Shown here: positions 1 to 64,000 of the stretch, one piece after another
Layout of the letters: every line of letters begins with the position of its first letter
How positions within the stretch are numbered: position 1 is the first letter of the stretch
Source of the DNA: a bacterium
GTDB taxonomy: Bacteria > Desulfobacterota > Binatia > Binatales > Binataceae
Assembly: GCA_014896235.1 (NCBI GenBank)
Contig: JADBKU010000002.1
Location: 58,307-122,306, forward strand
Length of the DNA: 64,000 bases
Reading direction: 5' to 3'
Program-made: the position numbers and the translations under genes
Notes under the pieces: model-generated
Databases searched by the model: none
What the model was told of the DNA's origin: nothing
Seen by the model: only the letters and a program-made list of their open reading frames with translations

Positions 1-912
1 CAACTCGCCAACAACGCCAATCCCGCCTACAACCGCGAGTATTTCGACGAAGCCCACGACCTGATCCTGGCGGCGTGGACGCGTCCCGGTCCGTTCCGCT
101 GGGAGGGCAAGCATTTCCACTATCGTTTCGTGAATCCGTGGGTGCTGCCGTTGCAGAAGCCGCATCCGCCGATCTGGATTCCCGGCCTGATCAGCCCGGA
201 AACGGTCAAATGGTGCGCGCACCATCGCTACCCCTACGTGGCGCTAGCGACGCTGCTCAAGCCCACGCTTGAGATGTTCAACATGTACGCGAAGATCGCG
301 GGCGATCTCGGCTATCAGGCGGGACCGGAGAACTTCGGCTATTTGCAGCCGGTCTTCTGCGCCGACACTGAGGAAAAGGCCGAGGAACTTGGCAAGAACT
401 TCCTGTTCGGCGGCGGCTTCTCGCATTTCGCACGGCCGGAATGGATGTTCCCTCCGGGCTACAACTCGAAGGAGGCGACGCGCCGGCTCGCCTCGCAGGC
501 GGCGAATCCAAACCTGCCGGGCCATGGTCTGCTCGACCACGATCCGGAAAACGACGCCGAACTGCAGGCGCTGAAAAAGGCGCTCTACGGCACTTATCCG
601 GAATGGCTGCGACAGTCGCAAATGATCACGGGCACGCCGAAGACGATTGTCCCGAAGCTGCGCCACGTGCTCGAAGTGCTGCGTCCCGGAATCTTCTCGT
701 TCTGGCTCGACGGCCCGGCGCCGCTAAAGGATCGCCGCCGCTGCGTCGAGCTGCTCGGCAAGGAAGTGTTGCCGGCGATGCATGAAATCGGCAAAGAACT
801 GGGGCTTACCGACCCGTTCCAGGTAAAGCCGGGCTCGCGCCAGCTTTCCAACGGCAAAGCCGAACCGGTCGGACGGCCCGACCTGATCGCGGAATCGACG
901 CTGGGGGCGTAA
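1..912 (+). CDS. LLM class flavin-dependent oxidoreductase, 5' truncated by window edge
   Basis: Frame open from base 1 (QLANNANPAYNREYFDEAHDLILAAWTRPGPFRWEGKHFHYRFVNPWVLPLQKPHPPIWIPG...), typical luciferase-like monooxygenase motif; continues into track ORF 130..912. Confidence 0.85.
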   Translation, partial: QLANNANPAYNREYFDEAHDLILAAWTRPGPFRWEGKHFHYRFVNPWVLPLQKPHPPIWIPGLISPETVKWCAHHRYPYVALATLLKPTLEMFNMYAKIAGDLGYQAGPENFGYLQPVFCADTEEKAEELGKNFLFGGGFSHFARPEWMFPPGYNSKEATRRLASQAANPNLPGHGLLDHDPENDAELQALKKALYGTYPEWLRQSQMITGTPKTIVPKLRHVLEVLRPGIFSFWLDGPAPLKDRRRCVELLGKEVLPAMHEIGKELGLTDPFQVKPGSRQLSNGKAEPVGRPDLIAESTLGA

Positions 913-936
913 CGCGCACTGCGCGAGTTGCATGAT

Positions 937-973
937 GGCGGGCGGCGCAATAACGCGCCGCCCGCCACTTTTT
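937..973 (+). terminator. Rho-independent terminator
   Basis: Perfect 12-bp stem GGCGGGCGGCGC / GCGCCGCCCGCC, 6-nt loop AATAAC, followed by ACTTTTTC; directly downstream of the CDS ending at 912. Confidence 0.85.
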
Positions 974-1093
974 CTTCAGACCGCCTTAATCGTGGCGAAC
1001 GCTTGAGCGGTTGCGGAAGCTTGATTAACGTCGGGCGCAGCGGAGCGGCAGAGGGGCGGGTGGGCTTCACGGGATTCGCGCGGCTCGGGTTCG

Positions 1094-1927
1094 ATGGCTT
1101 TTCTTCAGACGACTGACGATCTTGGTTTCAAGCTGGAATTGGCCGAGCGGCCCGCTCGAATCGTCTCGCTCGTGCCGAGTTGGACGGAGACGCTGTTCGC
1201 TTTCGGGGCCGGGAATGAAATCGTCGGTCTGACGCGATTCTGCGTGGAGCCGGCGGATCGCGTCGCCGACGTGCCGAAAGTCGGCGGGACCAAGAATCCG
1301 GACATCAAGGCTATCGTCGATCTCAAGCCGGAGATTGTGATCGCCAACGCCGAGGAAAACCGGCGCGAGGATATCGAAAAGCTGCGCGCCGCGGGAATAC
1401 CGGTCTTCACCACTTACTCGCGCACGGTGGCGGCGGCGGTCGAAGCGATACTCAAACTCGGGCAGGTCGTGGGCCGGCCGGCCGAGGCCGACGCGATCGC
1501 GCGCGAGGTGGTGCGCGAAGTGAGCGTAATCGAAACCGGGCTGGGCGTATGGAACCGCTTGCGATTCAGGGTTTTCTGTCCCATCTGGAAAAACCCCTGG
1601 ATGGCCTTCAACGCCGACACTTACGCGCACGACGTGTTGCGGATGCTCGGCTTCAACAATATTTTCGCGGCGGCGGGCGAGCGTTATCCGCGCGTGACTC
1701 TCGACGAGACGCTCGAGCTGCGGCCCGACTTCGTGCTGCTGCCAAATGAGCCGTACGAATTCAGCCAGAAGGATGCCGACGAACTGAAACCGCTGTTGCC
1801 GCCGGCGCTGAGCCGCCGTGTGGTTCTGATCGACGGCCGCGACCTGCACTGGTACGGAGCGCACATGGCGCCGGGCTTCAAGCGGCTCGCGGCCCTGCTG
1901 GCGCGCGTGCGCGCCGCGTCGGTCTGA
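1094..1927 (+). CDS. Helical backbone metal receptor / cobalamin-binding (BtuF-like) protein
   Basis: RIVSLVPSWTETLFAFGAGNEIVGLTRFC...VPKVGGTKNPDIKAIVDLKPEIVIAN motif of BtuF/FepB-type binding proteins; no obvious signal peptide. Confidence 0.75.
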   Translation: MAFLQTTDDLGFKLELAERPARIVSLVPSWTETLFAFGAGNEIVGLTRFCVEPADRVADVPKVGGTKNPDIKAIVDLKPEIVIANAEENRREDIEKLRAAGIPVFTTYSRTVAAAVEAILKLGQVVGRPAEADAIAREVVREVSVIETGLGVWNRLRFRVFCPIWKNPWMAFNADTYAHDVLRMLGFNNIFAAAGERYPRVTLDETLELRPDFVLLPNEPYEFSQKDADELKPLLPPALSRRVVLIDGRDLHWYGAHMAPGFKRLAALLARVRAASV

Positions 1928-1958
1928 ACCGCGGCCGGATTGCCGAATGGCGCGGCGA

Positions 1959-1982
1959 CCGACTAATTAGTAAACAGGTCGG
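1959..1982. promoter_or_regulatory. Candidate operator palindrome upstream of CoA-transferase
   Basis: 10-bp perfect palindrome ACTAATTAGT at 1962-1971 nested in CCGAC...GTCGG (1959-1963 / 1978-1982). Confidence 0.35.
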
Positions 1983-2048
1983 AAGTTCGGCATCGGCGAC
2001 CCCCGCCGGCTCCGAATGCCGTTTTTTCACGCGAAGGGAGAAACCAGC

Positions 2049-3257
2049 ATGGCCGCAATCGCCCCGCTCACCGGGATCAAACTGATCGATCTGACCAAGC
2101 TCGCGCCGGGACCTCATTGCACGATGATCCTCGGCGACCTCGGCGCAGACATTATCAAGGTCGAAGAGCCGGGCGCGCCCACCGGACGGCGCGCCGAACA
2201 GGGCGGCGCGACCGGCAAGGTGCGGCGTGTCGAGGGCTTCGGATCCGTGCCGACCAACGCGCTCGCGCGCAACAAGAAATCGATCGGCATCAATCTGAAA
2301 AGCCCGATCGGCAGGGAAATCTATCTGCGGCTTGCCCGCGACGCCGACGTGATTGTCGAAGAGTTCCGGCCCGGCGTGGCGAAGCGCCTGGGCGTCGATT
2401 ACGAAACGCTCAAAGCCGACAATCCGAAACTGATCTATTGCGCCGTGACCGGATTCGGCCAGACTGGGCCGTACAAGGACCAGGTTGGCCACGACCTGAA
2501 TTATATCGCGACGGCGGGCGCGCTCTCGCTGATCGGCCGCAAGGATCAGCCGCCGACCATTCCGCTGAACCTGCTCGCCGACTATGCCGGCGGCGGCATG
2601 CACGCGGCGATCGGCGTGCTCGCGGCGCTAGTCGCACGCAACCAGACCGGGCGCGGACAATATGTCGATATAGCGATGCTCGACGGCGTCATGCTGCTGA
2701 TCGCGCAGGCGCTATCGACCTATTTCACCAACGGCAAGATTCCGAAGCGCGGCTATACGTCCACCGACGGCGCAGCGCCGTATTACAATCTGTACGAAAC
2801 CAAAGACAACAAATACATCACGATCGGATCGGTCGAGCCGTGGTTCTACGCCAATCTGTGCCGTGCGCTTGGCTGCGAACAATACATCACCGACCAGCAC
2901 AACCATCAGAAATGGACCGAGATGCTCGAGCATTTCGCCCGCGTCTTCAAGACGCGCACGCGCGACGAATGGTTCGAATATCTTTCCCGATCCGATATTT
3001 GCGTGGGCCGGATGCTTACGCTCGACGAACTTGCCGATGAGCCGCAGATTCGCGCCCGCAACATGATCGTGGAGGTCGAAACGCCGTCCGGCGAAAAAGT
3101 CAAGCAGGTAGGCATCTCGATCAAGCTGTCGGAGACGCCCGGATCGATCCGGTCGCTCGCGCCGAAGCTGGGGCAGCATACGGAGGAAATTCTCGGCGGG
3201 CTTGGCTACAGCGCCGCGGATATCGAGCGCTGGCGCGCCGAGGGCGCGATCAAGTAG
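2049..3257 (+). CDS. CaiB/BaiF family CoA-transferase
   Basis: LTGIKLIDLTKLAPGPHCTMILGDLGADIIKVEEPG...NKKSIGINLKSPIGREI; SD GAAGGGAG upstream of ATG 2049 (track ORF starts at 2016). Confidence 0.9.
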   Translation: MAAIAPLTGIKLIDLTKLAPGPHCTMILGDLGADIIKVEEPGAPTGRRAEQGGATGKVRRVEGFGSVPTNALARNKKSIGINLKSPIGREIYLRLARDADVIVEEFRPGVAKRLGVDYETLKADNPKLIYCAVTGFGQTGPYKDQVGHDLNYIATAGALSLIGRKDQPPTIPLNLLADYAGGGMHAAIGVLAALVARNQTGRGQYVDIAMLDGVMLLIAQALSTYFTNGKIPKRGYTSTDGAAPYYNLYETKDNKYITIGSVEPWFYANLCRALGCEQYITDQHNHQKWTEMLEHFARVFKTRTRDEWFEYLSRSDICVGRMLTLDELADEPQIRARNMIVEVETPSGEKVKQVGISIKLSETPGSIRSLAPKLGQHTEEILGGLGYSAADIERWRAEGAIK

Positions 3258-3332
3258 GCGGCAAATCCGACAACCGTTGTCGGAGCGCGGTGGTATGCCG
3301 ATAGCAGCGCGGCGACGCGCGAACCATGGAGA

Positions 3333-4673
3333 GTGATGATGGCGGACGATCGGCAGAGCGCGATGTTCATGGAAGGGCCATACGAACCGCTGATGATCGA
3401 GCGGGCGGAAGGCCCATGGCTCTATGCGAGCGACGGGAGGCGGATTCTCGACGCGGCGGCCGGCGCGGTGGTCGTGAATGTCGGCCAGGGACGGGAGGAG
3501 ATCGCGCGCCTGATGGCCGAGGAGGCCGCGAAAATCAATTATGTCGTTCCGATCTGGAACACTCCCGCCCGCGAGCGGTTGTGCGCGCGCCTGGCGCGAT
3601 GGACGCCGCCGGGCCTGAACCGTTTCTTCTTCACCAGCGGCGGCTCGGAAGCGGTCGAGGCCGCGATCAAGTTCGCGTTGATGTACCAGAAGCTGAAGGG
3701 ACGGACGGGCCGCACCAGGATCATTTCGCGCTGGACGTCGTATCACGGCAATACCCTCGCGGCGCTTTCGGTCGGAGGAAACCGCAACCGGCGCAAGGAC
3801 TACGAGCAAGTGCTTTTCGATTGGCCGCATATTCCGCCGTCATTCTGCTACCGCTGCCCATGGGGAAAAACGTATCCGGGATGCGGTCTCGATTGCGCGG
3901 AGGCGCTGGAGGCTGAAATCGCACGGCACGGCGCCGATTCGATCGCGGCGTTTATCGCGGAGCCAATGATGGGAGCGACAGGCGGAGCCGTTCCGCCCGT
4001 CAAGGAATATTGGCCGCGCATCGCCGAAATCTGCCGGAAGCATGAAATTCTGCTGATCGTGGACGAAGTGATGACCGGTTTCGGCCGCACCGGGCGGCGT
4101 TTCGCAGTCGAGCATTGGAGCCTGGCGCCCGACGTTCTCGTCGGCGGCAAAGGTCTGACCGGCGGCTATATGCCGATGGGTATGATCGCCGTGGACGAAA
4201 AGCTGGTCGCCGAATGCGAAAAGCTGCACGCGGATTTCATGTTTTACACCTATAGCTGTCATCCGTTGGCGTGCGCCGTCGCGGACAAGGTGCTCGAAAT
4301 CATGGAGCGCGAACGCCTGGTCGAGCATGCGGCCGAAATCGGCGCCCGGCTCGGCGCCCAGCTCAAGGAAAATCTTTCGGGCCATCCGATGGTCGGGGAC
4401 ATCCGCGGCACGGGCCTGTTCTGGGGCGTCGAGCTGGTGCGCGAGCGCGAAGCGCGGACGCCTTATCCGCCGTCGCGAAAGGTCACGTCGCAAGTGATCG
4501 GCGCTGCGCTTAAGCACGGACTGTTCGTCTATCCGACGGTTGGCATGGCGGGAGAAGCTGGCGGCGACGGCGTGATGGTTACGCCGCCTTTCGTGATCGG
4601 AAACGCCGAGGTGGACTATATCGTGCGAAATCTGCGGACGGCGCTTGACGAAACGCATGCCGGCATGCGGTGA
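3333..4673 (+). CDS. Class III PLP-dependent aminotransferase
   Basis: FFTSGGSEAVEAAIKFA, ISRWTSYHGNT, LLIVDEVMTGFGRTG, GGKGLTGGYMPMG motifs. Confidence 0.9.
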   Translation: MMMADDRQSAMFMEGPYEPLMIERAEGPWLYASDGRRILDAAAGAVVVNVGQGREEIARLMAEEAAKINYVVPIWNTPARERLCARLARWTPPGLNRFFFTSGGSEAVEAAIKFALMYQKLKGRTGRTRIISRWTSYHGNTLAALSVGGNRNRRKDYEQVLFDWPHIPPSFCYRCPWGKTYPGCGLDCAEALEAEIARHGADSIAAFIAEPMMGATGGAVPPVKEYWPRIAEICRKHEILLIVDEVMTGFGRTGRRFAVEHWSLAPDVLVGGKGLTGGYMPMGMIAVDEKLVAECEKLHADFMFYTYSCHPLACAVADKVLEIMERERLVEHAAEIGARLGAQLKENLSGHPMVGDIRGTGLFWGVELVREREARTPYPPSRKVTSQVIGAALKHGLFVYPTVGMAGEAGGDGVMVTPPFVIGNAEVDYIVRNLRTALDETHAGMR

Positions 4674-4825
4674 GTAAATCTCGCGCTGTCGCAGCGAAGT
4701 TGTGGATGCCGCGGTCGCGGCCGAAAAAATCACCGGTTTACCCGCCACAGGTTATGATAGCCCTACAACTCGCGGCGTTCGTCGGGTAAGTTTTTCTCAT
4801 CGTTTCGGGCGCAAATGGAGCGGCC

Positions 4826-5701
4826 ATGGCTGACATAATCGGTCCGACTTCTCATTTTTTCTATTCGCAGCGGCTCAAACTGCATTACGTCGATTGGGGC
4901 AATCATCATCTGCCCCTTGCGATTCTGGTGCACGGCGGACGCGACCACTCGCGGAACTGGGATTTCGTCGCGCTCGATCTGCGACGGCATTTTCATGTCG
5001 TCGCGCCCGACCTGCGTGGCCACGGCGATTCGGACTGGGCGATCGGCGGAGCCTATTCGATCACCGATCACGTGCTCGATTTGGGCCAGTTGATGAACGC
5101 GCTCGAGCCGAAAGGCCCCGTGACTCTGATCGGCCATTCGCTGGGCGCCGGAGTGGTGCTCCAGCGCGCGGGCGTGTTTCCGGCGGCCGTCAAAGCGATC
5201 GTCGCGATCGAGGGGCTTGGACCGCCGGGCGCGATGATCCGCGAGACGCCCGCGCACGAGCGCATGGAGCATTGGGTGACCGACATGCTTGCGTTGGCGC
5301 AGCGCAAACCGCGCGAATACCAGACGATCGAGCAGGCGATGGAGCGGATGCGCGAAGCGAACCCGCATCTGAGCGCCGAGATGGCGCGGCATCTCACGAT
5401 TTACGGCGTCAGACGCAACGAAAACGGCACGTTTTCATGGAAGTACGACAACTATACGCGCGCCACGTCGCCGTATTTGTTCAATTTGAAAGACGCGATG
5501 GAAATCTGGTCGCGAATCCAATGTCCGACGCTGCTGGTGCGCGGCGATTCGTCATGGGCGGGCGATTGGGAGCGCGACGGGCGGCTTGATGCGTTCCGGA
5601 CGGCCGAACTGGTGACGATCAAAAACGCCGGCCACTGGGTGCATCACGATCAACTGGCGGAATTTCTTGCGGTGATCCATCGATTTCTGGGCCTATCCTG
5701 A
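4826..5701 (+). CDS. Alpha/beta hydrolase
   Basis: VHGGRDHSRNWDFV, VAPDLRGHGDSDW, LIGHSLGAGVVLQRAG nucleophile elbow; C-terminal NAGHWVHHDQ. Confidence 0.88.
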   Translation: MADIIGPTSHFFYSQRLKLHYVDWGNHHLPLAILVHGGRDHSRNWDFVALDLRRHFHVVAPDLRGHGDSDWAIGGAYSITDHVLDLGQLMNALEPKGPVTLIGHSLGAGVVLQRAGVFPAAVKAIVAIEGLGPPGAMIRETPAHERMEHWVTDMLALAQRKPREYQTIEQAMERMREANPHLSAEMARHLTIYGVRRNENGTFSWKYDNYTRATSPYLFNLKDAMEIWSRIQCPTLLVRGDSSWAGDWERDGRLDAFRTAELVTIKNAGHWVHHDQLAEFLAVIHRFLGLS

Positions 5702-7797
5702 TGGCGAGCAAACCTTCAGCAGCCGGAGCAGCGGCGCCGCCCCAGCCGTTGGTTCATCCGGAGTCGGTTTCGTTGCGGGTCGATCAGCTCGAATATCTGG
5801 AAACGATTTTGCTGGCGGTCGCGGTTGGCGTGCTTGCGGCGCTTGGCAATCTCGGGTTTCGGCGCGTGATCGATTTCTTTTCCTGGATTTTCCGCGGCTG
5901 GGAATGGCGCGCGCTCGGCATCCATTATCATGCGTGGACGATCATGCTGATTCCGCTGATCCTGCTGAGCGGCGGCGTCGGGATGCTGATTCTTAACTAT
6001 TTTTTCCCCGGCGACGTGCTTGGCTACGGCTTTCCGAATTTTCTCGAGATGGTCAATCTCGGCAACGCGCGCATCAAACGCCGCTGGATCGTCTTGAAAG
6101 CGCTGGGCGCCGGACTCTCGCTTGGCGCGGGCGCGTCGGTCGGACGCGAAGGACCGATCGCGCAAATCGGCGGCGCGATCGGATCGGCCGTCGCGCAAGT
6201 GCGTCGGCTCGGCGTCGAACGCGCCAAGGTTCTGGTCGCCGCTGGCGCGGGCGCCGGAATCGCCACCACGTTCAATGCGCCGATGGGCGGCCTGATGTTC
6301 GCGCAGGAAATCGTCCTGATGGGGCAGACGGAGCTCGCCAACCTCGTATTGATGATCGTTGCGACGTTCACTGCGGTAGTGACTTCGCGCACGCTGATGG
6401 GCGAGGCCGGCGCCGTGTTCCATCCGGTGCAATTTCATCTGGTGAGCTACTGGGAACTGCTCAGCTATGGTTTGCTGGGCGCGGTGCTCGGCGTGGTCAG
6501 CGCCGGGTATATCCGGTTTTTCCACGGACTCGGGCGCCGTGTGCGGTCGATCAAGCAGCCGCAATGGGTCAAGCTGATGGCCGGCCTTTTTCTGGTCGGC
6601 GTGATAGCGATTTTCCTGCCGCGAAACCTTTCAGACGGCTATCCGGCGATCGATCAGGCGATGCAAGGAAAAATCGCGGCGGAGATGCTGTTGGCGCTGG
6701 CGGTCGCGAAATTTTTTACCAGCGCCGTTTCGCTCGATTGCGGCGCGCCGGGCGGCGTATTCGGTCCGATCTTCTTTATTGGCGCGATGAGCGGCGGAGC
6801 CTTTCGGCAATTCATGAGCCTTTTCATGCCGCGGATACTCGGTCCGCGCGGTTCATATTCGTTGATCGGCCTCGGCGCGTTCCTGGGCGGCGTCACCCAT
6901 GCGCCCCTGACCGCGCTGTTTCTGCTGTTCGAGATGACCGAGCTTAACTATTCGGTCGCGTTGCCGGCGATGATCGCGGTCATCACGGCGTTGGTCGTGG
7001 CGCGCTCGATCGAAAGCGAATCGATCGATATGTACACGCTGGCGCGCGAGGGCAAAACGCTGGCGATCGGGCGCGAGCGCCTGCTGCTCACGCAGTTGCC
7101 CGTATCCTCGGTGATGAACCGGGAAGTCGACGTTTTGCCGCTTAACGCGCCGTTGCACGAGGTGTTGCGCGCCGCCGGCGAAACCTCTCAGGCGACGCTG
7201 CCGGTCGTCAACAGCAAGAACGAGCTGGTCGGCCTGGTCGTGACGCGGGATTTGCTCGCGCTGCTGGCGGGCGGCGGCGAATTGGGGCCGTTGGTGAACG
7301 CTTTCGATATCTGTCGGCGTAATCCGCCGGTAGTCACGCCGGAATCTAACCTCGATCAGGCCGCGCAGATGATGGAATACGAGGCCTTGGACGAATTGCC
7401 GGTGGTCGAAAATCCGCACGGCAGCCTGTTTTTGGGTCTCGTCGCGCGCCGAAGCATCGCGCAGGCGTTCAACCGTGTGACGGTGTCGCTGTCGTCGCAT
7501 GAAGGCGGCGACCGCGGCATTTTTTGGGCGACCGGATATCGCGTGGCGCGGCTTAAGATACCCGAATCGGCGGCCGGCAGAACCATCCGCCAGCTCGATC
7601 CGCGCGCCCGTTTCGGCGTCAGCGTCCTCGCGGTTCAAGATGCGAGCGATCCCGTGGCTGGGTTCGCTCCGATCGCTCCTGACCGCGCGCTCAAAAGCGG
7701 CGATCTCATAATCGCCGCGGGTCGTCCGGCCGACCTGCGCCGATTCGAACGCGAGCTGGCCGGGATTGCGCGCAATGCCGCGGTCGAAGCCGAATGA
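5701..7797 (+). CDS. ClC-type chloride channel/transporter with CBS pair and TrkA-C-like domain
   Basis: VGREGPIAQIGGAIGS (GREGP), GAPGGVFGPIFFIGA (GxFxP), CBS motifs (SVMNREVDVLPLNAPL..., VVTRDLLALLAGG), C-terminal RCK_C-like segment. Confidence 0.9.
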   Translation: MASKPSAAGAAAPPQPLVHPESVSLRVDQLEYLETILLAVAVGVLAALGNLGFRRVIDFFSWIFRGWEWRALGIHYHAWTIMLIPLILLSGGVGMLILNYFFPGDVLGYGFPNFLEMVNLGNARIKRRWIVLKALGAGLSLGAGASVGREGPIAQIGGAIGSAVAQVRRLGVERAKVLVAAGAGAGIATTFNAPMGGLMFAQEIVLMGQTELANLVLMIVATFTAVVTSRTLMGEAGAVFHPVQFHLVSYWELLSYGLLGAVLGVVSAGYIRFFHGLGRRVRSIKQPQWVKLMAGLFLVGVIAIFLPRNLSDGYPAIDQAMQGKIAAEMLLALAVAKFFTSAVSLDCGAPGGVFGPIFFIGAMSGGAFRQFMSLFMPRILGPRGSYSLIGLGAFLGGVTHAPLTALFLLFEMTELNYSVALPAMIAVITALVVARSIESESIDMYTLAREGKTLAIGRERLLLTQLPVSSVMNREVDVLPLNAPLHEVLRAAGETSQATLPVVNSKNELVGLVVTRDLLALLAGGGELGPLVNAFDICRRNPPVVTPESNLDQAAQMMEYEALDELPVVENPHGSLFLGLVARRSIAQAFNRVTVSLSSHEGGDRGIFWATGYRVARLKIPESAAGRTIRQLDPRARFGVSVLAVQDASDPVAGFAPIAPDRALKSGDLIIAAGRPADLRRFERELAGIARNAAVEAE

Positions 7798-7837
7798 CGC
7801 TCTCCGGTTGGCGAAAACTCGCGATCGAACCCGAGGT

Positions 7838-8689
7838 TCAGATTCGTTCGATCACTTCTTCGCGAAAACGCGCGAGTTCATCTTCCGTCAGAGCTTTGAC
7901 CGGCGAACCAACCAGCGCGCGGTCAACGCCCGCCGCTTTCAGCCGGCGCATGTCATCGAGCGTGAGCGGCTTTCCGGTGCGCAGGCTGAGCGTGATTTCG
8001 ACCGGCCGGGAGCGGCCCGCCTCGCGTTCAAGCGCGCGCAAACGGCCGATCAGCGCTTGCGCGTCGTCGTGGGTTTTTGCGATCCCATACCATCCGTCGC
8101 CATAGCGAACGGCGCGCTTGAGCGCGATTTCCGTGGTGCCGCCGACGACGATCGGCGGATGAGGTTTCTGCACGGGCTTGGGATTGAACCTGGCGCCTTC
8201 GAGGCTGATGGTCTTGCCGTGATAGGCGGGCTCGTCGCTGGTCCACAATTCTTTCATCAATTCGATATATTCGCGCGTGCGCAGCGCGCGATCGCCGAAA
8301 CTCGCGCCGACGAGCGCGAACTCCTCCGCCCACCATCCAACGCCGACTCCGAAAATCGCCCGCCCGGAACTCAATACGTCCAGCGTCGCGACCGCCTTCG
8401 CCGTCGATATCGCATTGCGCATCGGCACGACATAAATTCCCGTCGCCAGCCGGATTTTGCTCGTGTGAGCCGCCGCGTATGCCAGCGTCAGCATCGGATC
8501 GTTGAAGGGAACGTCGAGCGGCGCGGGAAAACTTCCGTCGGCCGAGTATGGATATTTCGATTGCGACTTGACGGGCATGATCAAGTGTTCGCCAATCCAC
8601 GCCGATTCGTATCCAAGCTCCTCGGCGCGCCGCACATGGGTCGAAATTCGTTCCGGTTTGACACTCGTGATGAAGGTTCCGAAATTCAT
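7838..8689 (-). CDS. LLM class (F420-dependent type) oxidoreductase
   Basis: MNFGTFITSVKPERISTHVRRAEELGYESAWIGEHLIMP...RLATGIYVVPMRNAISTAKAVATLDVLSSGRAIFGVGVGW. Confidence 0.9.
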   Translation of the reverse strand: MNFGTFITSVKPERISTHVRRAEELGYESAWIGEHLIMPVKSQSKYPYSADGSFPAPLDVPFNDPMLTLAYAAAHTSKIRLATGIYVVPMRNAISTAKAVATLDVLSSGRAIFGVGVGWWAEEFALVGASFGDRALRTREYIELMKELWTSDEPAYHGKTISLEGARFNPKPVQKPHPPIVVGGTTEIALKRAVRYGDGWYGIAKTHDDAQALIGRLRALEREAGRSRPVEITLSLRTGKPLTLDDMRRLKAAGVDRALVGSPVKALTEDELARFREEVIERI

Positions 8690-8741
8690 ACGCGCCTCCG
8701 ATTTTGCGATATCGTCGGCCGCATCGCCCGGATATCGCGAT

Positions 8742-9134
8742 TCAACGCGCGGCGGGCCGCTGGAGCCGCGCCGCGGTCGCCGTGCACTTGAGCGATTTCA
8801 GGCAGCCGACCGCGCCGGCGTTCTTGCCGCACGATAGATCGATCAGCGCATCGGCGTCGACCTTTTCCGCCTCCTCGCGCAGCTTCGCAACCAACTGTTC
8901 GCGGTCGCCGCCTCCGCCAAGCAAGGTATCGTCGCACGACCATGCGCTCACCGCGCCCAGATTCCTGTATCCATTAGTTCGCGGATCGGAGGAAGAATAG
9001 ACGGGGATTTCGGCCGCCAGGCGCGATGCGGTCGCCGAATCGACGCCGCCGAATTCGCCCAGCGGGATGCATCCGCCGAGCGTGGCGGGCAGGCAGGCGA
9101 AAAAAATTATCAATCCAATTGTGGAACGGTTCAT
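8742..9134 (-). CDS. Hypothetical lipoprotein
   Basis: N-terminal signal with lipobox: MNRSTIGLIIFFACLPATLGGC. Confidence 0.6.
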   Translation of the reverse strand: MNRSTIGLIIFFACLPATLGGCIPLGEFGGVDSATASRLAAEIPVYSSSDPRTNGYRNLGAVSAWSCDDTLLGGGGDREQLVAKLREEAEKVDADALIDLSCGKNAGAVGCLKSLKCTATAARLQRPAAR

Positions 9135-9152
9135 TTGTCGGGACGGCGCGCC

Positions 9153-9830
9153 TCAAGCCGCGGGCGACGCTCCATTGCCGAACCGAAACGGACGCGCTCG
9201 GCCGGCGCGCAGCTCCTCGCACAAATCAGCGACGGTGCGGACTTCTTTCGTCAACTCGGTCGCGCAGGTCAGAAACCATCGCGCCGTCGGGAAGTGCGCG
9301 TCGCTGCCGGCCACCGCGGCGAGGCCGAGCTTTTCGGCGGCGGCCAAAGCGTCGCGATCCTGTTCGTGCGTATTCTGGCCATTGACCGCCTCGATCGCCA
9401 CAAGCGCGGCCCCGACCCTGGCCATCAAGTCGCCAAGTCTGGCGCCGTAGCCTGAATCGCGAAATGGATGCGCGGGGATGGCGACGCCGCCCTCGCCGTA
9501 CACCGCTTCGATCAGCGGTTCGGCGCGCAACAGCCGGTCCGCGAAATCGAACCGTTCCAGCAGGCGCCGGGTGACGCCGAAAATCAGGAGGTGGCCGAGC
9601 TTTGTGTCCGCTTCGACGCCCTTGAATATTCGCACTCCGAATCGATCCGCCAGCCGGGCGTACTCGGAATCGAGCGCGTCATCGGTGGGAAACAGCCGAT
9701 GCTCGGTCAGGCAGATCGCGCCGAGACGCACGACGGCGCGAGCGTTCGCCTCCAGATATTGTTCGGCAAGCGCGTTGGAATCGGATGAGAGCCGCGTATG
9801 AACATGCAGGTCAACCAGCATCGTGGACAA
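9153..9830 (-). CDS. PHP domain metal-dependent phosphoesterase
   Basis: LVDLHVHTRLSSDS, ICLTEHRLF, IFKGVEADTKLGHLL, IPAHPFRD, VAGSDAHFP. Confidence 0.85.
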   Translation of the reverse strand: MSTMLVDLHVHTRLSSDSNALAEQYLEANARAVVRLGAICLTEHRLFPTDDALDSEYARLADRFGVRIFKGVEADTKLGHLLIFGVTRRLLERFDFADRLLRAEPLIEAVYGEGGVAIPAHPFRDSGYGARLGDLMARVGAALVAIEAVNGQNTHEQDRDALAAAEKLGLAAVAGSDAHFPTARWFLTCATELTKEVRTVADLCEELRAGRARPFRFGNGASPAA

Positions 9831-9868
9831 TTTTCACACGTCGCGCCGGTCGGGGAAAAGCGCGCGGT

Positions 9869-11482
9869 TCAGGGCGCGGCATATTCGTCGCGCACCTGAA
9901 GATGATCGATCGGAAAGACCAGTCCGGTGTAGCGGATTACGAGCGTTTCCACCTCGAGCCGATCGAATTCGCTGTTGACCTCGCCGTAAAGCTCCAGATT
10001 GTCGCCCACGACGCGAAACCGCACCTGCGAATAGCCGGCGTTATCGAGGTCTTGACGCAACGCGGCGAGCCGCGGCGCGCTCAAGTCGGGAGCCATCGCG
10101 TCAGGCGGGGGAGCTGGCGCGGGCGGCGGGTAATATCCGTAATCGCCGCCGCCGTTGGTGTTGGCCGGCGCCATAGCTTGAAAAATTTTCGCGACGCCGT
10201 ACGCGAAGGCAAATATCGCGACGATCCAGATCAGCCGATGCCGCGCCGGCCGGCGGCGCCGGACTCCGATTCCGGCCGTGTCGCGATGCGCGCGGCTGCG
10301 GCTGTGAGCGCCCGGCGCCGCAGCGGCAGGCTGGCGATTCGGCAGCGGCAGCGTGATCGCATCCGCGGCGCCGCGTTCGAACGAACGATCGAAAGGGCCG
10401 ACCTCCGTCGCGCAGTAAGAACAGAAACGCGAATCCGCAGGGATCATCCGCGCGCAGTTCGGACAGGGAAAATCTTTCGTCAGCCCGACCACCGTCGGCG
10501 CTGCGGCTGCCGCCGGCGAAGCCGCGTTCGCGATGCGGGGAGGATTTGCGGCCGCGGCGCCGCCGGGCGGCGCCGATGCAGCGTTTGGCTGCCCCGGCGG
10601 CGCCTGCGGCGAAACCGCGAGCGGCAGCGGCAACTGCGCGCGCGCGGCGCCAACGGATACGCCGTTCACCGCGGCCGCGCCGCCATTCCTGATCGCGATC
10701 AGCCGGTTTTTGAATTCGGTCGCGTCGCGCATCCGGTTGACGACGTCGTACGCGAGCGCCTGATCGACCAGCGCCGCGAGCGACGGGTCAAGATCCGGGC
10801 AAAGTTTGCGCAAGGGCGGAAAACTGAACGGCGCCTCCGCGGCCGGGTCGCGGCCGGAAAGCGCCTGATGCATCGTGGCGCCGAGCGCGTAAAGATCGGA
10901 GCGGATTTCCACCTTGCCGCGATACTGCTCCGGCGGCGCATAGCCTTGCGTGCCGATCATGGTCGCGTTGCTGAGCGGCGCGAAATGGCGCGCGATGCCG
11001 AAATCTATCAGCTTGGCCTGCCCCTCCGCCGTAAGCATCACGTTCGACGGCTTCAGATCGCGGTAAATCACCGGCGGGTCGAGGTTGTGCAGGTATTCGA
11101 GCGTTTCGAGGATTTGGATCGCGATCTCGATCACGCACGCCGCGGGCAATTTTCCGCCCGCGCGGCGTAGCTCGTCGTCCAGCGTGTCGCCGTCGATATA
11201 TTCCATCACGAGAAAGTGATGGTTCGCGTCGCTGAAGCGATCGAAGATGCGCGGAATATGCTCGTTGGCGAGTTGCGCGAGCATGTCGGCCTCGCGATTG
11301 AACGCCGCGACCGCCTGCCGCTGCATGTCGGGACTGGTGAAGCTGTCCACCATTTCCGCGAGCGCGCAGCGGCGATCGGCGAGACGCAGGTCCTCCGCCA
11401 GATAGACCAGCTTCATGCCGCCGCCGCCGATCGCTTTGACGACGCGATAACGCCCGCCGACGATAGTGCCGGGATCGATCAT
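9869..11482 (-). CDS. Ser/Thr protein kinase (PknB-like, variant ATP site) with zinc ribbon and C-terminal transmembrane plus BON-like region
   Basis: YRVVKAIGGGGMKLVYLAEDLRLADRRCALAEM, VIYRDLKPSNVML, LIDFGIARHF, YAPPEQY; zinc ribbon CPNCARMIPADSRFCSYC. Confidence 0.9.
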   Translation of the reverse strand: MIDPGTIVGGRYRVVKAIGGGGMKLVYLAEDLRLADRRCALAEMVDSFTSPDMQRQAVAAFNREADMLAQLANEHIPRIFDRFSDANHHFLVMEYIDGDTLDDELRRAGGKLPAACVIEIAIQILETLEYLHNLDPPVIYRDLKPSNVMLTAEGQAKLIDFGIARHFAPLSNATMIGTQGYAPPEQYRGKVEIRSDLYALGATMHQALSGRDPAAEAPFSFPPLRKLCPDLDPSLAALVDQALAYDVVNRMRDATEFKNRLIAIRNGGAAAVNGVSVGAARAQLPLPLAVSPQAPPGQPNAASAPPGGAAAANPPRIANAASPAAAAAPTVVGLTKDFPCPNCARMIPADSRFCSYCATEVGPFDRSFERGAADAITLPLPNRQPAAAAPGAHSRSRAHRDTAGIGVRRRRPARHRLIWIVAIFAFAYGVAKIFQAMAPANTNGGGDYGYYPPPAPAPPPDAMAPDLSAPRLAALRQDLDNAGYSQVRFRVVGDNLELYGEVNSEFDRLEVETLVIRYTGLVFPIDHLQVRDEYAAP

Positions 11483-11504
11483 GCGCCCGGCTCGCGGGTT
11501 CCGC

Positions 11505-11900
11505 TCATGGCCGGGGCCGCGCCGGCGCGGACAGCGGCGTCCGTCCGCGCGGATTTCGCCGCCGCGTGAACGCTTCTTCGCGCACGGCGCCTGAAAGCGC
11601 GGCGTTCATCGCGCAGATCGCGTGCAGCATGAAGCCCAGCGCCGCCGCCATCGAATAGGTCGTCGCGACCGCGACGAACCACGCTATCGCCGCGCGCTGC
11701 TGATGCTTGTAAATGTGGCCGAGGCCGGGAATGACGCTCAGCGCCAGCGCGACCATTGGCCGCCATGTGATGTTGCGGCTGAGCCATTCCGTGCCGGCCA
11801 GCTGCGCGCCGCAGTCCTTGCAATAGATCGCGTCGGCGACCGTCACCGGCTTCCCGCATTGCGAACAGAATCGCGCCCGATCGAGTATCGCGTCAGCCAT
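11505..11900 (-). CDS. Zinc-ribbon membrane protein
   Basis: MADAILDRARFCSQCGKPVTVADAIYCKDCGAQL followed by hydrophobic segments; ATG 11900 overlaps the stop of the upstream FHA gene (11893-11895). Confidence 0.7.
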   Translation of the reverse strand: MADAILDRARFCSQCGKPVTVADAIYCKDCGAQLAGTEWLSRNITWRPMVALALSVIPGLGHIYKHQQRAAIAWFVAVATTYSMAAALGFMLHAICAMNAALSGAVREEAFTRRRNPRGRTPLSAPARPRP

Positions 11901-13200
11901 GGAAGACGTAGGCGGCGTCGCCGAAGCGGATCGCCGCGCCATTTGTTAGCGGAGCTTCGGAGATGCGCTGGCCATTGACGAAGGACCCGTTCTGGCTGCC
12001 CAAATCGATCACGCGATAGCCGGCGCCGTTCGCTTCGATCGCTGCGTGATGGCGCGAGACCGAGGCGTCGCTGATAACCAAATCGTTGTCGAGCGCCCGG
12101 CCGATGCTCAACCGGCCTGACGCGGCCAGCCAAATTCGTTCGCCGGTGGCGCTTTCGAGATAAGCCTCAACCGCGCTTACCGGCGCCGCGGGCGCCACAG
12201 ACGACGGCGGCGCAGCCGGCGTCGGCCGCGGCGCCATGGACGGGCGCGGAGCCGCGGCGGAGAGCGAATGTCCGTCGCGCGTCTGAACGCGCTCGTGGAA
12301 TCGTAATTCGTAATTGCCGATTTTAATCTGATCGCCGTCCGCCAAAGTTGCCGTTTCGATTCGTCCGCCGTTGACCAGAGTGCCCGCCTGCACCGCAAGA
12401 TTGCGGATTACATAGACGTCGCCCTTGCGCTCAAGCGTCGCGTGGCGCGGCTGCACGCCGGGATCGCCAAACAGTCCGATCGCGTTTTCCTCGGCCCTGC
12501 CGATCGTGACGGTCGGCCCGTCGATGCGGAATTGCCGCCCCTTCAAGCGCCCGGCCTCCACAACGAGCCATGCGGCCTTGGTCAACTCGTGGGCGAGTCC
12601 GATAAACAGGCCGATCGCGAAGCCGACCGCGCTGAAACCGATGAACCGCGACAGCATTCCGCTCGAACTCAGCATCCCGATCGGATCAAAGACGATTCCG
12701 CCGGCGAAACCGCCGACCCATCCGCCCGCCGCGCCCTTGAGCGCGTTGCGTATCGAACCGGTCGCAAGGCCGACGCCGATTCCCAGCATCATCCCCATCA
12801 GCGTCCATCCGACGATCCTCGCCATGATCAGGTAGAAGATCGATCCCTGATGATTGCCGGCCCATCCGCCCGCCGCCAGAATTGCGCTGAACGCGCGGTT
12901 CGAAAAATAGGTCGCAGGCAGGGAAAGCAAAAAGCAGATGACGAAGCTCCACAGGGCGCGGCGCTTCATCGCGTCCGTGATCGTGAACGATTGATCGTCG
13001 GACGCCGAGATCAGCGCGCCAATCGTCCCGGCCAGAATCGCCATCACGATCAAATTGCCGTACACCAGCCAAGCGGATTCGGCCTGGGTCAGCGAATGGC
13101 CATGATTGACGATCTCGACGGGAATCCATCCGATTGCGCCGCCGAGCAGGCCCGCCAACGCTTTGAAGATCAATTCGCGCCGATTGATGGAACTATTCAT
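11893..13200 (-). CDS. Membrane protein with two FHA domains
   Basis: Start MNSSINRRELIF at 13200; two FHA repeats (VTIGRAEENAIGL...PRHATLERK...TLVNG and LSIGRALDNDLVISDASVSRHHAAIE...LGSQNGSFVNG). Confidence 0.85.
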   Translation of the reverse strand: MNSSINRRELIFKALAGLLGGAIGWIPVEIVNHGHSLTQAESAWLVYGNLIVMAILAGTIGALISASDDQSFTITDAMKRRALWSFVICFLLSLPATYFSNRAFSAILAAGGWAGNHQGSIFYLIMARIVGWTLMGMMLGIGVGLATGSIRNALKGAAGGWVGGFAGGIVFDPIGMLSSSGMLSRFIGFSAVGFAIGLFIGLAHELTKAAWLVVEAGRLKGRQFRIDGPTVTIGRAEENAIGLFGDPGVQPRHATLERKGDVYVIRNLAVQAGTLVNGGRIETATLADGDQIKIGNYELRFHERVQTRDGHSLSAAAPRPSMAPRPTPAAPPSSVAPAAPVSAVEAYLESATGERIWLAASGRLSIGRALDNDLVISDASVSRHHAAIEANGAGYRVIDLGSQNGSFVNGQRISEAPLTNGAAIRFGDAAYVFHG

Positions 13201-13402
13201 CCGCAGCAAACCCTCATGCCGGTCCGTACGGCGCCGCGATGCTTCGCCGACGCGGCCGCAAGGATACCGTTTATATGATAGCGCTGGCGGGCGCTGCTTT
13301 GAACGCCCGCCAGCGCGCGAAGATATTTCGCCAGTTGCCGTTCCTGTCCGAAAAGATGCATCATTTTGCGCGGCGGCGAGGGCCGCGGAAACGAGATTCC
13401 CG

Positions 13403-14641
13403 ATGGCGGAGAAAACGCTGATTAACGAACCTTTCGGTCCGCTGCAAGGCGTGCGGATCGTTTCGACCGGCACGCTTATCGCCCAACCGTTCGCCGCCGA
13501 GCTTGCAGCCGAGATGGGCGCGGAGGTGATTCAGGTCGAGCGGCCCGGACAGGGCGACGCCGGATGGCGCACGCTTGGCGCCACGCTGCCCGCGCGCGAC
13601 GGCGGCGCGGCGGTTGCGACCAATTTCATCCAGGAGCGGCGCAACGTCTTTTGTGTCACGCTCGATTTCTCGCAGCCGCGCGGCCGCGATCTTTTCATGG
13701 AAATCGCCGCACGCGCCGACATCTGGATGGAAAGCTCGAAGCCGGGCACTTATCCGCGATGGGGTCTCGACGACGACGCCGTCCGCAAAGTCAATCCGAA
13801 GATCGTGATTACGCACGTCTCCGGCTACGGTCAGTATGGCGAGCCGGACTACATCCGGCGCACCTCCTACGACATCGTGGGGCAGGCGTTCGGCGGCACG
13901 ATGTACCAGACCGGTTATCCGGAAAATCCTCCCTCGCGCGCCGCTCCGTGGACGGGCGATTACATGACCGCGATGTTCACCTTGTGGTCGTCGCTGGCGG
14001 GTTTGACCTACGCGCGCGCGCACGGCGTCGGCCAGTCGATCGACGTCGCTCAGTACGAGGCCATCCATCGCACGCTCGGCGGCACGATGATCGAGTACTT
14101 CGAGAAAGGCCAGGTGCGCGAACGATCGGGCAACAAAGGGCAGGGCTTTCAGCCGCTCGACAGCTTCCAGACCGCCGACGGATGGATCGCGATGGGCGCG
14201 CTGACGGAGGTTTACAACCGGCTGCTGGTCGCGATCGGACTCGACCCGGCGGACCCGAAATGGCAAAGCGCGCGCACCAATCTCGATTCGATCGAGGGCG
14301 TCGAATTCGACGCGATCCTGCGCGGATGGGTCGCCGAACGGCCGACCGCCGAAGTCGTGCGCATCCTGAACGAAGCGCAGGTGCCGTGCGCCAAAATCAT
14401 GAACAGCCGCGATATCGCGGAGGATCCGCATTATCGGGCGCGCGAGATGCATATCGAATGGGACGACCTGCAGGTCGGCCGCGTGAAGGGAATCAACGTC
14501 GTGCCGAAATTTTCGCTGACTCCGGGCCGCATATGGCGCGGCGCGGTGGCGGTCGGCTACGACAATCAGCGCGTCTATGGCGATTTGCTCGGCAAAAGCG
14601 CGGCGGAACTGGAGTCGCTCAAGCGCGACGGGGTTATCTGA
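13403..14641 (+). CDS. CaiB/BaiF family CoA-transferase
   Basis: FGPLQGVRIVSTGTLIAQPFAAELAAEMGAEVIQVERPGQGD; likely start ATG 13403 (MAEKTLINEP). Confidence 0.9.
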   Translation: MAEKTLINEPFGPLQGVRIVSTGTLIAQPFAAELAAEMGAEVIQVERPGQGDAGWRTLGATLPARDGGAAVATNFIQERRNVFCVTLDFSQPRGRDLFMEIAARADIWMESSKPGTYPRWGLDDDAVRKVNPKIVITHVSGYGQYGEPDYIRRTSYDIVGQAFGGTMYQTGYPENPPSRAAPWTGDYMTAMFTLWSSLAGLTYARAHGVGQSIDVAQYEAIHRTLGGTMIEYFEKGQVRERSGNKGQGFQPLDSFQTADGWIAMGALTEVYNRLLVAIGLDPADPKWQSARTNLDSIEGVEFDAILRGWVAERPTAEVVRILNEAQVPCAKIMNSRDIAEDPHYRAREMHIEWDDLQVGRVKGINVVPKFSLTPGRIWRGAVAVGYDNQRVYGDLLGKSAAELESLKRDGVI

Positions 14642-14654
14642 TCGCGCCGCGCCG

Positions 14655-15482
14655 TCACTCCGCGACCTTGGCCATGAAGGCCTCCGCACGCTCGGCGAAA
14701 ACCCGCGCGTCGGCATAGCGGCCGAGGTCGAGAATGAAGTATGTGGCGCCGGCCGCCCGTTCCGCCGCAAGCGCGGCGCGCGCCGCCGCTAGATCGTCGA
14801 GCCGCATCCCGCGCCGCACGACGATTTCGAAATCGCCGCCGCGCCCGCGCGCGGCCAGTTTCGCTTTCAGCTCGGCGGCCATTGGCGCCAGCTTGTCCGC
14901 AGGCAGCATCGGATGCCATCCGTCGCCGAATTCAATCGCGCGCTCGAGCGCGGGCGCGCCATTGCCGCCGATCCAGATCGGCGGACAGGGCGGGCGCGGC
15001 GCGAACACGAAGGGCGGAAATTTCACCAGCTCGCCCGTGTAGCCCTCCGCGTCGTGCGCGAACAAATGACGGATCACGCGCAGCGTCTCATTGCTGATCC
15101 GGCCGCGCATCCGCTTTTCCACGCCCAACGCCTCGAACTCGCGCCGCATCCATCCGACTCCCGCGCCCAATATCATTCGTCCGCCCGAAAGTTCCTGAAT
15201 CGTCGCGATCTGCTTGGCCGTAAGCACCGCGGGCCGATACGGCAGCACCAGCACGGAGACGCCCAGCCGAATCCGTTCGGTCGCGCCGGCGAACCATGCG
15301 AGCGCGGCCAGCACGTCGAGATAGCGCCCGCCCGAGCCTTCGGCGTCGTCGGGCGGGATGCACAAATGATCGGAAACGAAGAGCGCGTCGAAGCCGAGCC
15401 GTTCGGCCGCCGCCGCGCAGTCGCGCATCGTCGCGCGGCTGGATTGGGGCCCCATGTTGCGGATGGCGATTCCGTATTTCAT
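14655..15482 (-). CDS. LLM class (F420-dependent type) oxidoreductase
   Basis: MKYGIAIRNMGPQSSRATMRDCAAAAERLGFDALFVSDHLCIPPDD...RIRLGVSVLVLPYRPAVLTAKQIATIQELSGGRMILGAGVGW. Confidence 0.9.
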   Translation of the reverse strand: MKYGIAIRNMGPQSSRATMRDCAAAAERLGFDALFVSDHLCIPPDDAEGSGGRYLDVLAALAWFAGATERIRLGVSVLVLPYRPAVLTAKQIATIQELSGGRMILGAGVGWMRREFEALGVEKRMRGRISNETLRVIRHLFAHDAEGYTGELVKFPPFVFAPRPPCPPIWIGGNGAPALERAIEFGDGWHPMLPADKLAPMAAELKAKLAARGRGGDFEIVVRRGMRLDDLAAARAALAAERAAGATYFILDLGRYADARVFAERAEAFMAKVAE

Positions 15483-15541
15483 CGGCGATCTCCCTTGATT
15501 CACATATCAATGGCGTGGCGCATCGACGCCGCCTACGTTAC

Positions 15542-16141
15542 ATGATCAAGACCGTGGGCCGGCCTTCCGCCAGAGAACGCAAACCGTACAACATCGACGC
15601 GCTCGTCGATATCGCCGTGAGAGTCTTCCTGCGCCACGGCTACGACGGCGCGTCGCTCGACCAGGTGGCGGCCGCGGCCGGCATCACCAAGGCCAGCATT
15701 TACTATCACGTTGAGGGCAAGGAGGCCCTGCTCAAGCTGGGCGTTGGCCGCGCGCTGGCGGCGCTGTTTGCGGTGCTTGAAGAACCGGAGGCGCGCGAGG
15801 GTAGGGCGATCGAGCGGCTGCGCCATGTCGTGCGGCGGACGGTTGAAATCACGGTCGCCCGTCTGCCCGAGGTCGCGCTGCTCTTGCGCGTGCGCGGCAA
15901 TACGGAGACCGAACGCTGGGTGCTCGAACAACGCCGCAGTTTCGACCGGCTGATCGCGGCGATCGTCGCCGAAGCGCAAGCGAGCGGCCAGCTTCGCGCC
16001 GATATCGACGCGGCATTGGCCACGCGCCTGCTGTTCGGGATGCTCAATTCGATCACGGAATGGTATCGTCCCGAAGGCGGTATGGGCGCCGCGCAAATCG
16101 CCGACGCCGCAATCAAAATCGCTTTCGAAGGATTAAGATAG
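15542..16141 (+). CDS. TetR/AcrR family transcriptional regulator
   Basis: IAVRVFLRHGYDGASLDQVAAAAGITKASIYYHVEGKEALL HTH motif. Confidence 0.92.
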   Translation: MIKTVGRPSARERKPYNIDALVDIAVRVFLRHGYDGASLDQVAAAAGITKASIYYHVEGKEALLKLGVGRALAALFAVLEEPEAREGRAIERLRHVVRRTVEITVARLPEVALLLRVRGNTETERWVLEQRRSFDRLIAAIVAEAQASGQLRADIDAALATRLLFGMLNSITEWYRPEGGMGAAQIADAAIKIAFEGLR

Positions 16142-16180
16142 TAAGGCGCCCGACAATTACGCTGACCGGCATTCGCCGAT

Positions 16181-16263
16181 CCGGGATTCTTCGCTGCGGC
16201 GGCCTCCGCCCCGAATGACGAGAAAAATGCTCCATCTCATTCAGCGCGCAGCGAAGAATCCGG
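16181..16263. repeat. REP-like palindromic element
   Basis: Arms CCGGGATTCTTCGCTGCG (16181-16198) and CGCAGCGAAGAATCCGG (16247-16263), reverse complements apart from one extra G, flanking CCCGAATGACGAG...CTCATTCAGCG. Confidence 0.6.
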
Positions 16264-16338
16264 TTTCGCCGCGAGTCATTTGTAACGTCGCCAGCGAGGC
16301 GCAACTCCAGTTGGGTTGAGAAAAGAACTTTGCGGGAC

Positions 16339-16367
16339 TTGACAGCGGAGAGGAAAATTTCTATAAA
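16339..16367 (+). promoter_or_regulatory. Sigma70-type promoter
   Basis: TTGACA (16339-16344), 17-nt spacer, TATAAA (16362-16367). Confidence 0.75.
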
Positions 16368-16384
16368 TCTACCATTCGGTAGAT
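16367..16384. promoter_or_regulatory. Candidate TetR-family operator
   Basis: Perfect inverted repeat ATCTACC-ATTC-GGTAGAT overlapping the -10/+1 region of the adjacent promoter. Confidence 0.7.
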
Positions 16385-16413
16385 AAATCTGCGGCGATTC
16401 GGAGGCTCTCACG

Positions 16414-17505
16414 ATGGGCGCGTCGGCAATCGATATTTCCGGTAAAAATACTGCGGCCGAATATCCTTCGGTCGAGGAACTCAAGCAGCGGTTGATCATT
16501 CCCGAAGTGGGATTCACGCCCGCGCCGGAGGTGCCGCAGCCCAACGTTTTTCCGATCGAATGGCGGGTCGAAACTCCCAAGCTCGCCGAGATTTACGAGC
16601 GCGCCAAACGTGAGGGCTTCAACCCTTCCGCGATTCCGTGGGACACGCTCGACCCGTCGGCCTACACTGCGGACGAACGGATCGCGATGATGTACTGGTG
16701 GGCGCTGCTCTCCAACTTCGATTCATCGGGCCCGGCGGTCTTCGGCCGCGCGATGATTCACGCCTTCGAAACGCATCAGGAAGATCCCGTCCGCAAGTGC
16801 TTTTTCTCGATCACGCGCGACGAGACGAATCACGAGGAGTGCTGCCAGCGCGCGATTCAGCGCCTGGTTCCCAACGGTCCGCAAGGCTTCGCGCCGAAGA
16901 CCGAGCTGGAACGCGCGGCGCTCAACAATATCGATTGGCTCTACCATAACGGCGGCCGCTACTGGACCGGGTTCAACAACGCGGTCGGCAAGTATCCGCT
17001 GGCGGTGTTGTTCACTTCGTTCATGCTCGGCGAGGTCGCGTCCTCGACGCTGTTCCACGGCATGGCCCGCGCGACGCGCCATCCCGTGTTCGAGCAGGTC
17101 TTCCGCAGCATCGGACGCGACGAATCGCGCCATCTGCAAATCTGCATCACGCTGCTGGAAAAAGAATGGCCGGGACTGAGCGACGAGTATCGCGCCTTTG
17201 TGACCAAGCAATTGCGCGCGGGCTTCGTCTTCCTTTCGATGGTTTTGTGGGAACCGCCGCCGATGTTCTGGCAGTTGCCGGACTACTTTCTGGACAACCA
17301 TCGCGTGCTGCTCGATATCGCGCGGCGCGCCGGCCTCGGCATACTGCGCGTGGACGAACAGGCCGAAAACTGGCGCATCGCGATCGCCAAGGTGCGCAAG
17401 CTGCTCGAGCGCTGGCGGATCGAATTTCCGGCGATCCCCGAACTCGATATCGAAGGGGTGGACGTCGGCGACATCTCCGACGCCGATATTATTCCGGTGT
17501 TCTGA
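16414..17505 (+). CDS. Ferritin-like diiron protein, putative oxygenase
   Basis: Two ExxH motifs in helical context: ITRDETNHEECC and IGRDESRHLQIC; GGAGG SD upstream. Confidence 0.65.
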   Translation: MGASAIDISGKNTAAEYPSVEELKQRLIIPEVGFTPAPEVPQPNVFPIEWRVETPKLAEIYERAKREGFNPSAIPWDTLDPSAYTADERIAMMYWWALLSNFDSSGPAVFGRAMIHAFETHQEDPVRKCFFSITRDETNHEECCQRAIQRLVPNGPQGFAPKTELERAALNNIDWLYHNGGRYWTGFNNAVGKYPLAVLFTSFMLGEVASSTLFHGMARATRHPVFEQVFRSIGRDESRHLQICITLLEKEWPGLSDEYRAFVTKQLRAGFVFLSMVLWEPPPMFWQLPDYFLDNHRVLLDIARRAGLGILRVDEQAENWRIAIAKVRKLLERWRIEFPAIPELDIEGVDVGDISDADIIPVF

Positions 17506-17635
17506 TCCGGCCGGGTGCCCAGCCGCGCCGGGTTTCTGACATAATCGCCGCATCGGCGGCGACCGCGGCCGCGCGCAAACTGAAGCGCCGCGGCCGCGGC
17601 GCTTCGGCCGCGTCAGTCTAAACGGGAGATTCGCT

Positions 17636-18409
17636 ATGAGCGTGGAACTGGTAATCGCCAACAACGTCGGCGAAATCGTGATGAACCGGCCGGCGAAGAT
17701 GAACGCTTTCGACGATGCGATGGTTGCGGCGATGAACCAGCGGCTGGCTGAGGCCGAAAATGCCCGCGTGCGCGCGTTGTTGATCCGCGGCGAAGGTCCC
17801 GCGTTTTCGGCGGGGCGCGACCTGGCCGGCGCGGAACCCGGCAAGGAAGACGCCGAAGCGATACTCAAAACCGTCTTCAACCCGGTGATTCGCAAGATTG
17901 CGAATTTTCCGGCGCCGACTTTCGCCGCCGTTCATGGGCCGTGCCTTGGCGTCGGGCTGGGAATTGCATTGGCCTGCGACGTGGTTTACATCGCCGAAGA
18001 CGCCAAGACCGGTTCGCCGTTCGCGCGGATTGGCGCGGTTCTCGATTCGGGCGCACACGCTTTTATGACCGCCCGCATCGGCGCCCATCGCACGCTCGAA
18101 CTGATTTACAGTGGCCGTCTGATCACCGGCGCCGAAGCCGCGCAAATCGGATTGGTCAATCGCGCGCTGCCGCGCGAAGCGCTGCTTGACGAGGCGCGCA
18201 AACTGGCGCTCCAGACCGCGCAGGGGCCGACGGCAGCCTTCATGGAATCGAAGCGTCTTATCGCGCGGATTCGCGAAGAAGGCTTGGGACTCGACCGCGT
18301 TCTTGAAGCTGAAGCCAAAGCGCAAGGCGCCGCGGGCCGCACCGAGGATTATCGCGAGGGTATCAGCGCGTTTCAGGAAAAACGCGCGCCGAAGTTCGTC
18401 GGCCGCTGA
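17636..18409 (+). CDS. Enoyl-CoA hydratase/isomerase family protein
   Basis: GEIVMNRPAKMNAFDDAM, GEGPAFSAGRDL, VHGPCLGVGLGIALACDVVYIAEDAK, SGRLITGAEAAQIGLVNR. Confidence 0.9.
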   Translation: MSVELVIANNVGEIVMNRPAKMNAFDDAMVAAMNQRLAEAENARVRALLIRGEGPAFSAGRDLAGAEPGKEDAEAILKTVFNPVIRKIANFPAPTFAAVHGPCLGVGLGIALACDVVYIAEDAKTGSPFARIGAVLDSGAHAFMTARIGAHRTLELIYSGRLITGAEAAQIGLVNRALPREALLDEARKLALQTAQGPTAAFMESKRLIARIREEGLGLDRVLEAEAKAQGAAGRTEDYREGISAFQEKRAPKFVGR

Positions 18410-18450
18410 GCGATCGGAAGTGGCCACGGCGCCAGCTGCAGCCTTAAAAT

Positions 18451-18465
18451 TAAAGTAATACTTTA
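18451..18465. repeat. AT-rich perfect palindrome in convergent intergenic gap
   Basis: TAAAGTA-A-TACTTTA. Confidence 0.5.
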
Positions 18466-18469
18466 GGAA

Positions 18470-20209
18470 TTATCGCGGATCGCCGAGCGGACGGCGCCGC
18501 CGTCCGCCAATTAAGGTGAGGCCGCGCGGCGTCTTTGAGCCGTCCTCAGGCCGGGCTTGGACGCGCCGGGCCGCCAAACGGCGCGCCGCGTCGCCGAGCG
18601 GTCCGGCCTGATGCCACCGACTGTATTCTTCGAGCGTGAGGCCGCGCGCGGCTTCGAGCGCCACCGACAGCGCCGCCACGACCATCACCTGGGCGAGCAC
18701 GCTGATGCGCGGCGCGAGTCCCAGCAGACCGCCCTCGCGATCGACCGGAGCGTGAATCACCACGTTCGCAAGGCGGGCGAGCGCCGAGTCGCGTCCGCCG
18801 GTGATCGCGATCAGATGCGCGCCGTGATCGCGGATTGCGCGCGCCGCCGCGCACAATTCGGCGGTTTCGCCGCTGTTGGAGATCGCAATCACGATATCGC
18901 GCGGATCGACCTGGCCGAGGCTGCCATGCAGCGTTTCAGTGGCGTGCAGAAATGTCGCCATCGTGCCGACCGAGCATAGGATGCTTGCGGCGTAGCGCGC
19001 GACGTGTTCAGGCTTGCCGACGCCGGTCACGTGGACGCGACCGCCATCCGCGGCGGCGCCGCGGATCGCCTCGACGGCGCGGCCGATCGCGCGCAAATCG
19101 ATCGCGTCGCGCAATTCGCCCATCTCCGCGAGACAAAGGTCGAAAAAGCTCGCAACTTCGCCGAATGGCTCTGAACCGTCCGCATGTGCGGCCGGGATAT
19201 CGCTCGACGTTTGCGCCGCCTGAGGAATATTTTCGCCCAGCAAAGACAGAATTTCCGCGCGCCGTTCGAACCCGCTCGGAAAGCCGCCCGGATGAGCCGC
19301 GCAAACGGCGCCCGTGGCGTTCGCAAGGCGCCCGATCGCCGGCCAATCGAGGCCCCACCGAAGCCCCGCCAGCATCCCACCCAAAAAAGCGTCGCCGGCG
19401 CCGGTGGCGTCGATCTGGCGGATACGGAACGCCGGAATCCGGACCGCGGCGCCCGCGGCCGCAATCGCGCATCCCCGCTCGCCGTCGGTAATCACGACCG
19501 CGCGATTTCCGTAGCGGGCGCGTATCGTCTCAGCCATCCGCAACGGCTCGCGCGAACCCGCGGCGAGTTCCCGCGCCGCGGCTTTGGCCGGTTTCAGATA
19601 GGTGGCGAGACTCAGGGCGCGTTCCAGATCGGCTTGCGCGCCGAGCGTCGCGAGCGCGTCGGACGGCGGCACGTCAACGTCGAGCAGAGTGGGAATAGCC
19701 TGGGCACGGGCGAATTCCAGGATTGCGACCACGGTCGCCAGCGGCAATTGCGATATTTCAGTGGTCGCCAGATGGGCGGTGCGGAAAAAGGCCGCGTGGC
19801 GGCGGCGGACTTCCGCGGGCCGAAGTTCGGCGGTGGCGCCGCGCACCATGTAAATCGCGCGATTTCCCTCAGGATCGACAAAGATGGTCGCGCTCGAACT
19901 GGCGCTGCCGTCGAGCGTCAGGTGGTGGCGGATGCCGAGCGCGTTCATCCCGGCGCGCAGCAACTCGCCGTTGCGATCGTCGCCCATCTTGCCAAAGATG
20001 CCGACATTAAGCCCGAGCACGCGGGCCCATCCGAGATGATTCAGCGTTACGCCGCCGACCGCGGGCGCGGCGGGCCGAAGTCCGGCGGCGTCAGTCAGGA
20101 TTTTTTCGTCGGCGCCGATAATCCGCGGAGTGTGATGGAAAAAATCCACCACCATGCTGCCGCATCCGACCGCGTCGAGCTTCCGGTCACGCATCCTGCA
20201 GCGCCGCAC
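18470..20209 (-). CDS. PfkB-family carbohydrate kinase fused to SIS (phosphosugar isomerase) domain
   Basis: PfkB signatures (GGVTLNHLGWARVLG, IRQIDATGAGDAFLGGMLAGL) followed by SIS domain (VHVTGVGKPEHVARYAASILCSVGTMATFLHATETLHGSLG...VIAISNSGETAEL). Start may be ATG 20194. Confidence 0.85.
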   Translation of the reverse strand: MRRCRMRDRKLDAVGCGSMVVDFFHHTPRIIGADEKILTDAAGLRPAAPAVGGVTLNHLGWARVLGLNVGIFGKMGDDRNGELLRAGMNALGIRHHLTLDGSASSSATIFVDPEGNRAIYMVRGATAELRPAEVRRRHAAFFRTAHLATTEISQLPLATVVAILEFARAQAIPTLLDVDVPPSDALATLGAQADLERALSLATYLKPAKAAARELAAGSREPLRMAETIRARYGNRAVVITDGERGCAIAAAGAAVRIPAFRIRQIDATGAGDAFLGGMLAGLRWGLDWPAIGRLANATGAVCAAHPGGFPSGFERRAEILSLLGENIPQAAQTSSDIPAAHADGSEPFGEVASFFDLCLAEMGELRDAIDLRAIGRAVEAIRGAAADGGRVHVTGVGKPEHVARYAASILCSVGTMATFLHATETLHGSLGQVDPRDIVIAISNSGETAELCAAARAIRDHGAHLIAITGGRDSALARLANVVIHAPVDREGGLLGLAPRISVLAQVMVVAALSVALEAARGLTLEEYSRWHQAGPLGDAARRLAARRVQARPEDGSKTPRGLTLIGGRRRRPLGDPR

Positions 20210-21362
20210 GGCGCGTCGGCGGCCGCGGCGCCGCCCAATGGCTGAGCCATTCCGGCTCGAGCGTTATACAGGCGCGCCGGCGCAATTCGTTGAAGCGCCG
20301 GATAAAGACGCGGCGTTCGTCGGCTTCGAGTTTTGGCGTTCCATCCGCGACCGCGTCGCTGGAAATGACGCCCAGATGCTTCAGGCCGGCCTTGAGGCAG
20401 GCAATCGTGCGTTTTTTGCCCTTGTCCGGCGACTCCACGGCTTGGCGGAATTCCTCCATGATGGCGCCGTAGCGATCCATCAGCGCGAAGTCGCTGGCAA
20501 GGCAGACTTCCCAGGCCCGCCGCCATTCGCGCGGCATCAAATTGGATGCGCCCGCGACGACGCCGTGGGGCAGGGCGCCGTTGGTCAGATAACGGTTCCA
20601 TCCGGAGCGCAGCCGGCCGCGCAGCCCGGCGCGCGGCCGGAAAAGGTCGAAGATGAGATATGCGTTGCCGGGATAGATCGCGAAATCGCCCGACTTTTTG
20701 AAATGCGCGGCGGCGCGCGTGTAATTGCCCAGCACCGCTTTGCCGGAGGTCACCTTGACGCCGCGCACATAGGGCAATTGACTCATCCGTTTCACGTCGC
20801 GCGTATGCAGGTGCGGCGACTTGCCGGCCGCCGCGATGTCTTCGTTGTCGTAAAGATAAATCGGAAGCGTGCGCCCGCGCCGCTCGAACGTCTTGCCGAT
20901 GTCGTGCGTGACGAATTCCACCGGATCGTCCACGTCGGCGATCGACAGCGGCGCGACCACCGCCGCATCCGCGGCGATTTCGAGCGCATGGTCGAGGTTC
21001 TCAAGGGTCTCGGCGCGCGTTGGCGCGGTGATTCCGGCCCACGCCTCGGCGGTCTTGCCGGCCGCAGCGGCGCTTCGGCATTCCTCGACCGCGATTCGCG
21101 CAACCAATTGGCGGCGCGAATTGTCCATCCGGTTCCATTCGCCGGTGGTTCCGGCGGCGAAGATAATCTGCGCGCCCTGCAGCGCATAGCGCACGACGGC
21201 GCGCTGTTCTTCAACGAGGATGCGACCGGCCCCGTCAAGCACCGTGACAATCGGAACCGAAAGTCCCGCCGGCGGCCGATAGCGCGCCGGCGTCCGGTCG
21301 CGCCGGCCCCGGGCCGCCGCCAGCGAAAACAGCTTGCTGCGGGATTTTCCGTTGGCGGTCAT
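20187..21362 (-). CDS. Dihydrodipicolinate synthase/N-acetylneuraminate lyase family protein
   Basis: IIFAAGTTGEWNRM (GTTGE), LPIYLYDNED, VRGVKVTSGK (candidate Schiff-base Lys). Confidence 0.75.
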   Translation of the reverse strand: MTANGKSRSKLFSLAAARGRRDRTPARYRPPAGLSVPIVTVLDGAGRILVEEQRAVVRYALQGAQIIFAAGTTGEWNRMDNSRRQLVARIAVEECRSAAAAGKTAEAWAGITAPTRAETLENLDHALEIAADAAVVAPLSIADVDDPVEFVTHDIGKTFERRGRTLPIYLYDNEDIAAAGKSPHLHTRDVKRMSQLPYVRGVKVTSGKAVLGNYTRAAAHFKKSGDFAIYPGNAYLIFDLFRPRAGLRGRLRSGWNRYLTNGALPHGVVAGASNLMPREWRRAWEVCLASDFALMDRYGAIMEEFRQAVESPDKGKKRTIACLKAGLKHLGVISSDAVADGTPKLEADERRVFIRRFNELRRRACITLEPEWLSHWAAPRPPTRRAALQDA

Positions 21363-21374
21363 CGCGCGGCGTCC

Positions 21375-22109
21375 CTAGAGCAGCAACAGTCCGAGATGCG
21401 TCGCATAGGTGTAATCTCCGCCCAAATCATAGCTGTAATTCTGGACCAATCCCTCGAAGCGAATGTGGTAGTCGCCGTCGGCGTCCCTCGCGCCTGCGGG
21501 TGGATTCATCGCCCACATCCCCTTTTTGCAGGCGTCGATCATTGCCTGATCGACTTTGGCCACGCCCGAGCGCTGCTCGATCGCGATATCGGTCAGCCGG
21601 CCGTGAGCATTCAGGGTGAGCCGCAAAATCACCGGTTTAATATCGCTCGGCAGCGCGTATTGACCGAACCTCGCCGCTTCGATTTCCTGCGCCGCTTTGA
21701 GCGTCTGTCGGAGCATCGTGTAGCCAAACTCGGGATATTTACGAGCTTTGGCGTTAAGCAAGGTCGTATCGCCGGGCGGCGGCTTGACGTCGCCGGTATA
21801 GATATTTGCGGTTGGATTCGCCAGGTAAAGCCGCGCCAGCGTCGAGTTGGTCGCCGCCTGTTGATTGGTCGCGGCAGTTGGCGCCGGCGCTTTCAGCAAA
21901 TTGCGGTTCGCGAGCAAACTCGACGTCGTATTAGCGTTCGAAAGCTGGTCTAGATTCGTCACGACTCGCGCTCCGCCGGCGTAATCGGGGCTGGCCGCCG
22001 CGGCCGTTTGTGCGGCCGAATTGCCGCTGCCGCCGGCGCCGCATCCGGCCACCGCCGCCGCCAGCGCCGCCGCCGCGATTCGCTTGAACCAGACCCCCGC
22101 GATCTCCAT
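21375..22109 (-). CDS. Lipoprotein with TonB-like C-terminal domain
   Basis: Lipobox AAAVAGC; C-terminal VILRLTLNAHGRLTDIAIEQRSGVAKVDQAMIDACKKGMW. Confidence 0.6.
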   Translation of the reverse strand: MEIAGVWFKRIAAAALAAAVAGCGAGGSGNSAAQTAAAASPDYAGGARVVTNLDQLSNANTTSSLLANRNLLKAPAPTAATNQQAATNSTLARLYLANPTANIYTGDVKPPPGDTTLLNAKARKYPEFGYTMLRQTLKAAQEIEAARFGQYALPSDIKPVILRLTLNAHGRLTDIAIEQRSGVAKVDQAMIDACKKGMWAMNPPAGARDADGDYHIRFEGLVQNYSYDLGGDYTYATHLGLLLL

Positions 22110-22361
22110 CGAATGCCCGTTCCCGGCCGCCCGGCGGCACGCCGCTCCGATGAGCGTGGTATTTTAATACCTAATAATCGAAAATTTCAAACATAAGAAA
22201 CATGAAAATCTTTCAAGGCCGTCCGGGGCCGCGTATGCGGCGGCTTGCGGGCGCGCCGGCGATGGTTATTCTAAGAGAATGGAGGCGGCCGGAAAGAATT
22301 GAGCGGACGCCTTGCGCATGTTAGGATGCGAGGGTTTGCAGGAGCGGCTCGGTACGAATCG

Positions 22362-22562
22362 ATGAAAGCTGGAATCCATCCGCAATATCGTCGCTGCGTG
22401 GTGACCTGTGCATGCGGCAATACTTTCGAGACGCGTTCGACGCAACCCGAGATTCATGTCGAGGTCTGCTCGAACTGCCATCCGTTTTACACCGGCCAGC
22501 ATCGGCTGGTCGATACGGCCGGCCGGGTCGAGCGCTTCAAGCGCAAATACGGCATGAAGTAG
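22362..22562 (+). CDS. rpmE: 50S ribosomal protein L31
   Basis: 66 aa [66 protein letters not shown]. Confidence 0.97.
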
Positions 22563-22705
22563 CATTGCAACTCCCTCCGCCATGGGCGAATGCAAACGCC
22601 CGGGCGGCTGGGAGATACGGTCGGCGCCGGCGATTGCCGCGCGCCGTTTTATTTTGCCTTATGCCGTCCGGGCTTCGATAACGAAGCCGCGCCGCATCAA
22701 ATGCA

Positions 22706-23767
22706 ATGCTCGATAAACTCAAAGGCATAGAGGATCGCTACGGCGAGCTGGAACGCCGCCTGAGCGATCCGGCGGTGATCGCGAACAATCGCGAGTATGC
22801 CGCGCTCGCGCGCGAGCGCGCGCAGTTGGGCGAAGTCGCGGCGGCGATTCGCGACTATCGCAAGCTGCTCGGCGAAATCGCCGGCCATCGCGCGCTGCTC
22901 GATGGCGACGACGCGGAGCTGCGCGAACTCGTCAAAGCGGAGCTGCCCGCGATGCTCAAGCGGCAGGCCGCTCAGGAAGAGCGCCTCAAGGAACTGCTCG
23001 CGCCGCGCGACCCCAACGACGATCGCAACGTCCTGCTCGAAATACGCGCCGGCACGGGCGGCGAAGAGGCGTCGCTCTTCGCCAGCGATTTGTTCCGTAT
23101 GTACTCGCGCTACGCCGAACGCCATCGCTGGAAAATCGAAACGCTCAGCCTCAGCACGACCGGCCTTGGCGGAATCAAGGAAGTCGTCGCCCAGATCACG
23201 GGCCAAGGCGCCTACAGCCGGCTCAAATTCGAGGGCGGCGTCCATCGCGTGCAGCGCGTTCCGGCGACCGAAGCCTCGGGACGAATCCATACCTCGGCGG
23301 TGACCGTCGCGGTGATGCCCGAAGCGGACGAAGTCGAGGTCAATATCAACGAGGAAAAGGATTTGCGGATCGACGTGATGCGGGCGTCGGGGCCGGGAGG
23401 GCAAAGCGTCAACACGACCGACTCGGCGGTGCGCATCACGCACCTCCCGACCGGGATGGTGATTGTCTGTCGCGACGAAAAATCGCAGCACAAGAACAAG
23501 GCGCGCGCGCTCAAGATTCTGCGCGCCCGCCTGCTCGATCTCGCCCGCGCCGAACAGGACGCGAAGATCGCCGAGGCGCGGCGCTCGATGGTCGGTTCGG
23601 GGGACCGCTCCGAACGGATCCGCACCTACAACTTTCCGCAATCGCGCGTCACCGACCATCGGGTCAACCTGACGCTTCATCAGCTCGATCAAGTCTTGGA
23701 CGGCGCGCTCGATCCGATAATTGACGCGCTCGCGACCAGGGAGCGCGCCGAAGCGCTGGGCGCGTGA
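22706..23767 (+). CDS. prfA: Peptide chain release factor 1
   Basis: GPGGQSVNTTDSAVRITHLPTG (GGQ) and RVPATEASGRIHTS (PAT-type codon recognition motif of RF1). Confidence 0.97.
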   Translation: MLDKLKGIEDRYGELERRLSDPAVIANNREYAALARERAQLGEVAAAIRDYRKLLGEIAGHRALLDGDDAELRELVKAELPAMLKRQAAQEERLKELLAPRDPNDDRNVLLEIRAGTGGEEASLFASDLFRMYSRYAERHRWKIETLSLSTTGLGGIKEVVAQITGQGAYSRLKFEGGVHRVQRVPATEASGRIHTSAVTVAVMPEADEVEVNINEEKDLRIDVMRASGPGGQSVNTTDSAVRITHLPTGMVIVCRDEKSQHKNKARALKILRARLLDLARAEQDAKIAEARRSMVGSGDRSERIRTYNFPQSRVTDHRVNLTLHQLDQVLDGALDPIIDALATRERAEALGA

Positions 23768-23798
23768 CGCCAGCGCACGAGTCGCGCTGATCGCGCCG

Positions 23799-24677
23799 AT
23801 GTCGCCGGACGAACGCGCCAGCCTCGGCCGCACGCTCACCGACGCGGCCGCGATTCTCGCCGCCGCTGGAATCGACACGCCGCGCTTTGACGCCGAGCTG
23901 TTGCTGGCGGCCGCGGCGGGCGCCGATCGCGCGAGTCTTTACAGCGGCGGAGTGAAGCTCGACGACGCGGCGCGGGAACGGCTGGCGGAGATGATCGAGT
24001 TGCGCGCGCGCCGCATGCCGCTTGCGTATATCGTAGGGCGGCGCGAGTTCTTTTCGCTCGATATCGACGTCGCGCCCGGCGTGCTGATTCCGCGTCCGGA
24101 GACGGAAACGCTCGTCGCCGCGGCGTTAAGCCTGATGCGTGATCGGCCGGGCCCGCGCGTGCTCGATCTCGGATGCGGCTCGGGCGCGATCGTGATTGCG
24201 CTGGCGGTCAATGCGCCGCAAGCGCGGTACGTCGCCTCCGATCTCTCCGAAGATGCGCTCGAAATCGCGGCGCACAACGCCGCGCGCCACGGCGTCGCCG
24301 GGCGAATCGAGTTTCGGCATGCGGATTTGTTCGCGCCGCTCGACGGCGCCGGCGAATTCGGCCGCTTCGATCTGATCGTATCCAATCCGCCTTATATCGC
24401 GGACGCGGAATTGGCCGGCCTGGCGCCGGAAATCCGCGACTTCGAGCCGCGCGTCGCGCTGGCCGGCGGCGCGGACGGCCTTGATTTCTATCGCCGGCTC
24501 GCGCGCGCCCTGAACGCGCATCTGGCGCCCGGCGGAACGGCGATGGTCGAGGTCGGCGCCGGACAGGCGCGGCAAGTCGCGGCGATGTTCAGCGCGGCCG
24601 GTTTGACGGAGATCGAGACGGCGCGCGATCTCGCGGGGGTCGAGCGCGTCGTGCGCGGCGTCAAACCGACCGAGTAA
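23799..24677 (+). CDS. prmC: Release factor glutamine methyltransferase
   Basis: VLDLGCGSGAIVIALA, IVSNPPYIAD; follows prfA. Likely start ATG 23799. Confidence 0.94.
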   Translation: MSPDERASLGRTLTDAAAILAAAGIDTPRFDAELLLAAAAGADRASLYSGGVKLDDAARERLAEMIELRARRMPLAYIVGRREFFSLDIDVAPGVLIPRPETETLVAAALSLMRDRPGPRVLDLGCGSGAIVIALAVNAPQARYVASDLSEDALEIAAHNAARHGVAGRIEFRHADLFAPLDGAGEFGRFDLIVSNPPYIADAELAGLAPEIRDFEPRVALAGGADGLDFYRRLARALNAHLAPGGTAMVEVGAGQARQVAAMFSAAGLTEIETARDLAGVERVVRGVKPTE

Positions 24678-24938
24678 TCAGCGATGGCCCTGATTGCCGA
24701 CGATCGTGTGGTATGAAATCAGCAGGATAATCGCGCCCATCGCCGCGACCCCTACGCTGTACGGATTCAAGCCTCCGATGCCGGGTTCGCCGAGAACGTT
24801 GAAGATGTAGCTGCCGATCAGCGCTCCCGCCACGCCCAACGCCAAATCGTACAGCAGGCCTTGACCTTTTTGGTTGACGACGCGGCTGGCGATAAAGCCG
24901 GCGATTATTCCCACTCCGATCCAAGCCAGGATACCCAT
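24678..24938 (-). CDS. GlsB/YeaQ/YmgE family small membrane protein
   Basis: MGILAWIGVGIIAGFIASRVVNQKGQGLLYDLALGVAGALIGSYIFN. Confidence 0.88.
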   Translation of the reverse strand: MGILAWIGVGIIAGFIASRVVNQKGQGLLYDLALGVAGALIGSYIFNVLGEPGIGGLNPYSVGVAAMGAIILLISYHTIVGNQGHR

Positions 24939-25211
24939 CGTAACGCCCCCTTGAAGACGCGGTTCCCGCGAACCGCGGTCTTCAATTCTACAATTACCTG
25001 TCCGCGATCGATCGAAATTCAAGGGGGGCGCCGATCATGCCTGAGGTTAGAGCGGTGAAGGCGCGGCTACAGGCGTTTCTTCACGTTAACGGCGGCGGCC
25101 GCGATGGATTCGTTTCGCAAAGACGTTCGTCATCCGGGACGTGCCTTGGATGCGCGCCTCTGACAGAATCGATGGCTCACCGCGCTCGTGCGGAAAAGGG
25201 GGAGCTAGCGG

Positions 25212-26477
25212 TTGGCGATGGATCGAATGATCATTCACGGCGGCGTGCCTTTGCGCGGCACGGTCGCATTGAGCGGCAGCAAAAACGCCGCGCTGCCGAT
25301 CATGATGGCGGCGACGCTCACCGCCGAGCCGGTGACGCTCCGCAACGTGCCGCGCCTGCGCGATGTCAGGACGGCGATCGAACTGCTGGGCGGACTGGGC
25401 GTGGCCGCGCGATGGACCGGCGAACACGAACTTGAACTGCACGCCCATACGCTGAGCGCGCACGAGGCGCCGTACGATCTGGTCAAAACGATGCGCGCGT
25501 CGTTCGTGGTGCTGGGACCGCTGCTGGCGCGCGCGGGCCGGGCGCGGGTTTCGACTCCGGGCGGATGCGCGATCGGCGCGCGGCCCGTCAATTTGCATAT
25601 CGCCGGAGTGCGGGCGCTCGGCGCGCGCGTGCAACTGCGCCACGGTTACGTCGAAGCGCACGCGCCGCGCCTTTCCGGCGCGCGGATCTGGCTCGATAAT
25701 CCGAGCGTCGGCGCGACCGAGAATATCCTGATGGCTGCGACGCTGGCGCGCGGCCGCACCGTCATCGAAAACGCCGCGCGCGAACCCGAAGTGGCCGATC
25801 TGGCGCGGATGCTCACGGCGATGGGCGCGCAAATCTCAGGCGCGGGCACGCACGTGATCGAAATCGAGGGCGTCGAACGCCTGCACGGCGCCGAGCATAC
25901 CGTGATTCCCGATCGGATCGAGGCGGGGTCGCTGATGGCCGCCGCCGCGGCGACCGGCGGCGAAATCGTGATCAGCGGCGCGCCGGTGAACGATCTGGAC
26001 GCGGTGATCGTCAAGCTGCGCGAGGCGGGCGTCGAAATCGAAGCCGTCGCGGGCGGACTCAGAGTCGCGCGGCCCGGCCGCTTGCGCCCGATCGAACTGC
26101 GGACGCTGCCGTATCCCGGCTTTCCGACCGATCTGCAGGCTCAGATGATGGCGATGCTGACGCTGGCGGACGGCGCCTCGGTAATCACCGAGACGATCTT
26201 CGAAAACCGCTTCATGCACGCGCAGGAGCTGATCCGAATGGGCGCGGATATCGTGATGAAAGGCGCCACGGCGGTGGTGCGCGGCCCCTCGCGGCTGAGC
26301 GGCGCGCCGGTGATGGCTACCGACTTGCGCGCCTCGATGGGCCTGATTGTCGCGGGATTGGCGGCCGAAAACACGACCTCGGTCAGCCGCGTGTATCATC
26401 TGGATCGCGGGTATGAAGCGCTCGATCGCAAGTTGGCCGCGCTCGGCGCGCGAATCGAACGGACCGCCGATGAGTGA
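25212..26477 (+). CDS. murA: UDP-N-acetylglucosamine 1-carboxyvinyltransferase
   Basis: GGVPLRGTVALSGSKNAALPIMMAATLTAEPVTLRNVPRLRDV; GYPGFPTDLQAQMMAMLTLADG-type motif. Confidence 0.96.
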   Translation: MAMDRMIIHGGVPLRGTVALSGSKNAALPIMMAATLTAEPVTLRNVPRLRDVRTAIELLGGLGVAARWTGEHELELHAHTLSAHEAPYDLVKTMRASFVVLGPLLARAGRARVSTPGGCAIGARPVNLHIAGVRALGARVQLRHGYVEAHAPRLSGARIWLDNPSVGATENILMAATLARGRTVIENAAREPEVADLARMLTAMGAQISGAGTHVIEIEGVERLHGAEHTVIPDRIEAGSLMAAAAATGGEIVISGAPVNDLDAVIVKLREAGVEIEAVAGGLRVARPGRLRPIELRTLPYPGFPTDLQAQMMAMLTLADGASVITETIFENRFMHAQELIRMGADIVMKGATAVVRGPSRLSGAPVMATDLRASMGLIVAGLAAENTTSVSRVYHLDRGYEALDRKLAALGARIERTADE

Positions 26478-27903
26478 GGAAGCGCGCATCCTGACCGCAA
26501 ATCGCAAAGCGAATTCAAAGGCGCGGCTGAAGATTTATGACGCCGGCTCGCCGGCGCTCGCGCGCTTGCTCGCCGCGCTCGGCGGTCGGCGCGCGGCGGA
26601 CGGCGGGAAACTTGACGCGGCGGTGGCTGAAATAATCGCGACCGTGCGCCGCCGCGGCGATCGCGCATTGATCGACTACGCGCGGCGCTTCGACCGCGCG
26701 CGCCTGACGCCGGCGACGCTGCGCGTCACGGGCGAGGAATTGCGGGCCGCGCGCGACGGATTGCCCGCGCCCGAGCGGCGCGCCCTGGAGCTGGCCGCGC
26801 GGCGTATCGCGGAGTTCCATCGCCGCACGCTCGAGCATTCTTTCGCTTATCGCGACCGACATGGGATGCGGCTCGGACAGATCGTCCGGCCGCTGCGGCG
26901 CGTGGGAATTTACGTGCCCGGCGGGATGGGCGCGTATCCCTCGACCGTGCTGATGAACGCGCTGCCGGCGCGCGTCGCCGGAGTGAAGGAAATCGTGATG
27001 GTCTCGCCGGCGTCGGCGGAGGGCGACCGGCCGGCCGCGCTGGCGGCGGCGGCGATCGCGGGGGTGGACGAAGTCTACCGGATCGGCGGCGCTCATGCGG
27101 TCGCGGCGCTGGCCTTCGGCACGAAAACGATCGCGCCGGTGGACAAGATTGTCGGACCCGGCAACGCCTGGGTGCAGGCGGCCAAGCGGATGGTTTACGG
27201 CGCGGTCGATATCGACAAGATGGCGGGGCCGAGCGAAGTGCTGGTGATCGCCGACCACAAGGCGAATCCCGAATGGGTCGCGGCCGATTTGATCGCGCAG
27301 GCGGAACACGGCTCGGGCGACGAAGCGGCGATCCTGGTCACGCCGTCGCGCGCGCTGGCCGAGGCGTCAGCCGCCGCGGTCGATCGGGCGCTCAGGGATT
27401 TGCCGCGCGCCGGAGCGGTCGCCCGGGTATTCAGGAATCGCGCCGCTGCGGTCGTGGTGAAGGACCTCGACGCCGCCTTCGAGCTGGCGAACCAAATCGC
27501 GCCGGAGCATCTGGAGTTGGAAATCGAGCAGGCGGCGCGATGGCTCGGGCGGGTCGCCAACGCCGGCGCGGTGTTCGTCGGCGGGCGGAGTCCGGCGCCG
27601 CTGGGCGACTATCTGGCGGGGCCGAACCACGTTTTGCCGACGGGCGGATCGGCGCGCTTCGCCTCGCCGCTCGGCGCCTACGACTTCCTGAAGCGAACCA
27701 GTATAATCGAGGCGTCGGCGCGGTCGCTGCGAGCGTTGGGGCCGGCGGCGGCCCGTCTGGCGCGGATGGAAGGACTCGAGGCGCACGCCCGCGCGATCGA
27801 AATTCGCGCCGGCGACGCGGCGGCCGTCGTCAAAGCCAAGCGGCGAGGAAAGGTGGGCGCGCAGCGCAAACGATCAGATGGAATCGCGAAACCGGACGCA
27901 TAG
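26470..27903 (+). CDS. hisD: Histidinol dehydrogenase
   Basis: VGIYVPGGMGAYPSTVLMNALPARVAGV, KIVGPGNAWVQAAKRMVYGAVDIDKMAGPSEVLVIAD; ATG 26470 overlaps murA stop. Confidence 0.97.
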   Translation: MSEEARILTANRKANSKARLKIYDAGSPALARLLAALGGRRAADGGKLDAAVAEIIATVRRRGDRALIDYARRFDRARLTPATLRVTGEELRAARDGLPAPERRALELAARRIAEFHRRTLEHSFAYRDRHGMRLGQIVRPLRRVGIYVPGGMGAYPSTVLMNALPARVAGVKEIVMVSPASAEGDRPAALAAAAIAGVDEVYRIGGAHAVAALAFGTKTIAPVDKIVGPGNAWVQAAKRMVYGAVDIDKMAGPSEVLVIADHKANPEWVAADLIAQAEHGSGDEAAILVTPSRALAEASAAAVDRALRDLPRAGAVARVFRNRAAAVVVKDLDAAFELANQIAPEHLELEIEQAARWLGRVANAGAVFVGGRSPAPLGDYLAGPNHVLPTGGSARFASPLGAYDFLKRTSIIEASARSLRALGPAAARLARMEGLEAHARAIEIRAGDAAAVVKAKRRGKVGAQRKRSDGIAKPDA

Positions 27904-28540
27904 CCGGACTGTTGCCGCGGCAAGTTCCGCGCAGAAGACGGCGGCCGCGCCGCCGCGCGTGGCGCAGATCGAGCGGCGCACGCGCGAAACCTCGATCGAG
28001 GCCGCGCTCCGGCTTGACGGCTCCGGCCATGGCGAAATCGCGACCGGCGTGCCGTTTCTCGATCACATGCTGGAAAGCTTCGCGCGCCACGGTTTTTTCG
28101 ATCTGCGCGTGAACGCGACCGGCGATTTGCATATCGACGACCATCACACGGTCGAAGACGTCGGGATCGTGCTCGGCCGCGCGTTTCGCGAGGCGCTGGG
28201 CGATCGCTCGGGAATTCGGCGCTTCGGCCATGCGGTCGCGCCGCTGGACGAGGCGCTGTGCGCGGCCACCGTGGATATCAGCGGCAGATCGTACCTGGCG
28301 TATGGCCTCGAAATCCGCGAGGAGCGGATCGGCAACTTCCAGACCGTACTGGTCGGCGACTTCATGAAGGCGTTCGCCGACGAGACCGGCATGAATCTCC
28401 ATCTGGTGATGCATTCGGGCCGCAATCCGCATCATATCGTCGAAGCCGCCTTCAAGGCGCTGGCGCGCGCTATGGATCAGGCGACGGCGATCGAGCCGCG
28501 GCTGAGCGGAGCGCTCTCGACCAAGGGGACGCTGTCCTGA
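27878..28540 (+). CDS. hisB: Imidazoleglycerol-phosphate dehydratase
   Basis: GVPFLDHMLESFARHGFFDLRV, GDLHIDDHHTVEDVGIVLG, MNLHLVMHSGRNPHHIVEAAFKALARA. Confidence 0.97.
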   Translation: MESRNRTHSRTVAAASSAQKTAAAPPRVAQIERRTRETSIEAALRLDGSGHGEIATGVPFLDHMLESFARHGFFDLRVNATGDLHIDDHHTVEDVGIVLGRAFREALGDRSGIRRFGHAVAPLDEALCAATVDISGRSYLAYGLEIREERIGNFQTVLVGDFMKAFADETGMNLHLVMHSGRNPHHIVEAAFKALARAMDQATAIEPRLSGALSTKGTLS

Positions 28541-29289
28541 AACCGCCGTTCGACCGTTTTCTGGTAATCCCGTCGATCGATTTGAAGGGCGGGGAAGTGG
28601 TGCGGCTGTTGCGCGGCGACATGAACCGCGCGACAGTCTATGGCGCCGATCCGGCCGCGGCCGCGCGCGCGTTTGAGCGCGACGGCGCGGCGCTAATCCA
28701 CATCGTCGATCTGGACGGCGCGATCGCGGGCGAACCGCGCAACCTCGCGGCCATCGCGGCGATCCGCGCGGCGGTGCGATGCCGAATCGACGTGAGCGGC
28801 GGGCTGCGGACGATCGGATCCGTACGCGCCGCGATCGCGGCTGGCGCTGATTTCATCTCGATCGGCTCGGCGGCGTTTCTCGATCCGGAATTGATTCGCC
28901 AGGCATGCGAAGAATTTCCCGGACGAATCTTCGGCTCGCTCGATTTGCGCGGCGGAAAGCTCGCGATTCGCGGCTGGGTCGAGACCAGCGAACTCGGCGT
29001 CGCCGAAGCCGCGGAACGGTTTCGGACGGCCGGGGTCGCGGCGATAATCGCCACCGATATCACGCGGGACGGTGCTGAAACGGGCGCCGATCTCGAGCTG
29101 TTCGCAAGCGTCGCACAAACCGCCGGCGTGCCGATTATCGCGTCGGGCGGAGTCGCGACGCTGGCAGACCTGCGCGCGTTGCGAAATCTCTACGCGCAAG
29201 GCGTGGTCGGCGCCATTTCCGGCCGTGCGATCTATGAAGGCCGTTTTCGGCTGGCCGACGCTATCGCGGTTACCGCGAATCGGCAATAA
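28537..29289 (+). CDS. hisA: 1-(5-phosphoribosyl)-5-[(5-phosphoribosylamino)methylideneamino]imidazole-4-carboxamide isomerase
   Basis: FLVIPSIDLKGGEVVRLLRGD...IIHIVDLDGAIAGEPRN, DVSGGLRTIGSV, IIASGGVATLADL. Start codon uncertain: only CTG (28537, overlapping hisB TGA) or CTG 28561 near the conserved N-terminus. Confidence 0.92.
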   Translation: MKPPFDRFLVIPSIDLKGGEVVRLLRGDMNRATVYGADPAAAARAFERDGAALIHIVDLDGAIAGEPRNLAAIAAIRAAVRCRIDVSGGLRTIGSVRAAIAAGADFISIGSAAFLDPELIRQACEEFPGRIFGSLDLRGGKLAIRGWVETSELGVAEAAERFRTAGVAAIIATDITRDGAETGADLELFASVAQTAGVPIIASGGVATLADLRALRNLYAQGVVGAISGRAIYEGRFRLADAIAVTANRQ

Positions 29290-29479
29290 TCGTCTTTCTT
29301 CGCATATAAACGGTTAACGCTGCGGTGCGGCGATCCTGCGAATCGCGGCCATGAGCATCAGCGGCGCGCTATCCTAAGAATCGATCGGCAACTTTATGTA
29401 AGTCTGCCGAAAATCTCTCCGCATATAGCTTTAATTCTCTACGTGTGGCCCTTAGCGGGAACTTGGGCGTATTTTGCTC

Positions 29480-29508
29480 TTGACTAATCTTTGAGCCAAT
29501 ATCATTAT
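29480..29508 (+). promoter_or_regulatory. Candidate promoter for Tad-like cluster
   Basis: TTGACT (29480-29485), 17-nt spacer, CATTAT (29503-29508) in AT-richer leader. Confidence 0.35.
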
Positions 29509-29596
29509 GACGTTGCAAAAAGGTGACAGAAATGGTGGCTGTGAGGAGACAGTGTCGCGTTGGTGAAACCAAAACTGTTTCATTGGAGTAACTACG

Positions 29597-30688
29597 ATGC
29601 CTGCGCGAAACAAGAGACCAGTCGTGAAATTTTCGCCACGTTACGCAAAAGGCCAGATGGCCGTTATCCTCACGCTCGTAATTGCGACGCTGATTGGCGC
29701 GATGGCGCTCGGCGCGGACGTCGCCGTGATGTACTTCAACCATCTGCAACTGCAGAAGGGCGTCGATGCGGCGGCGCTGGCCGGCGCCAATTTTCTTGAG
29801 GGCAGCTACACGTATACGCCGACCAACGCCAACTGCGGCGGCCAGAGCGACTATGCGAAAGAGGCGGCCTGCGATTACGCGGCCAACGACGGCCTGATCT
29901 CCGCGAACAATACGACATTGACTTTCAACGAACCCGGCACGGGCCTGCCCGCCGGCGCCCCGACGCCTAACATCCAGGTGATCGCGAGTCGCAGCAATCT
30001 TCCCTATTTGTTCGGGCGGGTGCTGGGACTGAACAGCTACACGGTCGCCGCGGTGGCGACGGCCAAGGCAAGCGGACCAACGACCTCGGTCAACGGTATG
30101 TTTCCGATGGGCATGCAGTGCACCTCGCCGTGCTCGCTCGCCAATGTAACGCCCGGAAGCCCGGTGCAGTTCAACGTGAAGTTCACGCCGTTTGCGGAGG
30201 CGCCGGGTAATTGGCAGTGGCTGAATAACGGTTCGGGAGCTAGCGGGCTTGCGAGCGCGATAACCAACGGTATGTCTGGAACTTATTCTGTTTACGGAAG
30301 CGGCGGAACCGGACAAACTTTCATTACGACCGAGCCGGGCAATAAAGGCAACTCAGGGCCGGTAAATCAGGCCTTTACCTCCCGATTCAGCTCGCCTAAT
30401 TGCCCAGCGCTGTCGTCCGATCCTTGCGGTGGTGGCAGCGTTACCGACATTCCACCCGGCGATCCTTGTTTGGTGGTTGTGCCGGCAGTGGATTACGCCG
30501 GTTGCAACGGCCAATGCACCGCGAACATTCTTGCCTTCGCTGACGTCTATATCGAGCCAGGCAGCAACACGAGAAATAACACGAACATCACGGCGTGTTT
30601 CGTGCAAGCCGTCACTGCCAACACGATTTCGGGCGGTTCGAATCCGGTGAACCTCGGATCGTATGCGCAACCTCAATTGATCGAGTGA
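29597..30688 (+). CDS. TadG-like pilus assembly/secreted protein (copy 1)
   Basis: Tad N-terminal motif GQMAVILTLVIATLIGAMALGADVAVMYFNHLQLQKGVDAAALAGANFL. Confidence 0.8.
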   Translation: MPARNKRPVVKFSPRYAKGQMAVILTLVIATLIGAMALGADVAVMYFNHLQLQKGVDAAALAGANFLEGSYTYTPTNANCGGQSDYAKEAACDYAANDGLISANNTTLTFNEPGTGLPAGAPTPNIQVIASRSNLPYLFGRVLGLNSYTVAAVATAKASGPTTSVNGMFPMGMQCTSPCSLANVTPGSPVQFNVKFTPFAEAPGNWQWLNNGSGASGLASAITNGMSGTYSVYGSGGTGQTFITTEPGNKGNSGPVNQAFTSRFSSPNCPALSSDPCGGGSVTDIPPGDPCLVVVPAVDYAGCNGQCTANILAFADVYIEPGSNTRNNTNITACFVQAVTANTISGGSNPVNLGSYAQPQLIE

Positions 30689-30725
30689 GGCCATAACGAT
30701 TCTCCAAGGCGTTTGACGGAATTTT

Positions 30726-30764
30726 CGGGCCGCGTCGCAGGATGGTACGTTCTGACGCGGCCCG
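30726..30764 (+). terminator. Hairpin, possible terminator or attenuator
   Basis: 11-bp perfect stem CGGGCCGCGTC / GACGCGGCCCG, 17-nt loop, followed by CTTCATTTT. Confidence 0.55.
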
Positions 30765-30933
30765 CTTCATTTTGAGAGTGCCGCAATCCGTCCGAACCTC
30801 CGCTTTTACATGATAAAAGGGCCTTTTTCGGCCAATTCCAGCGGCCGATCGACGGCACGCTACCTGCTCTATCCGATCGGGCGCTGGGCGGCGGCGTGAG
30901 CTCTCTCGCCAGCCCGGACCGCGGAAGTTCAGG

Positions 30934-32031
30934 ATGGTCGCGTCATTTTCAGCGTTTCTTGATTGGGCGGCAAAACGGCCCAAAACCGTTGCGCGCGGGT
31001 TCGCTCGCGGTCAGGCGCTGACCATTATTATTCCAGCGCTCGTGGTGCTAATCGGCGGGATGGCCCTGTGCGCCGATTTCAGCGTGACGCTGCACGAATG
31101 GATGATCTTGCGCAAGGCGGCGGACGCCGCCGCGCTGGCGGGCGCGACCTATCTGCTGCCGGCGACCACCGGCGCCTCGACGCTGCCGCCGATAACGCTT
31201 AACGGTTCGTGCAGCTTCACTTCGCAAGCGGAAAACGTCGCGTGCACCTACGCGATGCAGAACTTCGCGCAAATTTCGGACATCAGCGCGATCGAATATC
31301 CCGCGCCGGACTATTCGGGTTCGACCCAAACGATCGAAGTCGTTTTAAAGCGGACCACCGTGCCGGTCCTGTTTCTTCGCGCGCTTTCCTCGATGACCGA
31401 CTACACGGTGGGCGCGATGGCGATCGCGGAAGCGCCGACCGCGGCCAGCACGATTCGCAACGGGCTGTTCCCCGCCGGGATGCCGGCGGATCCAAACGGC
31501 GGCGCGCTAACCTATGGCGAATCCTTTCAACTCACCGGCAGCTATTCTCCCGGAAACTGGGGGTGGTTGAACATCCCGGCTGATTCAAGCGGCGGTTCGT
31601 CGGCATCGACGGCCCCGCAGGGAACCGACAGCGGCTCAAGCAATCTGGCCAACAATATCGAATACGGATGCACTTGTACGGCTTCGGTCGGGCAGTGGTT
31701 CAATACCGAAACGGGCGTCAATGCCGGGCCGGTGGCGAACGCGATGGCGGCAATCGGTGTGAGTTCGACGCCGACGCCGCTGCCGTCAACTCTGACCGGC
31801 AACGAGCCGCAACTCGTGACGGTGCCGGTGGTCGATTGGAGCACGGCGTCTGGCGGCTCGGGCGCTGTGCAAATTCTGGGATTCGCCGAAGTCTGGCTGT
31901 CCAGCTATACGAAAAGCTCGAGCACCGAGCGTTTGACCGTCCAATTCGTCCAGTACGTATCCAAATTCGCGACTGCTGGCGGCGCCGCCAACAGTTTCGG
32001 CGCGTTCGCACCGGCGCAGCTCGTCGAGTAA
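30934..32031 (+). CDS. TadG-like protein (copy 2)
   Basis: RGQALTIIIPALVVLIGGMALCADFSVTLHEWMILRKAADAAALAGATYL. Confidence 0.78.
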   Translation: MVASFSAFLDWAAKRPKTVARGFARGQALTIIIPALVVLIGGMALCADFSVTLHEWMILRKAADAAALAGATYLLPATTGASTLPPITLNGSCSFTSQAENVACTYAMQNFAQISDISAIEYPAPDYSGSTQTIEVVLKRTTVPVLFLRALSSMTDYTVGAMAIAEAPTAASTIRNGLFPAGMPADPNGGALTYGESFQLTGSYSPGNWGWLNIPADSSGGSSASTAPQGTDSGSSNLANNIEYGCTCTASVGQWFNTETGVNAGPVANAMAAIGVSSTPTPLPSTLTGNEPQLVTVPVVDWSTASGGSGAVQILGFAEVWLSSYTKSSSTERLTVQFVQYVSKFATAGGAANSFGAFAPAQLVE

Positions 32032-32192
32032 ACCGCATATAACTTCCACCGGCGCTGATTGTGCGCGCGATTCCATTTACGTTGCAGTCGCGCAACAACA
32101 AGCGCCGCACCTCGCCAAGTATTTCACCATTGGCATAATTTAGCCTAAATTAACATGTTATATTACGGCATGTGGCTTGCTAATCAGCCGCA

Positions 32193-32236
32193 ACTAGAAA
32201 TTCAGATGATTTATTTGGTTTAGAGCAATTTCTAGT
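32193..32236 (+). promoter_or_regulatory. Inverted repeat in 5' leader of TadG copy 3
   Basis: ACTAGAAATT (32193-32202) / AATTTCTAGT (32227-32236), perfect 10-bp arms, directly before GAGG SD. Confidence 0.55.
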
Positions 32237-32243
32237 CGAGGCG

Positions 32244-33380
32244 TTGGCGATGAAATGGCAAAAGACGCATGATTTATCTGTCAGGGCAGCCGTAAAGCGC
32301 ATTCAGCGATACTCTTCAGGCCAGACGGCCGTAATCCTCACGCTGGCAATCGTGACGCTTATTGGCGCTATGGCGTTGGGCGCCGACGTCGCGGTGTTCT
32401 ATTTTAATCATATGCAACTCCAGAAGGCTGCAGATGCGGCGGCGCTTGCCGGCGCCTCTTATTTGCCCTCCGATCCGGCCACTGCGACAGCGACCGCGCA
32501 AACTTATGCGACCAATAACGGCATCAAGAACACCGACACCTTTAACTCGCAGACCCTAGCGAACGATACCGAACTCGAGGTGACGATTCAGCGCACCGTT
32601 CCCTATTTCTTCGCCCGGTTGCTCGGACTGACGAACGGGATCGTCGGGGTCGAGGCGATTGCGCAGAACTCGGGTTCGACAAGCACGGTTAATTGCGGTC
32701 CGAACTGTCCGGTCGCCGGCGCCACAGGCAGCAATACGACGGCCGGCAGCGGAGCGGTCGGCAGCGGAGCGCCGTTTGCCGGCGGATGCGGCTCATCGAC
32801 CGGTCAATACAACGTGCTGCCGATCGCCGTGGATTATCTTACGGCAGGTTCTTATGTTCAGGGACAATCGTACACGCTGAATCGGATGGATTCGGTCGGC
32901 AACGGGCCATGGGTCGATGCGCCGGGCAATTGGGGCTTCGTTTCGTTATGCGGCAACGGCAACGGCGGCGCGGGACTGAGGACAGCGATCGCTGACGGCT
33001 ATTACGGCGAATTAAGCATCGGCAACACGCTCGAAACGGTGCCTGGCGTCAAAAACGGCCCTGCAAGTCAAGGACTTCAGGGCCTGCTCGATCGCGCGCC
33101 GGGAACTTCAGCCGTGCCGACGCCAGCGACCTTCAACCCGAGCGATCCACGCGCCGTGATCATCCCGATGGTCAATTTCCAAGGGTGTACCGGGAAGTGC
33201 GCCGTGCCAATCACCGGCTTCCTGGCCTTTTACATCAACGAGGTGAGCACCGGCACAAACTCCAATGGCGTCAGCGGCGCGATTCAAGGAACGTTTATCG
33301 CGATGGTCGATCCGAACAGCGTGTCGAGCATCAACGCACCAAACGCGGGCGCGTTGAGCGATGCCGTTCTGATCAAATAA
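32244..33380 (+). CDS. TadG-like protein (copy 3)
   Basis: SGQTAVILTLAIVTLIGAMALGADVAVFYFNHMQLQKAADAAALAGASYL; start TTG 32244 or ATG 32250. Confidence 0.8.
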   Translation: MAMKWQKTHDLSVRAAVKRIQRYSSGQTAVILTLAIVTLIGAMALGADVAVFYFNHMQLQKAADAAALAGASYLPSDPATATATAQTYATNNGIKNTDTFNSQTLANDTELEVTIQRTVPYFFARLLGLTNGIVGVEAIAQNSGSTSTVNCGPNCPVAGATGSNTTAGSGAVGSGAPFAGGCGSSTGQYNVLPIAVDYLTAGSYVQGQSYTLNRMDSVGNGPWVDAPGNWGFVSLCGNGNGGAGLRTAIADGYYGELSIGNTLETVPGVKNGPASQGLQGLLDRAPGTSAVPTPATFNPSDPRAVIIPMVNFQGCTGKCAVPITGFLAFYINEVSTGTNSNGVSGAIQGTFIAMVDPNSVSSINAPNAGALSDAVLIK

Positions 33381-33604
33381 CACGATGATGTGGTAGCGTG
33401 CGTTTCGCGTTGAGACGCCGCGTAGGAAGAAATCTTTCGGTCTTTCCTCTTTACGGCGTCCTGCTTGGTTTAAGAGCGCAGCGTCTGCGGCTGTTGGTCT
33501 GATTTTTGCCCCTAAGTTCTGCGCCTGAAACATTTGAATAGCCAATTTGCGGTCTATAAGCAGCTTTTTCTGCTTTTGGCGATTCAATGAGGGGAGGCGA
33601 TTAG

Positions 33605-34900
33605 GTGACAGGGCGAAATTTTGTTGCATCGCTGCAACATTTGTTGAAAAGCTCCCGACGCGCGCAAACGACCGTTCTGGTGACGGTCGGCTTGGTGGCG
33701 ATGCTTGGTATCTCCGCGCTTGCGGTGGACGTCGGCGAACTCTGGACCACGCGCCATCTGATGCAGACCGCGGCGGATGCCGGCGCGCTGGCGGGGGTGG
33801 ACGCGATCACGATCGGCCAGACCACGCTGGACGATATCACCATGGCGGCCGACGCGGCGACCGCGCAAAACGGCTTTACCAACAATTCCGGAACGGCGGT
33901 CAACCCCAGCACCGTGACGGTCACGGTCGTGAATCCGCCAACCACCGGGCCGTACGCCAACAACACCAACGCCGTGCAGGTGACGGTGGCGCAGGTTCAG
34001 CCAACTTTTTTCATGCGCGTGCTGGGATGGAAAAGCGTGCCGGTCTCGGCACAGGCGACCGCGCTCACGACCTCGGGCGGTTCGTGCGTATATGCGCTTA
34101 ATCCGACAGCTTCGGGCACAATCAGTTTCTCGGGCAACGGCAGCATGAATTCTTCCTGTGGAGTCTACGACGATTCCAATAGCAGCTCGGCCCTGATTGT
34201 CGGCGGTACGAGCACGCTTACCGCTCCATTGGTAGGAGTGGTGGGAGGAACCACCATCAACGGCGGCGGCAGCAGCCCGCCGACCTCGGGAATCGCGGCG
34301 TTCGGCGATCCGCTGGCGTGGGTGCCCGAGCCGACCGGATATAGCTGCTCCAGTTTTCCTGGCACCAAGGTTAATTCTTCGACGACGCTTTCACAGGGCA
34401 CCTACTGCGGTGGGATAAAGATAACGGGCAGCAACACCAACGTGACGTTCAACCCCGGCACTTACGTCATTGACGGCGGAGGCCTGACGATCACTGGAGG
34501 AACGGTAAGAGGGAGCGGCGTTACGTTCTATCTCACCGGGGTCAACAAAGCGGCCTCGAATCCGCAGGATTACGCCGGAGTGAACATAAATGGCGGCACG
34601 GTAAATCTGAGCGCGCCGTGCGACAACAGCGGCGGCGGAATCGAGGGCATGTTGTTTTTCCAGGACCGCTCCATCACCAGCGGGGTGGGCAGCGTTATCA
34701 ATGGAAATACCGGTTCGACATTTACCGGCGCGCTATATTTTCCGACGACCTCGCTGAGTTATGCCGGAACTTCCGGGGCCGACCAATACACCTATCTGGT
34801 CGCCAATACGCTCACGATCACGGGCACAACTACGATCGGCAACAATTACAGTTGCCTCGCGAACGGCAATCTCATCAAGGACGCGGCGCTGGTTTTTTAG
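33605..34900 (+). CDS. TadG-like protein (copy 4) with repetitive beta-rich C-terminal region
   Basis: RAQTTVLVTVGLVAMLGISALAVDVGELWTTRHLMQTAADAGALAGVDAI; Gly/Thr/Ser-rich NVTFNPGTYVIDGGGLTITGGTVRGSGVTFYLTG. Confidence 0.75.
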   Translation: MTGRNFVASLQHLLKSSRRAQTTVLVTVGLVAMLGISALAVDVGELWTTRHLMQTAADAGALAGVDAITIGQTTLDDITMAADAATAQNGFTNNSGTAVNPSTVTVTVVNPPTTGPYANNTNAVQVTVAQVQPTFFMRVLGWKSVPVSAQATALTTSGGSCVYALNPTASGTISFSGNGSMNSSCGVYDDSNSSSALIVGGTSTLTAPLVGVVGGTTINGGGSSPPTSGIAAFGDPLAWVPEPTGYSCSSFPGTKVNSSTTLSQGTYCGGIKITGSNTNVTFNPGTYVIDGGGLTITGGTVRGSGVTFYLTGVNKAASNPQDYAGVNINGGTVNLSAPCDNSGGGIEGMLFFQDRSITSGVGSVINGNTGSTFTGALYFPTTSLSYAGTSGADQYTYLVANTLTITGTTTIGNNYSCLANGNLIKDAALVF

Positions 34901-34915
34901 CATAGAGGTACGGCG

Positions 34916-35344
34916 ATGATTGCGCGGAAAAAAAACTCCAAAGGGCAGAGCATGGTCGAGATGGCGCTGCTGCTGCCGCTGCTCGCGCTGGTGTTCGTGG
35001 TGGCGGCCGATTTCGCGCGGGTGTTTTACGAATCGATCGAAGTGGCTCACGCCGCGCGCGCCGGCGTGCAGTATGGCGCGCAGAACCTGGTGAAGGCGGT
35101 CGATTATATCGGGATGGAAAATGCGGCGCTTAACGACGGCTCGAACATCTCGGGCCTGTCCGCGACCGCGTCATATTTCTGCACTTGCAACCAGCAGACG
35201 GTGGCGTGCTCGCCGCCGGGATGCGCGGAGCCGCAGGTTTTCGTCAAGGTCACAACGAGCGCGACCTTCAAGACAATTCTCAATTATCCCGGAATCGGTC
35301 ACACGATACCGTTGAAGACCACGGCGATGCTAGAGGTGCAGTAG
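34916..35344 (+). CDS. TadE-like protein
   Basis: KGQSMVEMALLLPLLALVFVVAADFARVFYESIEVAHAARAGVQYGAQ. Confidence 0.85.
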   Translation: MIARKKNSKGQSMVEMALLLPLLALVFVVAADFARVFYESIEVAHAARAGVQYGAQNLVKAVDYIGMENAALNDGSNISGLSATASYFCTCNQQTVACSPPGCAEPQVFVKVTTSATFKTILNYPGIGHTIPLKTTAMLEVQ

Positions 35345-35347
35345 GCC

Positions 35348-35776
35348 ATGGATACGAGAAAGCGAAATTCTCCGGCCTTCAGATTGCGCGGGCACTCGCG
35401 CGGTCAGAGCGGGGTTGAATTCGCGGGTACGGCGCTGCTGTTGTTCACGGCGGTGTTCGGCATCTTCTGCGCGTCGATGTTGCTGTACGCCTACAACTTC
35501 GTCTCGAATTCCGCGCGAGACGCGGTTCGTTACGCGATCGTCCATGGTTCGCACAGTCTCAATCCGGCGACGGCGGACGATATCACCGCTTTCGTCAAAA
35601 ACATGGCGAGCGGACTTCAAGCGAACAATATTACCGTTTCCACGACCTGGACTCCGAACAACGATCCGGGCAGCCTTGTCGAGGTTCAGGTGACTTACGA
35701 TTTCCAGCCATTTTTCCCGTTTTCATCGACGGCTTTGCCGCTCACGAGCACATCAGAAATGGTGATCAGCAACTGA
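35348..35776 (+). CDS. TadE-like protein
   Basis: RGQSGVEFAGTALLLFTAVFGIFCASMLLYAYNFVSNSARDAVRYAIVHGS. Confidence 0.8.
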   Translation: MDTRKRNSPAFRLRGHSRGQSGVEFAGTALLLFTAVFGIFCASMLLYAYNFVSNSARDAVRYAIVHGSHSLNPATADDITAFVKNMASGLQANNITVSTTWTPNNDPGSLVEVQVTYDFQPFFPFSSTALPLTSTSEMVISN

Positions 35777-35859
35777 CGGCTCCAACTGCGGTTGGCGTGG
35801 CTTGGGGGGAACGCGGCGTCGGAGAGAGATCTCCGGCGCCGCGGCGCTTTCCGAAGCCC

Positions 35860-36924
35860 TCATCGCCCGCTTTTCGAGCCTGCGCCAAGGCCGGAGATTT
35901 TCTTGAGTCTGACGACTGGATTCGCGCAGCATCGCGGACGCCGCCCCGCGAATACGTCGAGAATATTGTCAACCGCGAGTTCCGCCATCAGTTCGCGCGT
36001 GCGATGGCTGGCGCTGCCGATATGCGGCGTGATCGTGACGTTCGGGAATTTCAGCAACGGATCGTCCGGCGCGATCGGTTCAACTTCCAAAACATCAAGT
36101 CCCGCGCCGCCGAGACGTCCGGAACGCAGGGCCTCGATCAGCGCTTTCTGATCGACGACCGCGCCACGCGCCGTATTAATCAGAATCGCTCCGCGCTTCA
36201 TCGCGGCGAACTGCTCGCGCCCGATCATTCCGCGGGTTGCGGGCGTCAGCGGCACGTTGAGCGAGATGAAATCCGACTCCGCGAGCAGGCGCGCAAGCGG
36301 AACGGGATTGGCGACTGGCGGATCGGCGGCTGCTTCGATTCCGGCGCGCGCAGGCCGTTTCGCGCGCAAGTCGTGATGAAGCGCGTAAATCACGTTCATG
36401 CCGAGCGCGGCGGCGCGGCGGGCGACCGCCCGGCCGATCGATCCAAAGCCGATTATGCCGAGCGTGGCGCCCGCGAGATCGCGTCCGAGCATCAGCCGCG
36501 GCGTCCACATCCGCCACCGCCGGGCGCGGACGAAACGATCCGCTTCAACGACGCGCCGCGCCACCGCGAACATCAGGGCGATAGCGAGTTCGGCGGTGGT
36601 ATCGGCGAGCACGCCTGGCGTGTGGCCGACGGCGACGCCGGCGCGCGTCGCGGCGGCGAGATCGATGTTGTCGAGGCCGACGGCGAGATTGCTGACGACG
36701 CGGAGATGGGGGGCCTGCCGGAAAAGCGCGGCGTCGATGCGATCGCTGACCATGGTCAGAATCGCATCGCATCCGCGCGATCGCTTGACCAAATCGGCGT
36801 GCGGCGGAGGCGCGTCGTCGTCCCACAAATCGACCCGCGCGCACGCGGCCAAACGGCGCAACGCCGGCGCGGCGATCGGCCGCGTGACGAAGACCCGCAA
36901 TGCGGAAGAATTGGACAGAGCCAT
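35860..36924 (-). CDS. D-isomer specific 2-hydroxyacid dehydrogenase
   Basis: LAGATLGIIGFGSIGRAVARRAAALGMNVIY, FISLNVPLTPATRGMIGREQFAAMKRGAILINTARGAVVDQKALIEAL; start ATG 36924. Confidence 0.93.
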   Translation of the reverse strand: MALSNSSALRVFVTRPIAAPALRRLAACARVDLWDDDAPPPHADLVKRSRGCDAILTMVSDRIDAALFRQAPHLRVVSNLAVGLDNIDLAAATRAGVAVGHTPGVLADTTAELAIALMFAVARRVVEADRFVRARRWRMWTPRLMLGRDLAGATLGIIGFGSIGRAVARRAAALGMNVIYALHHDLRAKRPARAGIEAAADPPVANPVPLARLLAESDFISLNVPLTPATRGMIGREQFAAMKRGAILINTARGAVVDQKALIEALRSGRLGGAGLDVLEVEPIAPDDPLLKFPNVTITPHIGSASHRTRELMAELAVDNILDVFAGRRPRCCANPVVRLKKISGLGAGSKSGR

Positions 36925-36968
36925 GACGCGATTCAAATAACCCGGAAGCTCTGCTATACGCCACACTC

Positions 36969-39143
36969 GTGGACGCGAAAACGATCGACGAATTGTTGCA
37001 ATCGGCGCTTGCGGCGAGGCGCGGGACGCTGACGGAAATCGATTCCAAGCGGATTCTCGCCGCGGGCGGAATCGCTGTGGCCGTTCCGGAGATGGCCGCT
37101 ACCGCTGATGCGGCCGCCGCAGCCGCTGCGCGAATCGGATTTCCGGTCGTCCTGAAAGTTCATTCAAGCGGCGTCACGCACAAAAGCGACGTTGGCGGCG
37201 TGGCGCTCAATCTGCGCAACGCGACCGAGGTTCGCGACGGATTCGAGCGGATCAAGCGCGCGCTGGCCGAGCGGGCGCCGCACGCCGCGTTCGACGGCGT
37301 CGCCGTGCAGCCGCAGGCGCGGCCGGGCGTCGAAGTGATCGTCGGCGCAACCCGCGACGATCGCTTCGGGCCGATGATCGTCGCGGGACTGGGCGGAGTT
37401 TTCGTCGAAACGCTGAAAGACACGGCGATGCGGCTGGCGCCGATCGGCGCGCGCGAGGCGCGCACGATGCTCGAAGAATTGCGCGGGGCGCCTCTGTTGC
37501 ACGGCGCGCGCGGCCGCGCCCCGGTTGATCTCGACGCGCTCGCGAGCTTGATCGCAAAGGTGTCGGAAATCGCGGCGGCGCATCCGGAAATCGCCGAGCT
37601 GGATCTTAATCCGGTCGTCGCGTACGAGAGCGGTCTGGCCGTACTTGACGCGCGCGTGGTCGTGGCGCAGCAAGCGACACAGCGAGCGATCGACGATCCG
37701 GAACGCCATCGGCGGCGGATCGAAAACCTAAAACGCTCATTCGCCGCGAAAGTAGTCGCCGTGATCGGCGACAAGCGCGCGGGCGGCTACCTGTGGCTGC
37801 GCGCGATGAAGCGCTTTTCCGGCAAACTCTATTCCGTGCAAATCGACCCCAAAGAAATTCCCGGGATCGAGGAGATGGGCGTCGCCAACGTGAAATCGCT
37901 CGCCGAAATCGGCGAGCCGATCGATTATGCGGTGAGCGCGGTGCCGCGCCAGGTCGCGCCGCGAATCCTGAGCGATTGCGTGGCGAACAAGGTCGCCGGC
38001 ATCGGATTTTTCACCTCGGGCTTTTCGGAGACCGGAGAGGAAGTCGGCGTCAAGCTGGAAAACGAACTGCGCGCCATCGCGGCGGCTTCCGATATAGCGC
38101 TGATTGGTCCGAATTGCATGGGTCTCTACAATCCGGCGGTCGGGATTGCGAATTTTCCGGATCTGAGCGCCGGCCAATCCGGCGATGTCTGCTTTATCTC
38201 GCAGAGCGGAACCCATTGCATCAATTTTTGTTCGCAGGCGCCGAGACATGGAATCCGCATCAACAAGGCCGCGTCGATCGGCAACGCGCTGATCTTGGAA
38301 GCGGCGGATTATATCGACGTGATGACTGAGGATCCGGCGACGCGCGCGCTCGGGATGTACATCGAGGGCGTGCGCAACGGCCGGCGTTTTTTTGAAAGTT
38401 TGCGGCGCGCGGCCGCGCGCCATCCGGTCGTGGTCTGGAAAGGCGGCATGACCGAAGCGGGGGCGCGCGCGACGTTTTCGCATACCGGTTCGCTGGCGAC
38501 TCCCGCGGCGGTTTGGAATGCGATGGTGCGGCAGAGCGGCGCGGTCGGCGTCGCGGGACTCGACGCGATGCTGGACGCGATGGAGATGGTCGCGCGTGGG
38601 CGGCCGGTCAAAGGCCGGCGGATGGGCCTGGTAGCGATGACCGGAGGCCAGTCGGTGGTGATAACTGACACCTTCGCGGGCGCGGGACTCGAAATTCCCG
38701 CCCTGTCGGAGGCGTCATATTCGGAATTGGGCAGTTTCTTCAACATTATCGGCGGCAGCTTTCGCAATCCGCTCGACGCCGGCGGAACGATTGGCGGCGG
38801 CGGAGTGGCGACCGGAAATCTCGAGCGAATTCTTGAAATTCTCGATCGCGATTCCGTCATCGACGCCATCGTGCTTGAAGTAGGCACCGGATTGCGCGCG
38901 CAGCGCTGGGCCGCGCACGAGGACGAACTGACCGCATTCCTTGACAAACTGGCCGAGTTCGCGGGCAAGTCGCCGAAACCGTTCGTGCTGGTGATGCATC
39001 CGGCGCATCTCGAGGAGTTGGTGGCGAAAGGCAAACGCCTCGCGCGCGAGCGAGGCTTGGTCGTGTTCGACAGTTTCGAGCGGTCGGCCGCGGCGATGCG
39101 GGTTTCATACGACTACTGGTCGAGGCGGGCCGATTCGGCCTGA
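36969..39143 (+). CDS. Acetate--CoA ligase (ADP-forming)-family protein, ATP-grasp domain N-terminal
   Basis: FPVVLKVHSSGVTHKSDVGGVALNLRN (ATP-grasp) precedes CoA-binding/ligase region (VVAVIGDKRAGGYLWLRAMKRF..., LIGPNCMGLYNPAVGIANFPDLSAGQSGDVCFISQSGTH). Confidence 0.88.
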   Translation: MDAKTIDELLQSALAARRGTLTEIDSKRILAAGGIAVAVPEMAATADAAAAAAARIGFPVVLKVHSSGVTHKSDVGGVALNLRNATEVRDGFERIKRALAERAPHAAFDGVAVQPQARPGVEVIVGATRDDRFGPMIVAGLGGVFVETLKDTAMRLAPIGAREARTMLEELRGAPLLHGARGRAPVDLDALASLIAKVSEIAAAHPEIAELDLNPVVAYESGLAVLDARVVVAQQATQRAIDDPERHRRRIENLKRSFAAKVVAVIGDKRAGGYLWLRAMKRFSGKLYSVQIDPKEIPGIEEMGVANVKSLAEIGEPIDYAVSAVPRQVAPRILSDCVANKVAGIGFFTSGFSETGEEVGVKLENELRAIAAASDIALIGPNCMGLYNPAVGIANFPDLSAGQSGDVCFISQSGTHCINFCSQAPRHGIRINKAASIGNALILEAADYIDVMTEDPATRALGMYIEGVRNGRRFFESLRRAAARHPVVVWKGGMTEAGARATFSHTGSLATPAAVWNAMVRQSGAVGVAGLDAMLDAMEMVARGRPVKGRRMGLVAMTGGQSVVITDTFAGAGLEIPALSEASYSELGSFFNIIGGSFRNPLDAGGTIGGGGVATGNLERILEILDRDSVIDAIVLEVGTGLRAQRWAAHEDELTAFLDKLAEFAGKSPKPFVLVMHPAHLEELVAKGKRLARERGLVVFDSFERSAAAMRVSYDYWSRRADSA

Positions 39144-39151
39144 CGCCGGAA

Positions 39152-40522
39152 TCATCGCGGCGGCGCGAAAATCGTCAACTTCGAATCTCCGCCGACGCCA
39201 TCGAGCACAGCGAGCATCGATCCCCTGTGCGACCAACTCATCAGGAGCGGCCCGCGCGCCGCGCCCGAGGCCAGCGCAAAGGCCTGACGGGCGGGATACG
39301 AATAGTCGATCAACGTTCGGAAAACTCCGTTGGGCGTCGGTGAAAACAAGTCAATGGCGGCGTCGTCGGTCGCCTGCGTGAACGCCATCGACGATTCTGC
39401 GAGCAGTTTCGGCGTTACGGCGAAGCCGAGGGAATTGATCGTGATTTCGGACGTGATCGGACTGAAAAGCGCGATTTCGCTTTTGATCGTCGCGTGCGGA
39501 TAATCGGCGGTCCGCCGCCAGGTGAGCTCGTTATCGCCCAGCGCGACCAAAGTGCCGTCGCTGGCGAAGGCCGCAGACGGCGACGCGATAGCCGCCACGC
39601 TGGTTGCGCCGGTCACAAGGTTGTAACGAAATGCACCGGGCAAATGGTTGGGTCCAACGTCGCCCGCATAAAGCAGCGAAGTCGAATCCGGAGACCAACC
39701 AAGGATTTTCACCGGCGAATGAGGTCCGAACGGCACGCATGCCTGGGATGTCGTGTCCACAATGACGGGAAGCGCCCCGATCGTTCCGCCAGACGCCGCG
39801 AATCTGCCGTTCGGACTGAAATTGACGCGACCCAGCGGACATTTGATTTGGTCGAGATGCGAAACGGCGCCGAGGCCTGTGACGCCAATCAAATAAAGCC
39901 CGCTTGCGGGCTGCGTGGCGTCGGGTTCGGCGGATTGATCGGGCGGGGCTGGCGCCGTTCGTGGTCCGTTCGATTCAGGACCGAGCGTCAGCGCCAGCGT
40001 CGTGTTGTTTTTCCAGACGATCGACGCGAACGTGAAGCCGCCGTCGAATGATGCGGCAACGGTTCCTTTGCCTCCACCAATAATGCTTGCGAACACAATT
40101 TCAATGCGAGCCGGATTCGGTATGACGACAGCGGTCGCAATTTCCGAACCGTCTGGATTTACGGCGATATCGACGATTCTGCCGCCGTCGGCGAGCGGCC
40201 CGAAATCTTCGCCAATCTTAGCTCGAGATTGAAATTTTTCGCCGCTGAAGGAAAAGACCTCGGTCCGTCCAGCAATACGCCCGGCGACCACAATTCCGTG
40301 GTCCTGCATGAGCCACATCGGCGGCCATCCGGGAACCGGCTCGAATCCCGGCGGCATCGCCACGGACCCCGGAACGGCGATTCCGTTGATGATTTCCAAT
40401 GTTGCCGTTCGGCCTGAGTAGACCGGCCGATACGGCGCGGGCTTGGGCGTGCGCGACCTGAATAGCGCGCATGAACTTGCCCCAAGCATCATAAGGCCGA
40501 AAACAAATGCCGCCGATCGCAT
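39152..40522 (-). CDS. Hypothetical lipoprotein with possible beta-propeller fold
   Basis: Lipobox MRSAAFVFGLMMLGASSC at start 40522; repeated SPNGRFAASGG / SPDSTSLLYAG segments. Confidence 0.6.
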   Translation of the reverse strand: MRSAAFVFGLMMLGASSCALFRSRTPKPAPYRPVYSGRTATLEIINGIAVPGSVAMPPGFEPVPGWPPMWLMQDHGIVVAGRIAGRTEVFSFSGEKFQSRAKIGEDFGPLADGGRIVDIAVNPDGSEIATAVVIPNPARIEIVFASIIGGGKGTVAASFDGGFTFASIVWKNNTTLALTLGPESNGPRTAPAPPDQSAEPDATQPASGLYLIGVTGLGAVSHLDQIKCPLGRVNFSPNGRFAASGGTIGALPVIVDTTSQACVPFGPHSPVKILGWSPDSTSLLYAGDVGPNHLPGAFRYNLVTGATSVAAIASPSAAFASDGTLVALGDNELTWRRTADYPHATIKSEIALFSPITSEITINSLGFAVTPKLLAESSMAFTQATDDAAIDLFSPTPNGVFRTLIDYSYPARQAFALASGAARGPLLMSWSHRGSMLAVLDGVGGDSKLTIFAPPR

Positions 40523-40565
40523 CGCAAATCGCTCGCCTCGGGCAAACCCGATAGTATGTAAATCG

Positions 40566-42386
40566 ATGCGCACGAAGAAGTTGCTGAACCTCGACGCCGT
40601 TCGGCTGAGTCGCGAAGCGCGGCTGGCGCTGTTAACCGCGCTACTGGTCGCTTCAGCCGCGATTTGTTTCGCCGCCGGCGCCAACGAAACGGGCGTTGCG
40701 CTCGCAGCGGTCGCGATAGCGATCGTCGCGACGTTTTATTTGCTTGTGGCCCGGCCGGCGATGATTCCGGATGGCGCCGTGCTGACAATTCGAATCACCG
40801 ATGATATCCGCGAGGATGGCGCGCGAACGCCGATCGAGCAACTGCGTAGCCGAGGGCAACCGACGCTTAACCAACTGCGCCGTGCGCTCGAGGGCTCCGC
40901 TCGCGACGACAAGCTTGCCGGCGTCATCGTGGAGGTGTCGGCGCCAGGCATCGGACTGGGAACCGCCCGAGAACTGCATGATTTATTGCGGGCGACGGTC
41001 GCAGCGAAAAAGCGCGTCGTGGCGATCGTCGCCGGCGACGGCATGACTCCCCGAGATTACCTGATCGCATGCGGAGCCGGGGAAATCGTCGCGAATCCAG
41101 ATACTTCCCTGATGATGCTGGGCGCGGCGGCCGGAGGCTTCTTTCTTCGCGACGCGCTGGCGCACGCCGGCGTTCAGGCGCAGACGCTTCAATGGAAAGA
41201 ATACAAAGGCGCCGCGGAGATGTTCAGCCGTGATTCGATGTCTCCGGAACTGCGCGAGAGCTTGAATGCGATCGTAAACGATTGGAAGAAAACGATCGCG
41301 GCAAGCGTCGCCGTCGCGCGCGGAATCGATCCTGCCGGAGCGCACGAACTTCTCGGACGCGGATTTATCAGCGCACGAACCGCATTGAACGAAAAACTCA
41401 TCGACCGCGTTGGACATCTGGAAGACGTCCGCGCCGAATTCGACCCTGAAGGGCAGGGGCGCCCGTTCGTAAATTTGGCGCGATACCTGCGTCATCTTTG
41501 GTACCGCCGGCCGCCGGGCCGCAAGGCTCAAATAGCTCTGATCCACGGGCTTGGTCCGGTAATCGCCGGCGATGGCGGTTTGGCTGGCGAGTTCCTTAGC
41601 GGCGAGCGCGTCGCCGAGGAATTCCGCAAAGCCGCCGCTGACGACGATATTCGGGCGATCGTTTTCCGCATCAATTCGCCCGGCGGTTCGGCGGTTGGCT
41701 CGGACTTGGTGTGGCGTGCGGTTGGCGAAGCGCGGCGGCGCGGCAAACCCGTCGTCGCATCGATGGGCGACGTCGCCGCGTCGGGCGGGTATTACGTTGC
41801 AATGGGCGCGGATGCAATCGTCGCGGAGCCGGAAACGCTGACCGGCTCGATTGGCGTCGTTTACGCGAAGTTCAGCTTGCAAGCGCTTCTACGGCGTATG
41901 GGCGTGGCCACGGAATTCGTCAAAACGGACGAGATCGGCGACGCGCTGTCGGTAGCGCGCCCGATGAGCGATACGGAACTGGCTCAACTAAACGACGTGA
42001 TGGGCGAACTATATGGAAATTTCACAAACAAGGTCGCGGAAGGCCGCAAGCTGGAAATCGCGAAAGCTGAAGAGGTTGCGAAAGGCCGGGTTTGGACGGG
42101 CGGCGCAGCCAAAGAACGCGGCCTGGTGGACGAGCTGGGAGGGTTGAGCGCGGCGGTTGCGATCGCGCGACAGAAGGCGTCGATTGGCGAAGACGAGCCA
42201 TGCGAGCTGGTCAGAATGCCCGGACCCGGATTGTTGGCGACGATCAGTCTTTCATTGGCGCGCGCAGACGGAGCCACGCTGTCTGATATGGCCGGCCAAG
42301 CGCTCGGAATGCGGCGAGAATGGGCGCCCGCGATGCTGAAACTCGTCGCTCGCGGCGGCATGATGTTGTTGTGCCCGCTATTCTGA
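40566..42386 (+). CDS. sppA: Signal peptide peptidase SppA, S49 family
   Basis: VFRINSPGGSAVGSDLVWRAVGEARRRGKPVVASMGDVAASGGYYVAMGADAIVAEPETLTGSIGV; likely start ATG 40566. Confidence 0.92.
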   Translation: MRTKKLLNLDAVRLSREARLALLTALLVASAAICFAAGANETGVALAAVAIAIVATFYLLVARPAMIPDGAVLTIRITDDIREDGARTPIEQLRSRGQPTLNQLRRALEGSARDDKLAGVIVEVSAPGIGLGTARELHDLLRATVAAKKRVVAIVAGDGMTPRDYLIACGAGEIVANPDTSLMMLGAAAGGFFLRDALAHAGVQAQTLQWKEYKGAAEMFSRDSMSPELRESLNAIVNDWKKTIAASVAVARGIDPAGAHELLGRGFISARTALNEKLIDRVGHLEDVRAEFDPEGQGRPFVNLARYLRHLWYRRPPGRKAQIALIHGLGPVIAGDGGLAGEFLSGERVAEEFRKAAADDDIRAIVFRINSPGGSAVGSDLVWRAVGEARRRGKPVVASMGDVAASGGYYVAMGADAIVAEPETLTGSIGVVYAKFSLQALLRRMGVATEFVKTDEIGDALSVARPMSDTELAQLNDVMGELYGNFTNKVAEGRKLEIAKAEEVAKGRVWTGGAAKERGLVDELGGLSAAVAIARQKASIGEDEPCELVRMPGPGLLATISLSLARADGATLSDMAGQALGMRREWAPAMLKLVARGGMMLLCPLF

Positions 42387-42395
42387 TCGCTCGTC

Positions 42396-43310
42396 TCAGC
42401 GGGCGAGTTCCTCTCGAATCGAATACATCTTCTGACGCGCCTCCGAAATATACGCGTCGAGGTTGTGGCGATGATTCGCGAAGATGCCGGTTTCGGAACC
42501 GTCCAGCACAATCAGCGGCTTCATCGTCGCGGCGCGCTGCAGCGGAGCAAGCGTTTCATCGATTAGCTGTTCGATTACCGGCTTGGTCTTTTCCGTTTGA
42601 TGATATTCGCTCCGCACCGCGAGCAGCATATAGTACATCACATGCGCATACCCCTGCGCGTGATAGAAATAATCGTCGTCGTTCCACGGACGGATCGGTC
42701 CGCCGTCGGGCCGGCGATTCATATACAGCATCGCGTGCGCGTCGCCGAGCAGATCCGTCCATGCCTCGAAGAGCGTGATCAGCTCGACGTTTCGCTGATT
42801 CAATTCCCGTGATACCTGCGGATGGCTGTGCAGGCCGGCCACGTACATGCGCAGATGTTTGACGCCGTCGGCGTATTTGCTTTCCGCGGACGGCAGTATC
42901 CATTTGTAAGCGTCGTTCCTGAAATCGGTGTCCGCAATGACGAGGTTCGGGTCGTATTCGTTTGACGAAATCTTGGTCAGGTCGTCTTTGAAAACTCGCG
43001 ACGATTCGCGGACGGCCATGATTATTCCGATCTGCCGGGAGGCGTTGTTATCCGCCATCATCGTGGGTCCCCAGATGAACAGATCGTTCGGACGCCAGCC
43101 AAATCCCGTGTTCAACTCGTGATCGACGATCGCCGCGAGCGTCGTCGCGTAGATTTCGCCCGGCACGAACGATCTGTCGGGCGGAAACGCCGCGTCAATC
43201 GAATAGTTGAGGCGATCGTGCTGGATTTGGCCATAATGAAGAGCGAGGTTAATGGCCAGCAAGAGCGCCACGACGGCGGCCAGCGAAACTCCGAGCCGTT
43301 TAATCCACAT
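42396..43310 (-). CDS. DUF2333-like membrane-anchored protein
   Basis: MWIKRLGVSLAAVVALLLAINLALHY...HELNTGFGWRPNDLFIWGPTMMADNNASRQIGIIMAVRESSRVFKDDLTK. Confidence 0.6.
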   Translation of the reverse strand: MWIKRLGVSLAAVVALLLAINLALHYGQIQHDRLNYSIDAAFPPDRSFVPGEIYATTLAAIVDHELNTGFGWRPNDLFIWGPTMMADNNASRQIGIIMAVRESSRVFKDDLTKISSNEYDPNLVIADTDFRNDAYKWILPSAESKYADGVKHLRMYVAGLHSHPQVSRELNQRNVELITLFEAWTDLLGDAHAMLYMNRRPDGGPIRPWNDDDYFYHAQGYAHVMYYMLLAVRSEYHQTEKTKPVIEQLIDETLAPLQRAATMKPLIVLDGSETGIFANHRHNLDAYISEARQKMYSIREELAR

Positions 43311-43360
43311 CGAAGAATTCCATTTTCATCGTCGGCGCCGCCGTAATTTCTTCGACGGAC

Positions 43361-44392
43361 TTAAAACCTGTCGGCGGTCCAGAATAGCGCGGAAGGCGAG
43401 CCAACCAGATCATACAGCCGTTCTTCCGCGACCGACGGATCGAGATTGAATCGCGCCGCGAAGCGCGAAGCCGAGATCAATCGCCACATGTAATTGTGCT
43501 CTTCGTGATGCATCAAATAGCATCCCGAATTTTGCAGGCGGCTCTCGAAGCCGGGGTCATGCCGGGTGTGCGCAACCAGCATGCCCGAGGTCAAGGCCTG
43601 CGAAGAACGCAGAATTTCCTGGCCATGAAGTTCCGCCTCATTCTCCGGATCGATTCCAGACACGACCCGGCCGAGATGAAAGACGACGGACAATATCGAA
43701 TCGAATCGATCGCGCCGATAGCCGTACTCCATCAGGATTGGATAGCCCTGCAATAGAATTGAGCGTGCGTACGCGCCGACAGAACCCGACGTATCCCTTG
43801 CAACGACGAAATGCTCGTCCGGATTGCCGGCATATTTCAGATTCGCCCGCCATCGCGCATCGTTACGCACCTCACAGGCGTCAAACTTCGAGTAGGAATC
43901 GTGGATTTCCCGGACCTCGTCGTAATCGCGGCCATGGTCGAACAATTCAACTTCGATGCCGTGGTCCACGCGCAGATTTTCCGCGCCCATCAGCGCGGTA
44001 AACGTTCGGTCAACGGGCTTCCAGCCAAAGCGCTCGTAAAATTCGATCAGGTCGGTGAACAAAAGCGATACTTCAAAGCCCTCCCTGTCCAGAATTTCGA
44101 GCGCCAGCCTCATCAGCGCGCTGGCCGTTCCGCGCCGCCGCCAATCCTCGTGCGTATAAACCGAGCCGATTCCGCCCATCGGAACAATCTGGCCCTGCAG
44201 CCTGATGCGCCGATCGAAGATTTGCGCGGTCGAGACGATTTTTCCGCCTTCGCATGCGACGAGGCATAGTTCGTCGCGAAAAGCTGGATCATTCAGGTTG
44301 TAGCGCGAGAAGAACGCCCGATCGCCATACCATCGAGCCAGCAAATCCAGGACTTCGTCTCGTTCGCCAGCGCGCGCGGTCCGGACTTCCAT
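43361..44392 (-). CDS. GNAT family N-acetyltransferase
   Basis: MGGIGSVYTHEDWRRRGTASALMRLALEIL acetyl-CoA binding motif; LLFTDLIEFYERFGWKPV. Confidence 0.88.
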   Translation of the reverse strand: MEVRTARAGERDEVLDLLARWYGDRAFFSRYNLNDPAFRDELCLVACEGGKIVSTAQIFDRRIRLQGQIVPMGGIGSVYTHEDWRRRGTASALMRLALEILDREGFEVSLLFTDLIEFYERFGWKPVDRTFTALMGAENLRVDHGIEVELFDHGRDYDEVREIHDSYSKFDACEVRNDARWRANLKYAGNPDEHFVVARDTSGSVGAYARSILLQGYPILMEYGYRRDRFDSILSVVFHLGRVVSGIDPENEAELHGQEILRSSQALTSGMLVAHTRHDPGFESRLQNSGCYLMHHEEHNYMWRLISASRFAARFNLDPSVAEERLYDLVGSPSALFWTADRF

Positions 44393-44394
44393 GG

Positions 44395-45327
44395 TTAATG
44401 AATCGAATACGAAAGGCGCATCGGCGCTCCATCGCGAATAACCGTCAGCGTGATTGAGGACTGCTTATCGAGCGTCGAAAGCAATTGCATCGCTTTGGCC
44501 GGATCGCTGATCGGATGCCCTGAGACATCGGTCAGCACGTCCCCGTTATGCAGGCCAATTTGCTGGAAAATCGAACCAGGCTGGATTTCCGAAAGCAAGA
44601 ATCCATTGGATTTTCCGTTTTCGAAATTGGGCGTCGCGCGCATCTCGGTAAAGAGCTGCGCCATGTGGCTGACGTTGTCGTTTACCGTCGAACGTGAAAT
44701 TGCGTAATGGTTGGGACCGAGCTTGTGAACCTCGCCAACGCTGGGCCGGCGCCGGATTGGCCCGCGCAAAAATGGGAATTGGCGATTGTGGAACCGCTTG
44801 AACCTGTCGAGTCCGTTGGCCGGCTGCGACCCTAGAGAATCGCCCAACTCGTCCGCCGGAATCTGCACCGCGACCCGTTTTCCTTCATGCAGCACGACGA
44901 TCCGATCGCGATCGATTTGGATCAAGCGCCCCGCGTCCGGAATCGTCTCGCCAAGCCGGTAAAGGGTCTGGTTGCCCGCCGCATCCTCCACGATCGCGAA
45001 CGGCTTGATGCCGCCGCTTAGATGCGAAGTGCCGAGGAGCGTAATGCTGAGGTTTTCGTTCGTCGTAGTCGTCGGCGGGGCGGCGGCGGGGGCCGGCTCA
45101 AGGTTGAATATGTCCCGGCGCACGATCGGTTCATAAAGCGCCGCCGATCGAAACATTCCCGGCGGCAAATGCTGCGCCTGGTCCGTCTGCTCCGGGAGCG
45201 CAGCCTCGCCGCCCGCGAAATGCAATCGCACGGCATCGCTGACCGAAAGCGCGGCAAACCATGCGATCGCCGCTACGATGAGGGCGTTGATTAAATAGAT
45301 GTACCGTTCCGGAAGATTGAACGTCAT
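44395..45327 (-). CDS. GspC-like type II secretion protein with PDZ domain
   Basis: N-terminal TM, VRRDIFNL, LSITLLGTSHLSGGIKPFAIVEDAAGNQTLYRLGETI, C-terminal PDZ (GFLLSEIQPGSIFQQIGLHNGDVLTDVSGHPISD). Confidence 0.82.
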   Translation of the reverse strand: MTFNLPERYIYLINALIVAAIAWFAALSVSDAVRLHFAGGEAALPEQTDQAQHLPPGMFRSAALYEPIVRRDIFNLEPAPAAAPPTTTTNENLSITLLGTSHLSGGIKPFAIVEDAAGNQTLYRLGETIPDAGRLIQIDRDRIVVLHEGKRVAVQIPADELGDSLGSQPANGLDRFKRFHNRQFPFLRGPIRRRPSVGEVHKLGPNHYAISRSTVNDNVSHMAQLFTEMRATPNFENGKSNGFLLSEIQPGSIFQQIGLHNGDVLTDVSGHPISDPAKAMQLLSTLDKQSSITLTVIRDGAPMRLSYSIH

Positions 45328-46703
45328 ATGCTGCCGGCGGCGCCGATCGAAGAGGCATCATAGGCGCATCCTTCGATCAACCGCCCGACGTCGTAGTTCC
45401 AGCGTCCTTTCCAGCGCTCGATGATCAGGCTCGCCGGCGAATGTCCGCTTCGAATGAGATCCATCAAACCCAGCAAATAAATGGTCTCATCCTCGCGCCG
45501 CTCGTTCAACGCCCTTTGCCGTTCAAGGCCGACGGCTCCGATATTGAACATTTCCATGGCCAAGTCACGAAACGCGATGCGTCCCGCGCGGGCCTCGAGG
45601 CCTCGCTGATGCGCCAGATTGGTGAGCTCCATCCGTTCCGCGTATGACCATCGCTTGACCAGATCCCAGGCGCCGGCCATGCAATCGTCGTCATACAGGA
45701 TGCCTTTCATCAGGGCCGGCAAGGCGAGCATGTACGCCGGCGGCTGGCTGTCAGCCATCCGGACTTCGACATATTTTTTAAGCCGGACCTCAATGAAAAT
45801 CGTCGTGAGATGGTTTGCCCAGTCTTCGAGCGTCGCCCGCTCGCGGCCCCATCCGCGCTCGATGTATTGGCGGAAGGTAATGCCGGGCGGTTCGGTGAGA
45901 TTGATATAGCGATGGTCGCGGATCAGGAAATACATCGGCACGTCGAGCGCATATTCGGCGTAGTCCGCGAAGCAGGCGTCGTCGCGGAAAATGAACGCGG
46001 GCGCGCCGCACCGATCGGGATCGGTGTCGGTCCAGATATGGCCGCGATAGCTCGCGTATCCATTGAGCCGGCCGTCGGCCAGCGGAGAGTTGGCGAACGC
46101 CGCGTAAATCAACGGAGCGAGCGCCGTGCTTACCCGCAGCTTGCGCATCGCGTCGCCCTCGCTCGAATAATCCAGATTCGCCTGCACGCCCGCGGTCTGC
46201 TTCATCATCCGCTGGCCGAGCCGGCCCTTGCGAGCCATGTACGGATACATGATCCGATACCGGGCTTTGGGCAACAGTTCGATTTCATCGATGCGGCTGA
46301 CCGGCTGCATGCCCAAACCGAGAACCGCCGCGCCGATCTCCTGCGCGATCTCGACGAGCTGTTCGATATGCCGCGCGAATTCGCGATGCGCGCAGTGGAT
46401 TGTTTCGCACTGCTCGCCGGACAGCTCGATTTGGCCGCCGGGCTCGATCGTGATTGGCGCGCGCTCTCCCGTCAGCGCGATAATCCGCCCCTCTTCGTCT
46501 TCAGGCTCATAGCCGTAGCGATCGGCCAGTCGGCGCAGGATTTCTTCGACGCCATTCGGTCCCGAAAAGGGCAGGGCGGCGCCATTCGCGGCCGACACGG
46601 CGACCTTTTCGTATTCGGTTCCGATCCGCCACTGTTCGCGCGGCTTGGCTCCGCTCGCGAAATAACGAATCAGTTGCTCTTTGCTTTCAACCGGCTCGCT
46701 CAT
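45324..46703 (-). CDS. gshA: Glutamate--cysteine ligase (GCS2/plant-type)
   Basis: WRIGTEYEKVAV, EPGGQIELSGEQCETIH, LNGYASYRGHIWTDTDPDRCG; start ATG 46703. Confidence 0.92.
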   Translation of the reverse strand: MSEPVESKEQLIRYFASGAKPREQWRIGTEYEKVAVSAANGAALPFSGPNGVEEILRRLADRYGYEPEDEEGRIIALTGERAPITIEPGGQIELSGEQCETIHCAHREFARHIEQLVEIAQEIGAAVLGLGMQPVSRIDEIELLPKARYRIMYPYMARKGRLGQRMMKQTAGVQANLDYSSEGDAMRKLRVSTALAPLIYAAFANSPLADGRLNGYASYRGHIWTDTDPDRCGAPAFIFRDDACFADYAEYALDVPMYFLIRDHRYINLTEPPGITFRQYIERGWGRERATLEDWANHLTTIFIEVRLKKYVEVRMADSQPPAYMLALPALMKGILYDDDCMAGAWDLVKRWSYAERMELTNLAHQRGLEARAGRIAFRDLAMEMFNIGAVGLERQRALNERREDETIYLLGLMDLIRSGHSPASLIIERWKGRWNYDVGRLIEGCAYDASSIGAAGSI

Positions 46704-46963
46704 GAAGTTTACGCCGCGGTTGCGTGACGATAATCGGCCGGTTTCATCACACAACCGGCGGTTGAATTGCGCGCCTATAATGGCTTTGCCGCGATGATTT
46801 CGCAAGACGCCCGCCGGGAACGTCGCTGCGATGATTCATCGCGTTCGAGTCGCCGCGAAAGCGGATTCAGAAGCCGTCGGCCGCTACTTCCCATGTGCAA
46901 GTACGGCGCTTGTGAGAATCGCGCGGCGTTGTCTAAGCTGCGCGCGCGGAGGAGGTTGCGCAG

Positions 46964-48454
46964 ATGCCGCAAAGCGTGCTCGCAATCGACCAGGGAACCA
47001 CCGGAACGACCGTGCTCGTCATTGACGCTTCGGGACGAATTCGATCGCGCGCCTACGGGGAAATCCGCCAGTTCTATCCGCGCCCCGGCTGGGTCGAGCA
47101 CGACGCGGAACAGATTTATAAATCCGTGGTGCGGCTCAGCCGCGCGGCGATCGCACGCGCCCGAATTCGCGCGGCCGACCTCGCCGCCGTCGGCATCGCG
47201 AACCAACGCGAGACCTTTGTCGTCTGGGAGCGTCAATCCGGCCGCCCGGTGCATCGCGCAATCGTATGGCAATGCCGGCGCGGCGAAGAAATCTGCCGCG
47301 CGCTGCGCCCGCGCGAGCCAGAAATAGCCGCGCGCACCGGATTGCTCGTCGATCCATATTTCTCGGGCGCGAAGCTCAAATGGCTGCTCGATCGCCAGCC
47401 CGATCTGCGCCGTCGCGCGGTGCGCGGCGAGCTTTGCTTCGGTACGATCGAATCCTGGCTGATATTCAAATTGACGCGGGGCGATGCGTTCATCTCCGAC
47501 ATCACCAACGCTTCGCGCACGATGCTGCTTAATCTCGAACGGCGCGAATGGGATTCCGAAATGATCGAAATGCTCGGCGCGCCGGTCGCGATGCTGCCGC
47601 GGGTGGTCGCGTCGCGCGGTCCGCTGGGCGAAGCGGCGGCGCGTACGATTTGCGAACGCGCGGTGCCGATCGGCGCGGCGATCGGAGACCAGCAGGCGGC
47701 GTTGTTCGGCCAGGGATGCGTCCGGGCGGGCGAGACGAAGGTGACATACGGCACCGGAGCCTTCATGCTGATGCATACGGGAAATCGCCGCATCGCCTCG
47801 CGGAATCGGCTGCTGACGACGGCCGCGCTCGATTCGGCCGGAGAACCGGCTTATGCGCTGGAAGGGTCGGTCTTCGTCGCCGGCGCCGCGGTGCAATGGC
47901 TGCGCGACGAATTAGGACTGATTTCGCGTTCAGCCGAGACTGAAAAACTGGCGAAAAAAAGCGCCAACCGAACTTCGCCCTACATGGTGCCGGCTTTTGT
48001 CGGATTGGGCGCGCCTTACTGGGACAGCGCCGCGCGTGGCGCGATCTTCGGACTCACCCGCGGCACGTCGCGCGCCGACCTCGTGAGAGCGGCCCTCGAC
48101 AGCATCGCGTATCAGACGCATGACGTTCTGGCCGCGATGGAGGCCGATGCGAACCAGCGGATTCCAGAGCTTCGCGCCGACGGCGGCGCGGCCGCAAATA
48201 ATTATCTGATGCAATTTCAGGCCGACATCCTTGGCCGCACGGTGACGCGCCCGGTCGTCATCGAAACGACCGCGCTCGGCGCCGGATTGCTGGCTGGCAT
48301 GGCCGTTGGAATCTGGCGGTCGCCGCGGGAATTCGCGGCGCTGCGAAAGGTCAAGCGGCGCTTCGAACCACAAATGCCCAGCGCCGAACGCGAACAACTG
48401 CTCAGCGGATGGCGCGATGCGGTCGCCCGGACTTTGAGCCGGCCGAACGAGTAG
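46964..48454 (+). CDS. glpK: Glycerol kinase
   Basis: VLAIDQGTTGTTVLVIDASGRIRSRAYGEIRQFYPRPGWVEHDAEQIY, IANQRETFVVWERQSGRPVHRAIVWQCRR, DGGAAANNYLMQFQADILG. Confidence 0.95.
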   Translation: MPQSVLAIDQGTTGTTVLVIDASGRIRSRAYGEIRQFYPRPGWVEHDAEQIYKSVVRLSRAAIARARIRAADLAAVGIANQRETFVVWERQSGRPVHRAIVWQCRRGEEICRALRPREPEIAARTGLLVDPYFSGAKLKWLLDRQPDLRRRAVRGELCFGTIESWLIFKLTRGDAFISDITNASRTMLLNLERREWDSEMIEMLGAPVAMLPRVVASRGPLGEAAARTICERAVPIGAAIGDQQAALFGQGCVRAGETKVTYGTGAFMLMHTGNRRIASRNRLLTTAALDSAGEPAYALEGSVFVAGAAVQWLRDELGLISRSAETEKLAKKSANRTSPYMVPAFVGLGAPYWDSAARGAIFGLTRGTSRADLVRAALDSIAYQTHDVLAAMEADANQRIPELRADGGAAANNYLMQFQADILGRTVTRPVVIETTALGAGLLAGMAVGIWRSPREFAALRKVKRRFEPQMPSAEREQLLSGWRDAVARTLSRPNE

Positions 48455-48477
48455 CGCTTCGCGTTGCGAGCGGAAAA

Positions 48478-48768
48478 TCAGGAATCCGGCGATGCTGAAG
48501 GCCGCGCTGGTTTAATCGTCGTGACTCTCAAACCGCGGGATGTCCATCCCACGTCGAAGCCGACTTCGTCGCCTTCGCGGATTAATTCGATTCCCGGAAA
48601 CCGGGGACCAAGCGGCGCCCCAACCACGGCAACGAAAGGGAATTGAAATTCTATTTCGCGTCCGCCTCGCGAACGCAGCACTCCTCGTCCGCGCGAGCGA
48701 TCCAACAGAACGATGAGTCCCTTATAGAAATTTTCGGGAAATCGTTCGCTGTCGAACTCGTCAGGCAT
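48478..48768 (-). CDS. Small hypothetical protein
   Basis: ORF 96 aa, MPDEFDSERFPENFYKGLIVLLDRSRGRGVLRSRGGREIEFQFPFVAVVG; same strand as downstream grx operon. Confidence 0.5.
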   Translation of the reverse strand: MPDEFDSERFPENFYKGLIVLLDRSRGRGVLRSRGGREIEFQFPFVAVVGAPLGPRFPGIELIREGDEVGFDVGWTSRGLRVTTIKPARPSASPDS

Positions 48769-48799
48769 GTTATCGTTTCTTCGGCATGGCGGGGCTTGT

Positions 48800-49063
48800 T
48801 CAGCCCGGCTCCGCCAACAGGCCGTCCAGCTTTCCCTGCAGGTCCAGAGCGCGCAGCTCGTCGTATCCGCCGATTATTTTTCCATTAATGAAAATTTCCG
48901 GCACTGTACGCCTCCCGCCGGATAATTCCACCATCCTTTCGCGCAACTCGGGATCGTCGGTCACGTCAATTTCATTGAATTCCACACCCTTGGCGCGCAA
49001 CAAAGACTTCGCCCGCACGCAGTACGGGCAATAGCTTGTCGTATAAACTTCGACTTTCGCCAC
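48800..49063 (-). CDS. grxC: Glutaredoxin 3 type
   Basis: VEVYTTSYCPYCVRAKSLLRAKGVEFNEIDVT, RRTVPEIFINGKIIGGYDEL; GTG 49063 preceded by AGAGGAG SD (track ORF begins at 49123). Confidence 0.93.
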   Translation of the reverse strand: MAKVEVYTTSYCPYCVRAKSLLRAKGVEFNEIDVTDDPELRERMVELSGGRRTVPEIFINGKIIGGYDELRALDLQGKLDGLLAEPG

Positions 49064-49126
49064 GTCAGCTCCTCTGGCTTCAATTCTTTCGCGCTCCGCG
49101 CGCGCCATCAAGGTCTTCATCACGAT

Positions 49127-49807
49127 TTATCGCGCATCCGCGTAGTGCCGTTTCAGCCACGCCGGCGACGCGCCCGCGAAATAGAGCGTCTTGATCAACC
49201 ACATGCGGAAGATCGTTCGCCCGACGCCGTCGCTCCGCCAGCGCCGCGACGACGTTTGCACCGTGGCGCGCAGGCAAGCCAGGCGGCCAAGGCGCTTCAT
49301 TCTGCGAACGAAATCGACGTCTTCGCACAATTCGATCTCCGCGAATCCGCCCAGCTGAAAAAACGCATCCCGACGCACGAAGATTGCCTGATCGCCCGTC
49401 GCCGAGCGCATCATCCGCGAGCGCAGATTGATCATCGCAGCGACCATCCGCAAGCCGCCGCCATACTCATCGAACGCAACGTCGAACCGGCCGCCGATCA
49501 CCGCGGGGTTCGTCAGCGCTGCGGCGATTTCGCGCCCGAAACCGTCTCCAACCAGCGTGTCGGCGTGTACGAAAACCAGAGCGTCTCCGGCCGCGGCCGC
49601 CGCGCCGGCGTTCATCTGGCGCGCTCGTCCGCGCGCGGACACGATCACTCGGTCGCATCGCGCGCGCGCCAAGGCGACGCTTCGGTCGGAACTCCCGCCA
49701 TCGACCACGATGATCTCGGCGTCCGGGGCGCCGCGGCGGAGCGCTTCCAGAGTCGCTTCGATCGCGCGCTCCTCGTTGAGCATCGGAACGATCGCGGTCA
49801 ATTTCAT
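49127..49807 (-). CDS. Glycosyltransferase family 2 (TIGR04283-like)
   Basis: MKLTAIVPMLNEERAIEATLEALRRGAPDAEIIVVDGGSSDRSVALA...GRARQMNAGAAAAAGDALVFVHADT. Confidence 0.88.
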   Translation of the reverse strand: MKLTAIVPMLNEERAIEATLEALRRGAPDAEIIVVDGGSSDRSVALARARCDRVIVSARGRARQMNAGAAAAAGDALVFVHADTLVGDGFGREIAAALTNPAVIGGRFDVAFDEYGGGLRMVAAMINLRSRMMRSATGDQAIFVRRDAFFQLGGFAEIELCEDVDFVRRMKRLGRLACLRATVQTSSRRWRSDGVGRTIFRMWLIKTLYFAGASPAWLKRHYADAR

Positions 49808-49810
49808 GCG

Positions 49811-50482
49811 TCAATCCAGGCGTGGATTCACGAGCGTTCCCGATGCCGTCAAATTTTCGTACCCGCGAATCCGAACGATGCGGCCGTCAATCTCCAAACG
49901 CTTCTCCTGATAAAGGCGGATCGCCAGCGGGTAGATGCGATGTTCTTCCGCGTGGATTCGAGCGGCCAGGGCGGCCTCGTCGTCGTCTGGTAAAATTGGC
50001 ACAACCGCTTGAACGATTATCGGACCGTCATCGACTCCTTCGGTGACGAAGAAGACCGTGCAACCCGTGAATCGCGCGCCATAGGCGAGCGCCTGCCGCA
50101 CGGCGTTGACGCCGGGGAAAGCCGGGCACAATGCGGGATGGATGTTCATGATCCGCCCGCGGAACGCGTCAATCATCACCGGAGACAGCAATCTCATGAA
50201 CCCCGCGCACACGACCAATTCCACGTCACGCGACTGGAGCGCCGCAACCAGCGCATGATCGAAATCGCATCGATTCGCGTAGACGCGATGATCGATCGTC
50301 ATCGCGGGTATGCCGTGTCGGCGGGCGCGCTCAAGTCCTCCCGCCGCCGCTTTGTTGGAAATCACCAGGCGAATGTCGGCGCGCAAATCGCCGTTGGCGA
50401 TCGCGTCGATTATCGCCTGCAGATTCGTGCCTTCGCCGGAAATCAGCACGCCGAGTCTTACTGGCGGCGGTGCGACATTCAT
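49811..50482 (-). CDS. purN: Phosphoribosylglycinamide formyltransferase
   Basis: RLGVLISGEGTNLQAIIDAI, AGFMRLLSPVMIDAFRGRIMNIHPALCPAFPG; start ATG 50482. Confidence 0.96.
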   Translation of the reverse strand: MNVAPPPVRLGVLISGEGTNLQAIIDAIANGDLRADIRLVISNKAAAGGLERARRHGIPAMTIDHRVYANRCDFDHALVAALQSRDVELVVCAGFMRLLSPVMIDAFRGRIMNIHPALCPAFPGVNAVRQALAYGARFTGCTVFFVTEGVDDGPIIVQAVVPILPDDDEAALAARIHAEEHRIYPLAIRLYQEKRLEIDGRIVRIRGYENLTASGTLVNPRLD

Positions 50483-51516
50483 GCGAACGTCACCCCTTTT
50501 TGCCCGCGTTGGATTTCGCCAATCACATATGCGCCATGTTTCCGCAGCCGCAGATGGCGAACTACCGCATCGGCGCAATCAGGCCGCACGACGGCGATCA
50601 TGCCGATCCCATTGTTGAAGGTGCGGTCCATCTCCGCCTGCTGAATTCGTCCCGAGCGCGCAATCAGATCGAAAATCGGCTGACGCGGCCACGCGCCGCG
50701 GCGGATCACGGCGCGCAGCTTCGGCGGCATCACGCGCGGCAAATTTTCGATCACTCCGCCGCCGGTGATATTCGCGAGTCCACGCAGTGGAAATCGCTCA
50801 AAAAGTTCGATGGCTGCCTGCGCGTAGATTCTCGTGGGTCGCAGCAATTCTTCCGCCAACGTGCATCCCAACTCCGCGATTCGCTTGTTCAGTTTAAGTT
50901 TGCCGATTTCAAGCAAAGCTTTGCGCGCCAGCGAGTAGCCGTTCGAATGCAGGCCCGACGACGCAATTCCGATCAACGCGTCTCCCGCGCGCATCGTGTT
51001 TGGATTGGGGATTTTCGCGCGCTCCGCCAGGCCGACGGCAAAGCCGGCAAGATCGTATTCGCCCTTCGCATACATTCCCGGCAATTGGGCCGTTTCGCCG
51101 CCCACGAGCGCCATCCCGGCCATTTTACATCCGCGCGCGACGCCTTTGACGATTGCCAACGCGACGCGCGAATCGAGTTTGCCCGAACCAATATAGTCCA
51201 AAAAAAACAGCGGTCGCGCGTTATGGCATACGATGTCATTGACGCACATCGCCACGCAGTCGATGCCGATCGTGTCGTGGCGGCCGGTCGCGAATGCGAT
51301 CTTGAGTTTCGTGCCGACGCCGTCAGTTCCCGCGACGAGCACCGGCGCCCGCAGCTTCGCGGCCTCGCCAAGGTCGAAGATCGCGCCGAAACCGCCGATT
51401 CCGCCCAGCACTCCGGCGCCGGCGGTCCGGCGCGCGATTCTTCCGATCAGCGGTATCAGCCGCTCTTTGAGATCGATATCGACGCCCGCCGATTTGTAGG
51501 TCAGTCGCTTGGCCAT
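50479..51516 (-). CDS. purM: Phosphoribosylformylglycinamidine cyclo-ligase
   Basis: LTYKSAGVDIDLKERLI, VAGTDGVGTKLKIAF, VGGETAQLPGMY, NITGGGVIENLPRVMP; start ATG 51516; ATGA overlap with purN. Confidence 0.96.
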   Translation of the reverse strand: MAKRLTYKSAGVDIDLKERLIPLIGRIARRTAGAGVLGGIGGFGAIFDLGEAAKLRAPVLVAGTDGVGTKLKIAFATGRHDTIGIDCVAMCVNDIVCHNARPLFFLDYIGSGKLDSRVALAIVKGVARGCKMAGMALVGGETAQLPGMYAKGEYDLAGFAVGLAERAKIPNPNTMRAGDALIGIASSGLHSNGYSLARKALLEIGKLKLNKRIAELGCTLAEELLRPTRIYAQAAIELFERFPLRGLANITGGGVIENLPRVMPPKLRAVIRRGAWPRQPIFDLIARSGRIQQAEMDRTFNNGIGMIAVVRPDCADAVVRHLRLRKHGAYVIGEIQRGQKGVTFA

Positions 51517-51524
51517 ATGCTTGA

Positions 51525-52094
51525 TTATCGCCGAAACGCGAGCGCCGTGGCGCGCCATGCGCGCCGCCCGCCCGGATATTCGACCAAGCCTTCACGATAG
51601 CGTCTCAGTTCCATAGCGCAGAGAAGTTCGCGCAATTCGTAATGACCAAGCGCAAAACGCGAGTCGCGCAAATGACCGACGCCCACCTCGTCGATTAGAA
51701 ACGTATCGAAGAGCAGAGCGCCGCCCGGCTTGAGCACGCGGACCAGGTCGGGAACAAGCTCCCGCTCTAGAAAATTCACGTTCAACACGGCCGCAAAGCT
51801 ATGCGAGCGAAACGGCAAGCCCGCCGTCAGATCGGCCATGACGGGTTTGATCGGCAGATCCTCGGCGCGGCTGGCAAGCGCTATCGCTTCCAGCGCCGGC
51901 GCCGAATAATCGACCGCGACGACGGCAAAATCCGCGCGCGCCAGGGCGAGCGAATTGCGGCCCGTTCCCGCCGCGATATCCAGCGCCGGTCCGCGCGGCA
52001 GCTCGGCAATCATCCCGACAACCGACGGTTCGGGCGCTCCTGCGGTCGTTCCGCGATGGCGCCGCTCCCATTCTTCCCTCCGACCGTCGGTCAT
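51525..52094 (-). CDS. Class I SAM-dependent methyltransferase
   Basis: ALDIAAGTGRNSLALARADFAVVAVDYSAPAL. Confidence 0.88.
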   Translation of the reverse strand: MTDGRREEWERRHRGTTAGAPEPSVVGMIAELPRGPALDIAAGTGRNSLALARADFAVVAVDYSAPALEAIALASRAEDLPIKPVMADLTAGLPFRSHSFAAVLNVNFLERELVPDLVRVLKPGGALLFDTFLIDEVGVGHLRDSRFALGHYELRELLCAMELRRYREGLVEYPGGRRAWRATALAFRR

Positions 52095-52810
52095 AACACC
52101 CGCGCCAGCGTCAGCACGTCAACGCGCCGCGCGCCCGCCTGCAGCAACACGCGCGCGCACTCGTCGGCCGTCGCGCCGGTCGTCATCACATCATCGACCA
52201 GCAGGATGCTGCGATTCGCAACTCGCGCCGGACGGCGCACGGCAAAGGCGTTGCGGATGTTTTCGCGGCGTCCACGACGGGTGCGCGCCGTCTGCGGCGG
52301 AGTCGCCCGTATTCTCATTAGGTTGCCCGCATCGATCGGACGCTCGATACGCCGCGCCACCGCCCGTCCAAGCATCGCGGCCTGATTGAAACCACGCCAG
52401 CGGAGGCGGCTTCGATGAAGCGGCACCGGAATTACCAAATCGTAATCGGCGTCGCCGAGCGGCAGTTCCGCGCCGAGGCATTCTGCCAGCGCCCTGCCCA
52501 GGGATTGGTCTAGACCATATTTGTGGCGCCGGATCAGCGACGCAATTAGGCCCGCATCACGCCCGGCGCCGTCGCGATACGCCGCGACCGCCCGCGCCCG
52601 GCTGAAATGAGGCGGCGCGGCGGCGCAGCGCTCGCACCATTCGCTCGCCCCGGCAATCGGGATTCCGCAGACCGCGCAGAGCGGTTCGCTTAAGCGATCG
52701 ATTTTGCCGATACAGAGCGAACAGACAAGTTCATGGGTTTCGATCGGTAGCCGCCCGCCGCACGCGGCGCATCGTGGCGGAAAGACGAAGTTGAGCAAAT
52801 ACCGCAACAT
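52091..52810 (-). CDS. comF: ComF family protein (phosphoribosyltransferase-like)
   Basis: N-terminal zinc ribbon CAACGGRLP...CSLCIGKI; PRTase motif ILLVDDVMTTGATADECARVLLQAGA. Confidence 0.9.
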   Translation of the reverse strand: MLRYLLNFVFPPRCAACGGRLPIETHELVCSLCIGKIDRLSEPLCAVCGIPIAGASEWCERCAAAPPHFSRARAVAAYRDGAGRDAGLIASLIRRHKYGLDQSLGRALAECLGAELPLGDADYDLVIPVPLHRSRLRWRGFNQAAMLGRAVARRIERPIDAGNLMRIRATPPQTARTRRGRRENIRNAFAVRRPARVANRSILLVDDVMTTGATADECARVLLQAGARRVDVLTLARVL

Positions 52811-52930
52811 TGGCGCGTCCCAATTCCATCAGCTTAAGCCGCAAACCGCCAGACTCAAGCCTTGGCGGCATGGCGGAAAATTGCCCGCACAGCCGATCCG
52901 CTTCGGCCGCATTTATGTTATAGAGCGGGC

Positions 52931-54148
52931 ATGGACGCACCGCTTAAGGGTATTCGGGTCATCGATTGGACGATTTGGCAGCAAGGTCCGGTCGCCACCA
53001 CGATGCTTGCCGATCTCGGCGCCGAGGTAATCAAGATTGAAGAGCGCGACAAGGGCGATCCGGGACGGGCAATCTTCGCCATCGGCGGCTCGGCCGCGAC
53101 CGCAAAGAGCGGCCATAATTTCTATTTCGAGGCGAATAATCGCCACAAACAGAGCCTGACGCTCGATTTGAGCAAGCCTGAGGCCCGCGAGGTCGTATAT
53201 CGGCTTGCCGAAAAATCAGACGTCTTCGTACAAAACTTCCGCAAGGGCGTCGCCGATCGTCTCGGCCTGAGTTACGCCGAGCTGGCGAAACGAAATCCGA
53301 AGATAATCTACGCTAGTTCATCCGGCTACGGCCCGAACGGACCGGACAGCGGCGAGCCTTCATTCGATTATCTGGCGCAATCCCGCTCCGGGATCATGAA
53401 CATCGCAAGCGTCGCGACCGACGAACCGATTTATCTGAACGGCGGAATCGCCGACCAGATGGGCGCGATCATGCTGGCTTACGGCGTGATGACCGCGTTA
53501 GTGGCGCGCGAACGTTACGGTGTGGGGCAGGAGGTCAACGCTTCGCATCTTGGCTCGATGATCGCGCTGCAGGGCTTGAACGTCTCCAGCCGGACCATTC
53601 TTGGCCACGAGTTCCCGCGTTCGACCCGCGACGACGCGTACAATCCGCTCTGGAACCACTATCGATGCGCCGACGGCAAGTGGCTGAGCCTCGGGATGCT
53701 GCAGACCGACCGCTACTGGAAAGATTTTTGCGTCGCGCTAGAGATGCCGGAACTGATTGACGATCCGCGCTTCAATTCAATCCGCGCGCGCGGCAAGAAC
53801 CATCGCGAGCTTGTCGCCATCCTCGATCAGGCGTTCGCGCGCAAGACCCGCGACGAATGGATGGGCATTCTCAAGCGCGGCGGGGATTTCATTTACACGC
53901 GCGTCAACTCGATCGACGATCTGCCGGACGACGAGCAGGTTCTGGCCAACGATTACATCGTCGCTTACGACCATCCCGAAATCGGCCCGACCAAGCTTGT
54001 GGGCGTGCCGATCATGCTCAGCAAAACGCCTGGCAATCCGCGCGGCCGGGCGCCTGAGCTTGGCGAAAATACCGAGATGATTTTGACCGAGATGCTGGGC
54101 TATTCTTGGGAAGACGTCGCGCGACTGCGCGAGAGCGGTGTAATCTAG
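52931..54148 (+). CDS. CaiB/BaiF family CoA-transferase
   Basis: MDAPLKGIRVIDWTIWQQGPVATTMLADLGAEVIKIEERDKGDPGR; start ATG 52931. Confidence 0.92.
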   Translation: MDAPLKGIRVIDWTIWQQGPVATTMLADLGAEVIKIEERDKGDPGRAIFAIGGSAATAKSGHNFYFEANNRHKQSLTLDLSKPEAREVVYRLAEKSDVFVQNFRKGVADRLGLSYAELAKRNPKIIYASSSGYGPNGPDSGEPSFDYLAQSRSGIMNIASVATDEPIYLNGGIADQMGAIMLAYGVMTALVARERYGVGQEVNASHLGSMIALQGLNVSSRTILGHEFPRSTRDDAYNPLWNHYRCADGKWLSLGMLQTDRYWKDFCVALEMPELIDDPRFNSIRARGKNHRELVAILDQAFARKTRDEWMGILKRGGDFIYTRVNSIDDLPDDEQVLANDYIVAYDHPEIGPTKLVGVPIMLSKTPGNPRGRAPELGENTEMILTEMLGYSWEDVARLRESGVI

Positions 54149-54215
54149 GCTAGCGCCTTACGCGTCGCATCCGCAGTTGGGCGCACGGCCGAATGATTTT
54201 GGGGAGAGATCAGCT

Positions 54216-54626
54216 ATGCCGTTAACCGGAACGATGGAAGATCGCGAACAGATTCGCGAACTCTACGCGCGTTACGCCTTTACGATCGATCATGGCCCGC
54301 ATGACGATTGGGTCCGATGTTTCACTGAGGACGGCGTCTTCGAAAGCCCCCGGCTTGGCCGCCACGCCGGCCATGACGGACTGCGGAAGTTCACCCAAAT
54401 GTACAAGAACTCCGCAGGCGACGCGCAGGTTCGCCACATGATGACCAATGTCATCTTCACGATCGATGGCGACACCGCGATGGGCGGATGCTATCTGGAA
54501 TATTTCCATTGCAAGAACGGCAGGGCCACGCTCGAGGCGATCGGCCGCTACCAGGACGAATTGCGCAAAATCAACGGCCAGTGGCTGTTCCAGTACCGCC
54601 GCGTCTATATCGACGGCCACGGTTGA
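54216..54626 (+). CDS. SnoaL-like/NTF2-fold nuclear transport factor family protein
   Basis: MEDREQIRELYARYAFTIDHGPHDDWVRCFTEDGVFESPRLGRHAGHDGLRKF. Confidence 0.82.
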   Translation: MPLTGTMEDREQIRELYARYAFTIDHGPHDDWVRCFTEDGVFESPRLGRHAGHDGLRKFTQMYKNSAGDAQVRHMMTNVIFTIDGDTAMGGCYLEYFHCKNGRATLEAIGRYQDELRKINGQWLFQYRRVYIDGHG

Positions 54627-54647
54627 GCGGCGCGGCCGGCGCTTGAT

Positions 54648-55532
54648 TCACGCGGCCCCGGATAAAGCGGATTCCAGATCGGCCGGATAAGGCGCCGAAA
54701 TACGCACGAAAGCGCCGCTGGGAGCCGTCAGTTCGAGTTCCGCCAGATGCAGCCAGAAGCGCCCCGGCGCGAGCCGAAGCGCTTGCGGACCGCCGTATAA
54801 TTCATCGCCGGCGATCGGGAATCCCGCGCTCGCCAGATGCACGCGAATCTGATGGCGAACGCCGGTCGTCGGCGCCGCTGCAACCAAAGTAAAACCGCCG
54901 ATTCTCCTGAGCGGCGCGACGGCGGTCAGCGCGGGGCGCGGATTCGATCGATACGCGCTGGCGGCTGACCCGACCGGCGGCCAGCTACGAACCGCGACCA
55001 TCCGCCGCGGATTCTTCGCATGATGAGCGATCGGCGAATCGATCTGCAGCGGCCGTTCGATCGCTCCCGCGACCAGCGCATGATAACGCCGCATGATCGC
55101 GCCGTTTTTGAGCGCAGCACGCATCACGGCGTATGCGCCTGGATTGCGCGCGATCATCAGCGCCCCCGAAGTGCCGTTGTCCAACCGATGGATCAATCCA
55201 CCCTCGGCCGGTTTCGGCCCCGCTTCAGCGGTCTCTGGAAAGCGCGCGACGACCGCGTTCATCATCGTGCCGTTCTCCCCCGGACGCAGCGGGTAGCAGG
55301 CCATGGGAGCCGGTTTGGCGACGATCAAAAGATCGCGGTCTTCGTAGAGAATCGCCAGTTCGGATTTGGCGGCGGGCGCTATCGCCGGCGTTTCGGAGGC
55401 CGGCTCAATCTCGACCGCGTCGCCGGACGCGACCGCCTCGCCCTTGCGCCAACGCCGCCCGTTGACCCGCACCCGGCCCGATTCGATAAGTTCGCGCGCG
55501 GCGCGGCGCGACTGTGCGAGGCCCAGCCGCAC
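54648..55532 (-). CDS. RluA family pseudouridine synthase with S4 domain
   Basis: ARELIESGRVRVNGRRWRKG (S4), GGLIHRLDNGTSGALMIARN, GVRHQIRVHLASAGFPIAGDELYGG. Confidence 0.93.
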   Translation of the reverse strand: MRLGLAQSRRAARELIESGRVRVNGRRWRKGEAVASGDAVEIEPASETPAIAPAAKSELAILYEDRDLLIVAKPAPMACYPLRPGENGTMMNAVVARFPETAEAGPKPAEGGLIHRLDNGTSGALMIARNPGAYAVMRAALKNGAIMRRYHALVAGAIERPLQIDSPIAHHAKNPRRMVAVRSWPPVGSAASAYRSNPRPALTAVAPLRRIGGFTLVAAAPTTGVRHQIRVHLASAGFPIAGDELYGGPQALRLAPGRFWLHLAELELTAPSGAFVRISAPYPADLESALSGAA

Positions 55533-55557
55533 CAGCCAGCGATCGAGCCGCTCGCCG

Positions 55558-56127
55558 TCAGTTGCTGGAAATTCCGTGACGCACCCAGCCTTCGATTTGG
55601 CGATAAAATCCGGCGAAAGGATCGTCTCCCGGCGCGGGTTGAAAATAACATTTCTGCATGAAGTCGAGCGCGCCGGAGTAATGCTCGAAGCGCCGGCTCA
55701 ACTCTTCGAACATCAGGAAACCGGGATTGTAAAGCGCCACGTCCAGTTCGGAAACCGCATGGTACGAGCGCGCCCCCTCGGCGAAGTAATAGTCAAGATA
55801 GCCGCCGCGCTCGACGTAGCGCCGAAATAATCCCGACATGAAAAGCGTGTAGTCGCCGACGTACTTGCGCAATTCGCGCTCGCCCGCGATGCGCGCGCCG
55901 GCGTTTGGGGCAGCCGCGGCCAGCATCGCCTCGACCACGCTGGTCAGGCGCCGTCCTTCGGCGCCGCGCAGCGCCAGCCATCGGTCGGAACGGCTGAACT
56001 CCGCAAGCATCGTTGCGACGTACTCCACGACCGGCCGATCGTGAATTCCAAGCTGATCGAAACTTTTGCGCACCAGCGTGAGAAAAAAGCCCTTGAGCTT
56101 TTCGACGGAAGAAACCGGAACTGGCAT
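55558..56127 (-). CDS. Hypothetical protein
   Basis: ORF with likely start ATG 56127 (MPVPVSSVEKLKGFFLTLVRKSFDQLGIHD); no family recognised. Confidence 0.6.
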   Translation of the reverse strand: MPVPVSSVEKLKGFFLTLVRKSFDQLGIHDRPVVEYVATMLAEFSRSDRWLALRGAEGRRLTSVVEAMLAAAAPNAGARIAGERELRKYVGDYTLFMSGLFRRYVERGGYLDYYFAEGARSYHAVSELDVALYNPGFLMFEELSRRFEHYSGALDFMQKCYFQPAPGDDPFAGFYRQIEGWVRHGISSN

Positions 56128-56225
56128 GACGGGACCGTGCAGCCTCCTTCCCGGGCGCCAGGCGCCGCCGGCGCCGTTTAACAATAAAATAACAGAAGCG
56201 CGCCGCCTCAATCCATGCCGGACCG

Positions 56226-59135
56226 TCAAGCCTGCGCCGCCGAACGGATCGCCGCGCGCGCCGCCGTTCGTCCAGCGTTCACCGGCAATCCGAACAGACG
56301 GCGCAATTCGCGCCCGGTCAGCGATTTGTCCGACGCCGCGACCGCGAGCGGGTCGCCCGCGGCCACAATCCGTCCGCCCTCGTCGCCGCCGCCCGGACCA
56401 AGGTCGATCACATAGTCGGCGTGCGCGATAAATTCGAGGTTGTGTTCGATCGCGACCACCGTATTGCCTTCCGCCACCAGCCGCGCCAGCACCCTCAGCA
56501 GCCGCCGTATATCCGACGACGCCAGCCCCGTGGTCGGCTCATCCAGCAAGAACATCCGCGGCAGCGCCTTGCCCTTGTCGCTGGTCCGCGGCGGTTCGAG
56601 GTCGGCGAGCAGGAAGCGCGCGAGCTTAAGCCGCTGGGCCTCGCCGCCCGAAAGCGTCGAGGTCGCCTGTCCGAGCTGCAGATAGCCAAGACCGACGGCG
56701 ATCAGCGGGTCGAGCCGTTTGGTCAAGCCCGGATACTTGCGCTGATCGAAAAAGGCGCGCGCCTCTTCGACCGTGAGCTCAAGCGTCTCGCTGATATTCT
56801 TGCCGTTGAATCGAATCGCCAGAATATGGCTCTTGAAGCGGCGGCCGTCGCACGCCTCGCACTTCACTTCCAGGTCGGCCATGAAGTGCATTTCGATCGT
56901 CACGGTTCCGGCCCCGTGGCATCGCTCGCAGCGTCCGCCGTCAACGTTGAAAGAAAAATCGCGCGCGCTCGCGCCAAGCCGCCGCGCTTCGGGCGACGAC
57001 GCGAAGATTTTCCGGATCTCGTCGTAGATTTTCAGATATGTCGCCGGATTGGAGCGCAGCGAGCGCGCGGGCAGCTCCTGCCCCATATGGACCATCTCGC
57101 CGATCTGCTCAAGCCCCTCGATCTGGTCGCACGCGCCGGCGTCGCTCGCCGCTTCGCCCTCGCGCCGCAGATAATTGTTGTAAAGCACCGTCTCGATCAG
57201 CGTCGATTTGCCGGAGCCGGAAACTCCCGTCACGCAGACCAGCCGTCCGAGCGGTATCGAGACGTTCAAATCGCGCAAGTTGTTCTCCCGCGCGCCCACG
57301 ATGCGCACCGCCGGATCGCGCTTCGTCACGCGCCGCTGGCGCGCCAGCGCGCGCATCAGGAGCACGCGTCCCGGCGTCTCGCCCGCGCCGTTGCGCGGTT
57401 GCTGGCCAGGCTCGCCCGCGTACAACAAACGGCCGCCTTCGCGGCCGCCGCCCGGCCCCAACTCGACGAGATAATCCGCTCCCGCGATCATCGCCGGATC
57501 GTGCTCGACCAGCACCACCGTATTGCCAAGGTCGCGCAGATGGCGCAGCACGCCCAGGAGCGCGCGCGAATCCGCCGCGTGCAGCCCGACCGTCGGTTCG
57601 TCGAGCGCGTAGAGCGTCGCCGAGAGCAGGCTGCCGAGCGCGCTCGCCAGATGAATCCGCTGCGCCTCGCCGCCGGACAGCGTGCGCGCCTGCCGCTCGA
57701 GCGTCAGGTAGCCGAGTCCGACCTCGTTCAGATAGCCGACCCGATTTTTTAGTTCGCGCAACAGCACGCCCGCGCGCGCGGCAATCTCTTTCCGCCGTCC
57801 CAGAGCCGCGAGCCATCGCGGCAGATCGCGCACCGCGATCCGGCTCACTTCGGCGATCGATTTACCGTCAACGACCACATTGAGCGCTTCGGCGCGGAGC
57901 TTCGTTCCTCCGCAGGCGGGGCAGGGCGTGAAGCGCCGATAGCGCGCCAGCAGGATTCGCACGTGGGTCTTGTAGCGCCGGCGCTCCAGCCAGCGGAAAA
58001 ACCCCCGCACTCCCGGCCAGTGCTCGTCCCAGTCCTGGCCCTCCTGGCGCGGCTCGCCGTCCAGCAGCCACGAGCGCTCCTCCGCCGTCATCTCATTGAA
58101 CGGCACGATCGTCCGGACTTTCGCCCGCCGCGCGCACTTGAGCATCCATTGCTGCATTTCTCGATAGGCCGGCGTGCGCCACGGCGCGACCAGTCCTTGC
58201 CGCAGCGAAAGCCGCGGATTCGGCATGACCTTGTCGAGATCGAGCTCGACCGTCCGCCCGAAACCTTCGCATTCCGGGCAGGCGCCGATCGGGCTGTTGG
58301 CGGAAAACAGCGCCGGACTCGGCTCGGGATAGCGCGCGCCGCATCGTGAACAGTTGAACCGCCGATCGAAATCGACGATGTCCGCCGTTCGCGACGTTCC
58401 GTTGTCGCGCTCGATCCGCGCTGCCTGCGCCCGGCCGCCGCCAAGGTAAAACGCCTTCTCCAGCGCTTCGCGCACGCGCTCTTCCGCGCCTTCGCCGGCG
58501 ATCGCGATCCGGTCGATCACCACCATCAGCGGGTCGGCCGGCGCGGCTTCGCCCGATTCCCTGAACCGCTCGGCGGCGTCGGCGACGTTCGCGATTTGGC
58601 CGTCGGCGAACAGGCGATGGTAGCCGTTTTCGATCAGCCATGCGGCCGCCTCCGCGGGCGTTCGCGAGCCGGTCTCGAACGGCGCGGCGATTACGTAAAG
58701 TCCCGGCTTGGCGAGCAGTTGCGCCGCGGCGCTTTCGACCGAATCGCGCCGCACCTCGATTCCGCATCGCGGGCAAAGCGTACGGCCGACGGCGACATAG
58801 AGCAGCCGCAGGTAATCGCTGATTTCCGTGACCGTGCCGACCGTCGAACGCGCGTTCTTGATCGTGTTCTTCTGGCGCAGCGCCAACGCCGGCGGAATTT
58901 CGGTAATCGAATCCACGTCCGGCCGATCCATCCGCGCCAGAAACAGCCGCGCGTAGGTCGAAAGGCTCTGCACGTAACGGCGCTGACCCTCGGCGTAAAT
59001 CGTGTCGAACACCAGGCTCGACTTGCCCGATCCCGATACTCCCGTCACCGCGATCAGCCGGCGATGCGGCAGGTCGAGCGAAATGTTGGCGAGGTTGTGG
59101 GTGCGCGCGCCGCGGATGCTGATCGAGCGCTCCAA
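56226..59135 (-). CDS. uvrA: Excinuclease ABC subunit UvrA
   Basis: MERSISIRGARTHNLANISLDLPHRRLIAVTGVSGSGKSSLVFDTIYAEGQRRYVQSLSTYARLFLARMDRPDVDSI; two ABC domains, zinc fingers. Confidence 0.97.
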   Translation of the reverse strand: MERSISIRGARTHNLANISLDLPHRRLIAVTGVSGSGKSSLVFDTIYAEGQRRYVQSLSTYARLFLARMDRPDVDSITEIPPALALRQKNTIKNARSTVGTVTEISDYLRLLYVAVGRTLCPRCGIEVRRDSVESAAAQLLAKPGLYVIAAPFETGSRTPAEAAAWLIENGYHRLFADGQIANVADAAERFRESGEAAPADPLMVVIDRIAIAGEGAEERVREALEKAFYLGGGRAQAARIERDNGTSRTADIVDFDRRFNCSRCGARYPEPSPALFSANSPIGACPECEGFGRTVELDLDKVMPNPRLSLRQGLVAPWRTPAYREMQQWMLKCARRAKVRTIVPFNEMTAEERSWLLDGEPRQEGQDWDEHWPGVRGFFRWLERRRYKTHVRILLARYRRFTPCPACGGTKLRAEALNVVVDGKSIAEVSRIAVRDLPRWLAALGRRKEIAARAGVLLRELKNRVGYLNEVGLGYLTLERQARTLSGGEAQRIHLASALGSLLSATLYALDEPTVGLHAADSRALLGVLRHLRDLGNTVVLVEHDPAMIAGADYLVELGPGGGREGGRLLYAGEPGQQPRNGAGETPGRVLLMRALARQRRVTKRDPAVRIVGARENNLRDLNVSIPLGRLVCVTGVSGSGKSTLIETVLYNNYLRREGEAASDAGACDQIEGLEQIGEMVHMGQELPARSLRSNPATYLKIYDEIRKIFASSPEARRLGASARDFSFNVDGGRCERCHGAGTVTIEMHFMADLEVKCEACDGRRFKSHILAIRFNGKNISETLELTVEEARAFFDQRKYPGLTKRLDPLIAVGLGYLQLGQATSTLSGGEAQRLKLARFLLADLEPPRTSDKGKALPRMFLLDEPTTGLASSDIRRLLRVLARLVAEGNTVVAIEHNLEFIAHADYVIDLGPGGGDEGGRIVAAGDPLAVAASDKSLTGRELRRLFGLPVNAGRTAARAAIRSAAQA

Positions 59136-59149
59136 GCCGTGCTCCGAAC

Positions 59150-59371
59150 TCAGCGCGGGTCCGTCAGCGGGCGCGCCTTGATTTTCCGTTCTCCGGGATA
59201 TTCGCCGGCGACTTCCGCATAAAGTTCGCGCAGCTTGAGGTCGAACTGCGCCTGGAGGCGGCTGGTCGCCGCCTGCCGCTCAGCGTCAGGCAAATCCCGG
59301 ACTTTGGCCAACTCTTCTTCGAGCTGGCACATCAGCCGATTCCGCTGCACCAGATACTGATAGCCGTTCAT
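59150..59371 (-). CDS. Small hypothetical coiled-coil-like protein
   Basis: MNGYQYLVQRNRLMCQLEEELAKVRDLPDAERQAATSRLQAQFDLKLRELYAEVAGEY; ATG 59371 just upstream of uvrA. Confidence 0.6.
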   Translation of the reverse strand: MNGYQYLVQRNRLMCQLEEELAKVRDLPDAERQAATSRLQAQFDLKLRELYAEVAGEYPGERKIKARPLTDPR

Positions 59372-59442
59372 AGGCGTCCCTGAATCGAAATCCCAAAAAC
59401 AAAAGTATAGGTTATCCGCATCAGTCAGACCACCTTTCGACA

Positions 59443-60225
59443 ATGGCCTCGTTCCATCAATTCACAGCCGCGGCGCTCGACGCCGCCACCAGTCCGCACC
59501 TTGCCGGGACCGTCCACGGCTTCATGGGACGCGCCGGCGGCGTGAGCCGTGGCGCGTACGCGACCTTCAACCTCGCGCGATGGATCGGCGACGATGCCGA
59601 GGCGGTCGCGGAAAACTGGCGGCGATGGCGCGCCAATTATCCGGGCCTCGCGACCGCCAATGTCGCCCAGGTCCACGGCGCAACCATCCATCGCGTGGGT
59701 CGCGGATGGGGCGATATCCGGCCGGAGGGCGACGGGATGGTCTCGGCCCAAAGCGGAGTGGCGCTGGGCGTCTTCACCGCCGATTGCGCGCCGATTCTGC
59801 TCGCCGATCGCACGCGGCGCGTAATCGGTGCGCTGCACGCCGGATGGCGCGGGACGATCGCCGGAATCGCGGGCGCAGGAGTGCGCGCGATGGTTGAACT
59901 CGGCGCCCGGCCGGAGGCTATCCGCGCCGCGATTGGACCGGCTATCGGTCAGTGCTGTTTTGAAGTGGACCTTGAACTTGCCGAACGTTTCGAACGCGAA
60001 ATCGCTGGCGCCGCCGTTTTCGCGCGTCCCGGCCGCCCCGGCAAGGCCTATCTCGACCTGCGCGGCATCAATCGGATGTTGCTCGAACGGGCTGGATTGA
60101 ATCCTGATGCGATCGATGAAGTTGGGCCGTGCACGCGATGCTCAAACGATCGTTATTTTTCGCGCCGCGCCGCCGGCGGCGCCGTGACCGGCCTGCAGAT
60201 GAGCTTCATTGCTCTCAGCGATTGA
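59443..60225 (+). CDS. pgeF: Peptidoglycan editing factor PgeF (YfiH/polyphenol oxidase family)
   Basis: QVHGATIHRV, VFTADCAPILLADRTRRVIGALHAGWRGTIAGIAGAGVRAM, AIGPAIGQCCFEVD. Confidence 0.92.
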   Translation: MASFHQFTAAALDAATSPHLAGTVHGFMGRAGGVSRGAYATFNLARWIGDDAEAVAENWRRWRANYPGLATANVAQVHGATIHRVGRGWGDIRPEGDGMVSAQSGVALGVFTADCAPILLADRTRRVIGALHAGWRGTIAGIAGAGVRAMVELGARPEAIRAAIGPAIGQCCFEVDLELAERFEREIAGAAVFARPGRPGKAYLDLRGINRMLLERAGLNPDAIDEVGPCTRCSNDRYFSRRAAGGAVTGLQMSFIALSD

Positions 60226-60261
60226 GATACTTCCGCACCGGGGCGGCCATGACTTGCGGGC

Positions 60262-60501
60262 GTGAAGGCTCACGCGCACAATCAAAAGGCTGAGGCGACG
60301 GCGATGGCGTCCAGGAAAACCCGCGCGGCGAAGGTCGCGAGCGTCCGCGCATTGATCGAAAAGCTGCGCAAACCGCTCGCGCCGCCGACCGTGACCCATC
60401 CGGACGAACGCAAATACGACCGCGCCCGCGAACGCGCGCGGCTTCGCCGTGTCGAGCGCGACGCAATTTCCGCTTCGGACAAATCTCAAGTATCAGAGTA
60501 A
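60262..60501 (+). CDS. Small basic hypothetical protein
   Basis: 79-aa ORF rich in Ala/Arg/Lys downstream of pgeF; weak support. Confidence 0.35.
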   Translation: MKAHAHNQKAEATAMASRKTRAAKVASVRALIEKLRKPLAPPTVTHPDERKYDRARERARLRRVERDAISASDKSQVSE

Positions 60502-60612
60502 GTTTCTGCCCGCCCGACCTGTTGTCCGACCGCACGCTTCACTACGTTCAAACAACGGCCTACTATTATTCGTCACGCTTGGAAATTCGCGCCGGGAAGG
60601 AATGCCCGCCTG

Positions 60613-61722
60613 ATGGTCAGTTTCGAACTCTCTGAAGAACAACGCATGATCCGCGAGACGGTCGCCGCTTTCGCGACCGACGAGATTCGGCCGGCCGCGC
60701 GCGCCGCCGACGAATCCGGCGCAATACCCAACGAACTGATCGCCAAATCGTGGGAACTCGGCCTCGTTCGTGGCGCGCTGCCGGAGAGCGTCGGCGGCTA
60801 CGGCGACGCGCGCTCGGCGGTGACCGGCGCGCTGGTCGCGGAAGAGCTGGCGTTCGGCGATCTGGCGATCGCGATGCACGCGCTCGCGCCGCGGCTGATC
60901 GCCTATCCCGTCCTTGAGTTCGGCACGGATGAACAACGGGCGGCGATTCTGAAAAAATTTGGCGCGGATCGTTTCGCCGCCGCCGCGGCCGCGATCGTCG
61001 AGCCGCGCTTCGATTTCGATCCGCTCGCGATGGAAACGACGGCCGCGCGCGACGGCTCTTCATACGTGCTCGATGGCGCTAAATGTTTCGTACCGCTGGC
61101 GGCCGAATCGGACACGATCCTGGTTTACGCGGCCACGAATCGCACCGCCGGCGCCGCAGGCGTTGACGCTTTTATCGTGCCGCGCGGCGCGGCGGGGCTC
61201 GCGGTTTCGGAGCGCGAGCGCAACATGGGAATCAAAGCGCTCGCCACCTATGAAGTAAAACTTGATCATTGCCAAGTCGGCGCGGATGCCCGCCTAGGCG
61301 GCGCCAACGGCATAAATTTCACCCGTATCCTCGCACAACATCGCGTGGCGCTGGCCGCGATGGCGGTTGGCGTGGCGCGGGCCGCGTACGAATACGCCAA
61401 GGCTTACGCGCGCGAGCGTAAAGCCTTTGGCGTCCCGATCGCGACCAAGCAGGCGATTGCTTTCATGCTGGCCGAAATGGCGATCGAGGTTGACGCCGCG
61501 CGGCTGCTCGTATGGGAGGCGGCGGCGCGTCTCGACAAGGGCGAAGACGCGCTAAAAGAAAGTTATCAGGCGCGCAACTATGCGGCGCAGGCCGCCCTGA
61601 CGGTCGCGGACAACGCCGTGCAGACGCTCGGCGGCCATGGCTACATTCGCGAGCATCCGGTGGAGATGTTCCTGCGCAACGCGCGCGGCTTTGCCGCGTT
61701 CGAGGGACTGGCGACGGTTTAG
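60613..61722 (+). CDS. Acyl-CoA dehydrogenase family protein
   Basis: FELSEEQRMIRETVAAFATDEIRPAARAADESGAIP...RVALAAMAVGVARAAYEYAKAYARERKAFGVPIATKQAIAFMLAEMA. Confidence 0.94.
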   Translation: MVSFELSEEQRMIRETVAAFATDEIRPAARAADESGAIPNELIAKSWELGLVRGALPESVGGYGDARSAVTGALVAEELAFGDLAIAMHALAPRLIAYPVLEFGTDEQRAAILKKFGADRFAAAAAAIVEPRFDFDPLAMETTAARDGSSYVLDGAKCFVPLAAESDTILVYAATNRTAGAAGVDAFIVPRGAAGLAVSERERNMGIKALATYEVKLDHCQVGADARLGGANGINFTRILAQHRVALAAMAVGVARAAYEYAKAYARERKAFGVPIATKQAIAFMLAEMAIEVDAARLLVWEAAARLDKGEDALKESYQARNYAAQAALTVADNAVQTLGGHGYIREHPVEMFLRNARGFAAFEGLATV

Positions 61723-61737
61723 AAGGAGACGCTTCTG

Positions 61738-62961
61738 ATGATCGATTTTGAATTCGAGCCGCAGGTCGTCAACCAGACCCGGATGTATCATTCGGTAGCC
61801 GAGCAGATGATGCGACCGATCTCCCGCGAATACGACGAACGCGAACATGAGCATCCGTGGGACTTTTGGCGCGCGATGTGGGCGGCGTCGCGCAATCTCG
61901 GGCCTGCGGCCGATTCCGGCAAAGCGGATAAATCCGCCGACGGCGCGCCGAAACTGCGCAATCTATACACCTGCCTCTCAACCGAGGAGTTGTGTTGGGG
62001 CGACGCCGGCCTGTTTCTCTCGATTCCGAATCCGGGATTGGGCGGAGCCGCGGTCGCGGCCGCCGGAACTCCCGCGCAGAAAGCGCGCTTTCTGAAGCGT
62101 TTTGCCGAAGGCGAGCCGAAATGGGGCGCGATGGCGATTACCGAGCCCGGATGCGGTTCGGATTCCGCCGCCGTCACCACGACCGCGACGCGCGATGGCG
62201 ACCATTGGGTAATCAACGGAACCAAAATCTTCTGCACCGCCGGCCAGATGGCCGCGGAAAAATCAGAAGGCTTCGTGGTCGTTTGGGCGACGGTCGATCG
62301 CAGCGCCGGCCGCGCCGGAATCAAGCCGTTCGTGGTCGAGCACAACACCCCCGGCATGACGGTCGTGCGGGTCGAGAACAAACTCGGCATCCGTGCGTCG
62401 GACACCGCGATGATCGTCTTCGACAACTGCCGCGTTCCGGCGGACCATTTGCTGGGCAGCGCGGAGGTCAAGCCGACGGGCGGCTTCAAGGACGTGATGG
62501 CCACCTTTGACGCCACCCGGCCGATCGTGGCGGCGATGGCGATCGGCGTCGGACGGGCGGCGCTGGATTTCGTTCGCGACTATCTTACGGAGCAAAAGAT
62601 CCCCGTTCGTTATGGCGTTTCGCCGCGCCGTCTGACCGCGGTTGAAAGAGACTTTATGGAGATGGAGACGCATCTGAAGGCGGCGCGGCTTTTGACCTGG
62701 CGGGCGGCCTGGATGCTCGACATGGGGATGCGCAACAACCTTGAGGCCTCAATGGCGAAGGCCAAGGCGGGCAGGGCGGTCACGCTGATCACCCAAAAGG
62801 CCGTCGAGATGCTCGGGCCGGTCGGTTATTCGCGCAAGATACTGGTGGAAAAATGGATGCGCGACGCGAAGATCAACGACATCTTCGAGGGCACGCAACA
62901 AATCAACCTGATGATCGTCGCGCGCCGTATTCTGGATTACAGCAGTAAAGAACTTAACTAG
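61738..62961 (+). CDS. Acyl-CoA dehydrogenase family protein
   Basis: WGAMAITEPGCGSDSAAVTTTATRDGDHWVINGTKIFCTAG; EGTQQINLMIVARRIL C-terminal motif. Confidence 0.95.
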   Translation: MIDFEFEPQVVNQTRMYHSVAEQMMRPISREYDEREHEHPWDFWRAMWAASRNLGPAADSGKADKSADGAPKLRNLYTCLSTEELCWGDAGLFLSIPNPGLGGAAVAAAGTPAQKARFLKRFAEGEPKWGAMAITEPGCGSDSAAVTTTATRDGDHWVINGTKIFCTAGQMAAEKSEGFVVVWATVDRSAGRAGIKPFVVEHNTPGMTVVRVENKLGIRASDTAMIVFDNCRVPADHLLGSAEVKPTGGFKDVMATFDATRPIVAAMAIGVGRAALDFVRDYLTEQKIPVRYGVSPRRLTAVERDFMEMETHLKAARLLTWRAAWMLDMGMRNNLEASMAKAKAGRAVTLITQKAVEMLGPVGYSRKILVEKWMRDAKINDIFEGTQQINLMIVARRILDYSSKELN

Positions 62962-62997
62962 CGGCGGCGGCGTGGATCGCTGAACAGGCTGAACGAA

Positions 62998-63026
62998 AAA
63001 GGCGCCCGAATTTTTCGGGCGCCTTT
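62998..63026. terminator. Bidirectional intrinsic terminator
   Basis: AAA-GGCGCCCGAA-TTT-TTCGGGCGCC-TTT, 10-bp perfect stem between convergent genes ending at 62961 and 63069. Confidence 0.8.
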
Positions 63027-63068
63027 CATTTTCCGCGCATCGGCTTTGCTAACGTTCAGCCCGGGCGC

Positions 63069-63776
63069 TCAATAGAACCACTTATTTTTATCCCATGAGA
63101 AAATTTCCAGTGTGTGAACCTGGCGAATCACTTTGGGCTTGGCATTGCGCGCGTCATTAATCGTTTTTCCCGCGAGATAATAGCTTAACTCTTCGTACGT
63201 TATCTTTCCGATAGGAATTCCTTCGACGGACTCTTTGGTGTCGCACGACTCCACCTGGCCATAGCCGGTATAGGTCGCGGTCTCATAGCCCTGTCGAAGC
63301 TGCCAGTTCAAATGAGCGAGATTATTCACTTCCCGATCATGCAGCAGCCGCTGCCATTCCTGACAGAATGACGGAAAAAGGCTGGCGGCATGCTCATAGC
63401 GCGATTTTTCCGCAGCGGAATGAAAAGTGAACTGCTCAACGCTCGCTTTAACTACCGCTGAAGCGCCGGTGGGAAGCGTCTGAGCGCCCGGCACGCTTTT
63501 AATAATCGAAGACTTCGGAGGCGCGACCAGCTTCATCGGCTTGTTCGCCGGATGTGTAAAGCCCGCATCTCCGCCAACCGCAGGGTTGATCGAGGCGCCG
63601 GCGTATTGCGTGTTAGTGGGCGCTACGCCGACTTTGGTTATCGATCGAGCGCCCGAAACTGAGGCGCCTGTCGAAGTTTGCGCCGCTACGAGGGTCGCGA
63701 AACTCAATGAAAATGCGACCGCAAACCCAACCGCCAATGTTCCGCTACGTCCACCTATCATTGCCCCAATCTTCAT
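63069..63776 (-). CDS. Hypothetical exported protein
   Basis: N-terminal hydrophobic signal (GTLAVGFAVAFSLSFATLVAAQ); no family recognised. Confidence 0.65.
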   Translation of the reverse strand: MKIGAMIGGRSGTLAVGFAVAFSLSFATLVAAQTSTGASVSGARSITKVGVAPTNTQYAGASINPAVGGDAGFTHPANKPMKLVAPPKSSIIKSVPGAQTLPTGASAVVKASVEQFTFHSAAEKSRYEHAASLFPSFCQEWQRLLHDREVNNLAHLNWQLRQGYETATYTGYGQVESCDTKESVEGIPIGKITYEELSYYLAGKTINDARNAKPKVIRQVHTLEIFSWDKNKWFY

Positions 63777-63806
63777 CGGCGTCGATTAATTTTGCAATAT
63801 GTTTGC

Positions 63807-63843
63807 ACGGCCGCGATTCCCGTCAAGCGGGAATCGCGGCCGT
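63807..63843 (-). terminator. Strong hairpin downstream of OmpA-like gene
   Basis: 16-bp perfect stem ACGGCCGCGATTCCCG / CGGGAATCGCGGCCGT, 5-nt loop TCAAG; no clear U-tract. Confidence 0.55.
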
Positions 63844-63899
63844 GGTTGAGAGTTGGCGCGGACCGGGATGAACCGGTCCGCGCGCGCCCGCGGCGCCGC

Positions 63900-64000
63900 T
63901 TATTGGTCCGCCGGCACCAACTCCACCCGCCGGTTCTCGGCCCGCCCCGCGGCGGTGCGGTTGCTCGCCACGAAATGGGTCTTGCCGAAGCCCTGCGGAA
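63900..64000 (-). CDS. OmpA family protein, C-terminal end only (truncated by window edge)
   Basis: Reverse-strand frame PQGFGKTHFVASNRTAAGRAENRRVELVPADQ* matches OmpA-like C-terminal motif. Confidence 0.75.
   Translation of the reverse strand, partial: PQGFGKTHFVASNRTAAGRAENRRVELVPADQ

Follow-up and report, generated by a model that had tools for sequence, protein, structure and literature searches.

A cluster of TadG- and TadE-like minor pilin genes apart from the Tad machinery, at a hisA–acyl-CoA synthetase insertion site

TadE- and TadG-like proteins are minor pilins, believed to be incorporated in the filament and to make up its tip (PMC12075869, PMC12607857), and TadG has been reported to be needed for Tad pili in other species (PMC12075869). 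Myxococcus xanthus has four KilLMN sets, homologous to TadE/F/G, which are predicted to be exchangeable tips; combinations of them are needed to kill different prey, and a role in prey killing has been shown for distant TadEFG-like tip gene clusters (PMC12075869). In Caulobacter crescentus, the large pilin-like protein CpaL is predicted to be positioned at the tip together with CpaJ and CpaK (PMC12607857).

The stretch of DNA analysed here (the window; 64 kb) covers positions 58307-122306 of contig C12 in the genome (G000) of an uncultured relative of the myxobacteria; it has 3.52 Mb, is 95% complete and is assembled in 64 contigs; the right end of the window is also the end of the contig. Four TadG-like and two TadE-like prepilins are encoded in tandem on the plus strand at 29597-35776. 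This array had been described in an earlier note made without database searches, and all six open reading frames were confirmed, five with the support of Pfam and the sixth, TadG2, through paralogy. TadG1 (29597-30688; leader YAKG/QMAVIL, the slash marking the predicted cleavage site), TadG3 (32244-33380; leader YSSG/QTAVIL) and TadG4 (33605-34900; leader SRRA/QTTVLV) matched the Pfam family Tad (PF13400) with 27.9 bits (2.9e-6), 33.6 bits (4.8e-8) and 30.9 bits (3.5e-7), respectively, all above the curated cut-off of 22.3. TadG2 (30934-32031; leader FARG/QALTII) had no Pfam match and was assigned by its 37% identity to TadG1 in a full-length alignment that included the N-terminal helix and the C-terminal PGNW motif. 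TadG1, a large minor pilin with a pilin domain, shares with TadG2 and TadG3 a C-terminal module with an invariant GNW (PGNW) motif. TadG4 carries the pilin domain Tad_C (PF09977; 1.4e-10), and its C-terminal half is a different, repetitive one. The small minor pilins TadE1 (34916-35344; leader SKG/QSMVE) and TadE2 (35348-35776; leader SRG/QSGVE) matched Pfam TadE (PF07811) with 38.2 bits (1.5e-9) and 33.4 bits (5.1e-8), above the curated cut-off of 22.9, and both leaders follow the pattern G/xxxxE with Glu at +5. The intergenic gaps from TadG1 to TadE2 are 245, 212, 224, 15 and 3 bp; by this packing TadG4-TadE1-TadE2 look like one operon-like unit, with TadG1, TadG2 and TadG3 spaced apart.

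Like the Kil Tip clusters (KilL-KilM-KilN), of which several paralogous sets are present per genome and three of four lie outside the Kil machine clusters, the genes form TadE/TadG-like sets encoded apart from the machine, and the large member has a variable C-terminal domain; the likeness is one of gene sets and layout. Unlike in the Kil system, a single cassette contains four TadG and two TadE one after another, and three of the TadG have no partners of their own. Kil Tips 1-3 depend on T3SS*, whereas no gene for FHIPEP (PF00771), the export gate of T3SS or flagella, was found in the present genome, and hence no sign of a needleless T3SS*. With CpaJ-CpaK-CpaL, a predicted tip complex, the cluster has in common two small minor pilins and a large pilin-like protein extended by an additional C-terminal domain. 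CpaL has a vWA domain, whereas Pfam found no vWA match in TadG1-4; a relative (G007, L055) does have a vWA-bearing TadG, which adjoins two small prepilins with the leaders GQTAAE and GQSMLE in a CpaL-like arrangement (L055:7875-10132) and is one example of the other end domains seen on TadG of the family. With TadE/TadF/TadG of ordinary tad loci the proteins share the Pfam families TadE and Tad, the prepilin leader, and Glu at +5 in TadE and none in TadG, but the present genes are unlinked from machinery and expanded in number.

The GQ and AQ motifs quoted in the earlier note were all present. The distribution of Glu that it reported, present in the TadE-like and missing in the TadG-like proteins, was true for the cluster but is a property of the whole families and no peculiarity of this locus. 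TadE from related genomes had Glu at +5 in all 14 sequences inspected (two of them read by eye), and in readable TadG of related genomes the +5 residue was always L, V, I, M, F or A (32 rows, of which two were out of register and ignored). A hydrophobic residue instead of Glu at this position fits a first or tip subunit. The cleavage motif was retained in every readable TadG; in TadG4, Ala replaces Gly before the predicted cleavage site in the window genome and in two close relatives (G003 and G006). Elsewhere, Ala also precedes the cleavage site in a second Flp-like pilin (RRAQTMAEY; L007:14721-15023), which adjoins a normal Flp (KGQTMTEY; L007:15574-15765).

No Tad ATPase, platform, secretin, peptidase or Flp pilin was found in the 64 kb, in agreement with the earlier note: C12 had no match when the whole genome was searched for T2SSE, secretin and A24 peptidase, and in the window and the adjoining 20 kb on the left a scan for prepilin motifs detected TadE1 and TadE2 only. 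At least 28 kb of unrelated genes flank the cluster on either side. A complete tad locus (CpaF, TadB/C, RcpC, secretin and Flp linked to minor pilins) immediately outside would have made the cluster an ordinary locus fragment; none was present in the window or in the rest of C12, which was otherwise without a Tad match. The distant machinery that had been proposed was found in the same genome, on contigs C6 and C34. C6 encodes two Flp-like pilins, a TadE, RcpC (9e-27), a secretin (3e-38), a CpaE-like ATPase, CpaF (4e-66), TadB and TadC. C34 (L008:5000-12377) encodes Flp (L008:12123-12377), a CpaE-like ATPase, CpaF, TadB and TadC, and a sigma-54-type regulator/activator, a TPR protein and an AhpC-like redoxin are encoded near it; secretin and RcpC genes are absent nearby. 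This machine may use the secretin of C6, because the only other secretin of the genome is on C45. That secretin and a PilB-type ATPase on C24 are as for another type IV filament system. The single A24 prepilin peptidase found (C20; L043:1183-2055) has a cysteine-rich N-terminal part and is, as read from its sequence, of the PilD type, and it therefore probably works for the Tad pili as well as for the other filament system. No shared promoter signal linking the cluster with the machinery loci was found. A sigma-54 link between the cluster and the regulator beside the C34 machine was rejected, as the promoter motif was no more frequent than expected by chance in the window, C6 or C34. Matches in a generic promoter scan were at chance level as well, and those in a terminator scan were slightly above chance and mostly within genes.

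All matches to PF13400 and to the GNW module in G000, G003 and G006 were at the hisA site, and both CpaF machines were present in each of these three genomes. If TadG is needed for Tad pili, their machines must draw it from the hisA cluster. In the C6-type locus of the sister species G002 a TadG is kept before TadE and RcpC (L059), and that of G004 also has a TadG; G000 has no open reading frame for TadG at the position occupied in G002. Because all recognisable TadG of the genome and of the two close relatives sit in the cluster, the distant machinery most likely obtains its large minor (tip) pilins from there, although a TadG elsewhere in G000 may have been missed in an assembly of this completeness and number of contigs. 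Among 38 genomes, TadG and Tad machinery were both present in 25 and both absent in 9, with TadG only in 1 and machinery only in 3; this is an agreement of 34/38, and the P value of 1e-5 is optimistic since the species are related. In relatives, 9 of 48 PGNW-type TadG were at most 4 kb from CpaF or RcpC, compared with a chance expectation of 1-2%, and in G002 one lies directly before Flp-CpaE-CpaF-TadB-TadC (L058).

The interval between hisA and the acyl-CoA synthetase (window 28582-39143; L061-L068) is a family-wide insertion hot spot for pilus genes. Its left border, hisA (28582-29289, plus strand; Pfam His_biosynth 7e-64), is the last of the gene row murA-like/hisD/hisB/hisA and is conserved in relatives. 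The right neighbour of the cluster within the interval is a 2-hydroxyacid dehydrogenase (35860-36966, minus strand; Pfam 2-Hacid_dh_C 9.4e-64), and the right border is an acyl-CoA synthetase of the ADP-forming type (36969-39143, plus strand; Pfam ATP-grasp_5 and Succ_CoA_lig). The interval is empty in G012 and G014, where the synthetase lies within about 50 bp of hisA and the dehydrogenase is also missing; G012 has no Tad genes at all, and in G014 TadG adjoins its machine. It holds one TadG in G007, a TadE and two TadG in G018, Flp-Flp-TadE-TadG in G020 (Flp 1e-10 and 9e-9, TadE 1.6e-12) and an unrelated gene of 611 amino acids in G009. Within the genus of the window it contains G1-G2-G4-E1-E2 in G003, the same set followed by a TadG3-like start at the contig end in G001, G1-G2-G4 up to the contig end in G006 and G1-G3 in G004; in G002 the set is reshuffled and two of its genes are inverted. 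Orthologs of TadG1 are found at this site in G003, G006, G001 and G004; TadG2 has orthologs in G003, G006, G001 and G002, and TadG3 in G002, G004 and L060, a near relative placed in Myxococcota by the tree tool. TadG3 is missing between TadG2 and TadG4 in G003 and G006; its usual place in relatives is beside the dehydrogenase/acyl-CoA synthetase end, where L060 and G016 have a TadG.

In the tree, TadG1, TadG2 and TadG3 formed separate lineages with starred support, each including genes of sister species from the same site. The three paralogs are therefore older than the species of the genus, with losses and rearrangements coming later. The dN/dS values of the cluster genes (0.09-0.22) were similar to those of the flanking enzymes, which indicates purifying selection. 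Compared with G003 (L044), the synonymous divergence was 0.65 for TadG1 and 0.53 for TadG4, two to three times the 0.22-0.24 of their neighbours, and may reflect allele exchange. Among 118 genomes of the class, GNW-module proteins were confined to this family, where 15 genomes had 1-8 copies each; a search of 297 genomes of the phylum gave four distant matches outside the class. This expansion and the upkeep of three old lineages in sister species bear out the diversification that had been suggested. Searches of PDB sequences with the GNW-module profile, TadG1 and TadG4 gave nothing significant, Pfam gave one weak match in one member among 19 GNW-module sequences, and no paper on TadG in this lineage was found. 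AlphaFold models of TadG1 (from a four-row alignment, with the rows of the relatives' genomes left out) and TadG4 (from the single sequence) had a pLDDT of 34 and 37 and a pTM of 0.25 and 0.34, too low in confidence for use or for a fold search; the pilin fold is assigned by Pfam.

Taken as a whole, the cluster is probably a remote set of minor pilin genes that serves this bacterium's Tad pili (type IVc, Flp), whose machine is encoded elsewhere. Each prepilin would insert into the inner membrane, its leader would be cut after G (or A) by the PilD-type peptidase from C20, and the processed minor pilins would reach the assembly machine from C6 or C34. TadG4-TadE1-TadE2 would make up one complete TadGEE tip complex, which would start the filament and end at its tip. 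TadG1-3 may serve as alternatives for the large tip subunit, each exposing a related C-terminal module that could act in adhesion or in recognition of a ligand; having no partner genes of their own, they could use the same small partners, for instance TadE1/2 or the TadE of C6.

The TadG proteins might instead be stand-alone surface or periplasmic adhesins that act independently of Tad pili, with the pilin-like helix as membrane anchor and the Tad domain only as an export anchor. The 39 of 48 PGNW-type TadG of the family that lie away from machinery, the missing TadE partners next to TadG1-3, and genome G037, where TadG is present and machinery was not detected, would all agree with this. Yet the presence of TadG tracks that of machinery across genomes and the site is empty in the Tad-less G012, the same subtype occurs inside the tad loci of relatives, and the cleavage motif is kept, so that we consider such adhesins unlikely. 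About as unlikely is a displaced fragment of an ordinary tad locus, in which a rearrangement would have moved TadG4-TadE1-TadE2, the plain minor pilin trio of the C6 machine, and TadG1-3 would be redundant copies with no roles of their own. The hisA cluster may indeed replace a gene lost from the C6 locus, considering the TadG at that place in G002 and G004. However, TadG1-3 are old lineages, separately kept under purifying selection, and the reuse of the same interval with different gene sets in other genera is contrary to a single accident.

The earlier note had regarded the proteins as surface cargo of a secretion system. The large variable C-terminal halves and the distance to the machinery are compatible with cargo of a Tad-derived system, but the N-terminal prepilin leader and helix are those of minor pilin families, and homologous proteins in Myxococcus and Caulobacter are regarded as subunits of the filament (PMC12075869, PMC12607857), which makes this reading very improbable. 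They are better described as pilus tip subunits, part of the product of the machine. The earlier view was thus partly supported, being right about the distant machine and the diversification and wrong about cargo.

The cluster is real and coherent, and its points of interest are the lineage-specific domain and the mapped integration site. As a remote minor pilin set, it appears to be a stock of pilus tips that is kept separately and can be exchanged, in an uncommon layout but of a kind described only recently. More tentatively, and with some doubt, it may belong to a system, in a Myxococcota lineage that lacks T3SS, where Tad tips are used combinatorially: a TadG subfamily expanded in this lineage, whose C-terminal module is undescribed, would be stored and exchanged at the hisA–synthetase hot spot, and its members would be loaded as alternative tips onto pili made by one or two distant machines that they share. 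It was only in 2025 that Tad pilus tips were shown to be interchangeable in Myxococcus, and the family of the window is a separate case. The TadG C-terminal domain family with the GNW motif is a defined, unannotated target for structural and binding tests. In the family of the window, the tip genes are separate from the machine and turn over at a single mapped location, which makes it possible to trace how tips are gained and lost, with the empty site as a control.
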